Positions 1-64,000 of a stretch of 64,000 nucleotides of DNA are shown here, one piece after another. The notes beneath the pieces were generated by a model. That model did no database searches and was not told where the DNA came from. It saw only the letters and a list, made by a program, of their open reading frames with translations. Position 1 is the stretch's first letter; every line of letters starts with the position of its first letter. The stretch is from Salinigranum rubrum (GTDB lineage: Archaea; Halobacteriota; Halobacteria; Halobacteriales; Haloferacaceae): positions 3,348,001 through 3,412,000 of the forward strand of contig NZ_CP026309.1 of the NCBI RefSeq assembly GCF_002906575.1. Direction: 5' to 3'. The position numbers and the translations under genes were made by a program.

Positions 1-378
1 GGCGTCGTCGAGGCCCATGCCGGCGACCACGTCGAGGACCTCGGCGTAGCTTCGATGCGGACCGGTACCCTCCACGAGGGAGGGTCCGTAGTCGTGACCG
101 TGTGCGTGGTCATCGTCGTGGTCGTGTGCGTGGTTATCGCCGTGACCGTGCGTGTGTGTGTGGTCGTCGGCCGTGTCGGTACCGGCGGAGTCGCCCACGA
201 CGACGTCGACGGTCGTCGCCGCGATACCGTTTCGCGTCGTCGTCGAGACCCGGAACTCGACGTCGAGGGCGTCCTCGACGGGCGAGAGGACGGCCGGGTC
301 GGCACCGGCGGCGACCAGGGCGGCGAGCAGCATGTCGCCGCTGGCACCGGTCCGACCGTCGAAGGCGAGCGTTCGCAT
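1..378 (-). CDS. larC: LarC-type nickel insertion protein, 5' part (runs off the left edge)
   Basis: Only the first 126 codons lie in the window; the gene continues leftwards. The start (MRTLAFDGRTGASGDML) matches the N-terminus of the LarC/DUF111 family, which inserts nickel into the pyridinium-thiocarboxylate cofactor of lactate racemase-type enzymes; the FDG...G-x-SGDM pattern is diagnostic. Residues about 75-105 form a His/Asp-rich loop with repeated H-x-H and DH pairs, as expected for a nickel-holding segment and commonly seen between the two halves of this family. An AGTATTTGA TATA-like box lies about 27 bp upstream of the ATG. The gene diverges from cdcH. The family call is firm; the physiological target enzyme is not visible here. 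Confidence 0.85.
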   Translation of the reverse strand, partial: MRTLAFDGRTGASGDMLLAALVAAGADPAVLSPVEDALDVEFRVSTTTRNGIAATTVDVVVGDSAGTDTADDHTHTHGHGDNHAHDHDDDHAHGHDYGPSLVEGTGPHRSYAEVLDVVAGMGLDDA

Positions 379-485
379 GAGTGAGTGCAGACGGGCGACC
401 CTCAAATACTGTCGGTCGTAGCACGTACAAACGACAGCGGCGGCGACAGCGCGGGTGCACAGCGCGTGCCCGTGTCGGTAGGGAT

Positions 486-517
486 TAATACCGTCCACGC
501 ATACCGTGATATACGGT
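486..517. promoter_or_regulatory. Palindrome and direct repeat in the larC/cdcH divergent promoter region
   Basis: ACCGT-GATAT-ACGGT (503-517) is a palindrome with 5-bp arms and a 5-bp spacer. A second copy of TACCGT lies 14 bp upstream (488-493). The 250-bp region 379-628 between the divergent genes holds no coding sequence, so an operator or a TATA-containing core promoter is plausible. No regulator can be assigned. Confidence 0.35.
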
Positions 518-628
518 GACACACACGCGAACGGCCGCGGAAACGGCTGGTACCCCCCCTAACAAAGCACTTATGAAGCGGCGTCGCCGAAAAACCGACA
601 TCTACGGAGGAATCCTCGCGGAACAATC

Positions 629-2854
629 ATGAACGAAGTGCAACTCGAAGTGGCGAAGGCGTACCCGAACGACTCGGGACGCGGAATCGCCCGTCTCGAC
701 CCGGACACGTTGCTCCATCTCAAGCTCTCCCCTGGTGACATCATCGAGATCGAAGGTGGTGAGACGACGGCAGCGAAGGTGTGGCGCGCGGACCGGCAGG
801 ACTGGAACACCGACACGGTCAGGATCGACGGCTTCACGCGGCAGAACGCCGACGTCGGCATCGGCGAGCGCGTGACCATCCGGAAGGCGGACGCGAAGAA
901 GGCGAACAAACTCGTCCTCGCCCCGCCCGAGGAGGCGTCGGTGCAGTTCGGCTCCGACGCCGCGGGTATGGTGAAGCGACAGATACTGAAACGGCCCGTC
1001 GTCGAGCGCGACATCGTCCCGGTGATGAGTTCGACGAACCACCCGTTCATGCGCTCGCCCGGGCAGGCCATCCCGCTCATCGCCGTCGAGACCGACCCCG
1101 ACGGCGTCTGTCTCGTCACCGAGGACACCGACGTCGAACTCCGAGAGGAACCCATCTCGGGCTTCGAGAAGACCGGCGGCGGCATCACGTACGAGGACAT
1201 CGGCGGACTTCAGGGCGAGATCCAACGCGTGCGGGAGATGGTCGAACTCCCGATGAAGCACCCCCAGATCTTCAAGAAACTGGGCATCGAGCCGCCGCAG
1301 GGCGTGCTCTTGCACGGACCGCCCGGGACGGGTAAGACGCTCTTGGCCAAGGCGGTGGCGAACGAGACCTCGGCGAGTTTCTTCTCCATCGCCGGCCCCG
1401 AGATCATCTCGAAGTACTACGGGGAAAGCGAACAGCAGTTGCGGGAGATATTCGAGGACGCCAACGAGGAGGCGCCCTCCATCATCTTCATCGACGAACT
1501 CGACTCCATCGCGCCCAAACGCGAGGACGTCACGGGCGAGGTCGAGCGCCGCGTCGTCGCCCAGTTGTTGACCATGATGGACGGCCTCGAAACGAGAGGC
1601 CAGGTCATCGTCATCGCCGCGACGAACCGGGTGGACTCGGTCGACCCCGCGCTCAGACGGCCGGGTCGGTTCGACCGCGAGATCGAGATCGGCGTCCCCG
1701 ACGAGGAGGGTCGCAAGGAGATTCTCCAGATCCACACCCGGGGGATGCCGCTCAGCGACGACGTGAGCCTCGACACGCTCGCCGACGAGACCCACGGTTT
1801 CGTCGGCGCCGACATCGAGTCGCTCACCAAGGAGGCGGCGATGAAAGCCCTTCGGCGGTACCTCCCCGAAATCGACCTCGACGAGGAGGACATCCCGCCT
1901 TCGCTCATCGACCGGATGATCGTCAAGCGCGCGGACTTCAACGGCGCGCTCGGCGAGGTCGAGCCGTCGGCGATGCGGGAGGTGCTCGTCGAACTCCCGA
2001 AGATATCGTGGGACGACGTCGGCGGCCTCGAAGGCGCGAAACAGCAGGTGAACGAGAGCATCGAGTGGCCGCTGAAGAACCGCGACCGCTTCGAGCGCAT
2101 GGGTATCGAGCCCCCGAAAGGCGTCCTCCTCTACGGGCCACCGGGAACAGGAAAGACGCTCATCGCGAAGGCGGTGGCGAACGAGACGAACGCCAACTTC
2201 ATCTCCGTCAGAGGGCCGCAGTTGCTCTCGAAGTGGGTCGGCGAGTCCGAGAAGGCCATCAGACAGACGTTCCGGAAGGCCCGGCAGGTCTCCCCGACCG
2301 TCATCTTCTTCGACGAACTCGACTCGCTCGCGCCCTCTCGCGGCCAGGAGATGGGCAACAACGTCTCCGAACGGGTGGTGAACCAGCTCCTCACCGAGTT
2401 GGACGGGCTGGAGGAGATGGGCGACGTGATGGTCATCGGCGCGACCAATCGCCCGGACATGATCGACCCGGCGCTCATCCGGTCGGGGCGGTTCGACCGA
2501 CTCGTCCTCGTGGGCGAGCCGAGCGAGGAGGGCCGCGAGGAGATCCTCAGGATCCACACGCAGTCGAGCCCGCTCGCGCCCGACGTCAGCCTCCGCGAAA
2601 TCTCGGAGATCACGGAGGGGTACGTCGGCTCCGACCTGGAGTCCATCGCGCGCGAGGCGGCCATCGAGGCGCTTCGAGAGGACACCGACGCCGACGAGAT
2701 CGAGATGCGCCACTTCCGGAAGGCGCTCGAAGCCGTGCGTCCGACCATCACCGACGACCTGATGGACTACTACGAGCGGATGGAAGACCAGTTCAAGGGC
2801 GGCGGCCGCGAGTCGTTCACCGAACGCCGCGACGGACGCATCGGCTTCCAGTAA
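629..2854 (+). CDS. cdcH: CdcH, Cdc48/VAT-type AAA+ ATPase
   Basis: A 741-residue Cdc48/p97-family unfoldase that extracts and unfolds proteins, typically feeding the proteasome in archaea. Residues 1-about 90 form the double-psi barrel N domain, followed by the CDC48 second N subdomain. Two AAA domains follow, each with Walker A GPPGTGKT (about residues 229 and 503) and Walker B (IIFIDELDS and VIFFDELDS). Length and domain order are complete. A CTTATG TATA-like element at about 569 and a GGAGGA motif at 605-610 precede the ATG. The latter is about 19 nt from the start, farther than a normal Shine-Dalgarno site, so its role is uncertain. A T6 run downstream may end the transcript. Confidence 0.96.
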
Positions 2855-2913
2855 CGTCACCTCGCGCGAACACCGCGGCATCTCCTCCGTCTCCGTTCGA
2901 CCTGTCTGGACTC

Positions 2914-2919
2914 TTTTTT
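2914..2919 (+). terminator. Oligo-T terminator after cdcH
   Basis: A run of six T's lies about 60 bp after the cdcH stop codon, the usual form of an intrinsic archaeal terminator. No stable hairpin is evident. Confidence 0.4.
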
Positions 2920-3115
2920 CGACTGTCTGCACTCGGCTTCGGTACACCTACACGAGGCGGAGAGGCGACGGCGCCGGGACTAGTGTGTGAACAGTACCCA
3001 CATAGAGAGTATCCTGCCATACATAACGAACGTATCGGTGTTTTCCCAACGGAGCGGTATTTCGTTCTCTGTTCGAACTTAGTACTCCCGACGCGAACCG
3101 AGCACTTGAGACGGG

Positions 3116-3126
3116 TATTATAAACC
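3116..3126 (+). promoter_or_regulatory. TATA box of the pst1 operon
   Basis: TATTATAAACC is a strong archaeal TATA element centred about 37 bp before the ATG at 3158. Transcription would then start about 10 nt upstream of that ATG, giving a very short leader. Confidence 0.65.
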
Positions 3127-3157
3127 GCTTTAATCAAATCTCGGTTTGGCTCAGGTG

Positions 3158-4399
3158 ATGACGGACGAGCGCAATCGTCTGAGCGACCTGGTATCGCGGC
3201 GGAAGTTCATTGCGGCGACGGGCGCTGTCGGGGCCGCCGGCCTCGCCGGCTGCAGCGGGCAGTCGGGCGACAGCGGCAGTGGTGGCAACAGCGGCGGCGA
3301 GGGTGGCGGAAGCACGTCGACGGCGACGGACGCCCCCGAGAGCGGGAGCGGCGAGTCGATGGAGGGCGAGACCGAGTCGAGTTCGAGCTCGGGCTCGTCG
3401 TCCTCGCTGCTCACCGCCGAGGGGTCCTCGACGGTCTACCCCATCTCGAACAAGGGGAGCTCGTACTGGAACTCCAACGCGCCGCCCTCTGACGGCGAGT
3501 ACTGGGGCTCGAACTCGGAGAGCACCGTCCCCGGCTGGTCGGAGATCGAGACGGACATGCTCATCGCCGACTATTTCGCGAGCCAGTTCGGCTTCGAGCC
3601 GACCGAGCAGCGCTCGAGCCCGCCGTTCCCGACGACGGTCGGCCTGAGCCACTCGGGGACCGGCTGTGAGGCCGTCGTCGACGGTCTCGTCGACATCGGC
3701 AACTCCTCGGGTCCCATCACGGCCGAACTCGACTGGAGCGAGGAGCGGCGTGACGAGACGGTCGTCGACAACGTCGTCGGCCGCGACGGCCAGCCGGTCG
3801 TCGTCAGCGCCGACGTCTCCGAAGCGGGCGTCACGCAGCTCACCGGCGAGCAGGTCCGGCAGATCTTCCAGGGCGAGGTCTCGAACTGGAGCGAACTCGA
3901 GGGCGTCGACTACGACCAGGAGATCTTCGTCATCGGCCGCGCCGAGGGCTCCGGGACGGACACCTCCTTCAGGCTGAACATGCTCGGCGACGCCGACGCG
4001 CCGATGGAGGTCGACACCCGGCAGGGCCAGAACCAGCAGGTCGCCCAGCTGGTCCAGCAGAACGAGGGCGCCATCGCGTACATGGCGCTGGCGTTCACGG
4101 GCGAATCGGTCATCCCCATCGGCATCGACTTCGAGGGCACGCTGTACGAGCCGGACCCGGACGCGGAGAACACCATCTTCGACAGCGACTACCCGCTGAA
4201 CCGCGACCTCCACATGTACACGCTCATCGAGGAGTCGAACCCCAACGGGGGCGGCCGCGACCGGCGCGAGGCGGCGTTCATCAACATGTTCCTGACGGAG
4301 TTCGGACAGACCGTCTTCGTCGAGCAGAACAACTACATCCCGCTGCCGACGAGCGACCTCGAGGAGTTCAAGAGCCAGCTCGAGCCGCTGATGGCCTGA
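3158..4399 (+). CDS. pstS: PstS1, phosphate-binding lipoprotein of ABC transporter 1
   Basis: A secreted phosphate receptor that delivers phosphate to the PstCAB transporter. The signal has twin arginines at residues 14-15 (SRRKFIAA) and a lipobox ending in LAGC with Cys32, so the protein is predicted to be Tat-exported and lipid-anchored. A Ser/Gly/Glu-rich linker (about 33-90) precedes the PBP domain, whose EGSSTVYPI segment is the usual phosphate-contact loop. ATG 3158 is preferred. In-frame GTG 3155 and TTG 3146 would only add up to four residues. It is the first gene of pstS-C-A-B-regulator, with a T6 run before pstC. Confidence 0.93.
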   Translation: MTDERNRLSDLVSRRKFIAATGAVGAAGLAGCSGQSGDSGSGGNSGGEGGGSTSTATDAPESGSGESMEGETESSSSSGSSSSLLTAEGSSTVYPISNKGSSYWNSNAPPSDGEYWGSNSESTVPGWSEIETDMLIADYFASQFGFEPTEQRSSPPFPTTVGLSHSGTGCEAVVDGLVDIGNSSGPITAELDWSEERRDETVVDNVVGRDGQPVVVSADVSEAGVTQLTGEQVRQIFQGEVSNWSELEGVDYDQEIFVIGRAEGSGTDTSFRLNMLGDADAPMEVDTRQGQNQQVAQLVQQNEGAIAYMALAFTGESVIPIGIDFEGTLYEPDPDAENTIFDSDYPLNRDLHMYTLIEESNPNGGGRDRREAAFINMFLTEFGQTVFVEQNNYIPLPTSDLEEFKSQLEPLMA

Positions 4400-4444
4400 G
4401 ACGACGGGAGCGTTCGACCGGACCGTCCAGCCGATTCGCTTCGA

Positions 4445-4450
4445 TTTTTT
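4445..4450 (+). terminator. T6 run between pstS1 and pstC1, possible partial terminator
   Basis: TCGATTTTTTATCACA lies in the 90-bp gap after pstS1. The run could end part of the transcripts, giving more PstS than membrane subunits. The TTTTTTATC part could alternatively act as an internal TATA box for pstC1, since it lies about 40 bp before that ATG. pst2 has a T5 run at the equivalent place. Confidence 0.4.
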
Positions 4451-4489
4451 ATCACAACACATACACAAACCACAGTCACGATACACAAA

Positions 4490-5623
4490 ATGTCAACAGC
4501 TACGGATGGAGAACGGACCGGGTTACAGGCGAGAGTCCGGCGTCGGGCCGAGCGGTTACGCGACTTCGTCGACGACACCTCACCGGGAGCGCTCGTCACC
4601 ATCGCGGTGATCGCGGCGTCGCTACTGGCGGCGTTCGTCGGCTTCCTGCTCGTCTCGTCGCTGACGGTCGTCCCGTTCATCGTGTTCCTCGCCGCGTCGG
4701 GGTACGGCTGGCTCCGTCACCAAGAGGAGACCGCGCTGATACTGACACTGACGACCACGGTATCGACCCTCCTCATCCTGGGGCTCATCATCGTGTTCAT
4801 CTTCCTGGAGTCCGTCCCCGTGGTGCAGTACGAGTCCGCCACGGTGTTCGGTGTGACCGTCCCGGGGCTCCGGATGTTCATCGAGACGCGATGGGACGCC
4901 GTCTCCTCGCCGGTGCGGTACTCGATGGTCCCGATGATCCACGGGACGGTGATGGTGACGATCATCGCGACGGCGGTCGCCGCGCCGCTCGGGGTCGCGG
5001 CGGCGCTGTTCCTCTCGGAGATCGCTCCCGCGGTGGTGCGGGAGTTCGTGAAGCCGGGCGTCGAGATCCTCGCCGGCATCCCCTCTATCGTCTACGGGTT
5101 CATCGGCTTCACCGTCCTCAGCCCGTGGGCCTCCGACCAGTTCGACCTCACCGGCCAGGGAACGTACCTCTTCGTGGGTGTGGTCGTCGGCCTGATGGCG
5201 CTGCCCACCGTCGTCTCGGTCGCCGAGGACGCGCTCTCGTCGGTGCCCGAGTCGATGAAGAGCGGGTCGCTCGCGGTCGGTACGACCGACTGGCAGACGA
5301 TGACCTCCATCACGCTTCCCGCCGCGTTCTCGGGCGTGTCGGCGGCGGTGCTGCTGGGAGTGGGCCGGGCCATCGGCGAGACGATGGCCGCGACGGTGAT
5401 GCTCCGGGGAGTGCCTCGGCTCACGGAGCCGCTGGTGAACGTCTTCTACGGCCAGGAGACGCTCACGTCGCTCATCGCCCGCAACTACGGCGAGGCGGAC
5501 GGGCTCCAGCTCGACGCGCTGTTCATCGCCGGCGTCATCCTCTTCGTCACCGTGCTGTTCATCTCGATCGGAGCGCAGTACATCGAGTGGCGGATGCGGC
5601 GCAAGCTGGGAGGTGAGGCCTGA
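4490..5623 (+). CDS. pstC: PstC1, phosphate ABC transporter permease
   Basis: An inner-membrane permease subunit of the Pst phosphate importer, 377 residues. After a charged cytoplasmic N-terminus there are several hydrophobic segments (about 45-115). The binding-protein-dependent permease core follows, with the typical EILAGIPSIVYGFIG and AIGETMAA segments; the second is the coupling helix that contacts PstB. The last base of its TGA stop is the first base of the pstA ATG (5623), so the two are probably translationally coupled. The N-terminal part is longer than in bacterial PstC. Confidence 0.93.
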   Translation: MSTATDGERTGLQARVRRRAERLRDFVDDTSPGALVTIAVIAASLLAAFVGFLLVSSLTVVPFIVFLAASGYGWLRHQEETALILTLTTTVSTLLILGLIIVFIFLESVPVVQYESATVFGVTVPGLRMFIETRWDAVSSPVRYSMVPMIHGTVMVTIIATAVAAPLGVAAALFLSEIAPAVVREFVKPGVEILAGIPSIVYGFIGFTVLSPWASDQFDLTGQGTYLFVGVVVGLMALPTVVSVAEDALSSVPESMKSGSLAVGTTDWQTMTSITLPAAFSGVSAAVLLGVGRAIGETMAATVMLRGVPRLTEPLVNVFYGQETLTSLIARNYGEADGLQLDALFIAGVILFVTVLFISIGAQYIEWRMRRKLGGEA

Positions 5624-7245
5624 TGGCGGGCGCGACACGCAGCAAGCTGGTCGAGGCCGAGACGACCGGCACCGACGCCGTCGCCGCCGGAGCGGTCGGC
5701 CTCTCGGCAATCCTGTTCGTGCTCTCGCTCGCCGCGCTGTTCGAGACAGTGACGATCAGCGAACCGGTCGCCGGTATCCCGGTGGTGACGCTCATCGGCG
5801 GACTCTTGGTCCTGCTCGGCGGCGCGGTCATCACGTTCGGGGTCGGCTCACGGCTGGGCTACGTCGAAACCCAGCCGAGCTCCGGTGCCGGGCTGATCGC
5901 CGCCGCCGTCGCCGGGGTCGCGTGGTTCACGGTCGCCGGCGGGGCGGCGTCGCAGACACTCGGTCTGGGTACCGTCGGCGGCGTCGCAGGCGGGGTCGTG
6001 GTCGGTGGCGTCGCGTTCGCCGCCGCTGCGCTCACCCGCGAGGACATCGGCTCGACGGTTCCCATCGGGTCGCTGTCGCTCCTGACGGGGCTGGTGTTCA
6101 TCGCGGACGTCATCGGGCCGACCTGGATCTGGGACCTCGGCTGGGAGCAGAGCGCCTCGCTCACCGCCGAGTTCGTCATCCCCGTCGCGACCCTGTTCAG
6201 CACCCTGTTCGCCGGCTGGGCGGCCGCGAAGGCGTACGGCGGCTTCGGGGCGCGCGGCCGACGCATGGGCGCGTACACGCTCATCTACCTGAACGCCCTC
6301 TCCATCGTCGCCTTCCTGTTCATCCTGGTGGCGTTCGTCGTCGTGCAGGGAGTCCCCGGCCTGATGACCGGCGTCCAGTTCGGCGCGGGTGTCGGTCCCG
6401 AGACGACGCTCTTCGGGTTCACGTTCACCTGGCCGATCTACGTCCCGTTCGTGATGAACGGCGTCGCCCTGCTGAACGACTTCCAGGGCGTCCTGCCCGC
6501 CATCGTCGGGACGATCTGGCTCGTCATCGGTGCGGTGTTGTTCGCGGTGCCGCTCGGCGTCGGTGCGGCGGTGTTCCTCACCGAGTACGCCGAGCGCGGG
6601 CGGTTCACCCAGGCGGTCGAGGTGGCGACCAACGGTCTCTGGAGCACGCCGAGCATCGTCTTCGGCCTGTTCGGCTTCGCGTTCCTCGTGCCCCGGTTCG
6701 GGAACCAGAAGTCGCTGCTGGCGGGGATGCTCACCCTCGGGTTCATGCTCCTTCCCCTGGTCGTCATCACGAGCCGCGAGGCGATGATCGCGGTGCCCGA
6801 CGAGTACCGCGACGCGAGCGTGGCGCTCGGGGTGACGAAGTGGGACACCATCCGGAGCGTCGTCCTGCCGGCGGCGCTTCCGGGCGTCGTCACGGGCGTC
6901 ATCCTCGGCGTCGGACGCATCGCCGGCGAGACGGCCCCCATCCTGCTGACGATGGCCGGCGGGACGTTCGTCCCCGGCGCGCAGACGGTCGACGTCATCG
7001 GTGGCTTCGAGTTCACCGCCACGCCGCCGTTCGTCGCGAACCCCGAACTGCTACAGGCCACCTCCGCGCTCCCTTATCAGCTGTTCGCGCTGATCACGGC
7101 GGGCGTGGGGCTGGGCGACAACGTCACCGACCCACAGGGGTTCCGGTGGGCGACGGCGCTCGTCCTTCTGATCGTCGTCCTGTCGTTCTACGCCATCGGC
7201 ATCGCGACGCGATACTACTTCAGGAGTAAACTCCGCTACGAGTGA
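5623..7245 (+). CDS. pstA: PstA1, phosphate ABC transporter permease with a long N-terminal membrane extension
   Basis: The second permease subunit of Pst1. The C-terminal half (from about residue 285) is the classical PstA permease, with [13 protein letters not shown] and RIAGETAPI motifs. The first 230 residues or so are an extra, strongly hydrophobic region with about five to six predicted membrane segments, making the protein 540 residues against about 280-300 for bacterial PstA. It overlaps pstC by one base, and pstB starts 2 nt after its stop. PstA2 has the same extension, so it is a lineage feature rather than a chance fusion. The role of the extension is unknown. Confidence 0.92.
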
Positions 7246-7247
7246 TC

Positions 7248-8159
7248 ATGAGCGAAACAGAAACCACCCAGACGGAAGAGAAACGCTCGGACCAACCGCT
7301 TCAGACGACCGCCGGGGAGACCGAAGAGGAGACCCGACCCGAGTGGATCGACTACCGGTTCGACGGGAAATCGAAGCTGACGTCGGAGAGCCTCGACGTC
7401 TTCTACGGCGACGACCACGCGATCAAGGGCGTCTCGATGGATATCCCCGAGAACAGCGTCACGGCGCTCATCGGCCCCTCCGGCTGTGGGAAGTCGACGT
7501 TCCTGCGGTGTCTCAACCGCATGAACGACCGCATCAAGGCCGCACGGATCGACGGCTCGGTCAAGCTCGAAGGAGAGGAGATCTACCAGGACGGCGTGAA
7601 CCTCGTCGAACTCCGCAAGCGCGTGGGCATGGTGTTCCAGTCGCCGAACCCGTTCCCCAAGAGCATCCGCGACAACATCTCGTACGGCCCACGGAAGCAC
7701 GGCGACATCGAGAAGGGGCTCGTCGCGAAGCTGCTTGGCCGGAGCGACGAGGAGAAGGAGGACGAACTCGTCGAGCGGTGTCTCCGCGACGCGGCGCTGT
7801 GGGACGAGGTGAAAGACCGCCTCGACGACAACGCGCTCGGCCTCTCGGGCGGCCAGCAGCAGCGACTCTGCATCGCGCGGGCGCTGGCGACCGACCCGGA
7901 AGTGCTGTTGATGGACGAACCGGCGTCGGCGCTGGACCCCATCGCCACCTCGAAGATAGAGGACCTCATCCACAAGCTCTCGGAGGACTACACCGTCGTC
8001 ATCGTGACCCACAACATGCAGCAGGCGGCGCGTATCTCCGACCAGACCGCCGTCTTCCTCACCGGTGGGGAACTCGTCGAGTACGGCGACACGGACAAGA
8101 TCTTCGAGAACCCCGAGAGCCAGCGCGTCGAGGACTACATCAGCGGCAAGTTCGGGTGA
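7248..8159 (+). CDS. pstB: PstB1, phosphate ABC transporter ATPase
   Basis: The ATPase that powers the PstCA permease. It has Walker [10 protein letters not shown] (about residues 76-84), the ABC signature LSGGQQQR (about 199-206), Walker [14 protein letters not shown] and the switch histidine in VIVTHNMQQ. An acidic N-terminal tail of about 40 residues precedes the ABC domain, and there is an inserted charged segment after the Q-loop region (GDIEKGL...DEEKEDE). ATG 7248 is preferred; GTG 7242 would add two residues and overlap the pstA stop. The regulator gene follows after 76 bp. Confidence 0.95.
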
Positions 8160-8235
8160 GCCCGATGACGACAGCGGACGACGTTCCGAGCGTGGAGGCA
8201 CGTCACGGTCGTCAGGCCACGTCCGGAGGGTGACG

Positions 8236-9261
8236 ATGGAGACGCGGAAGCTCCAGGAGGTCGGCGGCGGGACCTACACGGTTTCGATCCCGAAGGAGTG
8301 GGCGATCGCTCGCGGGCTCGAAGCGGGGACGCCCGTCAACCTCTACAGCCACCTCGACGGCTCCATCGTCGTCCGGAGTCGTGAGAAGGACGGCGACGGG
8401 CTCTCGGAGATCACCGTCGAGGTGGACGGCAGCCGAACGCAGGTCGAACGCGCGCTCAGGGCGGCACAGGCCGTCGGCTTCGAGCGCGTGACGCTCGTCG
8501 CCGCGGAGCCGTTCGACGCCGAGACGTGTCGGGCGGTCCGGTCGCTGGTCCGACAGTTCGTCGGGACCGAACTCGTCGACGAACGCGACGGGAGGCTGGT
8601 CGTCCGGAACCTGCTCGACGCCTCGGACGTCTCGGTCCGGCAGTCCGTCGTCCAGTTGCAGTACGTCGCCCTCTCCATCCACGAGCGGGCGACGACCTCC
8701 TTCCTCGACACCGACCCCGGCGCGTACGAACAGCTCCGCGGGCGCGAGACGGAGGTCGACCGTCTCTGTGGGATGGTCGTCCGGCACTTCGGCCGCGCGC
8801 TCGTCTCGCTGGAGGAGGTCGACCGGGTCGGCGCGAGCCGCCCGGATCTGTTCGAGTACTACGAGACGGCCAGACGGCTCGAACGGGTCGCGCGCAACGG
8901 TCTCACCATCGCCCGCGTGGGACGGTACCTGGCCGACCCCCTCCCCGAAGCGGTTGTCGACGAACTGGAAACCGTCGCCAGCACCGCCAGAGGCGTCGTC
9001 GAGGGCACCTCGAACGCGGTCCTCGAAGGGCGGGACTCCGAGCGGGTCCACGAGATACTCGACACCTGCGTGGAGACGCGAGACAGCCTGGCCGCGTTCG
9101 AGGAGGCGCTGGCCGACGACCGGAGCGCGATGCCCGCCGGCCCCACGGCCGACGTCGTCGCCGTCGCGCGGAGCCTCGACGCGCTCCGGCGGACGCTCGA
9201 CCACGGGAGCGCCATCGGCGACGTCGCCCTCCAGGGCGCGATGCGCAGGGAGCGGCTGTGA
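8236..9261 (+). CDS. AbrB-PhoU fusion regulator, last gene of the pst1 operon
   Basis: A 341-residue protein. It begins with an AbrB/SpoVT-type swapped-hairpin DNA-binding domain (METRKLQEVGGGTYTVSIPK, about 1-45). A PhoU-type three-helix-bundle region follows (about 105-335) with PhoU-like segments including an E/D-rich metal-binding pattern. Such proteins are annotated as PhoU-family phosphate uptake regulators. The ATG at 8236 is supported by GGAGG at 8225-8229, one of the clearer Shine-Dalgarno sites here. Its place directly after pstB implies control of, or feedback from, Pst1. A close relative lies at 16963-17964 beside pst2. DNA binding is inferred from the domain only. Confidence 0.85.
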   Translation: METRKLQEVGGGTYTVSIPKEWAIARGLEAGTPVNLYSHLDGSIVVRSREKDGDGLSEITVEVDGSRTQVERALRAAQAVGFERVTLVAAEPFDAETCRAVRSLVRQFVGTELVDERDGRLVVRNLLDASDVSVRQSVVQLQYVALSIHERATTSFLDTDPGAYEQLRGRETEVDRLCGMVVRHFGRALVSLEEVDRVGASRPDLFEYYETARRLERVARNGLTIARVGRYLADPLPEAVVDELETVASTARGVVEGTSNAVLEGRDSERVHEILDTCVETRDSLAAFEEALADDRSAMPAGPTADVVAVARSLDALRRTLDHGSAIGDVALQGAMRRERL

Positions 9262-9314
9262 GACCACGAGGCCCCCTGACGTACCGAAGCGTGACGAAAA
9301 CGTCGTGAACCGCT

Positions 9315-10309
9315 CTACGCGAGACCGTCGACCCGCCCGCGGTGTGCGTCGAGCGTCGCCTGCACCTCGCTCCAGTCGAGCGGCGGCTCGAAGTCGTCGA
9401 CGGCGTCTTCGAACCCGTCGAGGACGTCGTCGTACCGCTCGTGCCACGCGGGACGTGCGACCCCCTCCAGGCGGTCGCCGAGCGCCCGCCAGCGCGCGTC
9501 GAGGTCGTCGAGCCGTCCGTCGAGTTCGGTGACGCGGTCGGCCTCCGTTCCGTCGTCTCCGGACGCGGGCCACTCCCGGAGGGCGTCCAGTTCGGTTCGG
9601 AGGTCCGCGAACAGCAGTCCGACGGCCCGATGGCGGAGGGACGTGTCAACCCACACGACGGCGGGGTCCGTGTCGGTCTCGGCGTCGTCGCCGTCGGCCG
9701 CACGCGCGTCGGCGACGGCGTCGACGGCACCCGCGAGGTCGTCGAGCGAGCCGTCGAGGGCGTCGAGTTCGTCCGCGAACTCGTCGTGTCTGACTTCGGG
9801 GTTCGCGACCCAACGTTCGAACTCCTCGAGGTCGACCTGGAGTTCGTCGGCGGCCCCCTGCGCCCGGTTCGCCGCGGTGGTGAGCCGCTGGATGCCGACC
9901 GCGGTGTCGTACAGGTCGGCCTCGCTGTCGCCGACGAGTTCGGAGAGTTCGCGGCCGAGTTCGGGCACGTGCGCCTCGATGCGTTCGAGCCGTTCCTCGA
10001 AGCGGTCGAGTCGGGCCCGAACGACGTCGATGTGGTCGACCGGTTCGGCCGTCTCCGTCGCCTCCTCGAAGGCGATACGCGCGAGTTCCGTCCGTGTCTC
10101 CGGCGTCGAGACGACCTTCGATAGTTCGCCGAACGCGTCGTCGACCGCGTCGTCGGTCACGACGCCGTCCTCGTCGGTGACGTACGAGAGCGCACGTCGT
10201 ACCTCGGCAGGGTCACGCCCCCCTCGCGGGCGACGACGACGTCGACAGCCTCGTCGAGCGGGCGGCCGTCGAGTTCCGCTGACGGGCGCTCACCGTCTTC
10301 CTGGCTCAT
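9315..10309 (-). CDS. Coiled-coil protein of the phosphate island ('halo transducer'-like), frame broken near the N-terminus
   Basis: An acidic, mainly alpha-helical protein, about 331 residues if repaired. It has heptad-like Leu/Glu repeats (for example RLDRFEERLERIEAHV) and no membrane segments. Proteins of this kind in haloarchaea are sometimes called halo transducer proteins, but no signalling domain is evident. As given, the frame from ATG 10309 (MSQEDGERPSAEL...) stops early, while coding resumes in another frame from RDPAEVRRALSYV onwards. One extra G in the G6 run (C6 at 10218-10223) joins them. ATG 10309 is supported by a CTATAA box about 30 bp upstream. Without repair, translation could only begin at GTG 10160. 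It follows phoU on the same strand and converges with pst1. Function unknown. Confidence 0.6.
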
Positions 10310-10386
10310 GTACGGCTGAGAGTTGCCGTGGTGACCCGTTATAGCTTCCGTCACGGCGTCGCGAGCGGGAACCGGGAGGACCGGAG

Positions 10387-11055
10387 TCAGTACAGCAGTT
10401 CGTCGTTCTGTTCGACCATGTAGAGCGTCCGCGCGGCGATGTTGACGGCGTGGTCGCCGACCCGTTCGAGGTCACGAATGGTGAGAAAGAGCCGCGAGAC
10501 GTCCTGGTACGTCTCGTCGACGTCCTGGTCGAGCGAGTCCGCTTCGAGGAGCGAGCGCACGACGGTCTGGCTCGCCGCCTGACACATCGCGTCGACCTCG
10601 TCGTCGTGCTCGGAGATGGCGTAACAGCCGTCGACATCCTCGTTTGCGTACGCCGACATCGCCTGCTCCAGCATCTCGAGCGTCTCGTCGCCGATGCGTC
10701 GGATGTCGACCTCCGGATAGGCCTCGTGCTCGGCCTGAAGGGCGTAGCCGCCGAGGTTGGTCGCGAGGTCACCGATGCGTTCGAGGTCGGTGATGATCTT
10801 GAACGACGACGCGATGAAGCGGAGGTCGCCGGCGACGGGTTGCTGGAGCGCGATGAGGTCGATGCACTCCTGTTCGAGTTCGAGGTAGAGTTCGTTTATC
10901 TCCTCGTCCCCGTCGATGACGGCCTGTGCCAACTCGCCGTCTTTCTCTTCGAGGGCGTCGAAGCCCGAGCGAAGCTGTTCGGCGACGAGTTCGCCCATGT
11001 AGAGGACCTCGTCACGGAGTCCCTGGAGGCGGGACTGATACGCTTGTCTGGCCAT
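10387..11055 (-). CDS. phoU: PhoU, phosphate signalling protein (copy 1)
   Basis: A canonical 222-residue PhoU made of two repeats of a three-helix bundle. Each repeat carries the metal-cluster E/D-xxx-D type motifs, visible as DLERIGDLATN (first repeat) and DLERVGDHAVNIA (second). PhoU proteins damp Pst activity and signalling when phosphate is plentiful by contacting PstB and the sensor. A TTTATAAA box lies 22-29 bp before the ATG, so this gene has its own, probably leaderless, promoter despite sharing a strand with pst2. It is about 55% similar by eye to the neighbouring copy. Confidence 0.93.
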   Translation of the reverse strand: MARQAYQSRLQGLRDEVLYMGELVAEQLRSGFDALEEKDGELAQAVIDGDEEINELYLELEQECIDLIALQQPVAGDLRFIASSFKIITDLERIGDLATNLGGYALQAEHEAYPEVDIRRIGDETLEMLEQAMSAYANEDVDGCYAISEHDDEVDAMCQAASQTVVRSLLEADSLDQDVDETYQDVSRLFLTIRDLERVGDHAVNIAARTLYMVEQNDELLY

Positions 11056-11076
11056 ACTCGACTCCAGTGGGTCCGT

Positions 11077-11084
11077 TTATAAAT
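11077..11084 (-). promoter_or_regulatory. TATA box of phoU (copy 1)
   Basis: TTTATAAA is centred about 25 bp upstream of the phoU ATG at 11055. This is near-consensus for a haloarchaeal promoter with little or no leader. Confidence 0.7.
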
Positions 11085-11189
11085 CACTTTCCCATGATAC
11101 AATATTGCTATTGAGTCCTATGTATATTGTCTGACGGAGAAGTATCGAGAGTGTCACGACCACGGGCGTCGTCGCGGCGGTTCGGCGGT

Positions 11190-11864
11190 TCAGTACAGCA
11201 GCGTCGTCCGGTTGGTCGCCATGTAGAACGACCGGGCGGCGATGTTGACGGCGTGGTCGCCGACCCGTTCGATGTCCCGGAGCGTGAGTAAGATGAGGTT
11301 CACCTCGGTGAGGAGACTCGTCAGTTCGTCGTCGCCGAACGTCTCGGTGGTCTCGACCAGGTCGAGGATGACCGTCTCGGCGGTCCGTTCACAGAGGCCG
11401 TCGAGTTCGTCGTCGCGTTCGACGACGGCCGCCGCGCGGTCGGGGTCCTTTGCGTCGTAGGCGTCGAGGGCCTCGTCGACCATCTCGCGGGCGAGTCGAC
11501 CGACGTCCAACAGGTTCACCTCGGGGAAGTGCGGCCTCTCGACGGAGTGGACGTACGCCGAGAGGTTGGTCGCGAGGTCGCCGATGCGTTCGAGTTCGGT
11601 GATGATCTTGAACGAGGCGGTGACGAACCGGAGGTCGCTGGCGACGGGTTGCTGGAGCGCGATGAGGTCGATGCAGTCGCCTTCGAGTTCGAGATACCGC
11701 TCGTTGATCGCGTCGTCCCCTTCGATGACCGTCGTGGCGAGGGAAGCGTCGTCCGTCTCGATGGCGCGCAGCGCGTCGTCGAGTTGTGCCGAGACCCGCT
11801 CGCCGAACGTCACGACGTCCTCGCGGAGGGTCCGGAGGTCCTCCTGATACGCGTCGCGGGGCAT
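11190..11864 (-). CDS. phoU: PhoU, phosphate signalling protein (copy 2)
   Basis: A second PhoU (224 residues from ATG 11864, MPRDAYQEDL). It has the same two three-helix repeats and ELERIGDLATN / DIERVGDHAVNIA metal-binding segments. The reading frame stays open upstream, but the residues there are not PhoU-like, so 11864 is the best start. It lies 157 bp after pstB2 and upstream of phoU copy 1, which gives the order pstS2-C2-A2-B2-phoU-phoU. Probably it is the PhoU partner of Pst2, with copy 1 having a separate promoter. Confidence 0.9.
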   Translation of the reverse strand: MPRDAYQEDLRTLREDVVTFGERVSAQLDDALRAIETDDASLATTVIEGDDAINERYLELEGDCIDLIALQQPVASDLRFVTASFKIITELERIGDLATNLSAYVHSVERPHFPEVNLLDVGRLAREMVDEALDAYDAKDPDRAAAVVERDDELDGLCERTAETVILDLVETTETFGDDELTSLLTEVNLILLTLRDIERVGDHAVNIAARSFYMATNRTTLLY

Positions 11865-12021
11865 GCACACCGATTCGTCCGACCGGGGGATTACTGTTTG
11901 GTTCGGGACAGGAGCGAGGCCAGGGAGGGTCAACTCCGTTCGACGCGACCCAGCCACCGGTCGGGGTCCGCGAGGTCACGGAGCATCTCGACGAGGCCAC
12001 GTCCGTCCACGGGACGTCGAC

Positions 12022-12900
12022 TCAGCCGAACTTGCCGGTGATGTAGTCCTCGACGCGCTGGCTCGCGGGGTTCTCGAATATCTTCTGCGTGTCGTCGAAC
12101 TCCACCAACTCCCCGCCGGTGAGGAAGACGGCCGTCTTGTCGGAGATGCGTGCGGCCTGTTGCATGTTGTGCGTCACGATGACCACCGTGTACTCCTCGG
12201 CGAGGTCGGCGATCAGGTCTTCGATTTTCGAGGTGGCGATGGGGTCCAGCGCCGAGGCCGGTTCGTCCATCAGCAACACTTCCGGGTCCGGCGCGATGGC
12301 GCGGGCGATGCAGAGCCGCTGCTGCTGGCCGCCCGAGAGGTCGAGTCCGGACTCGTCGAGTTTGTCCTTCACCTCGTCCCACAGCGCCGCGCGCTTGAGC
12401 GACTCCTCGACGATGGCGTCGTAGTCGCCCTCCTTGTTCTGAATCTCTAATCCGTACGCGACGTTGTCGTAGATGCTCTTCGGGAAGGGATTCGGCTTCT
12501 GAAACACCATCCCCACGCGCCGTCGAAGCGCGACTGGGTCGACGTCGTCGTCGTAGACGTTCTTCCCCCGGAGGTAGAGGTTCCCCTCGACGCGGGCGGC
12601 GTCGACGAGGTCGTTCATCCGATTCACACACCGGAGGAACGTCGACTTCCCACAGCCGGAGGGACCGATCATCGCGGTGACGCGGTTCTCGGGAATCTCC
12701 ATCGAGATGCCGTCGAGCGCCTGCACGTCGTTGTAGTAGACGCTGATGTCCTCCGCGCGAATAACGGTCTCCGCCGGCGGGCGACGCCCCTGCTCGACGC
12801 TCTCGCTGACGTCCGTCTGGACGAGCATGTCGTCGGCGGAGGGGTCTTCGGTCTCGCCACCTGTCGATTCGGCCATCGTCTGTGTCTCTTTATCGCTCAT
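12022..12900 (-). CDS. pstB: PstB2, phosphate ABC transporter ATPase
   Basis: The ATPase of the second Pst transporter, 292 residues. Walker [10 protein letters not shown] is at about 79-87, the signature LSGGQQQR in the second half, Walker [14 protein letters not shown], and the H-loop in VIVTHNMQQ. The first 45 residues are an acidic tail, as in PstB1. It starts 9 bp after the pstA2 stop and is strongly similar to PstB1 over the whole ABC domain. The inserted charged segment is shorter than in PstB1. Confidence 0.95.
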
Positions 12901-12909
12901 GGTCGATAA

Positions 12910-14562
12910 TTATTGGTCAGTCTGGTACTTGTTTCGAAGCACGATTGCGATGGAGTTCATCGCGAGCAGCACGCTCACGAGCACGACGACGCCCGCGGGC
13001 ACGGCCTTGGTGTAGAAGTCCTCGCTGGCGAAGAGCGTCGCCCACGCGAACACCTGCAGCGGCATCGCGCTCGCCTTCGCGGAGAACTCCGTCGGGAGCG
13101 AGAAGATGACGCTCGGTGCGCCGATCATGATGAGCGGTGCGGTCTCACCGATTGCGCGGCCCAGTGCGAGAATCGTCCCCGTCAGGATGCCGGGGAAGGC
13201 GCGGGGGAGGACCACCCGTCTCACGGTTTGCCACTTCGTCGCGCCCATCCCGTAGGAGGCCTGTCGCATCTCGGTCGGCACGCTCCGGATCGCCTCCCGG
13301 GAGGAGATGATGACGATGGGCAAAATGAGCAGGCCCAGCGTCGCGCCGCCGATGGCGACCGTCCCCGTCGGCCGGCCGAGGTAGGTGACGAACACGCCGA
13401 GCCCTAAGAGGCCGTACACGACGGACGGAACGCCCGCGAGGTTCGAGATGTTGACGTCGATGAAGCGCGTGAACCGGTTGTCCGGCGCGTACTCCTCGAG
13501 ATAGACTGCGGCCCCGACACCGAGCGGGAACGCCAAGACGGCGACCGTGACCATGAGGAGGATGGAGCCGCCGATGGCGGGGTACAGCCCCGCCTCGACC
13601 GCGGTGCTGCTGTGCGCGCTCGTGAGGAACTGCCAGTCGACCCACGAGTTCGGCCCTGCGAAGCCTGCGGCCCTGACGACGAACGCGCCGACGAGCGCGC
13701 CACCCACGACCGCAAGGGGGACGAGGACCCCGACCCGGTCGTCGGGCCGGGTGACGGCGCCACCGACGAGGTAGCCTGCGGTGGGAACGAGGGCGACGCT
13801 CGTGAGCACCGTCGCCGGAACGGGGTTGACGCCCACGAAGGGACCGGCGACAGCACTGAGTACGACGGCCCCGAGTGCGACGACGCCGGCGGCGACACCG
13901 GCCCGGGTGCCCCCGACCCCGCGTGCGTAGAATCCGACGATGCTCGCGACGATACCGCCGAGCGAGAGCGAGAGCAACACCCAGTCGACGGGCAGGATGG
14001 GGAGCGACGAGAAGACGTCGATGACGCTCGGAACGAGCGTCGGGACGCCGGCGGCCGCGCCGACGGGCCCCGGCAGACCGAAGAGCGGGACGTAGAACAG
14101 GAGCGTGGTGACGACGAGTTTGGCCGTGAACGGGAGGCGGCCGGCAGTACGTTCGATACCGACGACGAGGACGACCGGGATAGCGAGTGCGAGGAGGAAC
14201 CCGAACCACACCACCGGCGAGAGGATGTCGACGAACACCATCCCCACCCCGCCGCTGAACATGAGGCTGACGACGAGGAGTCCGACCGCCGTCGCCCCGA
14301 AGCCGAGCGCGTCCCCGTTGCGAACGTAGAGGTACCCGCCGACGGCGAGTGTCGGAACCACGAGCGTCACGAAGAACGTCAGGTGCCAGCCGGGGTCGGC
14401 CGTGAGCGGCTGGATGGCGTCGTTGGCGACGAACACGAGGAGCACCGCGAGCGTGACGAGTCCGAACATCGTCGCCGCGAGGAGCAGGTACTGGAAGACG
14501 GTCCCGACCGTCTTGTTCACCGTTCCGAAGCTCTCGATGACGTTCCCGCGCTCGGTCGCCAT
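12910..14562 (-). CDS. pstA: PstA2, phosphate ABC transporter permease with N-terminal membrane extension
   Basis: A 550-residue permease. The last 260 residues or so are the PstA core (NLAGVPSVVYGLLG and AIGETAPLIMIG segments). The first 290 are hydrophobic with multiple predicted membrane helices and little similarity to bacterial PstA. The architecture matches PstA1, although the two N-terminal regions differ clearly in sequence. It is separated from pstC2 by one base and from pstB2 by nine, so it is part of a tight operon. Confidence 0.92.
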   Translation of the reverse strand: MATERGNVIESFGTVNKTVGTVFQYLLLAATMFGLVTLAVLLVFVANDAIQPLTADPGWHLTFFVTLVVPTLAVGGYLYVRNGDALGFGATAVGLLVVSLMFSGGVGMVFVDILSPVVWFGFLLALAIPVVLVVGIERTAGRLPFTAKLVVTTLLFYVPLFGLPGPVGAAAGVPTLVPSVIDVFSSLPILPVDWVLLSLSLGGIVASIVGFYARGVGGTRAGVAAGVVALGAVVLSAVAGPFVGVNPVPATVLTSVALVPTAGYLVGGAVTRPDDRVGVLVPLAVVGGALVGAFVVRAAGFAGPNSWVDWQFLTSAHSSTAVEAGLYPAIGGSILLMVTVAVLAFPLGVGAAVYLEEYAPDNRFTRFIDVNISNLAGVPSVVYGLLGLGVFVTYLGRPTGTVAIGGATLGLLILPIVIISSREAIRSVPTEMRQASYGMGATKWQTVRRVVLPRAFPGILTGTILALGRAIGETAPLIMIGAPSVIFSLPTEFSAKASAMPLQVFAWATLFASEDFYTKAVPAGVVVLVSVLLAMNSIAIVLRNKYQTDQ

Positions 14563-14563
14563 C

Positions 14564-15523
14564 TCAGTACTCCTCCCGGTAGCGCTGTGCGACGAAGTCG
14601 CTGATGATGTTCATGACGAGCGTGATGACGAACAGCGTCAGACCGATGGCGAACAGGCTGCGGTACGCGAGGCCGCCGCCGGTGATGTCGCCGAGGAGGA
14701 GTTGGACCATCGCGGCGGTCATCGGGAGCGCCCCTTCCTGGTAGGCGGCGGGGTTCAGCGGGTTGAGGAACTGCGCGCGCGACCCGGCGGCGACCGTGAC
14801 GGCCATCGTCTCGCCGATTGCCCGCGAGAGCGCGAGGATGAACGAGGAGAAGATGCCCGAGAGCGCCGCGGGCACCACGATGCCCGTCGAGACGTCGAAC
14901 TTCGTCGCGCCCATCCCGTAGCCCGCCTGCCGGAGTTCGTCGGGCACGGCCGACATCGCGTCCTCGCTGATGGAGGCGACCATCGGGATGATCATGATGC
15001 CGACGACCAGGCTGGCGGAGATGAGGTTGAACGTCCCCGTCTCCGGGAGAACGGTCTGGATGGCGGGCGTGATGTAGATGAGCGCGAAGAAGCCGTAGAC
15101 GACGGTCGGGATGCCCGCCAGCACTTCGAGCGCCGGTTTCAGGAAGGCGCGGTGGCGGGGGTCGGCGTACTCGCTGAGGTAGATGGCCGTCGCGACGCCC
15201 AGCGGGAGGGCGACGACGGCCGACCCGATGGTGATCATCAGCGTCGCCGAGACGAGCGCGAGGACGCCGAACTCCTGGTTGTTGATCTGCCAGGTCGTCC
15301 CGGTGAGGAAGTCGACGACCGACGCGGTCGGTCCCTCGACGCCCATGAGCGGCGCGGTGACGGTGAAGAACTTCGCCGCCTCCGTCACGAGCAGCAGGAT
15401 GATACTGACCGTCGTGACGATCGACAGGGCCGCACACAGGAAGAAGAACGTGCGCGTCAGGAGCTCCTGGGGCGCGTTCTCCGTGTTTCGTGTGAGGTCG
15501 TTCGTAATGTCGTCCGTGCTCAT
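14564..15523 (-). CDS. pstC: PstC2, phosphate ABC transporter permease
   Basis: A 319-residue permease subunit of Pst2. It shows about six membrane segments and the PstC motifs VLAGIPTVVYGFFA and RAIGETMAVTVAAG. It is shorter than PstC1 because the hydrophobic N-terminal stretch is reduced. The ATG is preceded by AT-rich sequence (ATATAGGATATATAG), so a promoter separate from that of pstS2 is possible. Confidence 0.93.
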   Translation of the reverse strand: MSTDDITNDLTRNTENAPQELLTRTFFFLCAALSIVTTVSIILLLVTEAAKFFTVTAPLMGVEGPTASVVDFLTGTTWQINNQEFGVLALVSATLMITIGSAVVALPLGVATAIYLSEYADPRHRAFLKPALEVLAGIPTVVYGFFALIYITPAIQTVLPETGTFNLISASLVVGIMIIPMVASISEDAMSAVPDELRQAGYGMGATKFDVSTGIVVPAALSGIFSSFILALSRAIGETMAVTVAAGSRAQFLNPLNPAAYQEGALPMTAAMVQLLLGDITGGGLAYRSLFAIGLTLFVITLVMNIISDFVAQRYREEY

Positions 15524-15551
15524 TGATCTATATATCCTATATGCACAGGTG

Positions 15552-15556
15552 AAAAA
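15552..15556 (-). terminator. T5 run between pstS2 and pstC2, possible partial terminator
   Basis: On the coding strand GGGATTTTTCACC lies about 70 nt after the pstS2 stop and about 30 nt before pstC2. It is the counterpart of the T6 run in pst1. It may lower read-through so that PstS is made in excess, with the following ATATAG-rich sequence acting as an internal promoter. Confidence 0.35.
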
Positions 15557-15624
15557 TCCCGTCTTTCGTGTTTCCGTCTCTGAGTCGTCACGTTATGCAT
15601 CCCTCGGACTCCGAACGCCCGGGC

Positions 15625-16674
15625 TCAGTTCGACTGCGCTTCCTCGATAGCGGTTTCGAGCGTGTCGAGCTGTGCCTGCTGCTGGTCGCTGTCGAGCGGG
15701 ACGTAGCCGACATCGTTGGCGACGACCTCCTCGTTGGTCGTGTTCTCCATCCAGAAGCGTGCGAACTCGGCGACCTGTTCTTCGGTCAGCGAGGACTTCG
15801 CGGGGTAGGTGAAGAGCGGACGCGACAGCGGGGCGTACTCGCCGGACTTCGCCGTCTCCAGCGACGGCTCGACGGGACCGTCGCCGTTGTCGATGGCGAC
15901 TGCCGTCACCGCGTCGGAGTTCTGGCTGTAGTACGCGAAGCCGAGGTAGCCCATGGCGTACTCCGAGCCCTCGACGCCGCGGATGATGGTCCGGTCCTGC
16001 TCGGTCGGCGAGTAGTCCTGGCGGTGGCCCGGCCCCTCCTCGCCGAGGACCGCCTCGATGAAGTAGTCGTAGGTCCCCGACGCGTCGGTCGGCCCGAACA
16101 GTTCGAGTTCCTCGTCGGGCCAGTCGGAGTTGATGTCCGACCAGGTCGTCGGCGGGCTCTCCGCGGACCAGATCTGACGAAGCTGGTCGACCGTGAGCGA
16201 CTCCGCCCAGTCGTTGTCGTTGTTGACGACGACGGTCAGCGCGTCGGTCGCGACCTGGAGTTCGACGGGTTCGACGCCGTTCTCCGCGCAGAGGTCTTCC
16301 TCCTCCGGGGAGATGGGGCGGGAGGCGTTGTTGAAATCCGTCTCACCGACGCAGAAGAAGTTCTGGAACCCGCCGCCGGAGCCGGTCGACTGGAGACTGA
16401 ACTCGACGCCGGGGTGGTCTTCTTTGAATATCTCGCTGAACGCGGTCGCCAGCGGGAACACGGTCGACGAGCCCGCGATGTCGATGGAACCGGAGAGCTG
16501 TCCGCTGGAGTCGGAACCGCTGGAACCGCCGGACGAGCCATCCGAATCGCCGGAACCACCCGAGCCGTCGGTGTTCTGCCGGGTACATCCTGCGAGACTC
16601 GCTGCACCAGCCGCACCAGCGCCGACCACGAATTCGCGTCGTGAGAGGAAATCACCCTTCCGTGTCATCATCAT
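15625..16674 (-). CDS. pstS: PstS2, phosphate-binding lipoprotein of ABC transporter 2
   Basis: A secreted phosphate receptor of 349 residues. Twin arginines at residues 12-13 (SRREFVV) and a lipobox ending in LAGC with Cys30 predict Tat export and lipid anchoring. A Gly/Ser-rich linker leads into a PBP domain with IAGSSTVFPLA as the phosphate loop. Three consecutive ATG codons (16674, 16671, 16668) are possible starts; the protein is unaffected after the first two residues. It is clearly closer to bacterial PstS than PstS1 in length and loop layout. First gene of pst2; diverges from the AbrB-PhoU regulator. Confidence 0.93.
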   Translation of the reverse strand: MMMTRKGDFLSRREFVVGAGAAGAASLAGCTRQNTDGSGGSGDSDGSSGGSSGSDSSGQLSGSIDIAGSSTVFPLATAFSEIFKEDHPGVEFSLQSTGSGGGFQNFFCVGETDFNNASRPISPEEEDLCAENGVEPVELQVATDALTVVVNNDNDWAESLTVDQLRQIWSAESPPTTWSDINSDWPDEELELFGPTDASGTYDYFIEAVLGEEGPGHRQDYSPTEQDRTIIRGVEGSEYAMGYLGFAYYSQNSDAVTAVAIDNGDGPVEPSLETAKSGEYAPLSRPLFTYPAKSSLTEEQVAEFARFWMENTTNEEVVANDVGYVPLDSDQQQAQLDTLETAIEEAQSN

Positions 16675-16688
16675 GGTGTGGCAGGCTG

Positions 16689-16722
16689 ATAAGTAAATAC
16701 TCTACTAATATAACTATATATA
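16689..16722 (-). promoter_or_regulatory. AT-rich promoter of the pst2 operon
   Basis: On the - strand GTATTTAC (16693-16700) lies about 22-28 bp before the possible PstS2 starts. A TATATATA run (16715-16722) lies farther up. Either could be the TATA box; the closer one fits a leaderless transcript. Confidence 0.55.
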
Positions 16723-16912
16723 CCTACGTTTGTGAAAAACTCAATCAGAACCACTACCCGAAGAGAGAGACCGCTCTCCCTCTGATTCGGCTCGAATCGG
16801 CGTTCTAGCGCCGTGTATGAGGAACGCAGTTCGGAACGGTTCTCGTAGGATACTCGGGATATCCCCGCCGTATTCGGCCGAACCGGTCCGGAAATATCGA
16901 CGACGCCCAATT

Positions 16913-16939
16913 GATATATATCGATAGCCAAATTTATAG
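16913..16939 (+). promoter_or_regulatory. TATA box and GATATATATC palindrome before the AbrB-PhoU regulator
   Basis: AATTTATAG (16931-16939) is centred about 27 bp before ATG 16963, fitting leaderless transcription. Immediately upstream is the perfect 10-bp palindrome GATATATATC (16913-16922), a position suited to an operator, perhaps for autoregulation or for activation of the divergent pst2 operon. Confidence 0.5.
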
Positions 16940-16962
16940 TGGAGTGCCTATCACCAGTTGGC

Positions 16963-17964
16963 ATGGTGGAAACGCGCAAGGTGCAGGTCACCGGTGGCTC
17001 GACGTACACCGTCTCGATTCCGAAGGGATGGGCGACGGAAAACGGCGTCTCGGCGGGCAGCGAGGTCGAGTTCTACCCGGAGGGCGACTCGCTGTTCCTC
17101 ACCCCGCGGTCGGAGGAGGAACGGACGGAGGGGACCCTCGACGTCACCGACCTCGAAGGCGACGAACTCACGCGCGCGGTGATGACGATGTACGTCTCCG
17201 GGTTCGACATCATCGCCCTCGAGAGCAACCGGATCACGACCGACCAGCGCCGCACCATCCGGAAGGCCACCCAGAGCCTCGTCGGCCTCGAAGTGCTGGA
17301 GGAGACGAGAGACAGAGTCGTCATCCGCGACCTGCTCGACTCCTCGGAACTCTCTATTCACAACGCCGTCACGCGGATGCGGCTCATCGCGCTGTCGATG
17401 CTGGACGACGCCCTGCTGGCGCTCGCCGAACTCGACGAGGACATGGCGCGGGACGTCATCCAGCGCGACGACGACGTCGACCGCCTCTGGATGGTGGTCT
17501 CGCGCATCTTCCGGGCCACCCTCCGGACGCCGAAGGCCGCCGAGGAACTCGGCCTCCCGCGGGAGATGTGTTTCGACTACCAGTCCGCGGCGCGCCAACT
17601 CGAACGCATCGCCGACCACGCGACGAAGATCGCACACCTCACCTTGAACCTCGAGAAGGCGGTGCCGGAGGACATCGTCGAGGCGCTCGAAGAACTCCGC
17701 GAAGACGCCGCCGAAGTCGTCAACGGCGGGATGGACGCCCTGTTCGAGGAGGACAGTTCGGAGGCGACGCGTCTGGCGAACGAGGCGCGCGAGTCGGTCC
17801 AGGACATCGACGAACGCGCCCGGGCCATCGACGAGTACCTCCGCGAACTCGACCCCGCCCGCGCGCAGGTGCTCGGCCTCATCGTCGACTCCGTCTCCCG
17901 CTCCGCGGACTACGGCGGTAACATCGCCGAGACGGCGCTGCAGAAGGCGGCACCGACACCGTGA
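16963..17964 (+). CDS. AbrB-PhoU fusion regulator, divergent from pst2
   Basis: A 333-residue protein starting MVETRKVQVTGGSTYTVSIP: an AbrB-type swapped-hairpin domain (about 1-45) followed by PhoU-like helical bundles with an RQLERIADHATKIA metal-binding segment near the middle and a second bundle ending at SRSADYGGNIAETA. ATG 16963 is preferred over an upstream in-frame ATG because of the TATA box 27 bp before it. It is a paralogue of the regulator at 8236-9261; having one beside each pst operon suggests paired regulation. Ligand and targets are not visible. Confidence 0.87.
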   Translation: MVETRKVQVTGGSTYTVSIPKGWATENGVSAGSEVEFYPEGDSLFLTPRSEEERTEGTLDVTDLEGDELTRAVMTMYVSGFDIIALESNRITTDQRRTIRKATQSLVGLEVLEETRDRVVIRDLLDSSELSIHNAVTRMRLIALSMLDDALLALAELDEDMARDVIQRDDDVDRLWMVVSRIFRATLRTPKAAEELGLPREMCFDYQSAARQLERIADHATKIAHLTLNLEKAVPEDIVEALEELREDAAEVVNGGMDALFEEDSSEATRLANEARESVQDIDERARAIDEYLRELDPARAQVLGLIVDSVSRSADYGGNIAETALQKAAPTP

Positions 17965-18127
17965 CCCGAACCTGAAACGCGCCCACGCTCCCCGTGTTCC
18001 CGTAGCTTCGACGACCGGCCGAGACACGAGACGAACCACCGACGAGCGTCGGCGCTCGAAGGAGAGACGATCAGTGGTCAGCCGCCGACCAGCAGTGAGA
18101 GAACTCGACCGTCAGCCTCGGACCGGA

Positions 18128-18508
18128 TTACTCGAAGACCGCGTTGACCTGGCCGTCCTGTCCGGGACGTGAGGTGACGCGCGCGGTCTTCTCTTCGCCG
18201 TCGACGTCGACGGTGATGATCGCGCCCTTCGTGATGATGTTCCGTCGCTTGTAGTTGACGTTCGCGGGGTTGTTCTCGACGCCGAGGATCGTCGCGTGGA
18301 CCGTCTCGGGGCCGTCGGAGACCTGTGCGACGTTCGTCGAGAGCGCCCGGGTCTTCGTCGCGTTCCCGCGCGAGTCGATGGTCTGAAACCGCGGCTCGTC
18401 GACCGTCGTCTCGCTGGGTTCGCGGCCTAGCTGGTAGCGTTTCTTGTTCCGGGAGGGTTTGATCCGACCGCCCGTCCGCTTCGTCATCGAGCGTCCCTGG
18501 TACTTCAT
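18128..18508 (-). CDS. rps8e: 30S ribosomal protein S8e
   Basis: A complete 126-residue archaeal/eukaryotic-type S8e of the small ribosomal subunit. It has the basic N-terminus MKYQGRSMTKRTGGR and the conserved GRKRRYQLGREP-like segment, here KNKKRYQLGREP, and ends ...GQVNAVFE. A TTCAAGTAG TATA-like element lies about 25 bp before the ATG. It stands alone, converging with the AbrB-PhoU gene. Confidence 0.97.
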   Translation of the reverse strand: MKYQGRSMTKRTGGRIKPSRNKKRYQLGREPSETTVDEPRFQTIDSRGNATKTRALSTNVAQVSDGPETVHATILGVENNPANVNYKRRNIITKGAIITVDVDGEEKTARVTSRPGQDGQVNAVFE

Positions 18509-18784
18509 ACCGGTAGAAGAGCTAGCGACTACTTGAATCGTACGACTCGCTCGCTACGATGGAGAGGCGTGCGAACAGGAGTCAGGTCGGTGGCGTCTGT
18601 GGGTCTGTACGTAGTGGGCGAGTAGAGGGGAGAGAAGGGCGTTCGTGAACGTGTCTGAGAGAGCGGAGAACTCGCAGTACACGGGCACAGCGAGGCCACA
18701 GCCTCCCCAACCGATTCCGTCGCTCGCTCACTCAGTCATCCACCGAAGCGACTCCGTCGCTTCAAGCCTTCACTCGCTACGCTC

Positions 18785-19094
18785 GTGAAGACCTCGCGCG
18801 TGAGTCGCGCGGCGAAACCGCGTGACGTCACGCGCCACCGCCTCGTCCTGTTGCGGTCGGCGCGCGGGAGCAGCGCGGGACGCGGAGCGTCCCGCTGGCC
18901 ATGGGGGCGACTCATGGGTCGCCCGCAGACGAGTGAACGAAGGGAACGAGTGGCGCGCGAGGTCTTCGTGAATGAGCGGAGCGAATGAACGAACGGCTCG
19001 GAACAACGGAGTTGCTCCGGTGGGACTGCTCGGGGCCCCGTCCGCGAGCGACCCGGTTGGGGAGGCACGAGGCAGCGGTCCACCGCGCCCGTGT
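18785..19094 (+). repeat. Intergenic repeat element, copy A
   Basis: It shares ordered blocks with the element at 55202-55393. GTGAAGACCTCGCGCG (18785-18800) and GCGGTCGGCGCGCG (18853-18866) start 68 bp apart in both copies. A closing block of about 50 bp (19044-19094) contains TGGGGAGG...CCACCGCGCCCGTGT. Copy A carries about 117 bp more than copy B, mostly hairpins. No ORF or transposase is visible. Confidence 0.7.
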
Positions 19095-19102
19095 GTCGTG
19101 CG

Positions 19103-19159
19103 TACTCGTTCCTGACCTGTGTACTCGTTCCTGACCTGTGTGCTCGTTCCTGAACTCGA
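19103..19159. repeat. 19-bp tandem direct repeat, three units
   Basis: TACTCGTTCCTGACCTGTG occurs at 19103-19121 and 19122-19140 without a mismatch, then a third degenerate unit at 19141-19159. It starts 9 bp after repeat copy A. There are no unique spacers, so it is not a CRISPR array. Confidence 0.85.
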
Positions 19160-19265
19160 TCCCTCCGACGACGAACCTCACACGACCGCCGACAAGCACG
19201 TCCCCCGAACCGACCGCCGTCCGGAGAGACACAACCGTTAATCCGCTCGCCCCTCGCCGAAGCGT

Positions 19266-19715
19266 ATGAGCATGGAGGTCACCGTCGCCGTCCCGTTCCG
19301 CCAGCACGGGACGGACCGACTCGGCGAGGGCGAGTTCGTCGTCGCGCTGTCGCTCGACCGCGAGTGGTTCTCGCCGGACCAGGCGAAGCGCCTCATTGAC
19401 ATCGCCGCCGGTCGGGGCCTGGTCGAACGCGACGGCGGCGACCTGGTCGCGCAGTTCTCACCCGGTTCGGTCGAGGTTCCCGAGGGGTTCACGCCCGACG
19501 AGTCCATCCTCCAGTCGCAGTCGACGTTCGAGCGACTCCTGGGCGCCATCGTCGCCGACGGCGTCGAGAAACAGGAGGCCGTCGCTGGCGTCAACCGCCT
19601 CCAGCGCGACCTGGGCGTCACTATCGAGGCCGCCGCCGTCCTCTACGCCCGCCGTCGCGACATCGACATCGGAGGGCTCGCCGAGGAGGTTCGGCGCGGA
19701 CTCGTGGAGGGGTAG
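19266..19715 (+). CDS. DUF2240 family protein
   Basis: A 149-residue soluble protein. It starts MSMEVTVAVPFRQHG and has the haloarchaeal DUF2240 pattern: an N-terminal winged-helix-like part (FSPDQAKRLIDIAAGRGLV) and a C-terminal helical part beginning FERLLGAIVADGV. Members are conserved across haloarchaea, with unknown function. The second ATG (19272) is an alternative start. A GTTAATCC TATA-like box lies about 27 bp upstream. The stop TAG is separated from the next ATG by one base, implying translational coupling with the following gene. Confidence 0.75.
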   Translation: MSMEVTVAVPFRQHGTDRLGEGEFVVALSLDREWFSPDQAKRLIDIAAGRGLVERDGGDLVAQFSPGSVEVPEGFTPDESILQSQSTFERLLGAIVADGVEKQEAVAGVNRLQRDLGVTIEAAAVLYARRRDIDIGGLAEEVRRGLVEG

Positions 19716-19716
19716 G

Positions 19717-20136
19717 ATGGTCGACGACCGCCTCCACGACGGAAAACGGATCGCCGAACTCCTCGCCTCGGAACTCGACGGACTGGGCGACTCCCTGGCG
19801 GGGGTCGCCATCACCGACGCCGACCGGGAGGTGACACCCACCCCGGAGGGGGCCCACGCGTATCGAGTGACGCTGCGGGGAGAACACGGAGGGACGGACA
19901 CGAGGACCGAAGACCGCGACCTGGCCGTCGTCTTCGTCCACCCGGACCGCGCCCGCGTCGAGTTCGTGCGAGCGCCGGACGTCGCCGCCGACCACGCCGG
20001 GGAGGAGGGACTCCGCGTGCGCCCGAAGGCGTCTCACCCGCCGCGAACGCTGGTGTTCGTCGAGGACGGCGCCGAGGTCAAGCGAGCCGTCGCCGTCTTC
20101 GAGGCGGTGGTGGACACACTCGGTGACGAGCGGTAA
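19717..20136 (+). CDS. Conserved haloarchaeal hypothetical protein
   Basis: 139 residues from ATG 19717, directly coupled to the DUF2240 gene (1-bp gap). It is acidic and soluble, with no signal or membrane segment. The middle (RDLAVVFVHPDRARVEFVRA) and end (RTLVFVEDGAEVKRAVAVF) look like alternating strand/helix segments of a small alpha/beta fold. I do not recognise the family. The upstream extension of the same frame overlaps the DUF2240 gene and is not coding-like. The pairing suggests a shared function. Confidence 0.7.
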   Translation: MVDDRLHDGKRIAELLASELDGLGDSLAGVAITDADREVTPTPEGAHAYRVTLRGEHGGTDTRTEDRDLAVVFVHPDRARVEFVRAPDVAADHAGEEGLRVRPKASHPPRTLVFVEDGAEVKRAVAVFEAVVDTLGDER

Positions 20137-20164
20137 CGACCGGTAGCGAGCGACGGCCGAGCGA

Positions 20165-20823
20165 TCAGAGCCGATGCAGGAGGTCCGGGAGGACAGTCGC
20201 GAGCGCGTCGCGGTCGACCGTCGCCGCAGCGTCGGGATGAGGGTCGGCGCTCCCGTCGAAGGTGACCTGGATCGGGGTGATACCGACGCCGGCCGCGCCC
20301 TCGATGTCGGCGTGGACGTCGTCGCCGACGTACACCGTCTCGGCCGGTGCGGTCCCGAGTTCGGAGAGCAAGGCCTCGAACGCACGGGCGTCGGGTTTGC
20401 CCGCCGCGAGCGATCCGGTCACGAGTTCGGCGTCGAACGCGCCGACCCAGTCGAGTTTCCGGAGTTTGTCGTGCTGGGCGACGACGGGTCCGTTCGTGAG
20501 CAGTCCGAGGCGGTACTCTCCGCGGAGGTCGTCGAGCAACCGTTCGACGCTATCGACGGGCGTGAGCGCCTCCGCGATGAGTTCGCGGTACGCGGCGGCG
20601 ACCGCAGCGGGGGAAGCCCCGTCTCCCGGTCGGAGAGCAGCGTCGCGAAGATGGGTTCGCGCGTCTCCTCGGTGAGACACTCCGCGTGGGCCGCGAGGTA
20701 CGCCTCGCGGGAGAGCGGGGGCGCACCGGCGGCCTGCGCGGCCTCGGAGAGGATGGTCTGGCGGTCTCTGGTCGCAACAGCCAGCGTGTCGTCGAGGTCG
20801 AACGCGACGGCCGTGGGTGGCAT
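20165..20823 (-). pseudogene. HAD-superfamily hydrolase, frameshifted
   Basis: A phosphoglycolate-phosphatase-like HAD phosphatase. The first half (MPPTAVAFDLDDTLAVATRD) gives motif I DLDDT. The second half, in another frame, gives motif II LLTNG, motif III with the GKPD lysine, and motif IV YVGDDVHADIEGA. The frames meet at RETGLPP, in the G5 / C4 runs at 20609-20620. One added base (for instance in the C5 of the coding strand) gives an intact protein of about 219 residues reading ...GLPPAAVAAAYREL. All catalytic motifs survive, so a sequencing error is likelier than a true pseudogene. Confidence 0.8.
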
Positions 20824-20995
20824 TCGGACGGGTGTTCGGCAGGAGAGGAGATGAGCGTGTCGACGCCGGAGCGAAGTCGAACGTAGTCATCGTTCGTGTC
20901 GTTTATTCGGTGGGGGTGCCTCTGGGAGGCCAGTGCTCGGTTCCCGGTGAGAGCGTCCAGCGGGCGCGACTCCGACGGGCCGGCGCTGCAGACTC

Positions 20996-21445
20996 ATGAC
21001 ACACCGCGGCACGGTACGAGAGACGTACGGCGCGGCGCTGCGACTCGGTGAGGTCACCCCGGGGCCGGACGACGTCGTCGTCGAAGTCGGGTCGGGACCC
21101 TCGGAGTCGTTCGTCCGAACGCGGAGCGACGCCGACGTGGCGGCCACGCGGTCGCTCGCCCCGCCTCGGCAACTCCGATTCGACCTCGAACGGGCGCGCG
21201 GTCGACTGGACCCGGAGGAGGCGTGGGAGGCGGTCGGGTACGCCGCACAGTATCGGGAGTTCCTCGAATCGGACCCGACGGCCCGGGCCGAACTCGACCG
21301 CATCAGACGACGGCTCACGACGGGCGGGACCGTCTGGCTCGTGTGTCCGGGGAACACGCCCGACGAACGACGCCACCGGGCGATACTCGCCGAACTGCTC
21401 GGGAAGGACGTCCGGAGCGACGGCGGCGCGGCGGTCAGGCGGTGA
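20996..21445 (+). CDS. Conserved hypothetical protein, weakly DUF488-like
   Basis: 149 residues starting MTHRGTVRETYGAALR. The C-terminal TVWLVCPGNTPDERRHRAILAELL resembles the end of DUF488 proteins (a hydrophobic strand, then a HR-x-x-L-A-E-L helix), but the N-terminal half shows no clear match, so the assignment is tentative. No membrane segment. A TTTATT element lies far upstream (about 20899), implying either a 70-nt leader or a promoter I missed. It lies between the HAD gene and nurA. Confidence 0.55.
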   Translation: MTHRGTVRETYGAALRLGEVTPGPDDVVVEVGSGPSESFVRTRSDADVAATRSLAPPRQLRFDLERARGRLDPEEAWEAVGYAAQYREFLESDPTARAELDRIRRRLTTGGTVWLVCPGNTPDERRHRAILAELLGKDVRSDGGAAVRR

Positions 21446-21511
21446 GCGGCGGTCGAGCGGAGACGGGTGAGTGAGGACAGGGTTTTCGTAGTCGGGTGCG
21501 CGAGGGCGAGT

Positions 21512-22753
21512 ATGACTCTCGACCGCGTCCACGTCGACGGCATCGCCCGGTTGGCGAGCGCCATCGCCAAGGCCGTTGACGACGCCGACCACGCGGACCT
21601 CGCGACCCGAGTCTGGAACGACTTCCTCGACCCGCTCCGGGACGGGTCGCGCGTCGTCGTCGAACCAGTCGGGGAGCAGCGTCTCCAGTCGGTCGAAATC
21701 GAGGACGTCGCCCTCGCGGAGCCACCGTTCGAGACGGTTCACGGACTGGATTCGGGCACCATCAACCCCACCACGTTCAAGAACGGACTCGTCCTCGACG
21801 TGGCGCAGGCGGCGATGGCGTCCGTCCCGTCGGACCTGGACCTCCACCGCGCGCGGACGCTCGTGGTGACGGTCCACGCGAACGACCCGACCGTCGACTG
21901 CGAGACGGACTGGATCGTCGACGACGACGGCTACTCCCGGCGAAAGGTGCTGCACGCCCCCCGCGTCGACCGCTACGCCGAGGGGGTCGTCCACGCGCTC
22001 TCGCTGTACCTCGCCGAGGGCGAACACGCGCTGTTGCAGGCCGACACCGTCGACGACCTGCTCGTGCTCGACGGTCCGCTCTACCCGATGGAGGTGCTGA
22101 CCTGGCAGGACGGCGAACGGGAACTCAGAGACCTCGTGAGCGAGGCCGCGCCCCGCGACGTCGTCGAGAACTACGTCCGTCTCGTCGAGCGGTTCGTCGA
22201 ACGCGACGTGCCCCTCGTGGGGTTCGTCAAGAACCCCGCCTCGCGGGGCATCGTTCAGACGCTCCGAAAGAAGGGCGTCGAGGCGCCGTGGACCGACGAC
22301 ACGGCGCTCTTCACTCGACTCCTAGAACGGTGGGACGACGAGCGCGGCGAGCGCCGAACCGACTGTCTCACCTTCACGAACTGGTTCGTCTCCCGGAGCG
22401 GGACGGACCGAACGATGTCGCGAGACGGTGACGCGCTCGGCATCGACCGCGAGTTCTCCCCGGAGAAGTACGAGGTGGCGTTCCTCCCCGTCTACGACCC
22501 CCGGACCGACGTCTGCTACCGGGTCGAGGCTCCGGCCGTGTTCGTCCGTCGGGAGGAGACGAGAGAACGGCTCACCCAGCAGGCGCTGCACGACGTCGCC
22601 GTCGCCCGCGGACCGCCGCCGGCCGTCCAGAAGGCGGACGAACTCGCGCGAGTGAGCCAGGGCGAGAAGGCGGCGCTCCGCCGGAAACTGGAGGAGTACC
22701 TCGACTCGGACGCCGTCCGCCGGTACGACGAGGAGCGCTGGGGGCTCGCCTGA
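21512..22753 (+). CDS. nurA: NurA, DNA end-processing nuclease
   Basis: A NurA-family 5'-3' nuclease of 413 residues that acts with the HerA ATPase in double-strand break resection. The family's catalytic Asp region is visible as HGLDSGTINPTTFKNG (Asp80), and a second conserved patch as LVVTVHANDPTVDCETDW. ATG 21512 is preferred over an in-frame start at 21467, because the added residues (MSEDRVFVVGCARAS) are not NurA-like. It is followed by an antisense gene, then herA on the same strand. Confidence 0.88.
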   Translation: MTLDRVHVDGIARLASAIAKAVDDADHADLATRVWNDFLDPLRDGSRVVVEPVGEQRLQSVEIEDVALAEPPFETVHGLDSGTINPTTFKNGLVLDVAQAAMASVPSDLDLHRARTLVVTVHANDPTVDCETDWIVDDDGYSRRKVLHAPRVDRYAEGVVHALSLYLAEGEHALLQADTVDDLLVLDGPLYPMEVLTWQDGERELRDLVSEAAPRDVVENYVRLVERFVERDVPLVGFVKNPASRGIVQTLRKKGVEAPWTDDTALFTRLLERWDDERGERRTDCLTFTNWFVSRSGTDRTMSRDGDALGIDREFSPEKYEVAFLPVYDPRTDVCYRVEAPAVFVRREETRERLTQQALHDVAVARGPPPAVQKADELARVSQGEKAALRRKLEEYLDSDAVRRYDEERWGLA

Positions 22754-22783
22754 GTGTAGACGGGCGTAAGCGCTCGAACGGGC

Positions 22784-23116
22784 TCAGAGTTCGGCGCGTT
22801 CGACCTCGAACGTGACCTCCGCGGAGGGAACGCCGACGCGCGCGAACTGCGTCTTGAGGTGTTCTTTCGCCGCCGCGACCGCCTGGTCTTTCGTCTCGAA
22901 CCCGCGGGGCATGGGCGACTCGAACGCGACGTGGATCTGTCGGCCGTCGATGGTCGTCACCGAGCCACCGCTTTCGACCTCGTAGAACTCGTCGCAGACC
23001 CAGACGTAGGGCGCCTGTTCGTCCGGCGCTCCCCTGAACCTCGGCGACGTCTCACCACGCTCGTACAGCGTCCCCGTGAGACCGGTGCCGCCGCCGAGAC
23101 CCTGAATCAGTAACAT
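22784..23116 (-). CDS. Conserved haloarchaeal hypothetical protein between nurA and herA
   Basis: 110 residues (MLLIQGLGGGTGLTGTLYERGETSP...) with a conserved-looking core YVWVCDEFYEVESGGSV and a C-terminal helix-strand (FARVGVPSAEVTFEVERAEL). Soluble and acidic, with no known domain I can name with certainty; the family seems to be confined to haloarchaea. It lies on the opposite strand between nurA and herA. Confidence 0.7.
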   Translation of the reverse strand: MLLIQGLGGGTGLTGTLYERGETSPRFRGAPDEQAPYVWVCDEFYEVESGGSVTTIDGRQIHVAFESPMPRGFETKDQAVAAAKEHLKTQFARVGVPSAEVTFEVERAEL

Positions 23117-23203
23117 ACGAGTGGTACGGGCTCCGGAGAGTAAAGGACCACGCTCGCGAAATCGGGGGAAAGGGATTTATTCGCGGCTCTCCCTGCGTGA
23201 GAC

Positions 23204-25063
23204 ATGTCCGACCTCGGTGATTTCACTGACTTCGGCGGTTCTTCTGACGCATCCGAGAACGAGGCAACCGAACCCGACACCGGGGACGACGAGGCGACGG
23301 CGACGACGCGAACGGCCGAGCCGACGAACGAACGCGAGAACGGCGACGACACGGCGACGTTCGAGGCGTACGACGTGACCCCCGTCGGGGAGGACCGCGG
23401 ACTCGGCGTCGTCTCCGTCTCCCGCGGGCTTCGAGTCGCAGAGGACGGCGACGACACCACGATGGAGGCGTTCGTCACCGTCGGCAATCGGGAGTCGGTC
23501 CGCCTCGGAAAGTACCTCCTGGTTCCCTACCCCGACCGCGAACTGCTGTTCTGTCGCATCACCGCCCTCGAGTACGCCCAGGAGTTCCACGAGGACGACG
23601 CGACCGAAATCGCCGCCCGGCGGGCGATGCGCCGCGACGACTTCGAGGAGCGCGACTACAAGTTCGTCTCCGAACTCGACCCCGTGGCCGTCCTCTTCTA
23701 CGACCACGACGCCGAGGAGTGGAAGCGCCGGATGACCGACCGGGTGCCGAAACCCGGGTCCGTCGTCCAGGAAGCCACCGACGCCGCCCAGATCAAGGCC
23801 GGGCTGAAGATTCCCCGCGAGGGCGTCTTCCTGGGTCACCTTTCGGTCGGTGGGGAGAAGGTCCGGACGGCGGCGTCGCCACCGACCATCGACTACCGGC
23901 TGAAGAATGACTACGCCGACGGCGACCCGCTCGTCTTCAGACACGTGCTGGTGGCGGGCGGAACGGGGTCGGGCAAGACCCACGCCTCGAAGAACGTCCT
24001 TCGGCAGTTCCTCGACACCCGATACCGGATGGACGACGGCCGGGAGGTGTCCCCCGCGGTGGTCCAGTTCGACCCCCAGGACGAGTACGCGCAGATGCAC
24101 GACGACAACCCCGCGCTCTCGACCGACGACTCGCGGCGGTTCGACCGCGAGGGGGTTGCTCACGGCGGCTACGGCGACACCGTGGCGTTCGTCCCCGAAG
24201 TCGGCGGGTCGACGTACCCGGGGGAGGGACACCGCGCCGAACAGGCGACGTTCACCGTCCCCTTCTCGATGACGCGCTCGCGGCCCTGGCTCGTCGCCGG
24301 CGCGGCGCTCAACGACAACCAGTACAACGCGCTGGAGGAACTCATCTACCGGTTCTTCAGAAGCGCGGGCGACGAGGGAACGTACGAGCAGTTCAAGACG
24401 TACCTCGACGACCCCGGCCTCAAGGAGGAACTCCACGAGACCGGCCGCGTCCACGAGGCGACGTTCGACGCGGTGAAGCGCCGGGTTCGGTCGGCCACGT
24501 TCAGTAACGTGTTCGACCAAGCCGCCCGCCCCATCACCGAGCAGGTCCACGAGTTCGTCCGACCGGGCGGTCTCACCGTCGTGCCGACCTACCACATCAA
24601 CGACTCGCGGGCTGCCGTCACGGTGGTGCTGGCCGTCGCGAGCCTCCTCGTCGACGAGAAACTCTCGAACGACCCCTCATACGACAGGATCAAACGGACC
24701 CCGCTCGTGCTGGGGATGGACGAAGCCCACAACTTCCTCGCGGACGCCGACTCGGTGCAGGCGCGGAAGGTCGTCCACAAGTTCACCGAGGCCGCAAAGC
24801 AGGGCCGAAAGGAGCGGCTGGGCCTGTTCCTCATCACGCAGGACCCACAGGACATCGCCGACCCGGTGTTCAAGCAGGTGAACACGAAGCTCGTGCTCAA
24901 CCTCGGCGACGAGGACGCCATCAAGTCGGTGAACATTCCGTCGACGCTGGAGGACAAGGTCCCCTACATGGAGAAGGGCCAGATGGTCGTCTACTCGCCC
25001 GACAACTCCGAGCCGGTGGAACTGACGGGGCTGTCGACCTGTGTGACCCGGCACGGGGAGTGA
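23204..25063 (+). CDS. herA: HerA-like ATPase / bidirectional DNA translocase
   Basis: 619 residues. An acidic disordered tail (1-55) precedes an N-terminal HAS-barrel-like region. The RecA-like FtsK/HerA ATPase follows, with Walker A GGTGSGKT (about 253-260) and Walker B GMDEAHNFLAD (about 505). The C-terminal segment includes KLVLNLGDEDAIKSVNIP. HerA forms a hexameric ring that stimulates NurA in end resection; the nurA gene lies 450 bp upstream on the same strand. A TTTAT box sits 26 bp before the ATG. Confidence 0.88.
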   Translation: MSDLGDFTDFGGSSDASENEATEPDTGDDEATATTRTAEPTNERENGDDTATFEAYDVTPVGEDRGLGVVSVSRGLRVAEDGDDTTMEAFVTVGNRESVRLGKYLLVPYPDRELLFCRITALEYAQEFHEDDATEIAARRAMRRDDFEERDYKFVSELDPVAVLFYDHDAEEWKRRMTDRVPKPGSVVQEATDAAQIKAGLKIPREGVFLGHLSVGGEKVRTAASPPTIDYRLKNDYADGDPLVFRHVLVAGGTGSGKTHASKNVLRQFLDTRYRMDDGREVSPAVVQFDPQDEYAQMHDDNPALSTDDSRRFDREGVAHGGYGDTVAFVPEVGGSTYPGEGHRAEQATFTVPFSMTRSRPWLVAGAALNDNQYNALEELIYRFFRSAGDEGTYEQFKTYLDDPGLKEELHETGRVHEATFDAVKRRVRSATFSNVFDQAARPITEQVHEFVRPGGLTVVPTYHINDSRAAVTVVLAVASLLVDEKLSNDPSYDRIKRTPLVLGMDEAHNFLADADSVQARKVVHKFTEAAKQGRKERLGLFLITQDPQDIADPVFKQVNTKLVLNLGDEDAIKSVNIPSTLEDKVPYMEKGQMVVYSPDNSEPVELTGLSTCVTRHGE

Positions 25064-25640
25064 ATCGCAGGACAGTGGCCGCTGGTGCCGGGTTTCGACG
25101 TGAGGCGAGGTGCGGAGAGCGCGAGGGGACGTCCGTCCGCTCAAAACGGAACTGGACAGTCGACGTGTGCATCAGTGAGTACGTGAGGACTCGTCGTCGG
25201 GCAGAGGCAACAGCACACGGGCGGGGTGGACCACAGTCACGAGCGAAGCGAGCGGCGAGGACCGCAGTCGGCTGGGGAGACTCGTGGCTTCAACGCCCTG
25301 GCAACCGCACGGTTTCCGTGCTGGTACCGATGCCTTCGAGAACAATCAGAAAACCCAGACGCTCGGACACGTCTCTACCGACCGAACCCACCGGACACAC
25401 CTCGACTTCTTGTAGGAGAAGGCGGCCCGCCCACACTATGCGCTGACTGACACCGCAGGGCGTCTCGCGGGAGTGTGGTGCACCGCCCTGTGTCGCGTCG
25501 CCGGCACCGCCTGTTCGCCACACATCGCTCGACAGAGGTAGCGGGAGCGGACGAGAACGACCGGTGGGAACGACAAACCCCACGCCTTCGTGAGAGTCTC
25601 AGCCTCGGGCTTCTTGTCGCTCGACCGCGTACGTTTCAGT
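25064..25640. other. 577-bp region without a recognisable gene
   Basis: Low-complexity GC-rich sequence with direct and inverted motifs (GAGCGAAGCGAG; CGGCTGGGGAG, which resembles part of the repeat element). No reading frame looks coding. The right end is the 5' region of the universal stress protein, for which I find no convincing TATA box. Confidence 0.5.
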
Positions 25641-26051
25641 ATGGTGAAGCGTATCCTCGTCCCGGTCGACGGGTCGCCGAAGTCGGAGAAAGCGATACGG
25701 TTCGTCACCGAGGAGTGGCCCGACGCGGACATCGTCCTCCTGAGTGTCATCGATCCGGTCGAATCCGGATACAGCGGGAGCGCGCTCCCCTCGGGGGCCG
25801 AAGAGTGGTACGAGCGTGCGCGAAGCGAGGCGGAGGCGCATCTCGCCGACCTCACGGCCGAGCACGGCATCGATGCGGAGCAGGTCGTCGTCGCCGGCCG
25901 ACCGGCGTCGAGCATCGTCGAAGTCGCGGAGGACGTCGACCACGTCGTCATGGGCAGTCACGGGCGGACGGGAGTCTCCCGCGTCGTGCTGGGAAGCGTC
26001 GCGGAAGCCGTCGTCCGCCGGTCGCCCGTCCCCGTCACGATCGTCCGGTGA
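25641..26051 (+). CDS. Universal stress protein (UspA family)
   Basis: 136 residues with the UspA fold signature: N-terminal ILVPVDGSPKSEKAI and C-terminal HVVMGSHGRTGVSRVVLGSVAEAV...PVPVTIV, including the ATP-binding G-S-x-G-R-x9-G-S motif. A likely ATP-binding stress protein of the single-domain type. ATG 25641 is preferred; an in-frame GTG at 25590 would add 17 residues that are not Usp-like. It converges with the KaiC-like gene 13 bp away. Confidence 0.9.
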   Translation: MVKRILVPVDGSPKSEKAIRFVTEEWPDADIVLLSVIDPVESGYSGSALPSGAEEWYERARSEAEAHLADLTAEHGIDAEQVVVAGRPASSIVEVAEDVDHVVMGSHGRTGVSRVVLGSVAEAVVRRSPVPVTIVR

Positions 26052-26063
26052 CGGTCGACGGAG

Positions 26064-27140
26064 TCAGAAGAGGTTCGCCTGCTGGTGGACGCTGATACCC
26101 TCGCTCGTTATCTCGTAGGGCTTCGGCTGTCGTGAGTGGTTGGCGTCGCGGATCTTCTGTATCTCGATGGCCAGTCGGGTCTCCTGGAAGTTGTTCGACC
26201 GGACGTACTGGAGGACCAAGACGGCGTCCGAGAGGTACTCGATGATGCCGTATCGAGAGGCGAAGGGGTCGGCGTTGCTCGCCTCGCTCGTGACGAGCGT
26301 CGTCACGCCGGCCCTCTTGAGCGTGCGAGTGAACTGGAACACCTCGCTGCGACGACGGGCCGGATGGTCGTACATCATCTCCAAGAGTGAGACCGAGTCG
26401 AGGACGAGCCGTTCGGCGTCGAAGTCGCTGATGAGCCTCGTGAGGTCGTTTCGGATGCTCGCCAGCGAGTTCGCCATCTCGACCGGGTCGAGGTCGACGA
26501 CGGCCAGTGACCCCTCCTTCTCGTACCGGCGGAAGTCCCAGCCCTTCTCCTCGGCGGTGTCGAGGACGCGTTGTCGGCTCTCCTCCAACGAGATGTACAC
26601 CGCGCGCTCGTCGTTCTCCAGGGCCGTGTTGAGGAACTGCATCCCGATAGTGGTCTTCCCCGTGCCGGCGCTCCCGATCGCGACGATGAGCGACCGCGTC
26701 GGGATCCCTCCGAGAATCATCTCGTCCAGTCCCTCGATACCGAACTTGATCCGGTCGAGCTGGGAGTCGAGCTCCGCCTCGTCGAATTCGCTCGCGGAGA
26801 ACCCACTCAGCTCCGCACCGTCGTACGGACTGCCGTTCGGCGTCGTACCGCTCAGGGACGACCCGTCGGAATCCGTTCTCGGGTCCGGCGCGCTGTTGAA
26901 CGCCTCGGAGAAGTCCTGTGAGAACGGGGAGTCGTCGGAATCGGCGTCGGCACCTGCACCGCCGACGAACGGCTCCGTCTCAGCGGACGCGTTCGCGTCC
27001 GACCGGTCGGTAGAGACCGACTCATCGTTCGCGTCCGACTCGTGCACGGGGTCGTCGTCACGCTCGACATCGGTTTCGTCGTCCGGGTCCGTCCCCTCGT
27101 CGTCGAACGCGCGCTCGAACCAATCGTCGTCACTGCTCAC
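26064..27140 (-). CDS. KaiC/RecA-like ATPase with an acidic N-terminal region (HTR-like protein)
   Basis: 358 residues from GTG 27140. The first 130 are acidic and repetitive in S/D/E/G, probably disordered. The C-terminal 225 are a KaiC/RadA-type P-loop domain: GSAGTGKTTIG (Walker A, about 153), Walker B-like RLVLDSVSLLEMM, and a C-terminal IVQ-like segment reading YVRSNNFQETRLAIEIQKIRD. Such haloarchaeal proteins are often called HTR-like (halobacterial transducer-associated). No ATG is available upstream without overlapping the nadK promoter, so GTG is the likely start. Confidence 0.8.
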   Translation of the reverse strand: MSSDDDWFERAFDDEGTDPDDETDVERDDDPVHESDANDESVSTDRSDANASAETEPFVGGAGADADSDDSPFSQDFSEAFNSAPDPRTDSDGSSLSGTTPNGSPYDGAELSGFSASEFDEAELDSQLDRIKFGIEGLDEMILGGIPTRSLIVAIGSAGTGKTTIGMQFLNTALENDERAVYISLEESRQRVLDTAEEKGWDFRRYEKEGSLAVVDLDPVEMANSLASIRNDLTRLISDFDAERLVLDSVSLLEMMYDHPARRRSEVFQFTRTLKRAGVTTLVTSEASNADPFASRYGIIEYLSDAVLVLQYVRSNNFQETRLAIEIQKIRDANHSRQPKPYEITSEGISVHQQANLF

Positions 27141-27294
27141 GGGGAGACTCTCCCGGGGTCGAACTCGACAGAGCCGGCTCGGGCCGCCATTGGCCCCAGG
27201 TTCAGGGTGGGTGTTGATATATCTTGCCGCCTCTTTCTCAGTATCGAGTCTGTGGTGACGGTGGGCTTTTCTCACCGGGGGGGTTACGCGGGGT

Positions 27295-28122
27295 ATGGAA
27301 GTCGGCATCGTCGCCCAGCGGGACAACGACCGCGCCGTAGCACTGGCACGGACGTTAGGGACGCGACTCGACGAGAGCGACGTCCGGGTTCGTTTCGACG
27401 CGACGACGGCTGCGGCGTTGGGTCGTTCGGACGGGGGCAGGGCGGTGGACACCTTCGACGAGTGCGACCTCGTCGTGAGTATCGGCGGCGACGGGACGTT
27501 CCTCTTCGCGGCGCGCGGGGCGAACGGGACGCCGATGCTCGGTGTCAACCTCGGCGAAGTCGGATTTCTGAACGCGGTCGGGCCCGACGAGGCCGAACGC
27601 GCCGTCCAGCGAGAGGTCGACGCGTACCGTCGGGGCGAACTCGGCGTGCAGGAGGTGCCACGGGTCGCCGCTCACACCGAAGCGTGGGTCGGCGAACCGG
27701 CGATGAACGAGATCGTCGTCCAAGGACCACGCCGCGGACGAGGCGGCGGCGGGCACGTCGAGGTCCGGGTCGACGGCGTGCTGTACGACGCCGGCGCGGG
27801 CGACGGCGTCCTCGTCGCCACGCCGACCGGGTCGAGTGCCTACAACCTGAGCGAGCGCGGCCCGCTCGTCCACCCGGAGGTCGATGGCCTCATCGTCAAC
27901 CAGATGGCGGCCCGCGAGGGGATGCCGCCGCTCGTCCTGTCGTCGGACCACGACGTGACAGTCACCGTCACCGACGTCGAGTACGCCGTCGTCGTGAGCG
28001 ACGGACGAACGAGGCGGGAAGTCGACCCCGGCACGGAGGTCCACGTAGGGCTGGCCGACCAGCCCGTCCGACTAGCAGGGCCAGCGGTGAACTTCTTCGA
28101 GGCGCTCGGCAAGCTCGACTGA
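27295..28122 (+). CDS. nadK: NAD kinase
   Basis: 275 residues, phosphorylating NAD(H) to NADP(H). It has the GGDGT motif (SIGGDGTFLFA, about residue 63) and the NE motif in AMNEIVVQGP. The core ATPTGSSAYNLSERGPLVHP loop binds the adenine/phosphate part. Length is typical for the archaeal enzyme. It diverges from the KaiC-like gene; the short gap is AT-containing (GATATATC on the opposite strand). Confidence 0.93.
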   Translation: MEVGIVAQRDNDRAVALARTLGTRLDESDVRVRFDATTAAALGRSDGGRAVDTFDECDLVVSIGGDGTFLFAARGANGTPMLGVNLGEVGFLNAVGPDEAERAVQREVDAYRRGELGVQEVPRVAAHTEAWVGEPAMNEIVVQGPRRGRGGGGHVEVRVDGVLYDAGAGDGVLVATPTGSSAYNLSERGPLVHPEVDGLIVNQMAAREGMPPLVLSSDHDVTVTVTDVEYAVVVSDGRTRREVDPGTEVHVGLADQPVRLAGPAVNFFEALGKLD

Positions 28123-28339
28123 ATCGACGAAACACGAAGCAGGCCGGGTCGTCACGGGTTCGTGTGTGTCGGGGTGAACAGGTCACCGTCCTCCCCGTGA
28201 CGTCCGAGCCTGGAGGGACCAGTACTCACGGAGCGGAGATAAGGGTTCGTACGGGAGATCCGGCAGAGTCGCCGAAGAGGACTCACGGACCCGATCTGTG
28301 GTCGTTGGAAGACGGACGCGAGAGGACAGGAGGTCGCGT

Positions 28340-31300
28340 CTACTCGCTCTGGCCGCCCCACCGGGCGACCTGTGTGGGCCGGTCGGTCACGGCGACGACA
28401 TCGATGTCCTCGTCGTGGTGGCGGCGGGCTTCGAGCGCGGCCGTCGCGGAGGCGTGCGTCGAGAAGTACGTCACCTTCTCCTCGACGGCTACCTCCAGCG
28501 GGTCGCGGTTCCGCGAGACGATGAGGTCGATCTTACCCTCACGGATCGCGTCGGCGAACGCCTCGTCGGAGTCGAAGTCGACGAGGTCGTAGAACTCGGC
28601 GAAGCCCGCGACGAGTTCCTCCCCCTCCTCGGTGTCGGCGTCGGGGAACTCCTCGGCGGAGAGGTCGACCACCGCCGTCCCCTCGGTCGGGATGGGCTTG
28701 CCCGTCGCGGACTGAGCCTTCTCGTAGGCCTTGCCGAACGTCGAGGCCGTCCCCATCACCTCGCCCGTCGACTTCATCTCGGGGCCGAGGCGCGGGTCGC
28801 TCCCCTCCAGCCGGTCGAACGGGAGGACGACCTCTTTCACCGAGGTCTGCTCGGGAATCTGCTCCTGCACGTCGAGGTCGTCGAGCGTCTCGCCGGCCAT
28901 CACCTTCGCCGCGAGTTTCGCGATGGGGACGCCCGTCGCCTTCGAGACGAACGGGACCGTCCGCGACGAACGGGGGTTCGCCTCTAACACGTACACCTCG
29001 CCGTCCTTCACGGCGAGTTGGACGTTGAGCAGGCCCACGGTTTCGAGCGCGACGGCGATGTCCTCGGCGACGGCGCGGACGCGCCCCATCACGTCCTCGT
29101 CGAGCGAGCGCGGCGGGATGAGACACGCGGAGTCGCCGGAGTGGACGCCGGCGCTCTCGACGTGTTCCATCACCCCGCCAATCAGTACCCGGGAACCGTC
29201 GGAGACGGCGTCGACGTCGAGTTCGATGGCGTCGGCGAGGAACTCGTCGACGAGGATGGGCTTGTCGGGGGAGACGCGGACGGCCTCCTCGATGTACTCC
29301 TTCAGTTCGTCGTCGGAGTGGACCACCTGCATCGCACGGCCGCCCAGCACGTACGACGGGCGGACCAAGACCGGATAGCCGATGTCGCGTGCGAGTTCGA
29401 GCGCCTCCTCTTCGGAGGTGGCAGAGCCCCCCTCGGGCTGGGCGATGCCCAGCGTGTCCATCAGCCGGTTGAACCGGTCGCGGTCCTCCGCGAGGTCCAT
29501 CGCGTCGACGGAGGTCCCCATCACCGAACAGTCGAGGCCGCGGCGGTCGATTTCGGCCTCCACTTCGTGTCCGATGTTGACCGAGGTCTGCCCGCCGAAC
29601 TGGACCATCACGCCGTCGGCGCCAGTCGCCTCGATGACGTCCGCGACCTCTTCGGCCGTAATGGGCTCGAAGAAGAGGCCGTCGGAGGTGTCGTAGTCCG
29701 TCGAGACCGTCTCGGGGTTGTTGTTGACGACGTGGGCGTCGATTCCCATCTCACGGAGCGCCTGAATCGCGTGGACGGAACAGTAGTCGAACTCGACGCC
29801 CTGTCCGATACGGATGGGGCCGCCGCCGACCACGACCACCGATTCGACGTCGCGGTCGACGCGGAGTTCGCCCGCCGCGGCGTCACCCTTCAGCGGGCCG
29901 CTGAAGAACTCCGTCATCCGCGAGGAGTAGTAGTAGGGCGTCTGGGCGGCGAACTCGCCCGCACAGGTGTCGACCTGCTTGTACGTCCGGCCGGGCACCT
30001 GCGTCTCGACGGTGTCGACGTCCGACCCCGTCGCGGTGGCGATGGAGGCGTTCGTGTGCCCGGCGATGGCGGCGGCGGTGAAGTCGCCGTCCTGTGCGGC
30101 GGCAACCGAATCGGTCACGCGCTTGTACCGTTCGACGTACCACGTCTTGATCCCGGTCAGCGCGGCGACCTCCTCGACGGAGTAGCCCCGGTCGAACGCC
30201 TCGAACATGGCGTACGCGCGGTCGGGCGTCGGCTTCTCGAGGTACTCGGCTTCGAGTTCCTCGTCGCTCACGTCAGCCCAGTCCGCCGCGGGTTCGTACT
30301 CCGAGGAGCGGAGCGCTTTCAACAGCGACTCCTCGAACGTCCGGCCGATGGCCATCGCCTCGCCCGTCGACTTCATCGCCGTCCCGAGCGTGAAGTCGAC
30401 GTCGCCGAACTTGTCCTTGGGCCACCGCGGCACTTTGGTGACGACGTAGTCGATAGCCGGCTCGAACGCGGCGGTCGTCTCGCCGGTGATCTCGTTCTCG
30501 ATCTCGTGGAGCCGCTTCCCCAGCGCGACCTTCGCCGTCACGCGGGCGATGGGATACCCCGTGGCCTTCGACGCCAGCGCCGAGGAGCGCGAGACGCGGG
30601 GGTTCACCTCCACGACCCTGTACTCGCCGCCGGGGGTGCCATCGTCGCGCCAGGCGAACTGGATGTTACAGCCGCCCTGAATGCCGAGTTCCCTGATCAC
30701 TTCGAGCGCGGCGTCGCGCATCTCCTGGTGGCCCTCGTCGGGAATCACCTGCGAGGGGGTGACGACGATGGACTCGCCCGTGTGGATGCCCATCGGATCG
30801 ATGTTCTCCATGTTGCAGATGATGATACAGGAGTTGTCGGCGTCGCGCATCACCTCGTACTCCAGTTCGACCCACCCGGAGATGGACTCGGTGATGAGCA
30901 CCTCCGAGTTCCGCGAGAGCCGCAGTCCCTTGCGGACGCGCTCGCGGAGTTCCTCGAAGTCGTCGACGACACCCGAACCCGACCCGCCCAGGGTGTAGGT
31001 GGTGCGGGCGATGACGGGGAGGCCGCCGACCTTCTCGACGGCGGCTTCGACCTTCGCATCCATCGCTTCTCTGTCGAAGTCCGTCACCGACTCGCCCTCG
31101 TCGAGCGAGATGGTCGTCGACCGGGGGACCGGCTGGCCGATCTTCTCCATTCTCTTGCGGAAGAGGTCGCGGTCCTCCGTCGCGTAGATCGTATCCAGGG
31201 GAGTCCCCATGACCTCGACGTCGTACTCGTCGAGGATGCCCTCCTCGGCGAGTTCGGCCGTGACGTTGAGTCCGGTCTGGCCGCCGAGGCCCGCGATGAC

Positions 31301-31573
31301 GCCGTCGGGCTGTTCCTTCCGGATGACCTCCGCGATGGCCTCGGTCGTGATGGGTTCGATGTACACCCGGTCGGCCATCTCGGGGTCGGTCATGATGGTC
31401 GCAGGGTTGGAGTTGACGAGGACGACTCGTGCGCCCTCCTCCTGAAGGGCGCGGCAGGCCTGTGCGCCCGAGTAGTCGAACTCCGCCGCCTGCCCGATCT
31501 GGATCGGCCCACTCCCGATGAGGAGGATGGTTCTGTTCTCCGAAGCCGACTCCGTCCCTGACTCGTCGGTCAT
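28340..31573 (-). CDS. carB: Carbamoyl-phosphate synthase, large subunit
   Basis: 1077 residues, full length for CarB, which makes carbamoyl phosphate for arginine and pyrimidine synthesis. Two homologous halves each contain an ATP-grasp pair; the N-half begins ILLIGSGPIQIGQAAEFDYSG and the second VVVVGGGPIRIGQGVEFDY. The last 130 residues are the allosteric MGS-like domain. A CTTATTAC element lies about 27 bp before the ATG. carA is not in the window, so it must lie elsewhere or off-edge. Confidence 0.97.
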   Translation of the reverse strand: MTDESGTESASENRTILLIGSGPIQIGQAAEFDYSGAQACRALQEEGARVVLVNSNPATIMTDPEMADRVYIEPITTEAIAEVIRKEQPDGVIAGLGGQTGLNVTAELAEEGILDEYDVEVMGTPLDTIYATEDRDLFRKRMEKIGQPVPRSTTISLDEGESVTDFDREAMDAKVEAAVEKVGGLPVIARTTYTLGGSGSGVVDDFEELRERVRKGLRLSRNSEVLITESISGWVELEYEVMRDADNSCIIICNMENIDPMGIHTGESIVVTPSQVIPDEGHQEMRDAALEVIRELGIQGGCNIQFAWRDDGTPGGEYRVVEVNPRVSRSSALASKATGYPIARVTAKVALGKRLHEIENEITGETTAAFEPAIDYVVTKVPRWPKDKFGDVDFTLGTAMKSTGEAMAIGRTFEESLLKALRSSEYEPAADWADVSDEELEAEYLEKPTPDRAYAMFEAFDRGYSVEEVAALTGIKTWYVERYKRVTDSVAAAQDGDFTAAAIAGHTNASIATATGSDVDTVETQVPGRTYKQVDTCAGEFAAQTPYYYSSRMTEFFSGPLKGDAAAGELRVDRDVESVVVVGGGPIRIGQGVEFDYCSVHAIQALREMGIDAHVVNNNPETVSTDYDTSDGLFFEPITAEEVADVIEATGADGVMVQFGGQTSVNIGHEVEAEIDRRGLDCSVMGTSVDAMDLAEDRDRFNRLMDTLGIAQPEGGSATSEEEALELARDIGYPVLVRPSYVLGGRAMQVVHSDDELKEYIEEAVRVSPDKPILVDEFLADAIELDVDAVSDGSRVLIGGVMEHVESAGVHSGDSACLIPPRSLDEDVMGRVRAVAEDIAVALETVGLLNVQLAVKDGEVYVLEANPRSSRTVPFVSKATGVPIAKLAAKVMAGETLDDLDVQEQIPEQTSVKEVVLPFDRLEGSDPRLGPEMKSTGEVMGTASTFGKAYEKAQSATGKPIPTEGTAVVDLSAEEFPDADTEEGEELVAGFAEFYDLVDFDSDEAFADAIREGKIDLIVSRNRDPLEVAVEEKVTYFSTHASATAALEARRHHDEDIDVVAVTDRPTQVARWGGQSE

Positions 31574-31825
31574 TACGTGGTCGAAGTCAGTTCATCGTAA
31601 TAAGCGCGACGAATTTCTACGAGAAGCGCAAGGGAACTTCGAAATTCGTAAACCCGCGCGTGAAGCGTGCCAGACCGGCACGACCGGAGCGAACCGGTCC
31701 GATCGGTAGAGCGCTGTGAAATCGAACGGGCGAGACGGGGTCGAGCGGCGAGCGGTCTCTTCACCCGCCGGTGCGGGCGGGTCGCGGTCGCGGTCGGGAC
31801 GTGAGTCTGTGGTGTGCTCGCCGTG

Positions 31826-32071
31826 CTAGGAGTACGATGACGAGGACGACGACGCGGAAGACGAGTGAGAGAGACGGTACCGGTACGGGCTCTCGCGGAG
31901 CACTTCGACCTCGCCCCGCTGGGCCCAGCGGCCGAGAACAGTTGCCACTCGGTGGGCGCTGTCGAACTGGTCGTGCTCGTCGAGGAGCGACAGGATCTCT
32001 CGCGCGGTCAACGGCTCGTCGGCCTCGGAGAGCACACCCCGAAGCGGTTCGAAGTCCGTCTGGGGGTGCAT
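31826..32071 (-). CDS. Small winged-helix protein with a Ser-rich tail
   Basis: 81 residues from ATG 32071 (MHPQTDFEPLRGVLSEADE). The pattern LTAREILSLLDEHDQFDSAHRVATVLGRWAQRGEVEVL fits a small winged-helix DNA- or protein-binding domain. The tail is nearly all Ser. An in-frame GTG at 32092 is an alternative start. A weak TATA-like GCTAAG lies about 31 bp upstream of ATG 32071. It has no close neighbour on its strand, and I cannot name the family. Confidence 0.6.
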   Translation of the reverse strand: MHPQTDFEPLRGVLSEADEPLTAREILSLLDEHDQFDSAHRVATVLGRWAQRGEVEVLRESPYRYRLSHSSSASSSSSSYS

Positions 32072-32134
32072 CTTCACGTCATACGTATACACGGAGACGA
32101 CTTAGCGTTCAGTGAGACGGGAGTCAGACAACCG

Positions 32135-32668
32135 TCAGACGTAGGCGTCCTCCTCCGAGAGGTCGCGCTCGGCGCGGTACTGGTCTACGAACTCGCTAAC
32201 GTCGAAATCCAGCATTTGCGTCTCGAACTCCGTGAGCAGCGAGTCGTCTTCCGCGTGACTGACAGCGTGTTCCATCAACTCGACGACGAGTTCGACGATG
32301 ATCTCGTGCAGCCGTCGGGCGCGGAAGTCTGTCACCCAGACGATACCGGCGCCGACCTCCCCGTCGTCGCTGACGTCGGCGGAGACGACCGCTTCGGGGA
32401 ACTCCTCTTTGACGAGCGCCATCAGGTGCGGCGTCCCGAACTCGGGCATCTCGTCGCTCGTCGTCTCGATAGCCTCTCTCAACACGTCGACGAGGAACTC
32501 CGGGAGGAAACGCTCGGGCGGGTGGACGTCCATCACCGTCGCGTGTGACTCGCCACACGGGCACTCGAACTCCCGCATGCCCAGGTCGATGCTCCGAACA
32601 CGACGGGTCCGCCCACAGGGGAGGTCGAGTTCCGCCCCACGGCCGCCGGGGACGCGCGGTTCGCTCAT
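32135..32668 (-). CDS. DUF5815 family protein, haloarchaeal
   Basis: 177 residues. The N-terminal MSEPRVPGGRGAELDLPCGR and ...REFECPCGESHATVMDVHPPERFLPEFL place it in a conserved haloarchaeal family of unknown function. Cys18, Cys36 and Cys38 (the last two in ECPCG), with His42, could bind a metal. The C-terminal half is helical and ends with SEEDAYV. A GTTTAAAC box lies about 26 bp before the ATG. Confidence 0.72.
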   Translation of the reverse strand: MSEPRVPGGRGAELDLPCGRTRRVRSIDLGMREFECPCGESHATVMDVHPPERFLPEFLVDVLREAIETTSDEMPEFGTPHLMALVKEEFPEAVVSADVSDDGEVGAGIVWVTDFRARRLHEIIVELVVELMEHAVSHAEDDSLLTEFETQMLDFDVSEFVDQYRAERDLSEEDAYV

Positions 32669-32788
32669 ACCCGCGATTGGGAGCGTCGTCGTTTAAACGT
32701 CGCGCTCTCGGGAGCGACCGAGCGACGAAAACGAGAGCGAGGGAGGTTCCGGCGAGAGCGTGGGGGAAGGGGCGCCGACGACCCGCGG

Positions 32789-33040
32789 TCAGGCTCGTGC
32801 GGTGACGTACAGCAGGGGTCCGACGACCACGAGCACGATACCGAGGAACAGGTAGTGCGTCGGGACCAGCGCCTGCGGCGTCAGGAGGAAGACGACGCCG
32901 AACGTGATGACGTGCAACGAGAGGAGCTTCTGTGACTTCAACGGGAGGAGCCCGACACCCCCGAGGACGAAGACGAGCAACAGCGCCTGCCCGACGTTGT
33001 ACTCGAGCAGGAAACTGTCTACGAGCTGGAGCGGAACCAT
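32789..33040 (-). CDS. Small integral membrane protein
   Basis: 83 residues with three hydrophobic helices (about 10-30, 38-55, 62-80), separated by short polar turns, and no other motif. An ATTAAAG element lies about 25 bp upstream of the start codon. Conserved small membrane proteins like this occur in haloarchaea; function unknown. Confidence 0.62.
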   Translation of the reverse strand: MVPLQLVDSFLLEYNVGQALLLVFVLGGVGLLPLKSQKLLSLHVITFGVVFLLTPQALVPTHYLFLGIVLVVVGPLLYVTARA

Positions 33041-33091
33041 GTTCGAGATTCCGAACGAATCGGCAATTAAAGTTCCGTTCTGTCGGGAGGG

Positions 33092-33331
33092 TCAGCGGTC
33101 GACGGGGCCGGTGAGGTCCAGCGGACGAATCCAGCCGTACCACACGAGGAAGATCATCCCGGCGTAGCCGAGAACGAACACGATGGTTCCCACCCCGGCG
33201 TACCCCGCCTCCCCGAGGAACCGTCGGGCGAGTCCCGGGAGGACGATACCGGCCACGACGATGGCGAGCAGGAGCAGCTTGTCGCGGGTGAAAAAGCCCG
33301 CCCCGTTCGCGTCGTCGACGCTGTCTGCCAT
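33092..33331 (-). CDS. Small membrane protein
   Basis: 79 residues from ATG 33331 (MADSVDDANGAGFFTRDKL). Two hydrophobic helices (about 20-38 and 48-68) are joined by a polar, Gly-rich loop. The upstream extension of this frame is arginine-rich and not convincing. It lies just before the small membrane protein at 32789, separated by 51 bp, so the two may be cotranscribed. Confidence 0.58.
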   Translation of the reverse strand: MADSVDDANGAGFFTRDKLLLLAIVVAGIVLPGLARRFLGEAGYAGVGTIVFVLGYAGMIFLVWYGWIRPLDLTGPVDR

Positions 33332-33414
33332 GTCGGGACGTTGGACCGGACGAACCTCAAGCTCTCGGTTCGCGAACGCGGGACCGTTTTGTCGTTCGGC
33401 GACCTCTCTGGGGT

Positions 33415-34731
33415 ATGTCGCTGGCGTACCGCACCGTCCTCGACGACGACGAGTACCGCCCCGTCTATCGCTGCCTCCTCCGATACGCGTTCGCCCCCGA
33501 ACGAGGTCCCGACCCGGACGACGAGCCGTTCGAACAGCCCGCCGAGGTCGAACCCAGAGGGCTGTACGAGACGGCCGGAGAGACGTCCGACGGCGACCCG
33601 CATCCGAAAGTCGACGCCGGCCGCCCGCGCGACGCGACGGACGTCCCACCGACGAACCTCGTCGTCGCCGGCGCGCTCGTCGACTTTCGGATGCGAGTCC
33701 GCGGCGCGTTCCGACCGGTCGGCGGCGTCACCGCCATCGCCTCGCCTCCCGAGCGCCGCCGCCGCGGCCACGTGGGGGCGCTCCTCGACCACATGCACGA
33801 GGAACTCCGCGGACGCGACGTGGCGGTGGCCGCCCTCTGGCCCTTCTCGCACGCCTTTTACGCTCGATTCGGCTACGGCCGAACGAACGACTATCTCATC
33901 TGCGAATTCCCGCCCGACGCGCTCGACGCGCCCGCGGCGACGCCCGAAACCGAAGGAACGTTCCGTCGGCTCTCCGCGGACGACCCGGACGACGTCGACG
34001 CGCTCGTGGCGCTCCACGAGCGGAGCACGCCGGAACCGCTCGCGGTCGCTCGCTCCCCGGACTGGTGGCGGCTCCGCGTCTTCCGCACCTGGACGACCGA
34101 ACGGTTCGTCTACGGGTGGGGCGACGGTGGCGACGGTGGTAACGGCGGCCTCCGCTCGTACCTCGCGTACCGGGTGGAGGACGAGGGAGAGGGTCGGACC
34201 CTCGCGGTCGACTACTGGGGCGCGGCCGACGAGGAGGCGTACCGTCACCTCCTCGCGTTCCTCCGCAACCACGACTCACAGGTCGCACAGATCCGGTTCC
34301 TCGCGAGCGACGCGAGCCTCCTCGACCGACTCGCGGACCCCGACGAGGACGTGACCACGAAGGTAAAACCCGGCCCGATGGTCCGCGTTGTCGATGTGGA
34401 GGCGGCGCTGTCGGGGCTCGCGACCCCCGCGTCGGACGACCGGGTCGTCCTCTCGGTTCGCGACCCGCGGTACGAGTGGAACGACGGCCGGTTCGCGGTG
34501 GGAGTGGAGGGAGGGCTGACGACGTGCCGTGCGGTCGAGGCGGGGAGGGGAGAGGCCGAGCAGGCAGTCGACATCGACGTCGGCGCGCTCTCTCGGCTGG
34601 TCGTGGGGGCACGGTCCGCGACCGACCTCGCGACGCTGGGCGGCGTCGACGGCGACGCCGAGTCGGTCGCGCGGCTCGACGCCCTGTTGCCCGTCGAGAC
34701 CCCGGCCCCGTACCTCCGGGAGTGGTTCTGA
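33415..34731 (+). CDS. GNAT N-acetyltransferase, Eis-like
   Basis: 438 residues. The N-terminal GNAT domain shows an acetyl-CoA-binding region EREERRRGHVGALL-like, here PPERRRRGHVGALLDHM, followed by a second GNAT-like domain and a C-terminal SCP2-like part (CRAVEAGRGEAEQAVDIDVGAL), the architecture of the Eis family. Substrate unknown. It diverges from the small membrane protein genes. Confidence 0.8.
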   Translation: MSLAYRTVLDDDEYRPVYRCLLRYAFAPERGPDPDDEPFEQPAEVEPRGLYETAGETSDGDPHPKVDAGRPRDATDVPPTNLVVAGALVDFRMRVRGAFRPVGGVTAIASPPERRRRGHVGALLDHMHEELRGRDVAVAALWPFSHAFYARFGYGRTNDYLICEFPPDALDAPAATPETEGTFRRLSADDPDDVDALVALHERSTPEPLAVARSPDWWRLRVFRTWTTERFVYGWGDGGDGGNGGLRSYLAYRVEDEGEGRTLAVDYWGAADEEAYRHLLAFLRNHDSQVAQIRFLASDASLLDRLADPDEDVTTKVKPGPMVRVVDVEAALSGLATPASDDRVVLSVRDPRYEWNDGRFAVGVEGGLTTCRAVEAGRGEAEQAVDIDVGALSRLVVGARSATDLATLGGVDGDAESVARLDALLPVETPAPYLREWF

Positions 34732-34889
34732 GGGTTCACGCGCGGTGGTGCGGGTCGGGGACGTCCCGTGTGACGGCGACGGGTCGTGTCTCCTCGCTCG
34801 TGACGAGAAACGGGGGTTTCGTTCCCGGACGGCGATATCACACCGGCCGAAGAACCCGAGGCGACGAGTAATCGATTGACAGCTCCGAG

Positions 34890-35945
34890 ATGACTGGCTT
34901 TTTGACGCGCCCCTCCCTCCGGGGAACCGTGCTGGACGTGCTGTTGCTCGTCGTGTTCACGGTCGCCGGAACCGCGCTCGCGTGGAAGGGCGGCGACTAC
35001 CTCGTCAGCGCCTCCGAACGACTCGGTGGCCACTACGGTTTACCGCCAGTGGTCCAGGGCGCGGTCATCGCCGCGGTCGGTTCGTCGTTCCCCGAACTGT
35101 CGAGCACGGTCATCGCGACCCTCAGGTACGACGCGTTCGAAATCGGCGTCGGCGCCGTCATCGGCTCGGCGGTGTACAACATCCTCGTCATCCCCTCGGT
35201 GTCGGCGCTCGCCGGCGAGGGCCGCCTCGCCTCGAACCGTGACCTCGTCTACAAGGAGGCGCAGTTCTACCTCCTCTCGCTGGCGGTGCTGCTCCTCGCG
35301 TTCACGCTCGCGGTGCTGTACTACCCGGTCGAGACGACCGCCGAGTCCCTGGACGGGCGGTTGACGTGGTTCCTCGCACTCCTCCCGATGGCGCTCTACG
35401 GGCTGTACGTGTTCATCCAGTACCACGACAGCGTCGACTACCGCCGGACGGCCGTTCGAAAGAGAGTCGACGTCCGGCGGCAGTGGGCGATTCTCGCGGG
35501 AGCGCTCGTCGCCATCCTCGTCGGCGCGGAGTTCCTCGTCCGCGCGGCGGTCGGCTTCGGCGAACTGTTCGACACCTCGGCGTTCCTCTGGGGCCTGACG
35601 GTCGTCGCCGCCGGGACGTCGATTCCGGACACGTTCGTCTCGGTGGCGGCCGCGCGCGTCGGCAACGCCTCGGTGAGCCTCGCGAACGTCTTCGGCTCGA
35701 ACGTCTTCGCCCTCCTCGTCGCGCTCCCGGCCGGGGTGCTCGTCGCGGGCACGGTCACCGTCGACCTCGCAACCGTCGTCCCGATGATGACCTTCCTCGT
35801 CTTCGCCTCGGTCGCGTTCTTCGCCATCCTCCGCACCGACATGCTGTTGACGACCCGCGAGTCGTACGTCCTGCTCTTCTTGTACCTGGTGTTCATCCTG
35901 TGGCTCGTCGCCGAGAGTACCGGCGTGACGGGTTTTCTGCCGTGA
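34890..35945 (+). CDS. CaCA family cation/Ca2+ exchanger
   Basis: 351 residues with about ten membrane helices. Two inverted repeats each carry an ion-binding alpha-repeat: AVGSSFPELSSTV followed by GSAVYNILVIP, and AAGTSIPDTFVSVA followed by NVFGSNVF. This is the CaxA/YrbG-like branch of the Na+/Ca2+ exchanger family, which probably exports Ca2+ in exchange for Na+ or H+. An AGTAATCG TATA-like element lies about 26 bp upstream. It converges with the PHP gene. Confidence 0.88.
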   Translation: MTGFLTRPSLRGTVLDVLLLVVFTVAGTALAWKGGDYLVSASERLGGHYGLPPVVQGAVIAAVGSSFPELSSTVIATLRYDAFEIGVGAVIGSAVYNILVIPSVSALAGEGRLASNRDLVYKEAQFYLLSLAVLLLAFTLAVLYYPVETTAESLDGRLTWFLALLPMALYGLYVFIQYHDSVDYRRTAVRKRVDVRRQWAILAGALVAILVGAEFLVRAAVGFGELFDTSAFLWGLTVVAAGTSIPDTFVSVAAARVGNASVSLANVFGSNVFALLVALPAGVLVAGTVTVDLATVVPMMTFLVFASVAFFAILRTDMLLTTRESYVLLFLYLVFILWLVAESTGVTGFLP

Positions 35946-35986
35946 CGACCGTGGCTGCCGAACGCTCCGAACGACGATCAGTGACG

Positions 35987-37651
35987 TCACTCGACCTCGA
36001 CCCAGATGGGCCCCGCCCACGCCATCCCCGCGTAGTCGTCCGGCCGGGCGGCCTGCGTCACGCGGACGTAGTAGACGTCGGCGTCGGTTCCTCGCTCCGA
36101 ATCCCACCACATTCCCCGTACGGGGTCGGTGTCGGTCCACGTCTCCTCGACGGTGAACGTTTCGAGCGGCGCGTCGGGGTCGGCGGTCCCGTCGACGGTC
36201 CGCCAGGGCCGGTTGTTCTTGACGACGCGAACGCGCTGGAGGGGCGCCGTGCCCGCGACGGCGACCCTGACTTCGCGCGGGGAATCGCGTGACTCGACGG
36301 TGACGGTGCTGTCGCGTTCGCCGAACGCGACTCCGTCGATAGAGAAGTCGACGAGGATACGGTGGGGCTGGGTCGTCCCGTAGGTTCGCCGCGACCGCAA
36401 CGCTGCGAATATCGCCTCCCGGGTGAGTTCCGGCGCGCGGAACGCCTGCAACCCGCCGGGGTACGACTGTTCGTTCCAGACCCGCCAGATGTGCGACCAG
36501 CCGACGCCGTCGGCGAGCCACTCGTCGAGCGAGGGGAGGTGCGGGTCGGCGTGGATGAGCGAGTGTCCCGGGTGGGGGCCGTGGTAGTCCGCCGACGCGA
36601 CGAACCCGACGCGGTAGCCGAGGCGGAGGGCGTCCCGCGCGTAGTGACCCGCCCTTCCGACCTCGCCCTGCCCCATCGCCAGCGGGAACCGGTTCCCCTC
36701 GACTCCCGGGCGTTCGCTTGAGCCCCACTGTGAGTACACCTCCACGAGCGGCGCGAGTTCGTCGTCGTAGTCGACGGCGGAGAAGTCGAACGGGTACATC
36801 GCCTCCGCCGGGTGGTGCGGAACGGTGACGACGTCACCCGCGTGTTCGGCCCGCCACTCCCGAAGCCGCGACCACAGCGCCTCGTACGTGTTCGTCTCGC
36901 GCGCGAGCGAGTCGAACAGTTCCGCCTCGTCGACGCCGTCGAAGTAGACGTTGACGTGTCCGGCGACGTTCGGCTGTTTCGTCCACTCGTACCCGAAGAG
37001 GGTGACGAACTCACCGGGCGTGTAGAAGCGCTCCGTGGTCGCCTTCATCCGGTCGAAGTACCGGCGGTGCATCCGCCGCCGCTGCAACTGCGGCGGGATG
37101 AAAAAGCCCATCGTGTCGTGGTCGGTGTAGGCGACGACGTCGAGCGCCATGACGTCGCGGCCGAAGCGCATCCCCGTCTCGATGTCTCCCGTCCCGTCGG
37201 AGAGCCGCGAGTGCAGGTGCAGGTCGCCCCAGTAGATCCGCTCTTCGGGGGGCGAGGCGTGGACCCGAACCGGGTTGGAGACGAACCGCTGCCCCTCGTA
37301 GTGGAACACGAGATACTGCACGCCGGGCGTGCCGAACGAGACCGACGTCCGGGCGACGCCGTCGTGGCCGTCGGGGAACCGCACCGCCCCGGGAACAGAG
37401 GCCGCATCGTCGGTCGTGTCGAGTCGAACGGGACCGTCGACGCCGGGGAAGAGCCGTTCGTACTCGTCCCACGCCTGGAGCGTGAGCGTCACCTCTCTAC
37501 CGACGACGGCGGTCGACGGGAGGACGGCGTGGAGGCGGTCGAACCGACCGCTCCGGCTGTCCCAGAGTTCGCGCAGCGACGGACGGCGCTCGCTGAACAC
37601 GGCTGCCGTCTCAAGCGCCTTGTGGAGCGGCCCGGTGTCGAGGCGACTCAT
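35987..37651 (-). CDS. DUF3604 / PHP-domain metal-dependent phosphoesterase-like protein
   Basis: 554 residues from ATG 37651. The N-terminal 140 are a beta-rich region of immunoglobulin-like character. The PHP metal site then appears at YWGDLHLHSRLSDGTGD (about 143) with further ligands in VVAYTDHD and FVASADYHGPHPGHS. These proteins are predicted metal-dependent hydrolases; the substrate is unknown. No signal peptide, so it is probably cytosolic. A GTG five codons upstream is possible. Confidence 0.82.
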   Translation of the reverse strand: MSRLDTGPLHKALETAAVFSERRPSLRELWDSRSGRFDRLHAVLPSTAVVGREVTLTLQAWDEYERLFPGVDGPVRLDTTDDAASVPGAVRFPDGHDGVARTSVSFGTPGVQYLVFHYEGQRFVSNPVRVHASPPEERIYWGDLHLHSRLSDGTGDIETGMRFGRDVMALDVVAYTDHDTMGFFIPPQLQRRRMHRRYFDRMKATTERFYTPGEFVTLFGYEWTKQPNVAGHVNVYFDGVDEAELFDSLARETNTYEALWSRLREWRAEHAGDVVTVPHHPAEAMYPFDFSAVDYDDELAPLVEVYSQWGSSERPGVEGNRFPLAMGQGEVGRAGHYARDALRLGYRVGFVASADYHGPHPGHSLIHADPHLPSLDEWLADGVGWSHIWRVWNEQSYPGGLQAFRAPELTREAIFAALRSRRTYGTTQPHRILVDFSIDGVAFGERDSTVTVESRDSPREVRVAVAGTAPLQRVRVVKNNRPWRTVDGTADPDAPLETFTVEETWTDTDPVRGMWWDSERGTDADVYYVRVTQAARPDDYAGMAWAGPIWVEVE

Positions 37652-37777
37652 GCCTGAGGGTAGCACACCGGACGGGATGAACGTCTCGCCCGACAGATCA
37701 CAGAAACCGCTGTCACTGTGTACCGCTCCGACCGCCCGGCAGTGTGCGGTCGATGGCGGACGGACTACCAGCCCCGG

Positions 37778-38103
37778 TCAGGGCTCGACGACGAATCCGA
37801 GGTCCGAGAGCGCCGCCCGGAGACGCTCGTCGTGCCGTCCCTGCAGTTCGATGCGCCCCTCGTCGACGCCCCACCGACGGCGAGTCGACGCTTCAGCGCG
37901 GACGCCGTCGCCTTGAGTTCGGTGGCGTCGAGGTCGAACCCGTCGACGACGGTGACGGGCTTCCCGTATCGGCGGGTGTCGTGGGTGACGACGAGTCGCT
38001 GCTGGGCGCGGCCGAAGTCGGCGTCGATACCGAGGTCAGCGGGGAGTCCCGAAATCGACCCGAGGTCCGTGGTGTCCTTCGCTTTCTTTGCCTTCTTTGC
38101 CAC
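37778..38103 (-). pseudogene. Translation initiation factor eIF1/SUI1, frameshifted as given
   Basis: The N-terminus is MAKKAKKAKDTTDLGSISGL, and the core RLVVTHDTRRYGKPVTVVDG is SUI1-like. The frame then turns into an artefactual Ser/Arg-rich tail. In another frame the missing part continues VDEGRIELQGRHDERLRAALS... to a stop at 37778-37780. The break is a G4 run on the coding strand (C4 at 37869-37872); adding one G gives an intact protein of 108 residues. eIF1 is needed for start-site selection and is expected to be essential, so this is most likely a sequence error. Confidence 0.85.
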
Positions 38104-38268
38104 GGCGAGGGAACGACAGCGGACGCTAAATAGGCAGACGGTCGTCCGAGAAGCAAGGCGGTCGTCCGAGGCCCGCCAGTCGAGGACGGCGGTGGGTCGA
38201 CAGTGTCGACGGACGGCGTCGTCACTCGGCGGGTACGATCAAGAGCGGGAACCGCAGAGGGGACAGCC

Positions 38269-38397
38269 CTACTCGCCCGGGCTGTTGCCGCGCTGGTACT
38301 TGTGTACCATCCGCCACATCGTGTTGTCGAGGTCTTCACCGGCAGCCGCGTCGACGAGTTGTCTGTAGAGACTGTCTGAGACGGTGATTTCGGGCAT
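38269..38397 (-). CDS. 42-residue conserved small protein
   Basis: A short protein: MPEITVSDSLYRQLVDAAAG followed by a helix and ending in SPGE. It resembles ribbon-helix-helix or antitoxin-like haloarchaeal microproteins, beginning with a strand (EITVSDSLY) and a helix (RQLVDAA). A TATTATATGG box lies 24-33 bp upstream of the start, which supports a leaderless gene. No partner toxin is seen next to it. Confidence 0.6.
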   Translation of the reverse strand: MPEITVSDSLYRQLVDAAAGEDLDNTMWRMVHKYQRGNSPGE

Positions 38398-38488
38398 CAC
38401 CACACCGTATGTCTCCGCTCCATATAATACTACTGTTATACGGAATTGAGTTAATTGACGGACAGTGAGACAGTCGCGCGGTGGAGAG

Positions 38489-40060
38489 TTACGCGGGGCG
38501 CCCGACGTGGGGCCCGGCGACGGGGCGACCGTTCTCGCGGACGACGAACCGGACCTCCGAGCCCGCGAGTCGCTCGGTCAGCGTGACGTCGACGGACGCG
38601 GTCCGGTCGGCTTCGACCGTCAACACGTACACCTGCAGGACGTTCGGGGCCGACTCCGAGGAGACGTGGAGGGTGAGTTCGGAACCGGGCGCGAGCGTCG
38701 TGGTCACCTCGACGGGGACGGTCGGCGCGTCGACGGCAAACGTCGACGCCGGACGGACGAGCGTGACCCGTCGTTCGACCACGGTGAACGTGGTCGTGAG
38801 CGTGCGCGCCGTGCTCACCCGGGGGTTCGCCGGCGTCAGGGACAGCGTCGCCGCGTACGTGCCGCGGTCGAGCAGCGTGGTGTCGAACACCACCGAGAGC
38901 GTGTCCCGGTCGCTGTCGGCGAACACCTCGTGGACCGCCGGCGAGACCGGGCGAGCGTCACCGACGCTTCCGTTCGCGTCGACCGGCGCGAGGCGGAGGT
39001 CGAGACCGTTCCCGAGCGCGCCGCTCCCGACGAGGCCGTACTCGACCGTCCCCACGGTGCGTCGGTCGTCGACGGTGACCGCGACGGCGTCCGCGCCGCT
39101 ACGGTCCGGGTTCGTCACGGGGAGTCGAACCACGAGGACGTCGCCGGCGGTCGCGGGCGGCGCCTCGGCGAACGAGACGGTGACCCGACCCTCGCGGGGG
39201 AGGGTCACGTGTGAGACTGCGGGCACGAGGTCGACGTCGATATCGCCGTCCCCGTCGCGGTCGTAGCCCACTGCGAGCGTCTCGCGGGAGACGCCCGCGA
39301 GGTCGCTCGGCACGCCGCCGTCGCCGGCGTCGTAGTCGACCGTCAGGGTCGCGGGGGTGTCGTTCGTCGCGAGGGTGTGGCGGACGACGTGCGTCGACTC
39401 CGCGTTCGGGGCGCTCTCCGTCGCGTAGACGAGGTTCGCTGCAGGCGCGTCGTCGAGGCGCGCGACGCCGCCGATGCCGCTCGCGTGGAACGTCACGACC
39501 GCCCAGTCGCCGGCGGCGGCCGTCCCGTTCGACGGGAGGCTCGCGACGTCTGTCGGTCCTGCCGGATGGGCGTCGCGCGGAGCGACGGACGGTACTGCCG
39601 CGTCGAACGTGGCCGCCGTGAGGTCGAGGCGCGCGCGGTCCTCGACGGGCCCCTGGAGTGCGAGCGCGTACGGCCCCGTCGCCAGCGGCGCGGACCGCCT
39701 CGGAGACTCGCGGACGACGTGGGCGACACGGTCGGCGCCGACGGCGTCGTACGCGACGCGTTCCGTCGCCTGCCACCCGGCGGCGAACGTGTTCACGCGG
39801 ACGACGACGAACCCGTCGTCGTTCACGTCGACGACCGTCGCTCGGGCGTGGTACCCGGGGCCACCGACGACGAGCGACACCGTCGACCCGCTCGGGACCG
39901 AGAGGTCGACAGCGACGACGTCGCCCGCCTGCTGTTCGTAGCTCTCGGCGCCGAACCCGCTTCCGGGCGCGGCCGAGACGGGCGGGACCGCCGCGAGGGA
40001 CAGGACGCTCACGAGAACCGTGGCGCACACGGCGGCCACGAGCGCGCGGGAGGGGTGCAT
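38489..40060 (-). CDS. Secreted surface protein with S-layer-like beta domains
   Basis: 523 residues from ATG 40060. A Sec-type signal peptide (MHPSRALVAAVCATVLVSVL...VSA) is followed by a beta-rich, Thr/Ser/Val-rich body. The C-terminal domain (LTLHVSSESAPNVLQVYVLT) resembles the surface domain of the S-layer glycoproteins nearby. There is no PGF-CTERM tail or lipobox, so retention would have to be by association with the S-layer. Start choice: the open frame upstream is not coding-like. Confidence 0.75.
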   Translation of the reverse strand: MHPSRALVAAVCATVLVSVLSLAAVPPVSAAPGSGFGAESYEQQAGDVVAVDLSVPSGSTVSLVVGGPGYHARATVVDVNDDGFVVVRVNTFAAGWQATERVAYDAVGADRVAHVVRESPRRSAPLATGPYALALQGPVEDRARLDLTAATFDAAVPSVAPRDAHPAGPTDVASLPSNGTAAAGDWAVVTFHASGIGGVARLDDAPAANLVYATESAPNAESTHVVRHTLATNDTPATLTVDYDAGDGGVPSDLAGVSRETLAVGYDRDGDGDIDVDLVPAVSHVTLPREGRVTVSFAEAPPATAGDVLVVRLPVTNPDRSGADAVAVTVDDRRTVGTVEYGLVGSGALGNGLDLRLAPVDANGSVGDARPVSPAVHEVFADSDRDTLSVVFDTTLLDRGTYAATLSLTPANPRVSTARTLTTTFTVVERRVTLVRPASTFAVDAPTVPVEVTTTLAPGSELTLHVSSESAPNVLQVYVLTVEADRTASVDVTLTERLAGSEVRFVVRENGRPVAGPHVGRPA

Positions 40061-40237
40061 GTGACGTTCAGTCGAGCGGGAGCTAAGTCCTTTGTGGGCG
40101 GATTTTCGCGCGTGATTCTCGGGAGCGACGTCCCGAAACGAGCCCCCGAGAGGCACGTTCGCGCCGTCGAGTGTCGGCGTGCATCCTATCGCGTGATAAC
40201 CACTAGATTTACGCCCGAACGGGGTCGTAGGGAACAT

Positions 40238-41476
40238 ATGCGACGGTCCCTCAGCACCCTCTGTGCCCTCCTCGTCGTCGTCGCCGCCCTCCCGATGTCG
40301 ACACCCCTGGTCGGTGCCGCTGACGCCGACGGGGTGGACAGGCGTCCGGCGGCACAGGTCCAGCCCATCCCCGGACAGAACTCCACGAGCGTCCTCCTGC
40401 TCACCGGCGAGACCACGTCGGGGTACGCCCAGTCGTCGATGGACCTCGCGCCGGCGGTGACGGCGACCCGCGGAGCTGTGGGTATCCAGCTTCGTGAACG
40501 CATCGTCCGCGAGCGACTCCAGGACGCCTCGACGGTCGACCGTCGTCGCCAGGTGCTCAGACAGGAGACCGAGCGACTCGCCGTGGACGTCGAGGCGCTC
40601 GAACGGACGGAACGACAGGCGCTCGCCCGGTACGAGCGCGGCGAGAGTTCGGCCGAAGAGCTCCTCCGGACGCTCGCCGCGGTCGACGCCGAGGCTCGAC
40701 AGGCCGACCAGCTCGTCTCGCTCCTCCAGGACGAGGTCTCACAGGTACAGTTCCTCTCCTCGACCGAGGACCGCCTGCAGTCGCTACAGGTCAGACTGGC
40801 GATGCTCCACGGCCCCGTCCGGGAACACGCGCGAGCGGTCTTCCGCGGCGAAGCCGCCTCGACACGCATCCACGTCTCGGTCGCCGACGAGGGGGTCGCA
40901 CTCGCGGCCATCCGCGGAAACACCTACATCAGGGAGGCGAACGTCCCCGCGAACATCGACGTGACCGCTTCCGACGGGTTCAGTTCGGAGAGCGAGGTCA
41001 TCGACCGCATCGGGACGCTGTACCCGTGGGCGTGGACGAGCGACACCTCCTCGGTTCGGACGTACACCAACTTCGAGAACGGCTTCTACCGGATCAACGT
41101 CGACCACACCCACGGTCGGCTGACGAGCTACCTCGACGGCAGCACCCAGAGCGTCTTCAGCGAGGTCCAGTACAAGTCACTGAGCCGCATGCCAACCGGC
41201 CAGCCCACCTCGGCCGAGGCGAACGGGACGACCCTACGGGTGAACCAGAGCTTCGGAGGCGGTCCGGTGCAGGTCACCGCGAGGGCGACGTCGACCGACC
41301 AGCCCGTCGACGGCACCGTCTACGTCGACGACGAGCGCGTCGGTCAGACGAGCGGCGGCCGACTCTGGCTGGTCGGCCCCACGAGCCAGTACGAGGTGAC
41401 GCTCGAAACCGACGCGGGCAACGTCACCGTGACGGCCCAGCCCGTCTCGCAACCGCAACCACAACCGCAATCGTAA
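40238..41476 (+). CDS. Secreted coiled-coil/beta protein (DUF7096-like)
   Basis: 412 residues from ATG 40238. The signal peptide is MRRSLSTLCALLVVVAALPM... ending at VGAAD. A long helical, heptad-like region (about 90-190: VDVEALERTERQALARYERG) follows. A beta-rich C-terminal part ends in a QPQPQPQS tail. It is the only gene on this strand within the surface island. Possibly a structural or chaperone-like partner of the envelope; family membership is inferred from the domain layout. Confidence 0.72.
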   Translation: MRRSLSTLCALLVVVAALPMSTPLVGAADADGVDRRPAAQVQPIPGQNSTSVLLLTGETTSGYAQSSMDLAPAVTATRGAVGIQLRERIVRERLQDASTVDRRRQVLRQETERLAVDVEALERTERQALARYERGESSAEELLRTLAAVDAEARQADQLVSLLQDEVSQVQFLSSTEDRLQSLQVRLAMLHGPVREHARAVFRGEAASTRIHVSVADEGVALAAIRGNTYIREANVPANIDVTASDGFSSESEVIDRIGTLYPWAWTSDTSSVRTYTNFENGFYRINVDHTHGRLTSYLDGSTQSVFSEVQYKSLSRMPTGQPTSAEANGTTLRVNQSFGGGPVQVTARATSTDQPVDGTVYVDDERVGQTSGGRLWLVGPTSQYEVTLETDAGNVTVTAQPVSQPQPQPQS

Positions 41477-41491
41477 CCGTCGGCGGCGCGG

Positions 41492-44232
41492 TCACTCGGT
41501 CTCGTTCTCCGTCCCTTTCGCGCCCGTGCGCCGACCCCGGCCGACGAGTCCGAGGACGACGAGCGCGAGCGCCCCCACGACGGGGACGGCACCGAGGCCG
41601 GGGAACCGCGTGGCCGTCGTCGACCCGTCGTCGGTCGCCGCGGACCCCGGACTGGTCCCCGCCGGTTCGCTCGACGACGTGTCAGTCGCGGTGGTCGTCG
41701 CAGTCGCGCGCGACTGTGCCTCGTTCGAGGAAGGCGTCGTACCGTCGCTCGACTGCTCCCCGTTCGACGTAGCCGTCCCCGACGCCGATGCCGGCGAACG
41801 GACGGTCACCTCCTGTGAGGCGCGGGTCGTGGCCGTCCCTGCCGACAGTCGGTACGTCCCCGGTTCGACCCCGGTGAGGTCGAGCGTCGCGTTCCAGGTC
41901 CCGTTCGTCACCGACGCCTCGGCGGTGCTCACGGTCTCTTCCCCCCGGCGGAGTTCGACGAACACCGTCGTCCCGTCCTCGTTCGTCGACCGCCCGGCGA
42001 CCGACACCGTCTCGGCTGCGACCTGGGCCGCGGGCGTCGAAATCGAGAGCGTCTCGTCGACGGCTTCGACCTCGACGGCGGCGACTGTATCGTCCGACCC
42101 CGCCCCGGTGTAGGCGTCGCGGAGCTTCGCGATGGCGGCCGCCGACGTCTCGTCTCCGGAGAGCAACGTCCCGACCGCGGGACGCTCGGCCTCGGCGTGG
42201 GCGTACTCCCCGTCACGACCGGCCCCGACGAGCAGATACGTGTGCGTTCCCCGAATGTCGACGCCGTCTATCTCCTGCTCGAACGCGCCGTCGCGCTCGT
42301 CGACGAGCGTCAGGTCCGCGTCGCCTCGCGGTCCGACGTGGTAGAGGCGGAGTTCGTCGGACTGCCCGACCGCCGAACCGGAGAGGGTGAACTCGTCCCC
42401 GCCGGTGGCGGCGATGGTCGTCCGCGACGCCGAGAGCGAGAGCGCGCCCTCGACCGTCGTCAGCGAGGCCGAGTCACGGACGTCGAACATCCGGAGCGTC
42501 TCGCTGTCGATGTCGGCCGACGACCCGAGTTGTTCCGCCGGATCGGCGACAGCGACAATCCGGTACGTCCCCGGGATGTCGACCACGCGTGCGGTGTCGA
42601 CGTCGACCTCCCACGTCCCGTCGCCCCCGACGTCGGTCTCGGCGAGGCCGCTCTCCGCGTACAGCGGGACGTACGACTCGCCGACGGCCGCGTACAGTTT
42701 GACCTGCTCGCTCTCGACGGCCGTGCCCGAGAGGGTGACGGATTCGCCGACGACCGTCGTTCGAGCCCCGCTGACGGTCACGGTGCGCTCTCGGACGTCG
42801 AGGGTGGCGTCGTCCTCGACCGCGCCGTCGAGGGACGCGGCGAGTTCGACGTCGACCGACCCCGTCCCGAATCGTTCCGTCTGGAGCCGCAGGTCCGCGA
42901 GGCCGTCGTCGTCGAGGGAGACGACGGCGTACACGACGCCCGCGTCCGCGTCGGCTCCGACGGTCTGGACCGCCGCCGTGTCGTCGAAGACCGCACGCGC
43001 CGTCGGGGTGTTGACCGCCGCCCCCTCGCCCAATGCATCGGCGGCGACGCGGACGTACCTGACCTCGCCCGGCGCGCCCGCGACCGAGACGACGCTGCTC
43101 TCGCCACGAGTGACGCGCGTCCGCGAGAGCGAGACGACCTTCTCGGCGTCACGAATCCGAACCGAGACCGTCCGGGAGGCGTTGTCGAGGTCGTCCGCAC
43201 CCTCGACGGTCACGTCGTATCCCCCGCGTCGAGGTCCGAGACGTCGAGCGTGACGCTTTCGCCGGTCGCGATGGTCGGCGAGTCGGTGACCTGGGCGGTG
43301 ACGTCCAAGCCGTCCGCGTCCTCGACGGTAACGGTGGCGTTCTCCGCGTCCGCGAAGTTGCGTTCGGCGGTGACGGTCAGCTGTGAGACGCTCTGGGGGA
43401 CAGAGCCGTTCGCCACGTCGACGCTCGACGGGGTCGAACCCGGGGACAGTGTGACCTCGGTCACCCGCGGACGGACGACGCTCACCACCGTGTCGCCGGA
43501 CGCCGTGGCGGCGTAGCCGCCGGTCACGAACCCGTTCGCGGCGGTCACGTCGGCCGCGAGCGTGTAGGCGACCCGAGCGGGACTGCCTTCAGCGTCGCCG
43601 CTGACGCCGTAGAGCCGCTGTGACTCTCCGGCAGGGTTCACGCCGTCGAGTCCCGTCAGGTCGACGCCGCGTTCGCCGAGATACAGCGTCGCGGGCGTCC
43701 CGGTGACGCTCCGGTCGCTCCCCGAGGCGACTGCGGTAACGGTGCCGACGGTAGTGGTCACCTCCGCACCGCCGGTGGCGTCGGCGTCGACCGCGGCGGT
43801 GACAGAGGAGTCACCCGTCCGAGTGACGACAGCGTCTTCGACGTCGACGGCGACGGAGAGGCGCTCATCGGCCGTACCCGCGTCGTCGTCCCAGGTGACG
43901 GTGACCGTCCCGGCGTCGGCGTCGACCGTGCCCGAGTCGCCCGAAGCGTTCGGTCCGACGGCGACGTTCGTCGCCCGTGCGTCCGTGAGGTCGACGGCGT
44001 CGGGGACCGATAGCGTGACCGACCCGCCCGTCGTGCCGTCGCTCGCGTCCACGCCCTCGACGGTCAGCGAAACCGACACCGTCGTCGTATCGCCGGTCGT
44101 CACCGTCGACGGCGTGACCGCCGCCCCGGTGACGCCGGTCGCCGCGCCGCTCGCCGGTGTGACGCCGAAGCCCCCGACAGCGGCCGCGACGAGGAGGACG
44201 AACACGGTGGTGGCTACCCGTCGCGCCGTCAT
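41492..44232 (-). pseudogene. S-layer glycoprotein paralogue, frameshifted as given
   Basis: Over its whole length it resembles the S-layer glycoprotein immediately upstream: signal peptide (MTARRVATTVFVLLVAAAV), a conserved LYLGERGVDLTGLDGVNPAG segment, the repeated VTVEDADGLDV region, and a C-terminal surface domain (GTTVFVELRRGEETVSTAEA). The frame breaks at C5 43221-43225 between ...SDLDAGD and YDVTVEGADDLDN; adding one G gives about 913 residues. The tail is RFPGLGAVPVVGALALVVLG: PGL in place of PGF, with basic residues at the end. A tandem duplicate of the S-layer gene. Confidence 0.82.
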
Positions 44233-44331
44233 CGTCGTGTCCGAGCCCACGTTTGCGTGGCGAGCGGCGAACGGCGGGCGATGCGTCGTGTCGAGCGACC
44301 TGAACGGAGATACAACATTGGTTGCTATAGG

Positions 44332-44345
44332 ACAACTACAGTTGT
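44332..44345. promoter_or_regulatory. ACAACT-AC-AGTTGT palindrome upstream of the S-layer paralogue
   Basis: A 14-bp palindrome with 6-bp arms and a 2-bp spacer, about 100 bp before the paralogue start. Next to it (44346-44350) is TATAAGTGG, and on the - strand CTTATACAACTG could be a TATA box. The next gene starts about 100 bp downstream on the - strand, so a long leader is implied. Confidence 0.4.
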
Positions 44346-44479
44346 ATAAGTGGTGCGGAACCGGGCGGGCGGTCGCTCGGAGTCAGCGACGTCGGCCCGT
44401 TCGACGACACCAGCGTCCTCAGTCGGAGCGTCGCCACTCGCGGTGGGTGGCGTCGCGAAGAAATGAAACCGCACCGTGT

Positions 44480-44496
44480 GACCGGTTTCGCCGGTC
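44480..44496 (-). terminator. Hairpin after the S-layer gene
   Basis: GACCGG-TTTCG-CCGGTC forms a 6-bp hairpin about 13 bp downstream of the S-layer stop, followed within 25 bases by a T-rich stretch on the coding strand (GTTTCATTTCTTCG). Confidence 0.45.
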
Positions 44497-44508
44497 AGTC
44501 GTGGTTAG

Positions 44509-47313
44509 TTAGTCGCGGCGGACTGCGAGCAGTGCCGCGGCGATGAGCGCGATGAGCGCGACGATGACACCGAAGCCGGGCGTCGACGTTTCCGTCGCCG
44601 GCTCCTCGGTCGCCGGCTCCTCGGTCGCCGGCTCCTCAGTCGCCGTGGGCTCCTCGGTCGCGGTCGGCTCGTCAGTCGGCTCCTCGGTCGGCTCTTCGGT
44701 CGGCGTCGGCTCCTCGGTCGGCGTGCTCACCGACTCGACGAGCTCGAACTCGAGCGAGGCCGAAGCCTCGTCGTCGTCAGCACGCAGCGTGTACGTGCCC
44801 GTCTCGACGTCCGACATGTCGATCGTGGTCGACCATTCGCCGGTCGAACCGTTGACCTCAGCCTCGTCCGAGGCGATCACGTTCTCGTTCTGGCCGAGGA
44901 CCTCGACGAAGACGGTCGTGCCGTCCTCGCGGTTCGAGGTACCCGAGACGGTGACCTCACCCTGGGCAACCTGCCCGTTCGTGGTGAAGTCGTCGATCGA
45001 GAGCTGCGGGTTCTCCGCGGAGATCGTCAGCTCGACGATCTGGTCGTCAACGCCAGCACCCGTGTACTCGTCGTTGACGATCGCGACTGCCTGCTGCGGC
45101 GTGAGGTCCGACTGCAGGGCGTCGCCACCGAAGCCGTAGTCAGACGCGTAGTCACCGTCGCGGCCCTGGCCGACGACGATGAACGTGTACTGACCGCGGT
45201 TGCTGAACGCGTCGTAGTCCTCTTCGAACTCTTCCTCGTCGATGTCGATCTCCTCAGCGTCCTGGGAGTTGCCGGCAGCGTCGAGGAAGTTCCCGCGCGG
45301 ACCGATCAGGTAGACGCGGACCGAGTCACCCTGGCCGAGCGCGGTGCCCGACAGCGTGACCTCGTCACCGACGTTCGCGGCGATCGTGTTCGAGGAGACC
45401 TGCGCCGTGAGGTCGCCCTCGACGGTGCGGATCGTGACGGTCTCCTTCGTGTCGAACTCGCTGTAGGTGTCCGTGTCTATCTCGTCGCCCTGGTTACCGG
45501 CGGCCAGGTAGTCCGTGCCGTCGTCGTCGACGGGGTCGGCGACGACCGCGATGCGGTACGAGTCGGGCAGGCTGATGTTGCTACCCGAGTCGATGTCGAG
45601 CGAGAACTCGCCGTTCGAGTCGACGTCGTCCTCGGAGAAGTCGCCGTCCTCGTCAACGAGCGGGACGTAGTTCTGGTCGATGCGCGCGTACGCCTTGACC
45701 GTGTCCGACTCGGGAGCAGTTCCCTCGACGGTGAACTCCTCACCGATGCGGACGACGCTCGGGGCGGACGAGATGTTGATCGACCGCTCCTGGACCGTCA
45801 GCTCCGCGGAGTCGTCAGCGCTCGCGTTGAACGCTGTCTGGAGCGTGCCGGTGTTGGTGTCCGCGCTGTCCATCTCGACGAACTCGACGTCGAGCGTCGT
45901 CGTGTCGAGGTCGGACGTCAGGATACGGACCTGCGCTTCACCCTCGTCGTCCATGTCGACGACAACGCCGACGTAGTCCTCGTCCTGGTCGCCAGCGAGG
46001 TCGTCAGTGCCGAAGCGGCCCTGGACGTCGCCGGTGTTGGCGAAGACCTGGCTCGCGTTCGCGTTGCCAGCCTCGAGGTCGTCGGTGTCACCCTGCTCGA
46101 TGCGGAGGAGACCGTACGTTCCGGGCGTGCCGGTGACCGTGGCGACGACGTTGTCGCCCTGCGTGGCGGTCGATTCGCTCAGCGAGATGCTCTGCGATTC
46201 GTCGCGGATGGTGAACGTCGCGCTGCGCGACGCGCTGTCGAGGTCGTCCTCACCCTCGACCGTGACGGTGTACTCGCCCGTGTCGAGATCATCGACGTCC
46301 GAGAGTTCGACGTTGCCACCGGACTCACCGATCTCGAGGAGACCGGTGTTCGAGGTGAGCTGCGACTGGACCTCGAGGCCGTCCTCGTCCTCGATGGTGA
46401 TCGAGACGTTCTCGGCCTCGTCGAAGTTCCAGTCGGCCTCGACGGTGATGGTGTCCGTGTCGGTGACGATCGAACCGTCCGTGACGTCCGCGCCACCCGT
46501 ACCGGCGCCGGAGTAGATCGTCAGGTCAGTGACCTGCGGCTCGACGACGAAGAAGTCGGCGCGGCCGTCGGAGTTACCCGAGACGTTGTAGCCGCCGGTC
46601 TCGAAGTTGTTCGCGGCCGTGATGTCGGCGAAGGCACCGTCGTTGACGGATGCCGTCGAACCGTCGGCGTCGCCGCTGACGCCCGTGAAGGTAGACGAGC
46701 TACCGGCGGAGACGCCCGAGAAAGACGTCAGGTCGACGTCTTCCTCACCGAGGTAGACCGTACCACCAGAGGAGATGGAACGCTCGGTAGTGAGCGTGAG
46801 CGTCTCGAACTGCACGCCGTCACTCTCGAGAGTGCCGTCGTTGTTATTGTCGACATCGGCCCTTACGGCGAAGCTTCCCGTCGCGTCGGGCGCGCCGACG
46901 TCAGCGTCGAAGCTAACACGAACTGCCTCGGAGCCAGCACCACCATTGTCGTTGATGGTGAGGTTGATGTAATCCTGCGCGTCGTTCACCGAAACATCAC
47001 TGTTGGTGAACGTGGCAGAAGCACCGTTATCAACACTCGCACCCGTAACACCGGGAGACGAGAGGTCGACGCCGCTGGGCATCGAGATGTTGACGACCGC
47101 AGGAGTGGTGTCACTCGTGTCTGCGTTGACTTCTACTGTAAATGTGTGTGTATTCGTCGTTCCACCTTCAACAGTAGCCGGTGAGATGCTACTGTTAGCA
47201 GGAACGAGAGTAGCACTTGCTGTACCCGCGAACGCGACGGTCCCCGCGAAGACGGAGAGGACCATCAGCGCTGCGAGTACAACAGCGCGGACTTTGTTAT
47301 TGTTGTCTGTCAT
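44509..47313 (-). CDS. csg: S-layer glycoprotein with PGF-CTERM anchor
   Basis: 934 residues from ATG 47313. A signal peptide (cleavage probably after GTASA) is followed by an acidic, Thr-rich beta protein with many N-x-S/T sequons for N-glycosylation. The C-terminal region has tandem EEPTATEEPA-type repeats, then TSTPGFG, a hydrophobic helix and RRD. This is the tripartite PGF-CTERM signal that archaeosortase A processes and lipidates in haloarchaea. The protein forms the cell's outer lattice. Length and repeats match known haloarchaeal surface glycoproteins. An in-frame GTG (47355) lies in the leader. Confidence 0.95.
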   Translation of the reverse strand: MTDNNNKVRAVVLAALMVLSVFAGTVAFAGTASATLVPANSSISPATVEGGTTNTHTFTVEVNADTSDTTPAVVNISMPSGVDLSSPGVTGASVDNGASATFTNSDVSVNDAQDYINLTINDNGGAGSEAVRVSFDADVGAPDATGSFAVRADVDNNNDGTLESDGVQFETLTLTTERSISSGGTVYLGEEDVDLTSFSGVSAGSSSTFTGVSGDADGSTASVNDGAFADITAANNFETGGYNVSGNSDGRADFFVVEPQVTDLTIYSGAGTGGADVTDGSIVTDTDTITVEADWNFDEAENVSITIEDEDGLEVQSQLTSNTGLLEIGESGGNVELSDVDDLDTGEYTVTVEGEDDLDSASRSATFTIRDESQSISLSESTATQGDNVVATVTGTPGTYGLLRIEQGDTDDLEAGNANASQVFANTGDVQGRFGTDDLAGDQDEDYVGVVVDMDDEGEAQVRILTSDLDTTTLDVEFVEMDSADTNTGTLQTAFNASADDSAELTVQERSINISSAPSVVRIGEEFTVEGTAPESDTVKAYARIDQNYVPLVDEDGDFSEDDVDSNGEFSLDIDSGSNISLPDSYRIAVVADPVDDDGTDYLAAGNQGDEIDTDTYSEFDTKETVTIRTVEGDLTAQVSSNTIAANVGDEVTLSGTALGQGDSVRVYLIGPRGNFLDAAGNSQDAEEIDIDEEEFEEDYDAFSNRGQYTFIVVGQGRDGDYASDYGFGGDALQSDLTPQQAVAIVNDEYTGAGVDDQIVELTISAENPQLSIDDFTTNGQVAQGEVTVSGTSNREDGTTVFVEVLGQNENVIASDEAEVNGSTGEWSTTIDMSDVETGTYTLRADDDEASASLEFELVESVSTPTEEPTPTEEPTEEPTDEPTATEEPTATEEPATEEPATEEPATETSTPGFGVIVALIALIAAALLAVRRD
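44593..44728. repeat. Tandem codon repeats encoding the Thr/Pro/Glu-rich stalk of the S-layer protein
   Basis: Imperfect 15-18-bp units built on CTCCTCGGTCGCCGG encode the (E)EPATEEPTATEE-type stalk before the PGF tail. Such stalks are O-glycosylated in other haloarchaea. The array may differ in length between strains. Confidence 0.75.
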
Positions 47314-47443
47314 GGTTTGGTTTGAATTTGCAATCGGCGACAGCAACTTTCTCACCGACTCCCGTGTGGGAGAGCGACGATACTCGGTGTTGCCACCATG
47401 GGTAGGGGTACAAGGAATACGGCAGTTCGGTTCTGTAATAAGT
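47314..47443 (-). promoter_or_regulatory. Promoter and long 5' leader of the S-layer gene
   Basis: ACTTATTAC (47435-47443) is the best TATA box and would start transcription near 47410, giving a leader of about 95-100 nt before ATG 47313. The leader carries a CTCCCACACGGGAG-type hairpin and an in-frame GTG at 47355. A long leader of roughly this size is known for the S-layer gene of Haloferax volcanii. Confidence 0.6.
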
Positions 47444-47570
47444 TTTGTGTGATTGTCGCGGCGTGATATCGGGTGTCAGATGTATCGCTGTCTTTCGGTT
47501 TCGCTCATCGGGTATAGCTCTTGTGCCAGACATCGTTTTGCCCTCCGAACAGGTCGAGGAGCGAGTTCGG

Positions 47571-48527
47571 TCACGATTCGCAGCGCGTCCGGGTGGTTTC
47601 GGCCCGTTCGAGGAGGCGCTCGGCGCGCGCGACATCGCCAGCCGTGGCCGCGTCGACGGCGTCGAATCCAACTGCCGTCGCGTCGACGCCCGCCCGAGCG
47701 ACACACGCCCACGTCTCGACGAGGTCGACGAACGAGCCGTCGACGTTCTCGGTGTTCTCGACGCCGTCGAGCGCATCGACGCCGGCGCGGTAGTGGACCC
47801 GGGCGTCGTCGAACGTCGTGCGGGCCGCCTCGAACGCGTCGCGCTCGAACGCGTCCATCGCGGTTCGCCAGTCCGTCCACCCCTCCAGAGCCTCCCCGCT
47901 CGCGTCGACCAGCCGTTCGGCGACCGTCGACTGCGTTTCGAGCGTCGACGCGAACGCGCGCATGCGCTCGACGGTGAGGAACACCGCAGCAGGGACGGTC
48001 GGGTTCCCATCGGCCACCTCGCGGAGCGCTGTCCCCGCGGCGACGAACGCCTCCCGCGCCGAACGGGCGGTGTCGAGCAGCGCCGCTGGGGAGTCGACGC
48101 TCTCGTCGAGCCGCGACAGGGCGGACCAGCACTCGACCGCTCCGGTCAACCCCTCGACCAAGTGCTCGTGGGCGGTCACGAGCGCCGGGAGCGACTGATA
48201 CCGGGTGGGCGGGTTCGCGACCTCCCCCGAGAACGCACCGAGTGCCTCGCGAGCGCGTGCCAGCGACTCCTCGGTGTCGTCGAGTGTTTCAGGGGCGACG
48301 TCCCCGACGTCGAAGCCCCCGAGGGGGCCGCGGACGAGCCGGTACACCTCGTTGAGCGGGCGGATGACCGCCTGTGCGCGTGCCTCGACGGGATCGACGG
48401 AAGCGGACGGCGAAATCTCGGTTTCGGGTGCGAGCGGCGGGGTGCGCGGGCCGGTCGCACGGTAGCCCGTCGCCGTACAGCCAGCGAGTGCCGAGAACGA
48501 CGCGATGAGGAACCGGCGACGACGCAT
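47571..48527 (-). CDS. Helical lipoprotein beside the S-layer gene
   Basis: 318 residues from ATG 48527 (MRRRRFLIASFSALAGC). The twin-arginine-like RRRFL and the lipobox with Cys17 predict export and lipid anchoring. The rest is mainly alpha-helical, with several four-helix-like segments (HEHLVEGLTGAVECWSALS, TARSAREAFVAAGTALRE). A GTTTTACC box about 29 bp before the start supports this start over the upstream ATG codons. Unknown function; it lies 260 bp upstream of the S-layer gene on the same strand. Confidence 0.72.
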   Translation of the reverse strand: MRRRRFLIASFSALAGCTATGYRATGPRTPPLAPETEISPSASVDPVEARAQAVIRPLNEVYRLVRGPLGGFDVGDVAPETLDDTEESLARAREALGAFSGEVANPPTRYQSLPALVTAHEHLVEGLTGAVECWSALSRLDESVDSPAALLDTARSAREAFVAAGTALREVADGNPTVPAAVFLTVERMRAFASTLETQSTVAERLVDASGEALEGWTDWRTAMDAFERDAFEAARTTFDDARVHYRAGVDALDGVENTENVDGSFVDLVETWACVARAGVDATAVGFDAVDAATAGDVARAERLLERAETTRTRCES

Positions 48528-48663
48528 CCGTTCGGATGGGCGACCGCCCATGGTAAAACCGTTCCCCAACCGTCGGTGCCGAGTCGTCCACGGACCGGCG
48601 TCGCGTCGGCATCTCTCGGGCCGATGCTAGGCCCGCCATCGCAATCTCATCAACACAGTCATA

Positions 48664-50367
48664 TCATTCCCGTGTGCGTGTGCGCCGGACGAATATCGTC
48701 AGTGCGACGGCGACGACAGCAGCGACGATACCGAATCCGGGCGCGCTCGTGTCCGTCGTCGCCATCGACGTCGCCGTCGAGGGTGTCGTCGGCGTCGTGG
48801 TCTGCTCCGGCGTCGTCGTCGGTTCGGACACCGACACGGCCGTCGTCTGCTCGGGTGACGGTGTCGCGGTGACGGCCTGCGCCGCGTCGGTCTCGGGGAC
48901 GCCGACGACGAACGTCGACGCGCCGGGCGACGTCGCCTCGAAGACGACGGTGTCGTTCGTCTCGTTCACGACGCGGGTGTCGAGGGCGCTCCAGGCGGTG
49001 CCGTTGTGTCGGTACAGCGTGACGTCTTCGGCGGCCGCGCTCCGGTCGGCCAGCGCCGAGCCGTTCACGCTGAACCGGAAGCGGAGCCTGTCGACGTCCT
49101 CCTCGGGAAGCCCGTTCGTCTCCAGCGAGAACCGCGAGAACGCGTACGTCCCGTTCAGTCCGGGCGGGCCCTCCGCCGGGTCGGGATACCGGAGGTCGAC
49201 GGTGAACGAGGGGTTCAGCGCCGAGAGCGAGACGTTCAGCCGGTGCAGTCGCGCCGTGGCGTTCTCTCGGGCGGGAACGGCGAAGCTCACCTGCCGGTCG
49301 CGACCGAGGTTCCGCGCTTCGAGTCGGACGTTCCCGTCGGAGAGCGTCGTACTTCGGACCTGCTTCGCGCCGCCGAGTTCCTCGGAACGGTCGAGTCGGT
49401 CACGGATCTCTTCGTTGTAAGCGTCGGGATGGACGGCCTTGACGACGTCGAGGATGGCGTTCATCACGCGGGGCGCGGGCTGTGAGATCTCGTTCGCGTC
49501 GAGGACGACGGCGTTGCCCTCCTCGGCTGCCGTCGTCTCGGCGAACGCGCCGTTCGGTCCCGCGGGGACGCGCGCCTCGCTGTACTCGTCGCCGTTGAGC
49601 ACGATCCACTCGGGGTTCTCGGCGATGACCGTCTCCGAGTTGATGACGAAGAAGCCGCTGTCGACGCCGGCGGCGACGTTTTCGACGCCGCCGATGGTCA
49701 GAATCTCGTCGATGAACGTGTCAGATCCGGCGGTGTAGCCGAAGAAATAGTACAGCGCCTTCGGCCGCTCCTCGTCGCGGAGGGCGTCGCGGACGATGTC
49801 GAGTTCGCGCTCCATCGTGTCCGCGGTGTCGGTCGCGCCGTTGCACTCGCCGACGAGCCGCCCGGTCAGCCGCGTCTTCTCGACGACGGTCGTGCTCCCC
49901 GACGGAGCGGTCCCGTCGATCGACGCCGCGTCGCGGAACTTGTAGACGGTCAGCCCCGCGCTGCGGAGTTGCTGGACGGTCGCGTCGGTGATCGTGTTCG
50001 GCGCGAGGACGAGGTCCGGGTCGAGCGCGATGGTCTGCTCGACGGTGGCGTCGGAACGGCCGTTCCCGACGACCGTCTTCCCCGACGCCCCGGGGAGGTA
50101 CGTGCCGAACTGTGAGATACCGACGACGCGGTCCCAGGCGGGGTCGTCGGACGCCGATATCTCGTAGACGGTCTGTGCGGCGCTCGGGTTCAGCGTGACG
50201 ATGCGGTCGGGGGCCTCCGAGAGCGAGACGGTCGTCCCGGTGTCGTCGGTCGCCGAAACCGGGAACGTACAACCGCCGGTCTCCGCGGCGACCGTCCCGA
50301 CGCCGACGGGGGCGGCCACCGAGACGACGAGTACCACGATAGCGAAGACAGAGAGTCGCGTGGACAT
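48664..50367 (-). CDS. Cobalamin/metal-type ABC binding protein with PGF-CTERM anchor
   Basis: 567 residues. After a signal peptide, residues about 45-330 are a BtuF/FepB-type substrate-binding domain (DRIVTLNPSAAQTVYEI, ...DLVLAPNTITDATVQQL, ...YYFFGYTAGSDTFIDEIL). A beta domain with a PGF-pre-PGF pattern (WSALDTRVVNETNDTVVFEA) follows. The tail SAPGFGIVAAVVAVALTIFV ends in basic residues (RRTRTRE), an archaeosortase-processed anchor in place of the usual lipobox. btuC/btuD are not nearby, so the partner permease must be encoded elsewhere. A TTCTTATTG box lies about 25 bp upstream. Confidence 0.82.
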   Translation of the reverse strand: MSTRLSVFAIVVLVVSVAAPVGVGTVAAETGGCTFPVSATDDTGTTVSLSEAPDRIVTLNPSAAQTVYEISASDDPAWDRVVGISQFGTYLPGASGKTVVGNGRSDATVEQTIALDPDLVLAPNTITDATVQQLRSAGLTVYKFRDAASIDGTAPSGSTTVVEKTRLTGRLVGECNGATDTADTMERELDIVRDALRDEERPKALYYFFGYTAGSDTFIDEILTIGGVENVAAGVDSGFFVINSETVIAENPEWIVLNGDEYSEARVPAGPNGAFAETTAAEEGNAVVLDANEISQPAPRVMNAILDVVKAVHPDAYNEEIRDRLDRSEELGGAKQVRSTTLSDGNVRLEARNLGRDRQVSFAVPARENATARLHRLNVSLSALNPSFTVDLRYPDPAEGPPGLNGTYAFSRFSLETNGLPEEDVDRLRFRFSVNGSALADRSAAAEDVTLYRHNGTAWSALDTRVVNETNDTVVFEATSPGASTFVVGVPETDAAQAVTATPSPEQTTAVSVSEPTTTPEQTTTPTTPSTATSMATTDTSAPGFGIVAAVVAVALTIFVRRTRTRE

Positions 50368-50687
50368 GTGGGAGGCCACGAACGAACACAATAAGAATTT
50401 ACCTAATACAAGTGGAGTTTACGACGCGGGAGTCGCGCGTCGTGCATGGGTCGGGGAGAGGTCGCTCATCGCAACGGTCGAGGGGAACGACGGCGAGATG
50501 GAGACGGCGCCAACGAGTCCGCAGTTTCGGCTAAACCGATCGCTGGACGGCGTGGACCACCGTCGAAAACTCTGTTCGACGTACCATCGCAGAGGGGTGC
50601 CTCAGAAGCGTAGAAGCACCGAGATTAGGTGGCTGGGGAGTTGTTCCCCACCCATCCGGGACGGCCAGAGACCGTCCGTTTTGGAGG
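50368..50687. other. 320-bp region upstream of tRNA-Ile, no gene found
   Basis: Apart from hairpins (TGGGGA-GTTGT-TCCCCA near 50630, and GGACGG...CCGTCC near 50660) I see no feature or coding sequence. The left end holds the promoter of the PGF-CTERM binding-protein gene. Confidence 0.5.
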
Positions 50688-50761
50688 TGGGCCAACGCGG
50701 ATTTGAACCGCGGACCTCCCGGTTATCAGCCGAGCGCTCAACCTGACTGAGCTATTGGCCC
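50688..50761 (-). tRNA. tRNA-Ile (GAT anticodon)
   Basis: A complete 74-nt cloverleaf. The acceptor stem GGGCCAA pairs with TTGGCCC, the anticodon stem CTCGG/CCGGG holds the loop CTGATAA with anticodon GAT, and the T-loop is GGTTCAAATCC. The discriminator base is A and CCA is not encoded. No intron. Confidence 0.96.
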
Positions 50762-50824
50762 AGGTGAGCGCATTCTGTCGTTGCGCGCTGGTTTGTTTAA
50801 GGGTTTCCTTTCAACACCGCGCTG

Positions 50825-51355
50825 TCACCGGTTGTCGTCGTTCACGGTGCCGCCGTCGACGTCGACGAAGTCTCCAGATTGACCCGAACCGGACGACCCG
50901 CCCGGACCACCGGGCCCGCCGAACTCCTCCTGTGGGAAGCCGGCCGTCCAGACGTTCCCGGAGACGAATCCCTCCATCCGCTTGTCGAGGTACGGCTTGA
51001 CGACGAACCGTTTGAGTACCTCTCTGATGGGGTAGCGCGTCACCGGCACGGCGAGGAGGAAGCCGATGGTGTCGGTGACGAGCCCCGGCGTGAGCAAGAA
51101 CGCGCCGGCCGCGATGAGCAGCGCGCCGTCCATCAGTTCGTTCGTCGGGAGGTCGCCGGTCTGGACCTTCCGCTGGAGCGTTCGGAGAGTGTGTCGACCC
51201 TCGGCGCGGACCAAGAGCATCCCGACGAGACCCGTCAACACGACGAGCGCGACGGTGGCTTTCCACCCGATGAAGTCCGAGACGACCACGAGCAACAGCG
51301 CGTCTGACAGCGGAATGAGCAGGAGGGACGCGATGAGCCAGCGCGTACGCGGCAT
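50825..51355 (-). CDS. fxsA: FxsA family membrane protein
   Basis: 176 residues starting MPRTRWLIASLLLIPLSDALLL. Four hydrophobic segments with the FxsA core pattern (LTGLVGMLLVRAEGRHTLRTLQRKVQTG, ...GALLIAAGAFLLTPGLVTDTIGFLL). The C-terminal tail is Gly-rich and polar. The bacterial relative affects phage exclusion, but that function is not established for archaea. Convergent with nothing; the SDR gene is upstream on the same strand. Confidence 0.85.
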   Translation of the reverse strand: MPRTRWLIASLLLIPLSDALLLVVVSDFIGWKATVALVVLTGLVGMLLVRAEGRHTLRTLQRKVQTGDLPTNELMDGALLIAAGAFLLTPGLVTDTIGFLLAVPVTRYPIREVLKRFVVKPYLDKRMEGFVSGNVWTAGFPQEEFGGPGGPGGSSGSGQSGDFVDVDGGTVNDDNR

Positions 51356-51415
51356 GCCCCGAGTTTGCTGGTGGGGACGCATAGCCTTTCTGCACTGCGC
51401 TCGGCGTCGGAGAGA

Positions 51416-52276
51416 TCAAAGCGGGTCGCCCGGGAGGTCGAACGGCGCGGGCTGAGAACCGTCGACGTCGGTGAAGCCGTACTCGCGGGCGAGTTCGCCG
51501 ACGCGGAAGACGCCGCCGGATTTCTCCGCCACCCTGGAGTCGGCCGCGAGTGCGACCACGGCCCGTCCCGTGTACAGCGGCGACTCGGTCTCGGCCAGCG
51601 CCTCGGGGTCGTCGCCGATAGCGTCGAGGACGCGTTCGGTCCGCGTGAATCCCGGCTGGACGGCGACGGTGGAGACAGGGGCGTCGCGGAGGTCGTACGC
51701 CATCGCCCTCGTGAGTCGTTCGGTCGCGGTCTTGGAGACGTCGTACGGGACGTTCCCCCGGTAGCGACCGCCGTGGCCCGAGGAGACAGTGACGACGAGC
51801 CCACCGTTCGACTCGACCGCATCGAGTAGTCGGGGGACGGCGAGCCGCGAGGCGGTGAAGTGCGCGCGGACGCCGGCGTCGAACATGCGGTCCCACGTCT
51901 CGACCGACTGCTCCCAGAACGGGTCGTCGAACGACTCGCCGTAGCCCTCGTAGCCGCCCCAGACGTTGTTGACGAGCAGGTCCAGCGCGCCAACCTCCCC
52001 GCGGTCGCGGTCCCGGTCGATGCGGTCGAACAGGGCTTCGACCTGCTGGTCGTCGGTGTGGTCGCACTGGACGGCGATACCGCGGCCGCCGCGTTCCGTG
52101 ATCGCCTCGGCTGTCTCGTCGACGGTCCCGGGCAGGTCGTCGGTGCGGTCGGCGTCGACGCTGCGACCGGTGACGTACACCGTCGCGCCCGCGTCGCCGA
52201 GCGCGAGGGCGATGCCGCGGCCGACGCCGCGGGAGGCACCGGTGACGAGCGCGGTCGTGTTCGAGAGCGAGGGCAT
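51416..52276 (-). CDS. Short-chain dehydrogenase/reductase (SDR)
   Basis: 286 residues. The Rossmann motif TGASRGVG lies near the N-terminus, NVWGG replaces the usual NNAG, and the catalytic pattern has the Ser in VVTVSSGHGG and the pair YDVSK (Tyr, Lys). The N-terminus and internal region resemble DHRS1-type SDRs. Substrate unknown. It may be cotranscribed with fxsA. Confidence 0.86.
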   Translation of the reverse strand: MPSLSNTTALVTGASRGVGRGIALALGDAGATVYVTGRSVDADRTDDLPGTVDETAEAITERGGRGIAVQCDHTDDQQVEALFDRIDRDRDRGEVGALDLLVNNVWGGYEGYGESFDDPFWEQSVETWDRMFDAGVRAHFTASRLAVPRLLDAVESNGGLVVTVSSGHGGRYRGNVPYDVSKTATERLTRAMAYDLRDAPVSTVAVQPGFTRTERVLDAIGDDPEALAETESPLYTGRAVVALAADSRVAEKSGGVFRVGELAREYGFTDVDGSQPAPFDLPGDPL

Positions 52277-52459
52277 GAGGGGTGAATCACTCGCAGAGGG
52301 TGAGAGTGTTGTGGGTCACACCCGGTACAGTCGTCGTTGCGGTCGACGGGACGGTGGCACGCGGTGTCGCGCGACCCGGGCGCGAGTGCGGGTGACCGAG
52401 CGACCCCGAGCCACGGCGAATCCCGAGGGGCTTTACCGCTCCGTCACCCAGCCGCGAGC

Positions 52460-54082
52460 ATGAACGACGAGGGCACGGAGACGCCACGGGTCGGCGTCGA
52501 CTGGCGCGAGTGGGGTGAGGAGAGCTTCGCGGAGGCGCGCGAGCGCGACCTCCCCGTGCTCCTCTCGCTGACCGCCACGTGGTGCAGCGCCTGCCACGAG
52601 ATGGACCGCGAGACGTACGCGGAACCGCGCGTCGCCGCGGTCATCAGGGACAGCTACGTGCCGGTTCGCGTCGACGTCGACCGGCATCCCCGCGTGCGCG
52701 AGCGGTACAACATGGGCGGCTTCCCGTCGACGGTGTTCTGCACCCCCGACGGACGGGTGCTCACGGGAACGACGTATCTCGGACCGGACGGGATGAAGCA
52801 GGTGCTGGACCGGATGCGCGAGACCTGGGACGAACGGGGCGCGGACGCCGGGAGCGTCCCGCGTGCGCTGGCCGGCGACCCCACGCCGGCGGGGGAGGTG
52901 ACGACGGCCATCGAGGAGCACCTCGCCGGCCAACTGGAGGTCCAGTACGACCACGACTTCGGCGGGTGGGGTCGGGAGGCGAAGTTCCCCCTCCCCCACA
53001 CAATCGAGTTCGCGCTCAAGCGCGAGCGACACCAGGCGCTGTCGACGCTCGACGTCCTCGAGCGCAACCTGTTCGACGAGGTCGACGGCGGCTTCTTCCG
53101 CTACGCGACGTCGAGGGACTGGAGCGACGTCGAGCGGGAGAAGCTACTGGCGACGAACGCGGCGCTGGTCCGCGCGTACGCGAACGGCTACCTCTACACC
53201 GGCGACGACTCCTACCGTGAGACGGCGCGGTCGACCGTCGACTTCCTGACCGACGACCTCTGGACGGGCCAGGCCGTCGGCGGCAGCCTCGGTCCGGCCG
53301 AGGAATCGGACTACTACGACCTCCCCGCGGGGGAACGAGCCACCGCGGCTCCGCCACGGCGCGACCTGACCGTCTACGCCGGTGAGAACGGCCTCGCGGC
53401 GGAGGCGTTCCTCACGCTCGCCGCGTACACGGACGACGAGACGGTGCGCGCGTCCGCCGAACGGGTCCTCGACCACCTCCGAACGACCCTCGTCGAGGAC
53501 GGCATCGTGACACGCTACCGCGACGGCGACGAGACGGGCGAGCGCGGCCTCCTCTCCGACCAGGCGCGGGTCGCGGCCGCCTTCTGCCGGGCCGAACAGG
53601 TGCTGGGGGAGGGCGTCGAAACCGCACGGGCCGTCGTCGACCACGCCATCGACACCCTGCACGACGAAGGTTCGTTCCGCGACGGCCCCGCGAGGGGTGC
53701 CGGCCTCGTCGACCGCCCGCTCCGCCCCATCGACGACAACGTCGAACTCGCGGCGGTCTGTCTGGACCTCGCGGCGCTCACGGGCGAAGAGCGGTACCGG
53801 GAGGTGGCCCACGACACCGTCGCGGCGTTCGCCGGGGCGCGAGAGCGCATCGGCATCCAGGTCGCCGGCTACGGGTCGGTCGCGGCGCGACTCTGCCGGC
53901 CCGACCTCGTCGTCGAGGCCCCACCGGAGAGTGACCTCCACCGGGCGGCGCTCCGGGTCGCCGACCACGAGAAGGTGGTCGTCCCCTGTGCGGACGGCCA
54001 CGCGACCGTTCGCGTCGGCGACGAACGGCGGACGGCGACAACGCCGGACGAGTTGATGTCGGCGGTTTCGGAGCTTCAGTGA
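52460..54082 (+). CDS. DUF255 thioredoxin-domain protein (YyaL/spermatogenesis-associated protein 20 type)
   Basis: 540 residues from ATG 52460. The N-terminal thioredoxin-like domain has WCSACHEM, the redox CxxC. A long (alpha/alpha)6-barrel-like region follows, with repeated W/Y-rich helices (FPLPHTIEFALKRERHQ, DLTVYAGENGLAAEAFLTL). The domain layout is that of the DUF255 family, whose function is unclear. A CTTTACCG box lies about 27 bp upstream, so the in-frame start at 52337 is too long. The TrmB-type regulator follows on the same strand. Confidence 0.85.
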   Translation: MNDEGTETPRVGVDWREWGEESFAEARERDLPVLLSLTATWCSACHEMDRETYAEPRVAAVIRDSYVPVRVDVDRHPRVRERYNMGGFPSTVFCTPDGRVLTGTTYLGPDGMKQVLDRMRETWDERGADAGSVPRALAGDPTPAGEVTTAIEEHLAGQLEVQYDHDFGGWGREAKFPLPHTIEFALKRERHQALSTLDVLERNLFDEVDGGFFRYATSRDWSDVEREKLLATNAALVRAYANGYLYTGDDSYRETARSTVDFLTDDLWTGQAVGGSLGPAEESDYYDLPAGERATAAPPRRDLTVYAGENGLAAEAFLTLAAYTDDETVRASAERVLDHLRTTLVEDGIVTRYRDGDETGERGLLSDQARVAAAFCRAEQVLGEGVETARAVVDHAIDTLHDEGSFRDGPARGAGLVDRPLRPIDDNVELAAVCLDLAALTGEERYREVAHDTVAAFAGARERIGIQVAGYGSVAARLCRPDLVVEAPPESDLHRAALRVADHEKVVVPCADGHATVRVGDERRTATTPDELMSAVSELQ

Positions 54083-54150
54083 CCGGATAGACGGGTTTTT
54101 CGCCCATGTCTCGGTGATTTCCGAGCGAAGCGTCATGAACCGTCGACGCG

Positions 54151-54159
54151 TTTTTATCC
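54151..54159 (+). promoter_or_regulatory. TATA box of the TrmB-type regulator
   Basis: TTTTTATCC is centred about 26 bp before ATG 54180. It supports that start rather than the upstream ATG codons, and a leaderless transcript. Confidence 0.65.
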
Positions 54160-54179
54160 GACGAAGCGCGTGTGCGAAC

Positions 54180-54983
54180 ATGGCGACGCTGCGCGACCTC
54201 GGGCTGTCCGAGTACGAGGCCCGGTCGTACAGAGCCCTGCTTCGTCTCGGTCCGGCGACGGCCAAAGAGCTCTCGCGGGCGAGCGACGTCCCGATGGGGC
54301 GGGTGTACGACGTCCTCAACGGCCTCGAACAACTCGGGCTCGTCCGGAGTCAGGCGTCGAGCCGACCGAAAAAGTACGTCGGCGTCGAGCCGGAGACGGG
54401 GCTCGAACGACTCCTCGACGACAAGAAGGCCGAACTGGACCGGAAGGCGCGGCAGTACGAGTCCATCGTCTCCGAACTGTCGACCGAACTCGACGCACAC
54501 CGGCCGACCGACGAGCAGTTCTGGACCGCGGCGGTCGGACCCGAGGACAGCGCGGAACTCCTCGTCGAGCGGCTGGCGGCCGCCGATCAGCGGCTCGTCA
54601 TGGTCATCGGGACGCCCTCGCCGCAGTTCGACATCGGACGGGTGAGTCAGCAGGTCGTCGACCGACTCGACCGGGCGCTCGCCCGCGGCGTCGAGGTGTC
54701 GTTGCTCCTCTCCCCGGACCTCGTGGACTACGTCCCGGAGACGGTCTGGGACGATTACCACGACCGGCTGGTGACGAGCGAGGCCTTCGAGGCGCGGGTC
54801 GACGACGCCATCTCGGGGTCGTTTCACCTCATCGACGACGTCGAGGTCTGTATCGACGTGCCAAACCCGCTCGATCCGACGCAGGCGTTCGCGCTCATCG
54901 CGCTCACGGACCCGGAGTTCGCCTCGAACCTGAAGCGGACGTTCGACGAACAGTGGGTCGACGCCGAGCCGTTGTCGCTGTGA
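54180..54983 (+). CDS. TrmB family transcriptional regulator
   Basis: 267 residues. The N-terminal winged helix (LGLSEYEARSYRALLRLG...ASDVPMGRVYDVLNGLEQLGLV) is the TrmB HTH, and a C-terminal PLD-like/sugar-sensing region follows (about 110-265). Such regulators sense sugars or other metabolites and switch promoters, but no ligand can be inferred. It stands alone, with a clear TATA box. Confidence 0.88.
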   Translation: MATLRDLGLSEYEARSYRALLRLGPATAKELSRASDVPMGRVYDVLNGLEQLGLVRSQASSRPKKYVGVEPETGLERLLDDKKAELDRKARQYESIVSELSTELDAHRPTDEQFWTAAVGPEDSAELLVERLAAADQRLVMVIGTPSPQFDIGRVSQQVVDRLDRALARGVEVSLLLSPDLVDYVPETVWDDYHDRLVTSEAFEARVDDAISGSFHLIDDVEVCIDVPNPLDPTQAFALIALTDPEFASNLKRTFDEQWVDAEPLSL

Positions 54984-55201
54984 ACTGCGCGGAACCCTCG
55001 TCGCGGTGAGAGCCCCATGAAACCCTCGCACGGTAGCAGGAGTGGTCGCCGAACGTAGCCGAGGTATCGAAACGGGCACGGGAGGAGGAGATGCTGATAG
55101 ACGAGACTTGAGACAACGGGCGCGGGGGAGCCACACCACCGGAGCGACTTCGTCGCCGCTGTGCGCCGGCTCCCAGCGGAACCGCCGGTTCCGCCCGGCT
55201 T

Positions 55202-55393
55202 GTGAAGACCTCGCGCGTTTTGGTCGCGGGCGGAGCCACAGCCGTCACGCGACACCGCCCCACGTCGTGGCGGTCGGCGCGCGACGAGCGAGCGAACGGA
55301 TGTGAGTGAGTGAGCGCGCGAGGGCCTGCTCGCGCCTCCGGGCGCGAGCGACCGGGTGGGGAGGTCCGAGGCTGCGGTTCACCGCGCCCGTGT
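55202..55393 (+). repeat. Intergenic repeat element, copy B
   Basis: Ordered blocks shared with 18785-19094: GTGAAGACCTCGCGCG (55202-55217), GCGGTCGGCGCGCG (55270-55283, also 68 bp after the first), and a 50-bp closing block (55344-55393) with GGTGGGGAGG and CCGCGCCCGTGT. It is shorter than copy A because most of the hairpin-rich middle is absent. Confidence 0.7.
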
Positions 55394-55417
55394 ACGACCG
55401 GTCGTCTCGCATCTCAC

Positions 55418-55475
55418 CACATCTGCACCGACGAATTCCCACTCGTCACATCTGCACCGACAAATCCCCACTCGC
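55418..55475. repeat. 29-bp tandem direct repeat, two units
   Basis: CACATCTGCACCGACGAATT-type units at 55418-55446 and 55447-55475, with only a few mismatches. It starts 24 bp after repeat copy B, an arrangement like the tandem repeat after copy A. Confidence 0.85.
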
Positions 55476-55634
55476 CGCTCAGTCCATCGATTAAACTACT
55501 TGCTACCGCGGCCCGTCACGGCAGCCTCACTCGTGACCGAGTCGTGCTCTGCTCACCGACGCTCTCCGCGAAACGCCCGGGAGAGCGGGCAAAAGCGAAG
55601 GAGCGGCGGAGCGACGAATCGACGTGTCTCGACG

Positions 55635-56351
55635 TCAGCCACCGAGGAGCGTCGCCTCCACCTTGTGGAGGTGTTCGTGTAGCGTCGACGCCGTGATGCC
55701 GAGTTCGGCTGCTAGCTCCTCCGCGGAGATCCGTCGGGGGACCGCGTAGTACCCGTTCTGACGAGCGAGTCGGAACACCTCGTGTTGCCGTCGGGTGAGT
55801 CGGTGGAGCGGCAGTCCTCCCAGTCCCGTCCCCCACGACGCCTCCCCGAACCCGAGTACGGTGATCTCGGCGCCGACGTTCGCACAGATCTCGTCGAGAA
55901 GCGGCTGGACCTCCGACCGGCCGTGATTGGTGAGGAGGGTCCAGTACTCGAACCCGTTGTTCCCGTCGACGGGTTCGGCGTGCACGAAGCCTCGGGAGGT
56001 GAACTCGTCGCTGATTTGCGTCGTCCCGTCGTGGTCGACGAGGAGACCTCTCGTCGCGTTTCCAGGGACCGCTCCCGACTCTCGACGGGGTGTCTGGTTC
56101 ACCTCCGAGACGATGTACACCTGTGGATGGTCGCGGATCGCCGCGACTGCGGCCGAGAGCTGTTGCTCGGTGTTCGCGTAGATCGTATAGAGCGTCGTCG
56201 TCCGACCGTCCGGTCGGGTGCGCGTGCCGTACCCGATCAGTCCGAAATCGAGTCGGCCCGTCAGTTCGATGACCCAGCAGTCCGGATGCCACACCCGTAG
56301 CGAGAGGCGAAGCGCCCGGTCGAGACCCTGGAGTGGCTCCTGATTCGACAT
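55635..56351 (-). CDS. Bat-like HTH transcriptional regulator
   Basis: 238 residues. The C-terminal HTH_10 domain has LHRLTRRQHEVFRLARQNGY, RRISAEELAAELGI and STLHEHLHKVEATLL, typical of the haloarchaeal Bat/bacterio-opsin-activator family. The N-terminal 160 residues are a sensory region I cannot assign. It lies 24 bp after ogt on the same strand, which suggests an ogt-HTH operon. Confidence 0.85.
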   Translation of the reverse strand: MSNQEPLQGLDRALRLSLRVWHPDCWVIELTGRLDFGLIGYGTRTRPDGRTTTLYTIYANTEQQLSAAVAAIRDHPQVYIVSEVNQTPRRESGAVPGNATRGLLVDHDGTTQISDEFTSRGFVHAEPVDGNNGFEYWTLLTNHGRSEVQPLLDEICANVGAEITVLGFGEASWGTGLGGLPLHRLTRRQHEVFRLARQNGYYAVPRRISAEELAAELGITASTLHEHLHKVEATLLGG

Positions 56352-56375
56352 GTTGTGGCGGTGGTCAGTGACGAC

Positions 56376-56762
56376 TCATTCGACGACGTGTGCTCGTTCG
56401 AGCTCCAACAGCCGTTCTTGGAGACCGGGATACATATACCCGCGCAGGGAGTCCGAGCCGACAACCCGGTGACAGGGGACGACGAGAGGGAGCGGGTTCC
56501 GCGCACACGCCTGTCCGACGGCGATCGGAGCCGTTCCCACCCGCTCGGCGACCTGCCCGTAGGTGCGAGTCTCGCCGTACGGAATCGCCTGGAGAGCCGT
56601 GTGTACCTCCCCGGTGAAACCGTCGGGGAGTGTGATCTCCAGATCGAACCGACGTCGGTCCCCACGCTCGTACGCTGCGAGTTGCTCCCGAACGGTCGAC
56701 TGCGACTCGGCGATCCGCGTCTCCGCCAGTTCGACTTCGTAGCCGAAGATGTGGTACGTCAT
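56376..56762 (-). CDS. ogt: Methylated-DNA--protein-cysteine methyltransferase (Ogt/MGMT)
   Basis: 128 residues from ATG 56762. The active-site motif is PLVVPCHRVVG (Cys97), and the HTH part reads TALQAIPYGETRTYGQVAERVG. It removes alkyl groups from O6-guanine. It is a short form that lacks the usual longer N-terminal domain. The frame stays open upstream, but the sequence is not coding-like. Confidence 0.88.
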   Translation of the reverse strand: MTYHIFGYEVELAETRIAESQSTVREQLAAYERGDRRRFDLEITLPDGFTGEVHTALQAIPYGETRTYGQVAERVGTAPIAVGQACARNPLPLVVPCHRVVGSDSLRGYMYPGLQERLLELERAHVVE

Positions 56763-56944
56763 CGTGTGTTCGTCTTGTTCGTCTCTCCCGTGGATAGTGT
56801 ATCCAGAGCCGTCTATATCAGGCTCTCCGCGGACGAGGGTGAAACGTCCGGCCGTCCGTCCGACGGGTCGGAACCGTCGGACCGAGTTATCGGTCCGGAG
56901 CGCAGCGCCGGCGACACCGTTTGGTTCGTTCCGAGTGGCACCGG

Positions 56945-57091
56945 TCACGCTGTACGGCGGGTGAGAACCCCGCCACATCGTCCGCAGACGTACATCGAGG
57001 TCCGTCCCATCTGACCGAGGTACGAGAGGTCGTCGTGGACACACTCGACCTCACCACCGATCCGGTAGCCGCGGTTTGATCCTCCCGACAT
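56945..57091 (-). CDS. 48-residue zinc-ribbon-like protein
   Basis: MSGGSNRGYRIGGEVECVHD begins the protein; the ECVH and YVCGRCGG pairs (CxH...CxxC) form a four-ligand zinc ribbon. A GGTTATAGC box lies about 45 bp before the ATG. Small zinc proteins of this size are common in haloarchaea. No function can be assigned. Confidence 0.65.
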   Translation of the reverse strand: MSGGSNRGYRIGGEVECVHDDLSYLGQMGRTSMYVCGRCGGVLTRRTA

Positions 57092-57191
57092 CGACTGACT
57101 CGATGGGGGACGGAGTCGTAACGTAACACCCTGCTATAACCGGCCGAGAAGTCCCACAGACCCGACCGGATAGAACCGAACCGGACTCGGG

Positions 57192-58118
57192 TTACGCGTC
57201 GAGTTCCTCACGCAGTTGCGCCATCGTCAACTCGCGCTCGGCGTGGGCGTTGTGCTGGTGGATGGACTCGTCGTTCGACTGCTTCATGTGGACCACCGCG
57301 TCGTCCGGGAGGTGGTCGAACATCTCGACCGTCTGCTCGGCCAGCGACCGGACGCAGTCCTCGACGAACTTCGCGTTCGCGTGGGCGTGGTAGGTCATGT
57401 GGTCCTCGTCGGGACGCTTCGCGAGGTTGTAGATGCGCGCGCTCATCGAGTCCCGCGCGATGTCGACGATGTCGATGAGGTCGACGTCGGGCGACCCGTC
57501 GCTCGTCACGGTGAGCGTGGCGTGCCCGCGCTGTGAGTGACCGGGCTGAGGGACCGCGTCGAGGAACTCCTCGGTCGTCTCCTCGTCGACGCCGAGGTCG
57601 AGCAGAGTGTCGCGGGCGCGGGAGGCGGACATCCCCTGTGAGCAGGGACAGACCGTCATCCCCACGACCCGGGCACCGATCTCCTCGCGGGTCCCCTCCT
57701 CGGTCGCGGTGGCCGAGGCGATGATGTCGACGCTCGACTGCGTCGCGAGGCCGCTCTCGGGCGTGTCCTCCTTGAGGATGAGTTCGGCCTCCATGTGGAC
57801 CTCCGCGGTGGAGGTGTAGTCGTGCTTCGCGAGGAGGCGTTCGGCGGCGTCGCCGCAGACGTCCTCGACCCGGTAGGCGGGCTCGGAGACGGCCTCTTCG
57901 AGGACTTCGTCGATGACCTGCATGTTCCGGCTCATGTCGATGCCCTTCCGCCCGCTCGGGAGGTCGACGAACACCTCGAACTCCGCCATCAGGACGAGCG
58001 GCCGCTTCCCGTTGCGGGCGATCTTCACGAGTTTCTCGACGCCGGTCACACCGACCTGACTCAACCCCACGGTGACGTCGGGCCGCGTCGCCTGCACGTC
58101 GGGCAGCTGGTGACTCAT
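57192..58118 (-). CDS. mptA: GTP cyclohydrolase MptA
   Basis: 308 residues. MptA converts GTP to 7,8-dihydroneopterin 2',3'-cyclic phosphate, the first step in methanopterin-type and tetrahydrofolate pterin synthesis in archaea. Conserved segments are [11 protein letters not shown] near the start and [15 protein letters not shown], whose cysteines suggest the metal site. CATAATC lies about 27 bp upstream of the ATG. The start [13 protein letters not shown] gives a full-length enzyme. Confidence 0.92.
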
Positions 58119-58237
58119 TACCGGAGCCAAGGACCGGGTTCGATTATGGCTTTCGATGAGCCGAATCCTCACCGTTCCGCCACAACACATCACTGGACCG
58201 ACAATATTTTATCAGGCCGTCGTGAAATTCAGCGTGT

Positions 58238-59035
58238 ATGTCCCTCCAACTCGGAACTGCCCTGAAACGCGGGGCCGGTCACGTCCTGAGTCGTGCCGGC
58301 CTCGTCGTCCTCGTCGCGTACGCGGCGGTGATGCTCGTCTACCAACTGAGCTTCAACACCCTGATTCAGCCGCTCTTCGCCGGACTGGTTCCGCCGGGTG
58401 CCGACCCCGCGACCGCCACGACGGGGCTCGTGACGCTCCCCATCCCGGGCGCCGTCGCGGGCGCGCTGGTCGTCGTCACGCTGCTCGCGGCGGCCGTCGT
58501 CACCGTGGTCGCCGTCCGGACGTTCGTCGCCGGCGTCCACGACCGGGTCCCCCGGCGGTTCCTGACCGACCGGATGGGCTTCGCGGTGGCGAACGTCGCC
58601 GTCGGCGGCGTCGTCTTCGGGCTCGCCGTCCTCCTCGGGACGCTCCTGCTCGTCGTCCCGGGGATCTTGGCGTACATCGGCTTCCTGTTCATGGTGCAGT
58701 ACATCGCCGTCGAGAACGTGAACTTCCTCACGGCGATGCGCCGGAGCTGGCGGCTCACGAGGGGGAACCGGATTCGGGTGTTCCTCCTCGTGCTCGTCCT
58801 CCTCGCGGTGGTGTTCGTCGCGACGTTCGCCGTGAACTTCACGCTCGGATTCGCGCTCGGAGCCGTCCTCGGCACGGGCGTGAGCGGACTCGTGAGCCTC
58901 GCCGTCGGGATGGTGAACGTCGTCTCGACCATCTACCTGTTGGCCGTGCTCTCCGACGCGTTCGTTCAGTTACGCGACGGAACCGAGTCGGGGCCTGCGA
59001 ACACGCGGCCGACGACCGACGCGCTCGGGGCGTGA
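58238..59035 (+). CDS. Integral membrane protein of unknown function
   Basis: 265 residues with about six membrane segments, separated by short charged loops (DRMGFAV, RSWRLTRGNRIRV). An ATATTTTATC box lies about 27 bp before the ATG. The family is widespread in haloarchaea without a known function. No signal peptide. Confidence 0.7.
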   Translation: MSLQLGTALKRGAGHVLSRAGLVVLVAYAAVMLVYQLSFNTLIQPLFAGLVPPGADPATATTGLVTLPIPGAVAGALVVVTLLAAAVVTVVAVRTFVAGVHDRVPRRFLTDRMGFAVANVAVGGVVFGLAVLLGTLLLVVPGILAYIGFLFMVQYIAVENVNFLTAMRRSWRLTRGNRIRVFLLVLVLLAVVFVATFAVNFTLGFALGAVLGTGVSGLVSLAVGMVNVVSTIYLLAVLSDAFVQLRDGTESGPANTRPTTDALGA

Positions 59036-59072
59036 GTTCAGACCGCCTCCGACCGCCACGCGCGCGACGCGC

Positions 59073-59492
59073 CTACGGCCAGTCGTCTCGGCCGTCGTCC
59101 TCGAACGGGTCTTCTTCCGGTTCCTCGTCGCCGAGCGGCCAGTCGGCGGCCGCGGCGGCCTGCTCGACCGGGAGGTACTCCCACCCCGTCTCCTCGGCGG
59201 CCGCACGGTCTTCCTCCCCGGTGCCGACGTAGACGTGCCGGTCGGTGTCGAACTGTCGTTTGACGTTCTCGAGGCTCTCGACGACCCCGCGCGGACCCGA
59301 GAAGAAGTCCTGCCTGATGCGGTGTTTCCGGGTGTAGTTCGTCACGACGTACGTCGGCTGTTCGCTCACGACGCCGACGTACTTGGTCCACTGGCGGGCG
59401 TCGGAGAACGCCGCCGTCGGGTCTGAGAGCGCTTTGAGCGCGTCCAACTCGAAGGCGAGCGTCATCGTCCCGCCCGAATCACCGCCATCCAT
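59073..59492 (-). CDS. Conserved haloarchaeal hypothetical protein
   Basis: 139 residues from ATG 59492, acidic. A compact alpha/beta core (LAFELDALKALSDPTAAFSDA, ...YVGVVSEQPTYVVTNYTRKHRIRQDF) precedes a tail rich in Glu/Asp. No membrane segment or known motif. An in-frame GTG at 59498 is the other possible start. Confidence 0.65.
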   Translation of the reverse strand: MDGGDSGGTMTLAFELDALKALSDPTAAFSDARQWTKYVGVVSEQPTYVVTNYTRKHRIRQDFFSGPRGVVESLENVKRQFDTDRHVYVGTGEEDRAAAEETGWEYLPVEQAAAAADWPLGDEEPEEDPFEDDGRDDWP

Positions 59493-59543
59493 ACTCACTG
59501 AAACGCCCCCCGGCGAAAAACGGCTTCGCTTCCGGACAGGGAG

Positions 59544-59762
59544 CTACTCGACGCGGTAGTAGTCGGTGAAGACGACGACGTCGACCGCCGCGAGCGACGG
59601 GGCGGAGACGGCGCTCGGCCGGTCGTCAGCGGCGGCGATGACGGCCCGCTTCGCCCGCGCCGTCAACTGGTCGAAGTGGCGGACGTCGTCGCTTGCGGTT
59701 ACTTGCGAGGTTGGGACGAGCGTGACTTGCCCGTCGAGCGTCGGCCCAGCAGAGCGTGACAT
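59544..59762 (-). CDS. Small conserved haloarchaeal protein
   Basis: 72 residues, MSRSAGPTLDGQVTLVPTSQ followed by a helix and a strand (SLAAVDVVVFTDYYRVE). No known domain. The start codon is preceded by an 8-bp inverted repeat whose right arm overlaps a possible TATA box (CTTATCA), so its expression may be repressor-controlled. Confidence 0.6.
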   Translation of the reverse strand: MSRSAGPTLDGQVTLVPTSQVTASDDVRHFDQLTARAKRAVIAAADDRPSAVSAPSLAAVDVVVFTDYYRVE

Positions 59763-59765
59763 ATG

Positions 59766-59791
59766 TTATCACAAAACACGGTGTGTGATAA
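59766..59791. promoter_or_regulatory. Operator-like palindrome TTATCACA...TGTGATAA before the small gene
   Basis: Arms of 8 bp (59766-59773 and 59784-59791) with a 10-bp spacer, covering positions -4 to -29 relative to the ATG of the gene at 59544-59762. The placement over the core promoter fits repression by a dimeric regulator. Confidence 0.5.
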
Positions 59792-59916
59792 GTATTATCC
59801 CGGCAGTGACTGTCGGACGACACGGACGGGTCGGAGGCTGACGGGTCGTCGAGAACGGAAACGGTGACGACGGAACGAGGCGGCGGGAGGCGGCGAACGG
59901 TGTCGGCGGTTCGGAC

Positions 59917-61152
59917 TTACTGCTGTGCCGGCGCGACCTTCTCGAGGTCGACGCGCTTCTCGAGGAGAACGTCTTTCTGGTCCGAGACGACGCGCTCTTC
60001 GCGCATCAGCTTCTTGTACGCCGACTGCGGGGAGAGGTCACCGACGAGGACGCCGCCGATGATCTTGCCGTCCTTGAACGTGATGCGGCGCCAGGTGTTG
60101 TCCTCGTACTTCATCTCGGCCTCGTCGTCGCCGAGTGTCGGGTGGCCGAACGAGAGGAACGGGAAGTCGAAGTGCGTGATGGAGTACGAAGAGACCCAGC
60201 GGAACTCCTCGGAGCCGGAGTCGACCATGTTCTTCGCGGCGATGGTGCCCTGCTCTTTGGCGGAGCCCCACGCGCCGTTCTGGGTTCGCTCGCCGAGGAT
60301 GACGTCGTGGAACTGCGTGATGTCGCCGGCGGCGAAGATGTCCGGGTCGTTCGTCTGCATGAACTCGTCGACGACGATGCCGTCATCGCACTCCACCTCG
60401 GTGTTCTGGAGGAGTTCGGCGTTGAAGTCGAGGCCGATGGCGATGCCGACGAAGTCCGAGTCGTAGGTGTCGCCGTTGGGGTCGACCGTCGAGACGACGT
60501 GTCCCTCGTCGTCGGTCTCGAAGCGGTCGACGCCGGAGCCGAAGACGGGGGTGACGCCGCGCTCGTCGAGGGCGTCGTGGATGATCTCGGCACCGTCGGG
60601 CGACAGCGCGTAGCGCCACCAGCACTCGCCGCGCATCAGGTAGTGCGCGTCGATCCCCTGGGCGGCGCAGATGGCGGCGAGGTCGATGCCGAGGAGACCG
60701 GCACCGACGACGACGCCGGTATCGGAGTTCTCGGCGTGTTCGCGGATCGCGCGGGCGTCCTGAAACGTCCAGAAGTGGTGGATGCCCTCGGCGTCGGAGT
60801 TCTCGACCGGTAACTGGGTCGGCGTGCCGCCGGTGGCGACGAGGAGTTTGTCGTACTCGATCTCCTCCCCTTCGTGGGTCGAGAGGGTGTGCGCGTCGGG
60901 GTCGACGTTCGTGACGACCGTGTTCAGACGCAGGTCGATGTCGCGGTCCTCGTACCACGAGTCCGAGTGGATGGAGATGGGGGCCTCGGGGAGTTTGCCC
61001 TTCGCGAACTCCTTGATGAGGATCCGGTTGTACAGGGCCTCGCCCTCGTCTGTGATGACGGTGACATCGGCGTCTGGCGCCTCCTCACGGAGCGTCTCGG
61101 CCGCGGACGAGCCCGCGATGCCGTCGCCGATGATCACATACGACTGGGTCAT
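59917..61152 (-). CDS. NAD(P)/FAD-dependent oxidoreductase
   Basis: 411 residues. The N-terminal Rossmann motif GDGIAGSSAAE binds FAD, a second dinucleotide region VVVGAGLLGIDLAA binds NAD(P)H, and the FAD-contact motif is IFAAGDI. It belongs to the pyridine-nucleotide disulfide oxidoreductase-like family (nitrite reductase/rubredoxin reductase type) without a redox CxxC. Electron acceptor unknown. The C-terminal part is a conserved haloarchaeal extension. Confidence 0.87.
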   Translation of the reverse strand: MTQSYVIIGDGIAGSSAAETLREEAPDADVTVITDEGEALYNRILIKEFAKGKLPEAPISIHSDSWYEDRDIDLRLNTVVTNVDPDAHTLSTHEGEEIEYDKLLVATGGTPTQLPVENSDAEGIHHFWTFQDARAIREHAENSDTGVVVGAGLLGIDLAAICAAQGIDAHYLMRGECWWRYALSPDGAEIIHDALDERGVTPVFGSGVDRFETDDEGHVVSTVDPNGDTYDSDFVGIAIGLDFNAELLQNTEVECDDGIVVDEFMQTNDPDIFAAGDITQFHDVILGERTQNGAWGSAKEQGTIAAKNMVDSGSEEFRWVSSYSITHFDFPFLSFGHPTLGDDEAEMKYEDNTWRRITFKDGKIIGGVLVGDLSPQSAYKKLMREERVVSDQKDVLLEKRVDLEKVAPAQQ

Positions 61153-61768
61153 ATTCGGGACGTTGTAGTTCGGGGTTAATGTGGATTGCTATCCGCGCAT
61201 CATCCGCGAGAATCAGTTCAACCGAACGGACGAGCCGTCCTCGTGGCGCGTCGACGCGAGCGGCGAGCGGTGAACCTCGTTCAGTAAGTTCAGTGATACA
61301 ACGTGTTACGGCTAGTGTGACTACAGGTCACGACACTGGTAGCTATCGACCGGTACGCCCCAAACCGGGACCCGTTGCTTGACGAACCGGTCGCGCGCGA
61401 CTTCGAGAACTTCTTCGGGGTTCGGTGAGCGCCTTTTCTCGACGGGGGCGGGGACAGAACGAGTGATTGGGGTGACGTTCCGCGACGAACGCGGCGAGGA
61501 GACGACCGGAGCGAAACCCCCGGAACCGACCTGTTCAACCGCTACTTCGAGCGCCTGACCCGGCAGGCACACACCGACCCGGTGCTGCGGGTCGCACCGG
61601 GGCGCGCCCTCTTCCTGGAGGAACCGCCGACGGCGCTGTTGCGACCCGGCGTCGTGTGGCGGAGCCTCCGGCCCGACGCTCCCCTGCGTTCGCTCGCCGT
61701 TCCGACGAGCGGACGAGGCGAATCCGGGCCGCAACCCTTACCCGAGTTCGCTCCAACCTCCGGACGAG
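61153..61768. other. 616-bp region with a probable decayed gene fragment
   Basis: No intact gene. The + strand from about 61430 to 61690 shows coding-like pieces in different frames; the rest has no recognisable signal. The promoter of the DUF6149-type gene must be near 61740, but no clear TATA box is seen. Confidence 0.5.
61430..61690 (+). pseudogene. Possible remnant of an FAD-dependent oxidoreductase
   Basis: Two coding-like pieces read ERVIGVTFRDERGEE and, after a frame change at a C5 run, FNRYFERLTRQAHTDPVLRV...TALLRPGVVWRSL. The end piece recalls the C-terminus of haloarchaeal FAD-dependent monooxygenases. No start codon, no stop in the second frame and no complete domain are present, so this is weak. 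Confidence 0.25.
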
Positions 61769-62386
61769 ATGAAGATCCGCCAGAACCTCCGTCACTGGGC
61801 GGCGAAGAAGGCACTCACCACGCCCGTCGTCGGCGACATCGCCCGCGACAAACTCGTCGACCTCCACGTCGACGTCTTCGGTCGGAAGGCCGACGAGGGC
61901 CGTCGCGAGGAGCGCGAGGCGCACATGGCCGCGTTCTTCCACTGCACGTTCGACACCTACGTCGCCGCGCTCGACGCCGGGTTCACCGAGGCCGAAGCGC
62001 GCGAGGTGACCCACGTCCAAGCCAACTTCGACTTCTACAACCACGGCTGGACCGAGATGATGGAGTTCCCCGCCGACGAACTCGAAGCGCACTACGAGCG
62101 CTACGAGGACTTCTTCGGCGCGTACTCGATTACCATCGACGACCCCCTCGGCGACTTCCGGACGCGGACCATCCCGAGCGCGCCCTCGACCCCCGAAAAG
62201 CTCGACGCGCCCGAACACCCCCACGCCGAGGGCGGCTTCGCCGACGACGTCTACGTCGAGGACGAGGAGGGGAACCTCCACGTCGGCGACGCCGTCACCC
62301 CCGACGACGACGAGGTGGACGTCACCGCCGCGCCGGGAATGCAGGACGTGGAGTCCGAGGACGCCGACGACGCGAAAGCGGACTGA
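61769..62386 (+). CDS. DUF6149 family protein
   Basis: 205 residues starting MKIRQNLRHWAAKKALTTPV. A helical domain with conserved His/Phe-rich segments (HMAAFFHCTFDTYVAALDAG, FDFYNHGWTEMMEFP) gives way to an acidic tail. Its members occur across haloarchaea with unknown function. The gene converges with the next one. Confidence 0.75.
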   Translation: MKIRQNLRHWAAKKALTTPVVGDIARDKLVDLHVDVFGRKADEGRREEREAHMAAFFHCTFDTYVAALDAGFTEAEAREVTHVQANFDFYNHGWTEMMEFPADELEAHYERYEDFFGAYSITIDDPLGDFRTRTIPSAPSTPEKLDAPEHPHAEGGFADDVYVEDEEGNLHVGDAVTPDDDEVDVTAAPGMQDVESEDADDAKAD

Positions 62387-62454
62387 GCCGGTTTTTCGAT
62401 TGTCGAGACGGCCGCCCCTCGACTCACGACTCCGACCGGCGAGACGCCCGACCC

Positions 62455-62931
62455 TTATCGGTCGGTGCTCGTGTCCCCGTCCGTTTCGTCGTCGTCCGGG
62501 GCGTCCTCGACGGCGATCGACTGCGGCGACGTTCGGTGGACCTCGTCCGAACCGCCGCCTCTCGTCCGTCCGCGTCCCTCTCCCTGTCCGAGGCTGACCG
62601 GGAGCTTCTGACGGACCTCGTCCGCGATGGACTCCACGCGACGACGGATGCTCTTGATCTCCTCTTCGAACTCCTCGACGCTCCGCTCGACGTAGTGGAC
62701 GCGCGTGTGCGGCACTCGTCGTACCAGGTCGTTTCCGTCGTCGTCCGTCCCCGAGGTGAACGCCCAGTGGTCCTGGACGTAGACGATCTGTTCGTTCGCG
62801 ACCGTCTCCTCGACCGTCCCCTCCTCGGGGTGGTCGTAGACGATGGTCGCCGCTCCGGTCTCCCGGTCGACTTCGAGGTCGGTGTCGTCCTGGCCGTTCG
62901 ACTCCGTCCGGTCGTGTTCGTGATCGCTCAT
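62455..62931 (-). CDS. Conserved haloarchaeal hypothetical protein
   Basis: 158 residues, acidic. A short beta/helix core (TIVYDHPEEGTVEETVANEQ, YVQDHWAFTSG, RVPHTRVHYVERSVEEFEEE) is flanked by disordered ends. An AGAATACAC box lies about 27 bp upstream, and a GC-rich hairpin (62935-62957) sits between box and start. No function known. Confidence 0.62.
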   Translation of the reverse strand: MSDHEHDRTESNGQDDTDLEVDRETGAATIVYDHPEEGTVEETVANEQIVYVQDHWAFTSGTDDDGNDLVRRVPHTRVHYVERSVEEFEEEIKSIRRRVESIADEVRQKLPVSLGQGEGRGRTRGGGSDEVHRTSPQSIAVEDAPDDDETDGDTSTDR

Positions 62932-63039
62932 GCAGCCCCCGGCTAACAGCCCGGGGCTTGTGTATTCTGTGACACCACAACCGGACTGTCAACGCCGCGT
63001 GACCGTCACCGCGAGGTGGTCGCCCCGGCGTCCCGGTGG

Positions 63040-64000
63040 CTACGTCTCCCCGCCGGTCACGACCCGGTCGCCCTCGCCCTCCCCAGCCACCTCGTCGACT
63101 GCGCGGCCGGACCGGTCCGCGTTCCCCTTCGTGTCGATGCGGTCGGCGCACTCGAAGCCGGCGACGATGCCGCCGTTCAACGAACGCTCGGGGTACTGCG
63201 CGCGCGAGGCCATCCCCGCGTAGTACAGCCCCTCGGCCACCTCGCTCAGGTCGTACGGGACGACCTTTTCGAGGTAGCCGCGCTCGTAGACGGGCGCGGC
63301 GCGGGGGTTGCGCGCGAGGCGGAACCGGGTCACCGAGTCGCGAGAGAAGTCGGGGAACATCTCTTCGAGGTGGGAGAGCCACTGCTCTTCGATTTCCTCG
63401 TCGGAGGCCTGCCACAGCGGTTCGTCGGACGACTGGATGTAGCTCGCGACGTAGAGGAGGTGCTGGCCGCCGTATCTGTCGGGAGACACGAAGTTGGTGT
63501 GCTCGATGAGCGCGCCGAACGGCGCGTCGTGAGCGATGTTCAGCCAGTAGGTGTCCGTCAGGGGAGCGTCCATCGTGACGACCGCACACACCGCCCCCTG
63601 AAAGTCGATGTCGCACTCGTAGCCGCAGAGCGCTTCGAGGACGTTCGGCATCGCCGCGACGACGACGCCCTCGGTGTCGTGCGTTTCGCTCGCGCCGCCG
63701 CGCTCGGCGGTCAGCGTGGAGACGGCCCCGTCGTCGAGCGCGAGGTCGGTGACGCGCGCGCCCGTCGTGATGTTCTCCCGGCCGACCGCGTCGACGAGGG
63801 CGTCGATGAACGGCGCGAACCCGCCGTCGAAGTAGCCCAGGATTTCGCCGCGGAGCAGGTCGCGCTCGCCGCGGAACTTGATCCGCCCTAGGAGCCAGGC
63901 CGCGCTCACCTCTTCCTTCCGCGAGCCGAACTTCGCGTCGAGCAGCGGCTCGAAGAAGTTCTCGTACACCCCCTCAGTCGTGTGGTCGACGACGAACTCG
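63040..64000 (-). CDS. FAD-dependent oxidoreductase, amine-oxidase type (runs off the right edge)
   Basis: The C-terminal 320 residues or so are present; the N-terminal FAD-binding part is beyond the window. Visible pieces include LVDAVGRENITTGARVTDLA, VVVAAMPNVLEALCGY and the C-terminal GLYYAGMASRAQYPERSLNG, where the FAD ribose/phosphate contact lies. Protoporphyrinogen-oxidase-like or phytoene-desaturase-like; the substrate cannot be told from this part. Confidence 0.8.
   Translation of the reverse strand, partial: EFVVDHTTEGVYENFFEPLLDAKFGSRKEEVSAAWLLGRIKFRGERDLLRGEILGYFDGGFAPFIDALVDAVGRENITTGARVTDLALDDGAVSTLTAERGGASETHDTEGVVVAAMPNVLEALCGYECDIDFQGAVCAVVTMDAPLTDTYWLNIAHDAPFGALIEHTNFVSPDRYGGQHLLYVASYIQSSDEPLWQASDEEIEEQWLSHLEEMFPDFSRDSVTRFRLARNPRAAPVYERGYLEKVVPYDLSEVAEGLYYAGMASRAQYPERSLNGGIVAGFECADRIDTKGNADRSGRAVDEVAGEGEGDRVVTGGET

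Follow-up and report, generated by a model that had tools for sequence, protein, structure and literature searches.

The repeat element between the genes for ribosomal protein S8e and a DUF2240 protein of Salinigranum rubrum is, with a probability of about two in three, a composite element from a separate family of short, non-coding intergenic repeats that spans the haloarchaea and functions much as the REP/BIME/REPIN systems of bacteria do. In its behavior it resembles a dispersed non-coding parasite or an element of genome architecture. The family is best read as a pan-haloarchaeal mosaic resembling REP/BIME, whose non-autonomous repeats were formerly, or are still rarely, mobile.

Extent and anatomy of the element

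The window (the whole 64,000-nucleotide stretch of DNA analyzed) lies on the 4.25-Mb contig C1 of a 4.97-Mb genome (G000) with five further contigs of 0.72 Mb together. The first-pass annotation had described an intergenic element of about 400 bp; the intergenic location was right, but alignment of the copies extended the element to ~18673 to 19101, and a 19-bp tandem repeat (GTACTCGTTCCTGACCTGT, 2.7 copies, 19101 to 19155, plus strand) abuts it. The flanking genes, S8e (18128 to 18508, minus strand) and DUF2240 (19266 to 19715, plus strand), are divergent, and both were reproduced by the simple codon-usage caller from which all gene calls were taken. Two spurious open reading frames across the element had neither a Pfam match nor a gene call by codon usage, and a coding reading was rejected on these grounds. 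Elsewhere in the window, positions 16939 to 17964 encode, next to phosphate transport genes, a PhoU-domain protein whose N-terminal part is a MazE/AbrB-type DNA-binding domain.

Inverted repeats at several scales had been reported from the letters, and both pairs of arms were recovered: GCCTCCCCAACCG.../...CGGTTGGGGAGGC at 18701 to 18723 with 19044 to 19066 (83%) and GAAGACCTCGCGCG... at 18787 to 18807 with 18947 to 18967 (86%). The best uninterrupted arm, of 14 nt, was equalled in 1 of 60 dinucleotide shuffles, while the single-strand fold reached -139.9 kcal/mol versus -104.9 ± 4.3 kcal/mol in shuffles (z = -8.1; 0 of 100 shuffles as good).

The repeating unit, ~95 nt long, consists of CCTCCCCAGCCGATTCG, a TC-rich part, ATCCCTCGCGCG, a hairpin, and CGCGCGCCACCGC. 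In other genera, the same succession beginning with CCGCAGCCACACCCTCCCCAGCCGATTCG and continuing through the TC-rich part, ATCCCTCGCGCG, and the hairpin to CGCGCGCCACCGC occurs alone or with different outer sequence. Because the part from CCGCAGCCACACCCTCCCCAGCCGATTCG to CGCGCGCCACCGC is solitary there, it is regarded as the fundamental unit, two of which form the Salinigranum element head-to-head. In the window these two units face each other, with modules M (twice) and N (once) between them. From the left, the outer arm (GCAGTACACGGGCACAGCGAGGCCACA; family consensus GACCGCGCGGTACACGGGCGCGGTG; 18673 to 18700, plus strand), delimited by profile and copy alignment, is followed by unit 1 (CCTCCCCAACCG ... 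CGCGCCACCGC; 18702 to 18841, plus strand), which scored 67.5 bits with covariance model R1. It is split by the first copy of module M (ACCGAAGCGACTCCGTCGCTTC...CGTGAAGACC; 18742 to 18793, minus strand), which lies between the TC-rich part and CTCGCGCG, and it contains a covarying local hairpin (GTGAGTCGCGCGG cgaaa CCGCGTGACGTCAC; 18800 to 18832, plus strand). Unit 2, the inverted partner (GCGGTCGGCGCGCG ... GGTTGGGGAGGC; 18853 to 19066, minus strand), has both modules inside: module N (18872 to 18930, plus strand), with two near-terminal palindromes (GCGGGACGC..GCGTCCCGC and GGGCGACT..GGTCGCCC), exactly between GAGC and GAGTGA, and the second copy of module M (TCTTCGTGAATGAG...CAACGGAGTTGCTCCGGT; 18963 to 19021, plus strand) after GAGG. 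A slot hairpin of unit 2 (CTGCTCGGGGCCCCGTCCGCGAGCG; 19026 to 19054, plus strand), whose loop is CTCCGT in other copies, and the right outer arm (GCAGCGGTCCACCGCGCCCGTGTGTCGTGC; 19072 to 19101, plus strand) complete the element.

The scaffold derived from 29 well-scored aligned copies begins with the outer arms GACCGCGCGGTACACGGGCGCGGTG / CACCGCGCCCGTGTACCGCGCGGTC and proceeds inward through CCTCCCCAGCCG / CGGTTGGGGAGG and CCCTCGCGCG / CGCGCGAGGG to GCGCCACCGC / GCGGTCGGCGC, with variable slots separating the conserved blocks. The junction that module M (~50 to 59 nt) occupies varies from copy to copy and lies beside CC or GG. Module N (~59 nt) was found at a second site, within a module M (G000:C1:3270978-3271047), where it is flanked by GAGC and GAGTGAA. 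Its two hosts are unrelated, and both host sites also occur uninterrupted in other copies; no target duplication is visible.

Head-to-head pairs inside outer arms are the usual arrangement in Salinigranum. Units also occur singly and, in another family, oppositely arranged, as in G152 (L264). In G152 and G068 (L264-L269, L279-L281), a genus-specific outer arm, GTTGCCACGATAGCAG / CTGCTATCGTGGCAAC, replaces the Salinigranum outer arms. In several genera (L270-L278 of G005; L044-L046), the unit follows a further conserved intergenic sequence, CCCCTTTCA(G/C)TCCCACC, which adjoins a TC-rich hairpin and is possibly another mosaic module.

Copy number, placement, and distribution

A second collinear copy had been noted 36 kb away. 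It is real, comprising the core and right half of the element at 79 to 84% in two blocks (55198 to 55395, plus strand; G000:C1:3403198-3403395), but copies number dozens and not two. The covariance model (E ≤ 0.01) returned 72 core-unit matches, all on C1, so that the chromosome holds at least 72 copies; a DNA search of the same genome also gave 72 matching pieces, all on C1, an agreement in number that is coincidental. Contigs C2 to C6 make up 14.5% of the genome, and the chance of zero matches there is ~1e-5 under uniform placement, with the matches taken as independent. With a nucleotide profile, 22 loci were found in an unbiased 800-kb stretch, and a 56-copy set was assembled from loci examined. 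The copies are ~70 to 85% alike, and thus no recent transposition is shown.

Across three genera (1.6 Mb), all 35 model matches fell between called genes, where 82 to 87% of the sequence is coding; by the nucleotide profile, which is less specific, 3 of the 22 own loci slightly overlapped a called gene end. Most copies lie 80 to 300 bp from both flanking genes, and convergent, codirectional, and divergent gaps are all occupied. The upstream gene was on the same strand in 18 and the downstream gene in 17 of the 35 cases, and a role tied to the orientation of transcription was rejected given this lack of strand bias. The flanks of copies had ~3 times as many short tandem repeats per kb as other intergenic DNA (2.6 versus 0.8), which suggests slippage beside hairpin DNA.

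Comparison with relatives revealed the unit in 81 of the 145 genomes and 26 of the 50 genera sampled from the order, the other half of the genera having no detectable unit. Many unit-bearing genomes had at least 28 matches each among the matches listed. Only 8 of 72,556 plasmid records contained the unit, all of them haloarchaeal, and carriage by phages was rejected, with no match among 50,697 phage records. A literature text search covering haloarchaeal intergenic repeats, PATE/MITE/SMR, REPIN/RAYT/BIME, and the end sequences, with subscription papers outside its reach, turned up the Haloquadratum families and bacterial REPs and no account of the present unit.

Covariation is confined to local hairpins

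Structure prediction with covariance separated the local hairpins from the long-range stems. The local hairpin of the unit had 56 double-changed cells versus 27.7 in shuffles, a value reached in 0 of 500 shuffles, and its signal weakened when partner columns were slid; the recurrent hairpin with the CTCCGT loop had 106 versus 60.8 (0 of 500). Related sequences can inflate such counts, which are strong but are not probability statements. In the unit hairpin, the stem is kept while the sequence changes. None of the four long-range stems exceeded the shuffles clearly on any measure, with double changes of 17 versus 19.2 (stem I), 0 versus 1.1 (stem II), 2 versus 1.0 (stem III), and 0 versus 0.8 (stem IV). 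That the compensatory changes are limited to local hairpins speaks against a single folded RNA and in favor of insertion-like units arranged in pairs. On the parsimonious reading, the local hairpins matter as structures, and the long-range arms are two inverted copies of conserved sequence.

Congener comparison

The gap between the S8e and DUF2240 genes measures 758 bp here, compared with 313 bp in G003, 132 bp in G002, 122 bp in G001, and ~80 to 150 bp in most haloarchaea, while G005, of another genus, has a copy within the same gap. No own copy with collinear anchors on both sides in G003 had a detectable counterpart there, and in seven cases the corresponding G003 gap, at -7 to 108 bp, could not accommodate a unit. 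By eye, the G003 S8e gap contains a short sequence similar to the outer arms, so this site may have decayed instead of never having been occupied, and at C1:3483288, G003 seemingly holds a decayed unit. These apparent remnants indicate that part of the copy difference is decay and not insertion; the sites seem to undergo both insertion and decay, and possibly renewed insertion. Intergenic sequences of congeners can hardly be aligned, so that neither exact ends nor a target duplication could be read at the 12 sites compared.

Two oppositely oriented copies, at C1:3264002 and 3265596 (G000:C1:3264002-3265846; L184:4002-5846), lie on either side of a 1.2-kb gene whose orientation is reversed compared with G001, G002, and G003, all three of which have the other order. 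The simplest account is that the gene was inverted by recombination between the inverted copies. In G002, a copy-like stretch lies at the left breakpoint only.

Relationship to known repeat systems

Bacterial REP, BIME, and REPIN sequences are extragenic, present in many copies, and built on a palindromic unit with complementary stem changes; they occur singly or as inverted pairs, form mosaics with other motifs, and have no coding capacity (PMC2817692, PMC3116915, PMC3733652). The haloarchaeal unit resembles them in its high copy number and extragenic placement (72 matches; 35 of 35 intergenic), in its palindrome with compensatory stem changes, in its mosaic association with other motifs, and in being non-coding, and it forms inverted pairs as REP doublets and BIMEs do, head-to-head in its own genome and opposite in G152 (PMC2817692, PMC3116915). 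It differs in size and composition (~95 nt that include a TC-rich stretch as well as two conserved blocks, versus a 20- to 40-nt palindrome), in its ends (CCTCCCC... and ...CCACCGC, versus a GTAG or CGTC tag), and in being archaeal and order-wide. Moreover, REP has a RAYT, whereas the unit has no cognate RAYT, the only Y1 transposase of the genome adjoining its own TnpB. Since tag and RAYT, two defining features of REP, are both missing, the unit was not filed as REP, and, with many unit-rich genomes also lacking Y1, the family is not REP by descent.

Among haloarchaeal repeats, the PATEs of Haloquadratum walsbyi are transposase-free and have near-terminal palindromes, no target duplication, and IS605-type-like ends (PMC3119063). 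Module N (~59 bp) has exactly this anatomy, being too short to code, with near-terminal palindromes and no target duplication (PMC3119063). In contrast, the ends of the element do not resemble the IS605-type ends of the ten Y1/TnpB loci in its own genome, and the unit, unlike a PATE, has conserved non-palindromic ends. SMR-A and SMR-B of the same species are non-coding repeats of ~110 bp without target duplication that lie inside other repeats, target PATEs and IS605, and are commonly >95% alike within a type (PMC3119063). Compared by description only, the unit is likewise short and non-coding, with no target duplication seen, and inserted inside repeats, but it is set apart from these homogeneous repeats, again by description, in being old, diverged, and order-wide.

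Alternative readings

The first-pass annotation had left open whether the element is a structured RNA or a non-autonomous mobile element. A structured non-coding or cis-regulatory RNA, transcribed as a whole into one multi-branched fold, would account for the strong single-strand fold, for the covarying local hairpins, and for the position of the S8e copy between two divergent promoters. That reading is nonetheless improbable, as covariation in the four long-range stems does not clearly exceed that in shuffles, copies have no orientation bias and use convergent, codirectional, and divergent sites, and most orthologous gaps lack the element. A single long folded RNA was rejected on the failure of the long-range arms in the covariation analysis, and a known RNA on Rfam 15, in which the element had no match at the gathering score (the sole hit in the window being a tRNA elsewhere) and only chance miRNA hits at E ≤ 1. 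About equally improbable is that selection and not mobility maintains the element as host DNA for chromosome organization, for instance as a topological insulator or as a nucleoid-protein or recombination site. Roles of this kind have been proposed for BIMEs (PMC3733652), and the restriction to the main chromosome (72 to 0), the strictly intergenic location mostly 80 to 300 bp from both genes, the sparse haloarchaeal plasmid matches, and the absence from phages all agree with it. However, congeners have very different numbers of copies at collinear positions, and a general architectural need should be less patchy than a unit undetectable in half of the sampled genera.

A conventional MITE, in which a canonical haloarchaeal IS has the outer arms as its terminal inverted repeats and provides the transposase that moves the element, is less probable still. 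Haloarchaeal MITEs are well known (PMC3119063), and the element is similarly short, non-autonomous, and intergenic, with long inverted terminal arms in Salinigranum-type copies. Against this, the outer arms vary between genera, being missing or different where the unit is solitary, no target duplication was read at the 12 sites compared, and no parent transposon ends were seen among the Y1/TnpB loci compared. Mobilization by IS200/IS605 enzymes was rejected, since the element had no significant match to and no ends in common with the ten Y1/TnpB loci and the abundance of units does not follow the presence of Y1, the unit-rich genomes G016, G019, G027, G044, G048, and G050 having no Y1 match. 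A non-autonomous mobile element in the broader sense, which is part of the main reading, is indirectly favored by the dispersal of the strictly intergenic copies, the congener gaps too short for a unit, the nested modules at fixed motifs, and the lack of any carried gene, while no transposase partner, target duplication, or recent identical copies were found.

Proposed mechanism and implications

For the REP/BIME-like mosaic family, past movement of the units is probable, judging from the congener gaps and the dispersal of copies. The units would have spread in the past, or may rarely still spread, through an enzyme acting in trans that recognizes single-stranded or cruciform hairpins together with conserved flank letters and inserts them without target duplication; such an enzyme need not be a Y1 transposase. 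The units may persist by landing between genes at a harmless distance and, once settled, could serve as sites of recombination and replication slippage. Tentatively, and at odds clearly below even, the family can be viewed as a pan-haloarchaeal REPIN-like system that is dispersed by a non-Y1, hairpin-recognizing enzyme, builds hairpin-in-hairpin mosaics, is largely main-chromosomal, and drives local gene inversions in archaea.

The MITEs and PATEs of haloarchaeal genomes are usually linked to known IS families. One unit that occurs in half of the sampled genera and is abundant in genomes without any Y1 points to either an unrecognized mobilizer or a retained function of the DNA. The family readily supplies inverted repeats on which recombination can act, as the one gene inversion described here suggests, and it will mislead annotation and assembly in any genome where it goes unrecognized.

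Follow-up and report, generated by a model that had tools for sequence, protein, structure and literature searches.

Two repeat copies, A and B, in the window (the whole stretch of DNA analysed, 64,000 nucleotides of Salinigranum rubrum) are members of a large family of intergenic repeats that are mosaic-palindromic and carry inverted ends. Short tandem arrays are associated with these ends, begin at them and are more frequent where the end is well conserved, and the flanking DNA, read outward from the element, is rich in A+C, an unexpected feature of the family. The best explanation, to which we give about an even chance, is that the palindromic ends interrupt DNA synthesis or break repair, which would lead to both the arrays and the strand asymmetry.

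Copies A and B in the Window

The window corresponds to G000:C1:3348001-3412000, where C1 is a 4.25-Mb contig of the 4.97-Mb, six-contig genome and was taken as the chromosome on its size. A preliminary description had observed that copy B repeats the layout of copy A, in which a closing block is followed by a short tandem repeat, and this observation was confirmed. Alignment of A with B gave two blocks (84% identity over 73 columns and 79% over 90 columns). An exact match to CCGCGCCCGTGT, described as shared at the end of the block, was found twice in the window, at 19083-19094 and at 55382-55393, and Tandem Repeats Finder recovered 19-bp units after A and 29-bp units after B, as had been claimed. 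The array was said to lie 9-24 bp beyond the block; this holds for B (24 bp), while in A the two are separated by 7 bp rather than 9. Copy B, previously placed from 55202, begins about 88 bp further left, at about 55114, with a degenerate inverted end identified by eye. The features of both copies were as follows:

18673..19102, plus strand: copy A, mosaic palindromic element of about 430 bp, similar to at least 4 other loci (L089 1893-2322)
18677..18715, minus strand: left inverted end of copy A, degenerate, reverse complement of the family end (by eye)
19022..19094, plus strand: closing (right) block of copy A, 84% identity to 55322-55393
19102..19153, plus strand: 19-bp x 2.7 array abutting the right end of copy A (Tandem Repeats Finder, 96% matches, score 97)
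54984..55113: left flank of B, from the TrmB-type gene to the element
55114..55410, plus strand: copy B, mosaic palindromic element of about 295 bp, with 55148-55410 similar to at least 4 other loci (L090)
55114-55140: left inverted end of copy B, degenerate (by eye)
55318..55406, plus strand: right-end module of copy B, match to covariance model R1 (G000:C1:3403318-3403406, 92.8 bits, E 3.1e-21); the match is not independent, as copy B is one of the 23 rows used to build R1
55328..55349, plus strand: internal hairpin of copy B, stem covarying between copies
55381..55406, plus strand: terminal quasi-palindrome of copy B, outer arm altered relative to the family consensus ACCGCGCCCGTGTNYCGYGCGGTC
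55411..55634: right flank of B, from the element to the HTH_10 gene
55418..55474, plus strand: 29-bp x 2.0 array beyond the right end of copy B (Tandem Repeats Finder, 92% matches, score 100)

In the window, Tandem Repeats Finder returned 33 rows, some overlapping, and four separate arrays, including those of A and B, reached a score of at least 90. The top-scoring array of the window was located at 44594-44724 (15/18-bp units, score 114). Folded as single-strand DNA, copy A (18676-19106) had a z of -7.87, with 0/100 shuffles equally stable; the fold of copy B was unremarkable (z -1.33, 18/200 shuffles equally stable). The nearest named relatives of the gene to the left of B were in Halorubrum and Halobellus, with 56-57% protein identity (six named loci).

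Size, Distribution, and Genomic Setting of the Family

A DNA search with B gave at least 43 matches, all on C1 (the best 40 of 206 candidates were scored), and the 42 non-self matches had 74-96% identity, mostly 74-87%, over the matched parts. Exact ACCGCGCCCGTG occurred 64 times genome-wide, 64/64 on C1, and a reversed control pattern once; two of the 64 occurrences look like chance. If the occurrences were placed by length, the chance of finding none in the remaining 14.5% of the genome would be about 4e-5. The covariance model of the right end detected at least 129 ends in this genome (150 of 7367 candidates scored), all of those among the matches listed being on C1. It detected 11, 12, and 16 ends in the congeners G001, G002, and G003, respectively, and gave no match in six genomes from five other genera. 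A pattern search with 2 mismatches allowed gave 59 occurrences here, 1, 1, and 4 in the congeners, and 1 in the other 75 genomes. The end model, R1, and the pattern were all made from the copies of this genome, and the congener counts therefore lean low.

Cores, defined by similarity to at least four other loci, were found in 72 of the 76 loci fetched. By this rule L035, L082, L098, and L104 had no core and were dropped from the counts; L035 lies inside a gene and, like L082, has the look of a chance match, and L098 and L104 were used as lone ends instead. A second set of 26 new loci, one of them without a core, provided 25 further copies, mostly with weaker ends.

Any overlap of the 72 cores with predicted genes was 30 bp or less, the gene calls being those of a codon-usage script, not an annotation. 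The cores lay between divergent (29), convergent (16), and tandem (27) genes, and the corresponding numbers for 107 element-free intergenic regions were 30, 16, and 61, so that elements were scarcer between tandem genes.

Structure of the Element

Read outward, the ends have the form TCACCGCGCCCGTGT-N-YCG-Y-GCGGTC, a quasi-palindrome that extends past the block described earlier. That block was thought to end at CCGTGT; in the family it continues to ...YCGYGCGGTC, and this tail is altered in A and B. There are two end types, with a TGGGGAGG block common to both. The interior of the element is a mosaic of short palindromes, and the core length is mostly about 100-430 bp. Among 88 HMM-anchored ends, 20 two-ended elements with terminal inverted repeats were found, and 17 full elements displayed such repeats in their sequence. 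An alternative end of approximately CACCGCCCTGGCGACCGCGCGG, also quasi-palindromic, was recognized by eye at L118 and L121 (G002), L119 (G003), and L093 (this genome).

The right-end hairpin covaries between copies, with 96.1% of cells paired and 37 double-changed cells, compared with 8.4 in shuffles and at most 10 with a slid partner. Stem covariation can arise from hairpin-templated mutation. The result shows that the palindrome is maintained, either by selection or by mutation of this kind, and does not imply an RNA function. In the window, the only Rfam match reaching the gathering score was a tRNA at 50688-50761; the element had no match, which rules out a structured RNA of a known family. 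Two pairings were rejected by folding energy: the two flanks as halves of a larger hairpin (own -63.0 vs. swapped -64.8 kcal/mol, n = 46), and each flank with the ends of its element (-52.7 for own and for swapped pairs alike, n = 90).

Tandem Arrays at the Element Ends

When only bases outside the end were counted, arrays were present at 22/86 ends and in 5/107 element-free intergenic pieces (P 4e-5). In this evened test, the scan ran to the gene or for 150 bases, with one piece per control region; at score 20 it gave 7 arrays at ends and 2 in controls. A wider scan gave arrays at 24/89 ends and 23/69 loci vs. 12/214 control anchors (P 8e-7), and was less even, as ends were scanned over 210 bases (60 inside the element), controls over no more than 150, with short control regions scanned from each side. 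With a self-shift score of at least 12, arrays were detected in 22/131 flanks (those under 60 or of 600 bases and more were excluded from flank counts) vs. 8/192 element-free pieces, the figure for dinucleotide-shuffled flanks being 0.2%.

The 25 further copies of this genome showed no enrichment (4/44 flanks vs. 2/45 control pieces); 21 congener copies had arrays in 7/39 flanks vs. 0/14 controls. Recognisable ends with an array numbered 2/20 in the further copies and 1/7 in the congeners. When all flanks of this genome were pooled, the counts were 26/175 vs. 10/237 (P 3e-4), and P was 8e-4 after removal of A and B.

The position of the arrays was not random. All 24 arrays of the wider scan began from -33 to +37 bp of the end, with a mean start of 11 bp from the end (starts inside counted as 0) vs. 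42 expected at random. Without A and B, the mean was 11.5 vs. 41.5 expected, and 0/50,000 simulations were as low. Array periods were 10-44 bp, and 17-37 in 21/24. Arrays also became more frequent with end conservation, at 1/22, 7/38, 6/24, and 11/25 from the lowest to the highest class (109 recognisable ends, P 0.002), a trend that may account for the lack of enrichment in the 25 further copies with their mostly weaker ends. The identity of array units was unrelated to end conservation (rho 0.14, P 0.5, n = 25), which fits continuing array formation. Hairpin strength alone was rejected as the driver of arrays, since ends with and without arrays were not separated by the energy predicted, with RNA parameters, for folding of their last 34 nt (P 0.40).

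At six sites shared between species, no array common to the species was seen by eye, with flanks that align poorly and one genome per species. The G003 match of L046 has an adjoining 25-bp array that is missing here and in G002. The array of copy A was not seen at the orthologous G003 site, which keeps the lone end motif only.

The preliminary description had offered two readings of the layout, a shared slippage-prone end or target-site expansion, and this interpretation was partly supported. A slippage-prone end, though not a universal one, is supported by the enrichment of arrays at ends, by where they start, and by their greater frequency at conserved ends. Copies lacking a tandem repeat, which the preliminary description had named as a refutation, do exist and are in the majority, as 46/69 loci had no array at a recognisable end, and the further copies were unenriched; the association itself is nevertheless real. 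Expansion of a target site was not supported, with no target duplication found in the 20 two-ended copies and with 22/23 array-bearing loci having an array at one recognisable end only, though many loci possess no more than one such end.

Strand Asymmetry of the Flanks

Read outward from the element, A+C exceeded G+T in 121/131 flanks vs. 67/138 control halves. The outward GC skew of the first 140 bp ranged from -0.25 to -0.30 beside gene starts and from -0.10 to -0.27 beside gene ends, compared with -0.04 and +0.06, respectively, in control halves. The A+C excess was also found in the further copies (41/44 flanks vs. 14/30 controls, P 2e-5), and in congeners the counts were 31/39 flanks vs. 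4/8 controls (P 0.18). On the inward-pointing strand, C was depleted, and T was above A beyond 40 bp.

At L040, L048, L049, L078, L086, L098, and L104, a 24-bp end motif stands alone, most of the element being absent. The outward A+C excess was present on 14/14 sides of these seven, a group chosen by eye in which five loci had also contributed to the first flank set. It was likewise seen at the lone end in G003. L035 and L082, the two chance matches, did not have it on both sides.

In neighbour genes, the skew at third codon positions was shifted the same way in five of the six bins that cover the first 360 bp (values of -0.055 to -0.155, with a bootstrap sd of 0.03-0.05); the sixth bin was +0.011, and beyond 360 bp the values were +0.016 and -0.037. 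An earlier, coarser analysis had the skew in genes seemingly limited to the first 75 bp. The skew reaching into genes is weak, and is of the kind that a spreading mutation process would leave.

Congener Sites and Transposases

Across one syntenic stretch of G003, 7/7 orthologous sites lack the full element; the flanks diverge there, and no clean empty junction is seen. All or part of the element was present between the same genes in a congener at six sites (L046, L050, L081, L084, L182, and L186). Copy B lies in a 2.2-kb segment (54984-57196) together with the HTH_10 gene and an O6-methylguanine-transferase-type gene; this segment is absent in three congeners, where 13, 14, and 85 bp separate the matches to the flanking genes. 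One orthologous site carries the element here in the orientation opposite to that in two congeners (L046 1996-2306, L150 1300-1594, L151 1492-1765), representing an inversion or an independent insertion, with end types judged by eye.

The elements are inferred to have once been mobile. Target-site duplication was rejected, as the longest common substring of the flanks had a mean of 5.8 for own and 6.0 for swapped flanks (n = 20). No parent transposase was found when PF01609 and PF01797 matches were checked against element ends or motif location. DDE transposases (PF01609) gave eight matches, 8/8 on C3 and C4, and the repeat-family matches listed were all on C1. The lone IS200-type transposase (PF01797, on C1) was rejected as mobiliser, having no related ends within 5.6 kb. 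Six IS605 OrfB genes (PF01385) were present in the genome. A composite unit, with two close elements flanking a transposase, was also rejected, the genes in the L062/L063 and L044/L045 intervals looking ordinary by eye (e.g., NifU-like, thioredoxin, and RibD-like). A predicted protein with the DSPYQSA motif x5 was noted on the minus strand at L063 3543-3933.

Proposed Mechanism and Alternative Explanations

Slipped re-annealing after synthesis is halted at the palindrome, or repair of breaks arising there, is the simplest account of arrays that begin at the end, favour intact ends, and change from one species to another. In this account, copies A and B are two old members of a genus-limited, transposase-free palindromic family that has dispersed among the intergenic regions of a single chromosome. 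The conserved quasi-palindromic end motif would repeatedly interrupt DNA synthesis or break repair running inward, and restart by slipped annealing would duplicate the stretch beside the end, giving arrays of 10-44 bp units that start from the end. The inward-pointing strand, if recurrently single-stranded, would slowly lose C and leave the outward strand A+C-rich; the C depletion and the T above A on that strand fit deamination of C on an exposed strand. Stalling or breakage is what we infer as the cause of both signatures.

Slippage, the route proposed here to repeats beside a hairpin, has been described biochemically. In vitro, both PolB and PolD of archaea undergo it when the template contains a hairpin and direct repeats (PMC4134008). 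The repeats there were pre-set, and neither haloarchaea nor an element of this family was involved (PMC4134008, available text). According to the same text, the P. abyssi clamp PCNA lowers slippage (PMC4134008), which counts against the mechanism. So do the majority of copies without an array, the unenriched further copies, the hairpin energy that does not predict arrays, and the spread of skew into genes, which is small and uneven between distance bins.

A more specific form of the idea is put forward tentatively, as possible but short of probable. The palindrome may be a persistent hot spot of broken or stalled synthesis that leaves a symmetric scar to its left and right, the outward strand turning A+C-rich throughout the intergenic flank and weakly so in the adjoining genes, and duplications growing from the edge. 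If so, the chromosome, with about a hundred scars, would hold a nucleotide-level record of the strand exposed during replication or repair of a palindrome in an archaeon. From the edge duplications and the mirror-symmetric bias between strands it could be learned how hairpins are handled by archaeal replication or repair in living cells, and the bias, if it stems from exposed single strands, could provide a sequence-only test of break resection against fork stalling. The arrays might also serve as naturally variable typing loci.

Alternatively, the arrays and A+C-rich arms could have been made at insertion, when a mobilising enzyme or its repair would leave new DNA, produced by slippage, at each end, and have eroded later, the element being larger than the core. 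We consider this rather unlikely. It would agree with the greater frequency of arrays at well-conserved, presumably younger, ends, and with the unaligned stretch minus core, which here exceeds the whole unaligned stretch of G003 by 100-161 bp at L087, L088, L091, L092, and L093 (5/7 sites). The excess at A is 16 bp relative to G003, and B is not comparable. However, G003 may have lost DNA instead, and no target duplication was found. Erosion from a single event also agrees poorly with unit identity that does not follow end conservation and with the weak skew that continues into genes, and the different arrays of different species at shared sites (by eye) point to change after insertion.

It is improbable, in our judgement, that the asymmetric flanks and the hairpin are selected as a regulatory or insulating unit (e.g., a two-way barrier to transcription or replication) with the arrays as tolerated spacers. 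Covarying stems, cores kept clear of predicted genes (0/72 with an overlap above 30 bp), and an asymmetry found beside gene starts and gene ends alike would suit such a unit, but the covariation could also come from hairpin-templated mutation. The scarcity between tandem genes (27/72 vs. 61/107) would suit it as well, but is also expected if insertions between co-transcribed genes are removed. A terminator should be marked by a convergent excess, which was not found in the raw counts (16/72 vs. 16/107), and the full element was missing from all seven sites of the G003 stretch, though six other sites are shared with congeners.

Coincidence, in which long haloarchaeal intergenic regions hold arrays anyway and those beside A and B are unremarkable, is very improbable: arrays do occur without elements (8/192 pieces, 9/107 whole intergenic regions) and the 25-copy set is unenriched, but the enrichment of pooled flanks with or without A and B, the evened control, and array starts at the element end all contradict it.

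Comparison with Known Repeat Elements

The element was judged to be an SMR/MITE-like repeat. Like MITEs, the family is non-autonomous, multicopy, and intergenic, and has terminal inverted repeats; unlike with MITEs, no target duplication was found, nor a parent transposon among the PF01609 and PF01797 matches.

With respect to the available text of PMC3119063, the family fits neither the SMRs nor the PATEs of Haloquadratum walsbyi cleanly, since SMRs are short and near-identical and PATEs lack inverted ends. SMRs are transposase-free and are said there to move by an enigmatic mechanism (PMC3119063). Like the family, SMR-A/B are haloarchaeal, short, and non-coding, with terminal inverted repeats and no target duplication, and they are missing from a large plasmid. 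They have no matching transposon, and for the family none was found among the PF01609 and PF01797 matches. They differ in length (SMR-A about 110 bp and one SMR-B 80 bp, against family cores of mostly 100-430 bp), in identity (SMR copies commonly above 95%, against 74-96% for matches to B), and in location, SMR-A inserting into other elements and family copies lying between ordinary genes (PMC3119063). Edge arrays and strand asymmetry are unmentioned for SMRs and PATEs in the available text of PMC3119063, and a literature search by title, which covered few subscription journals, gave no report of either.

PATEs have no terminal inverted repeats and have IS605-type-like ends, whereas the family has inverted ends. 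In other respects PATEs resemble the family, with near-terminal palindromes, divergent copies, variable sequence past the palindrome, and terminal-only remnants (PMC3119063, available text).
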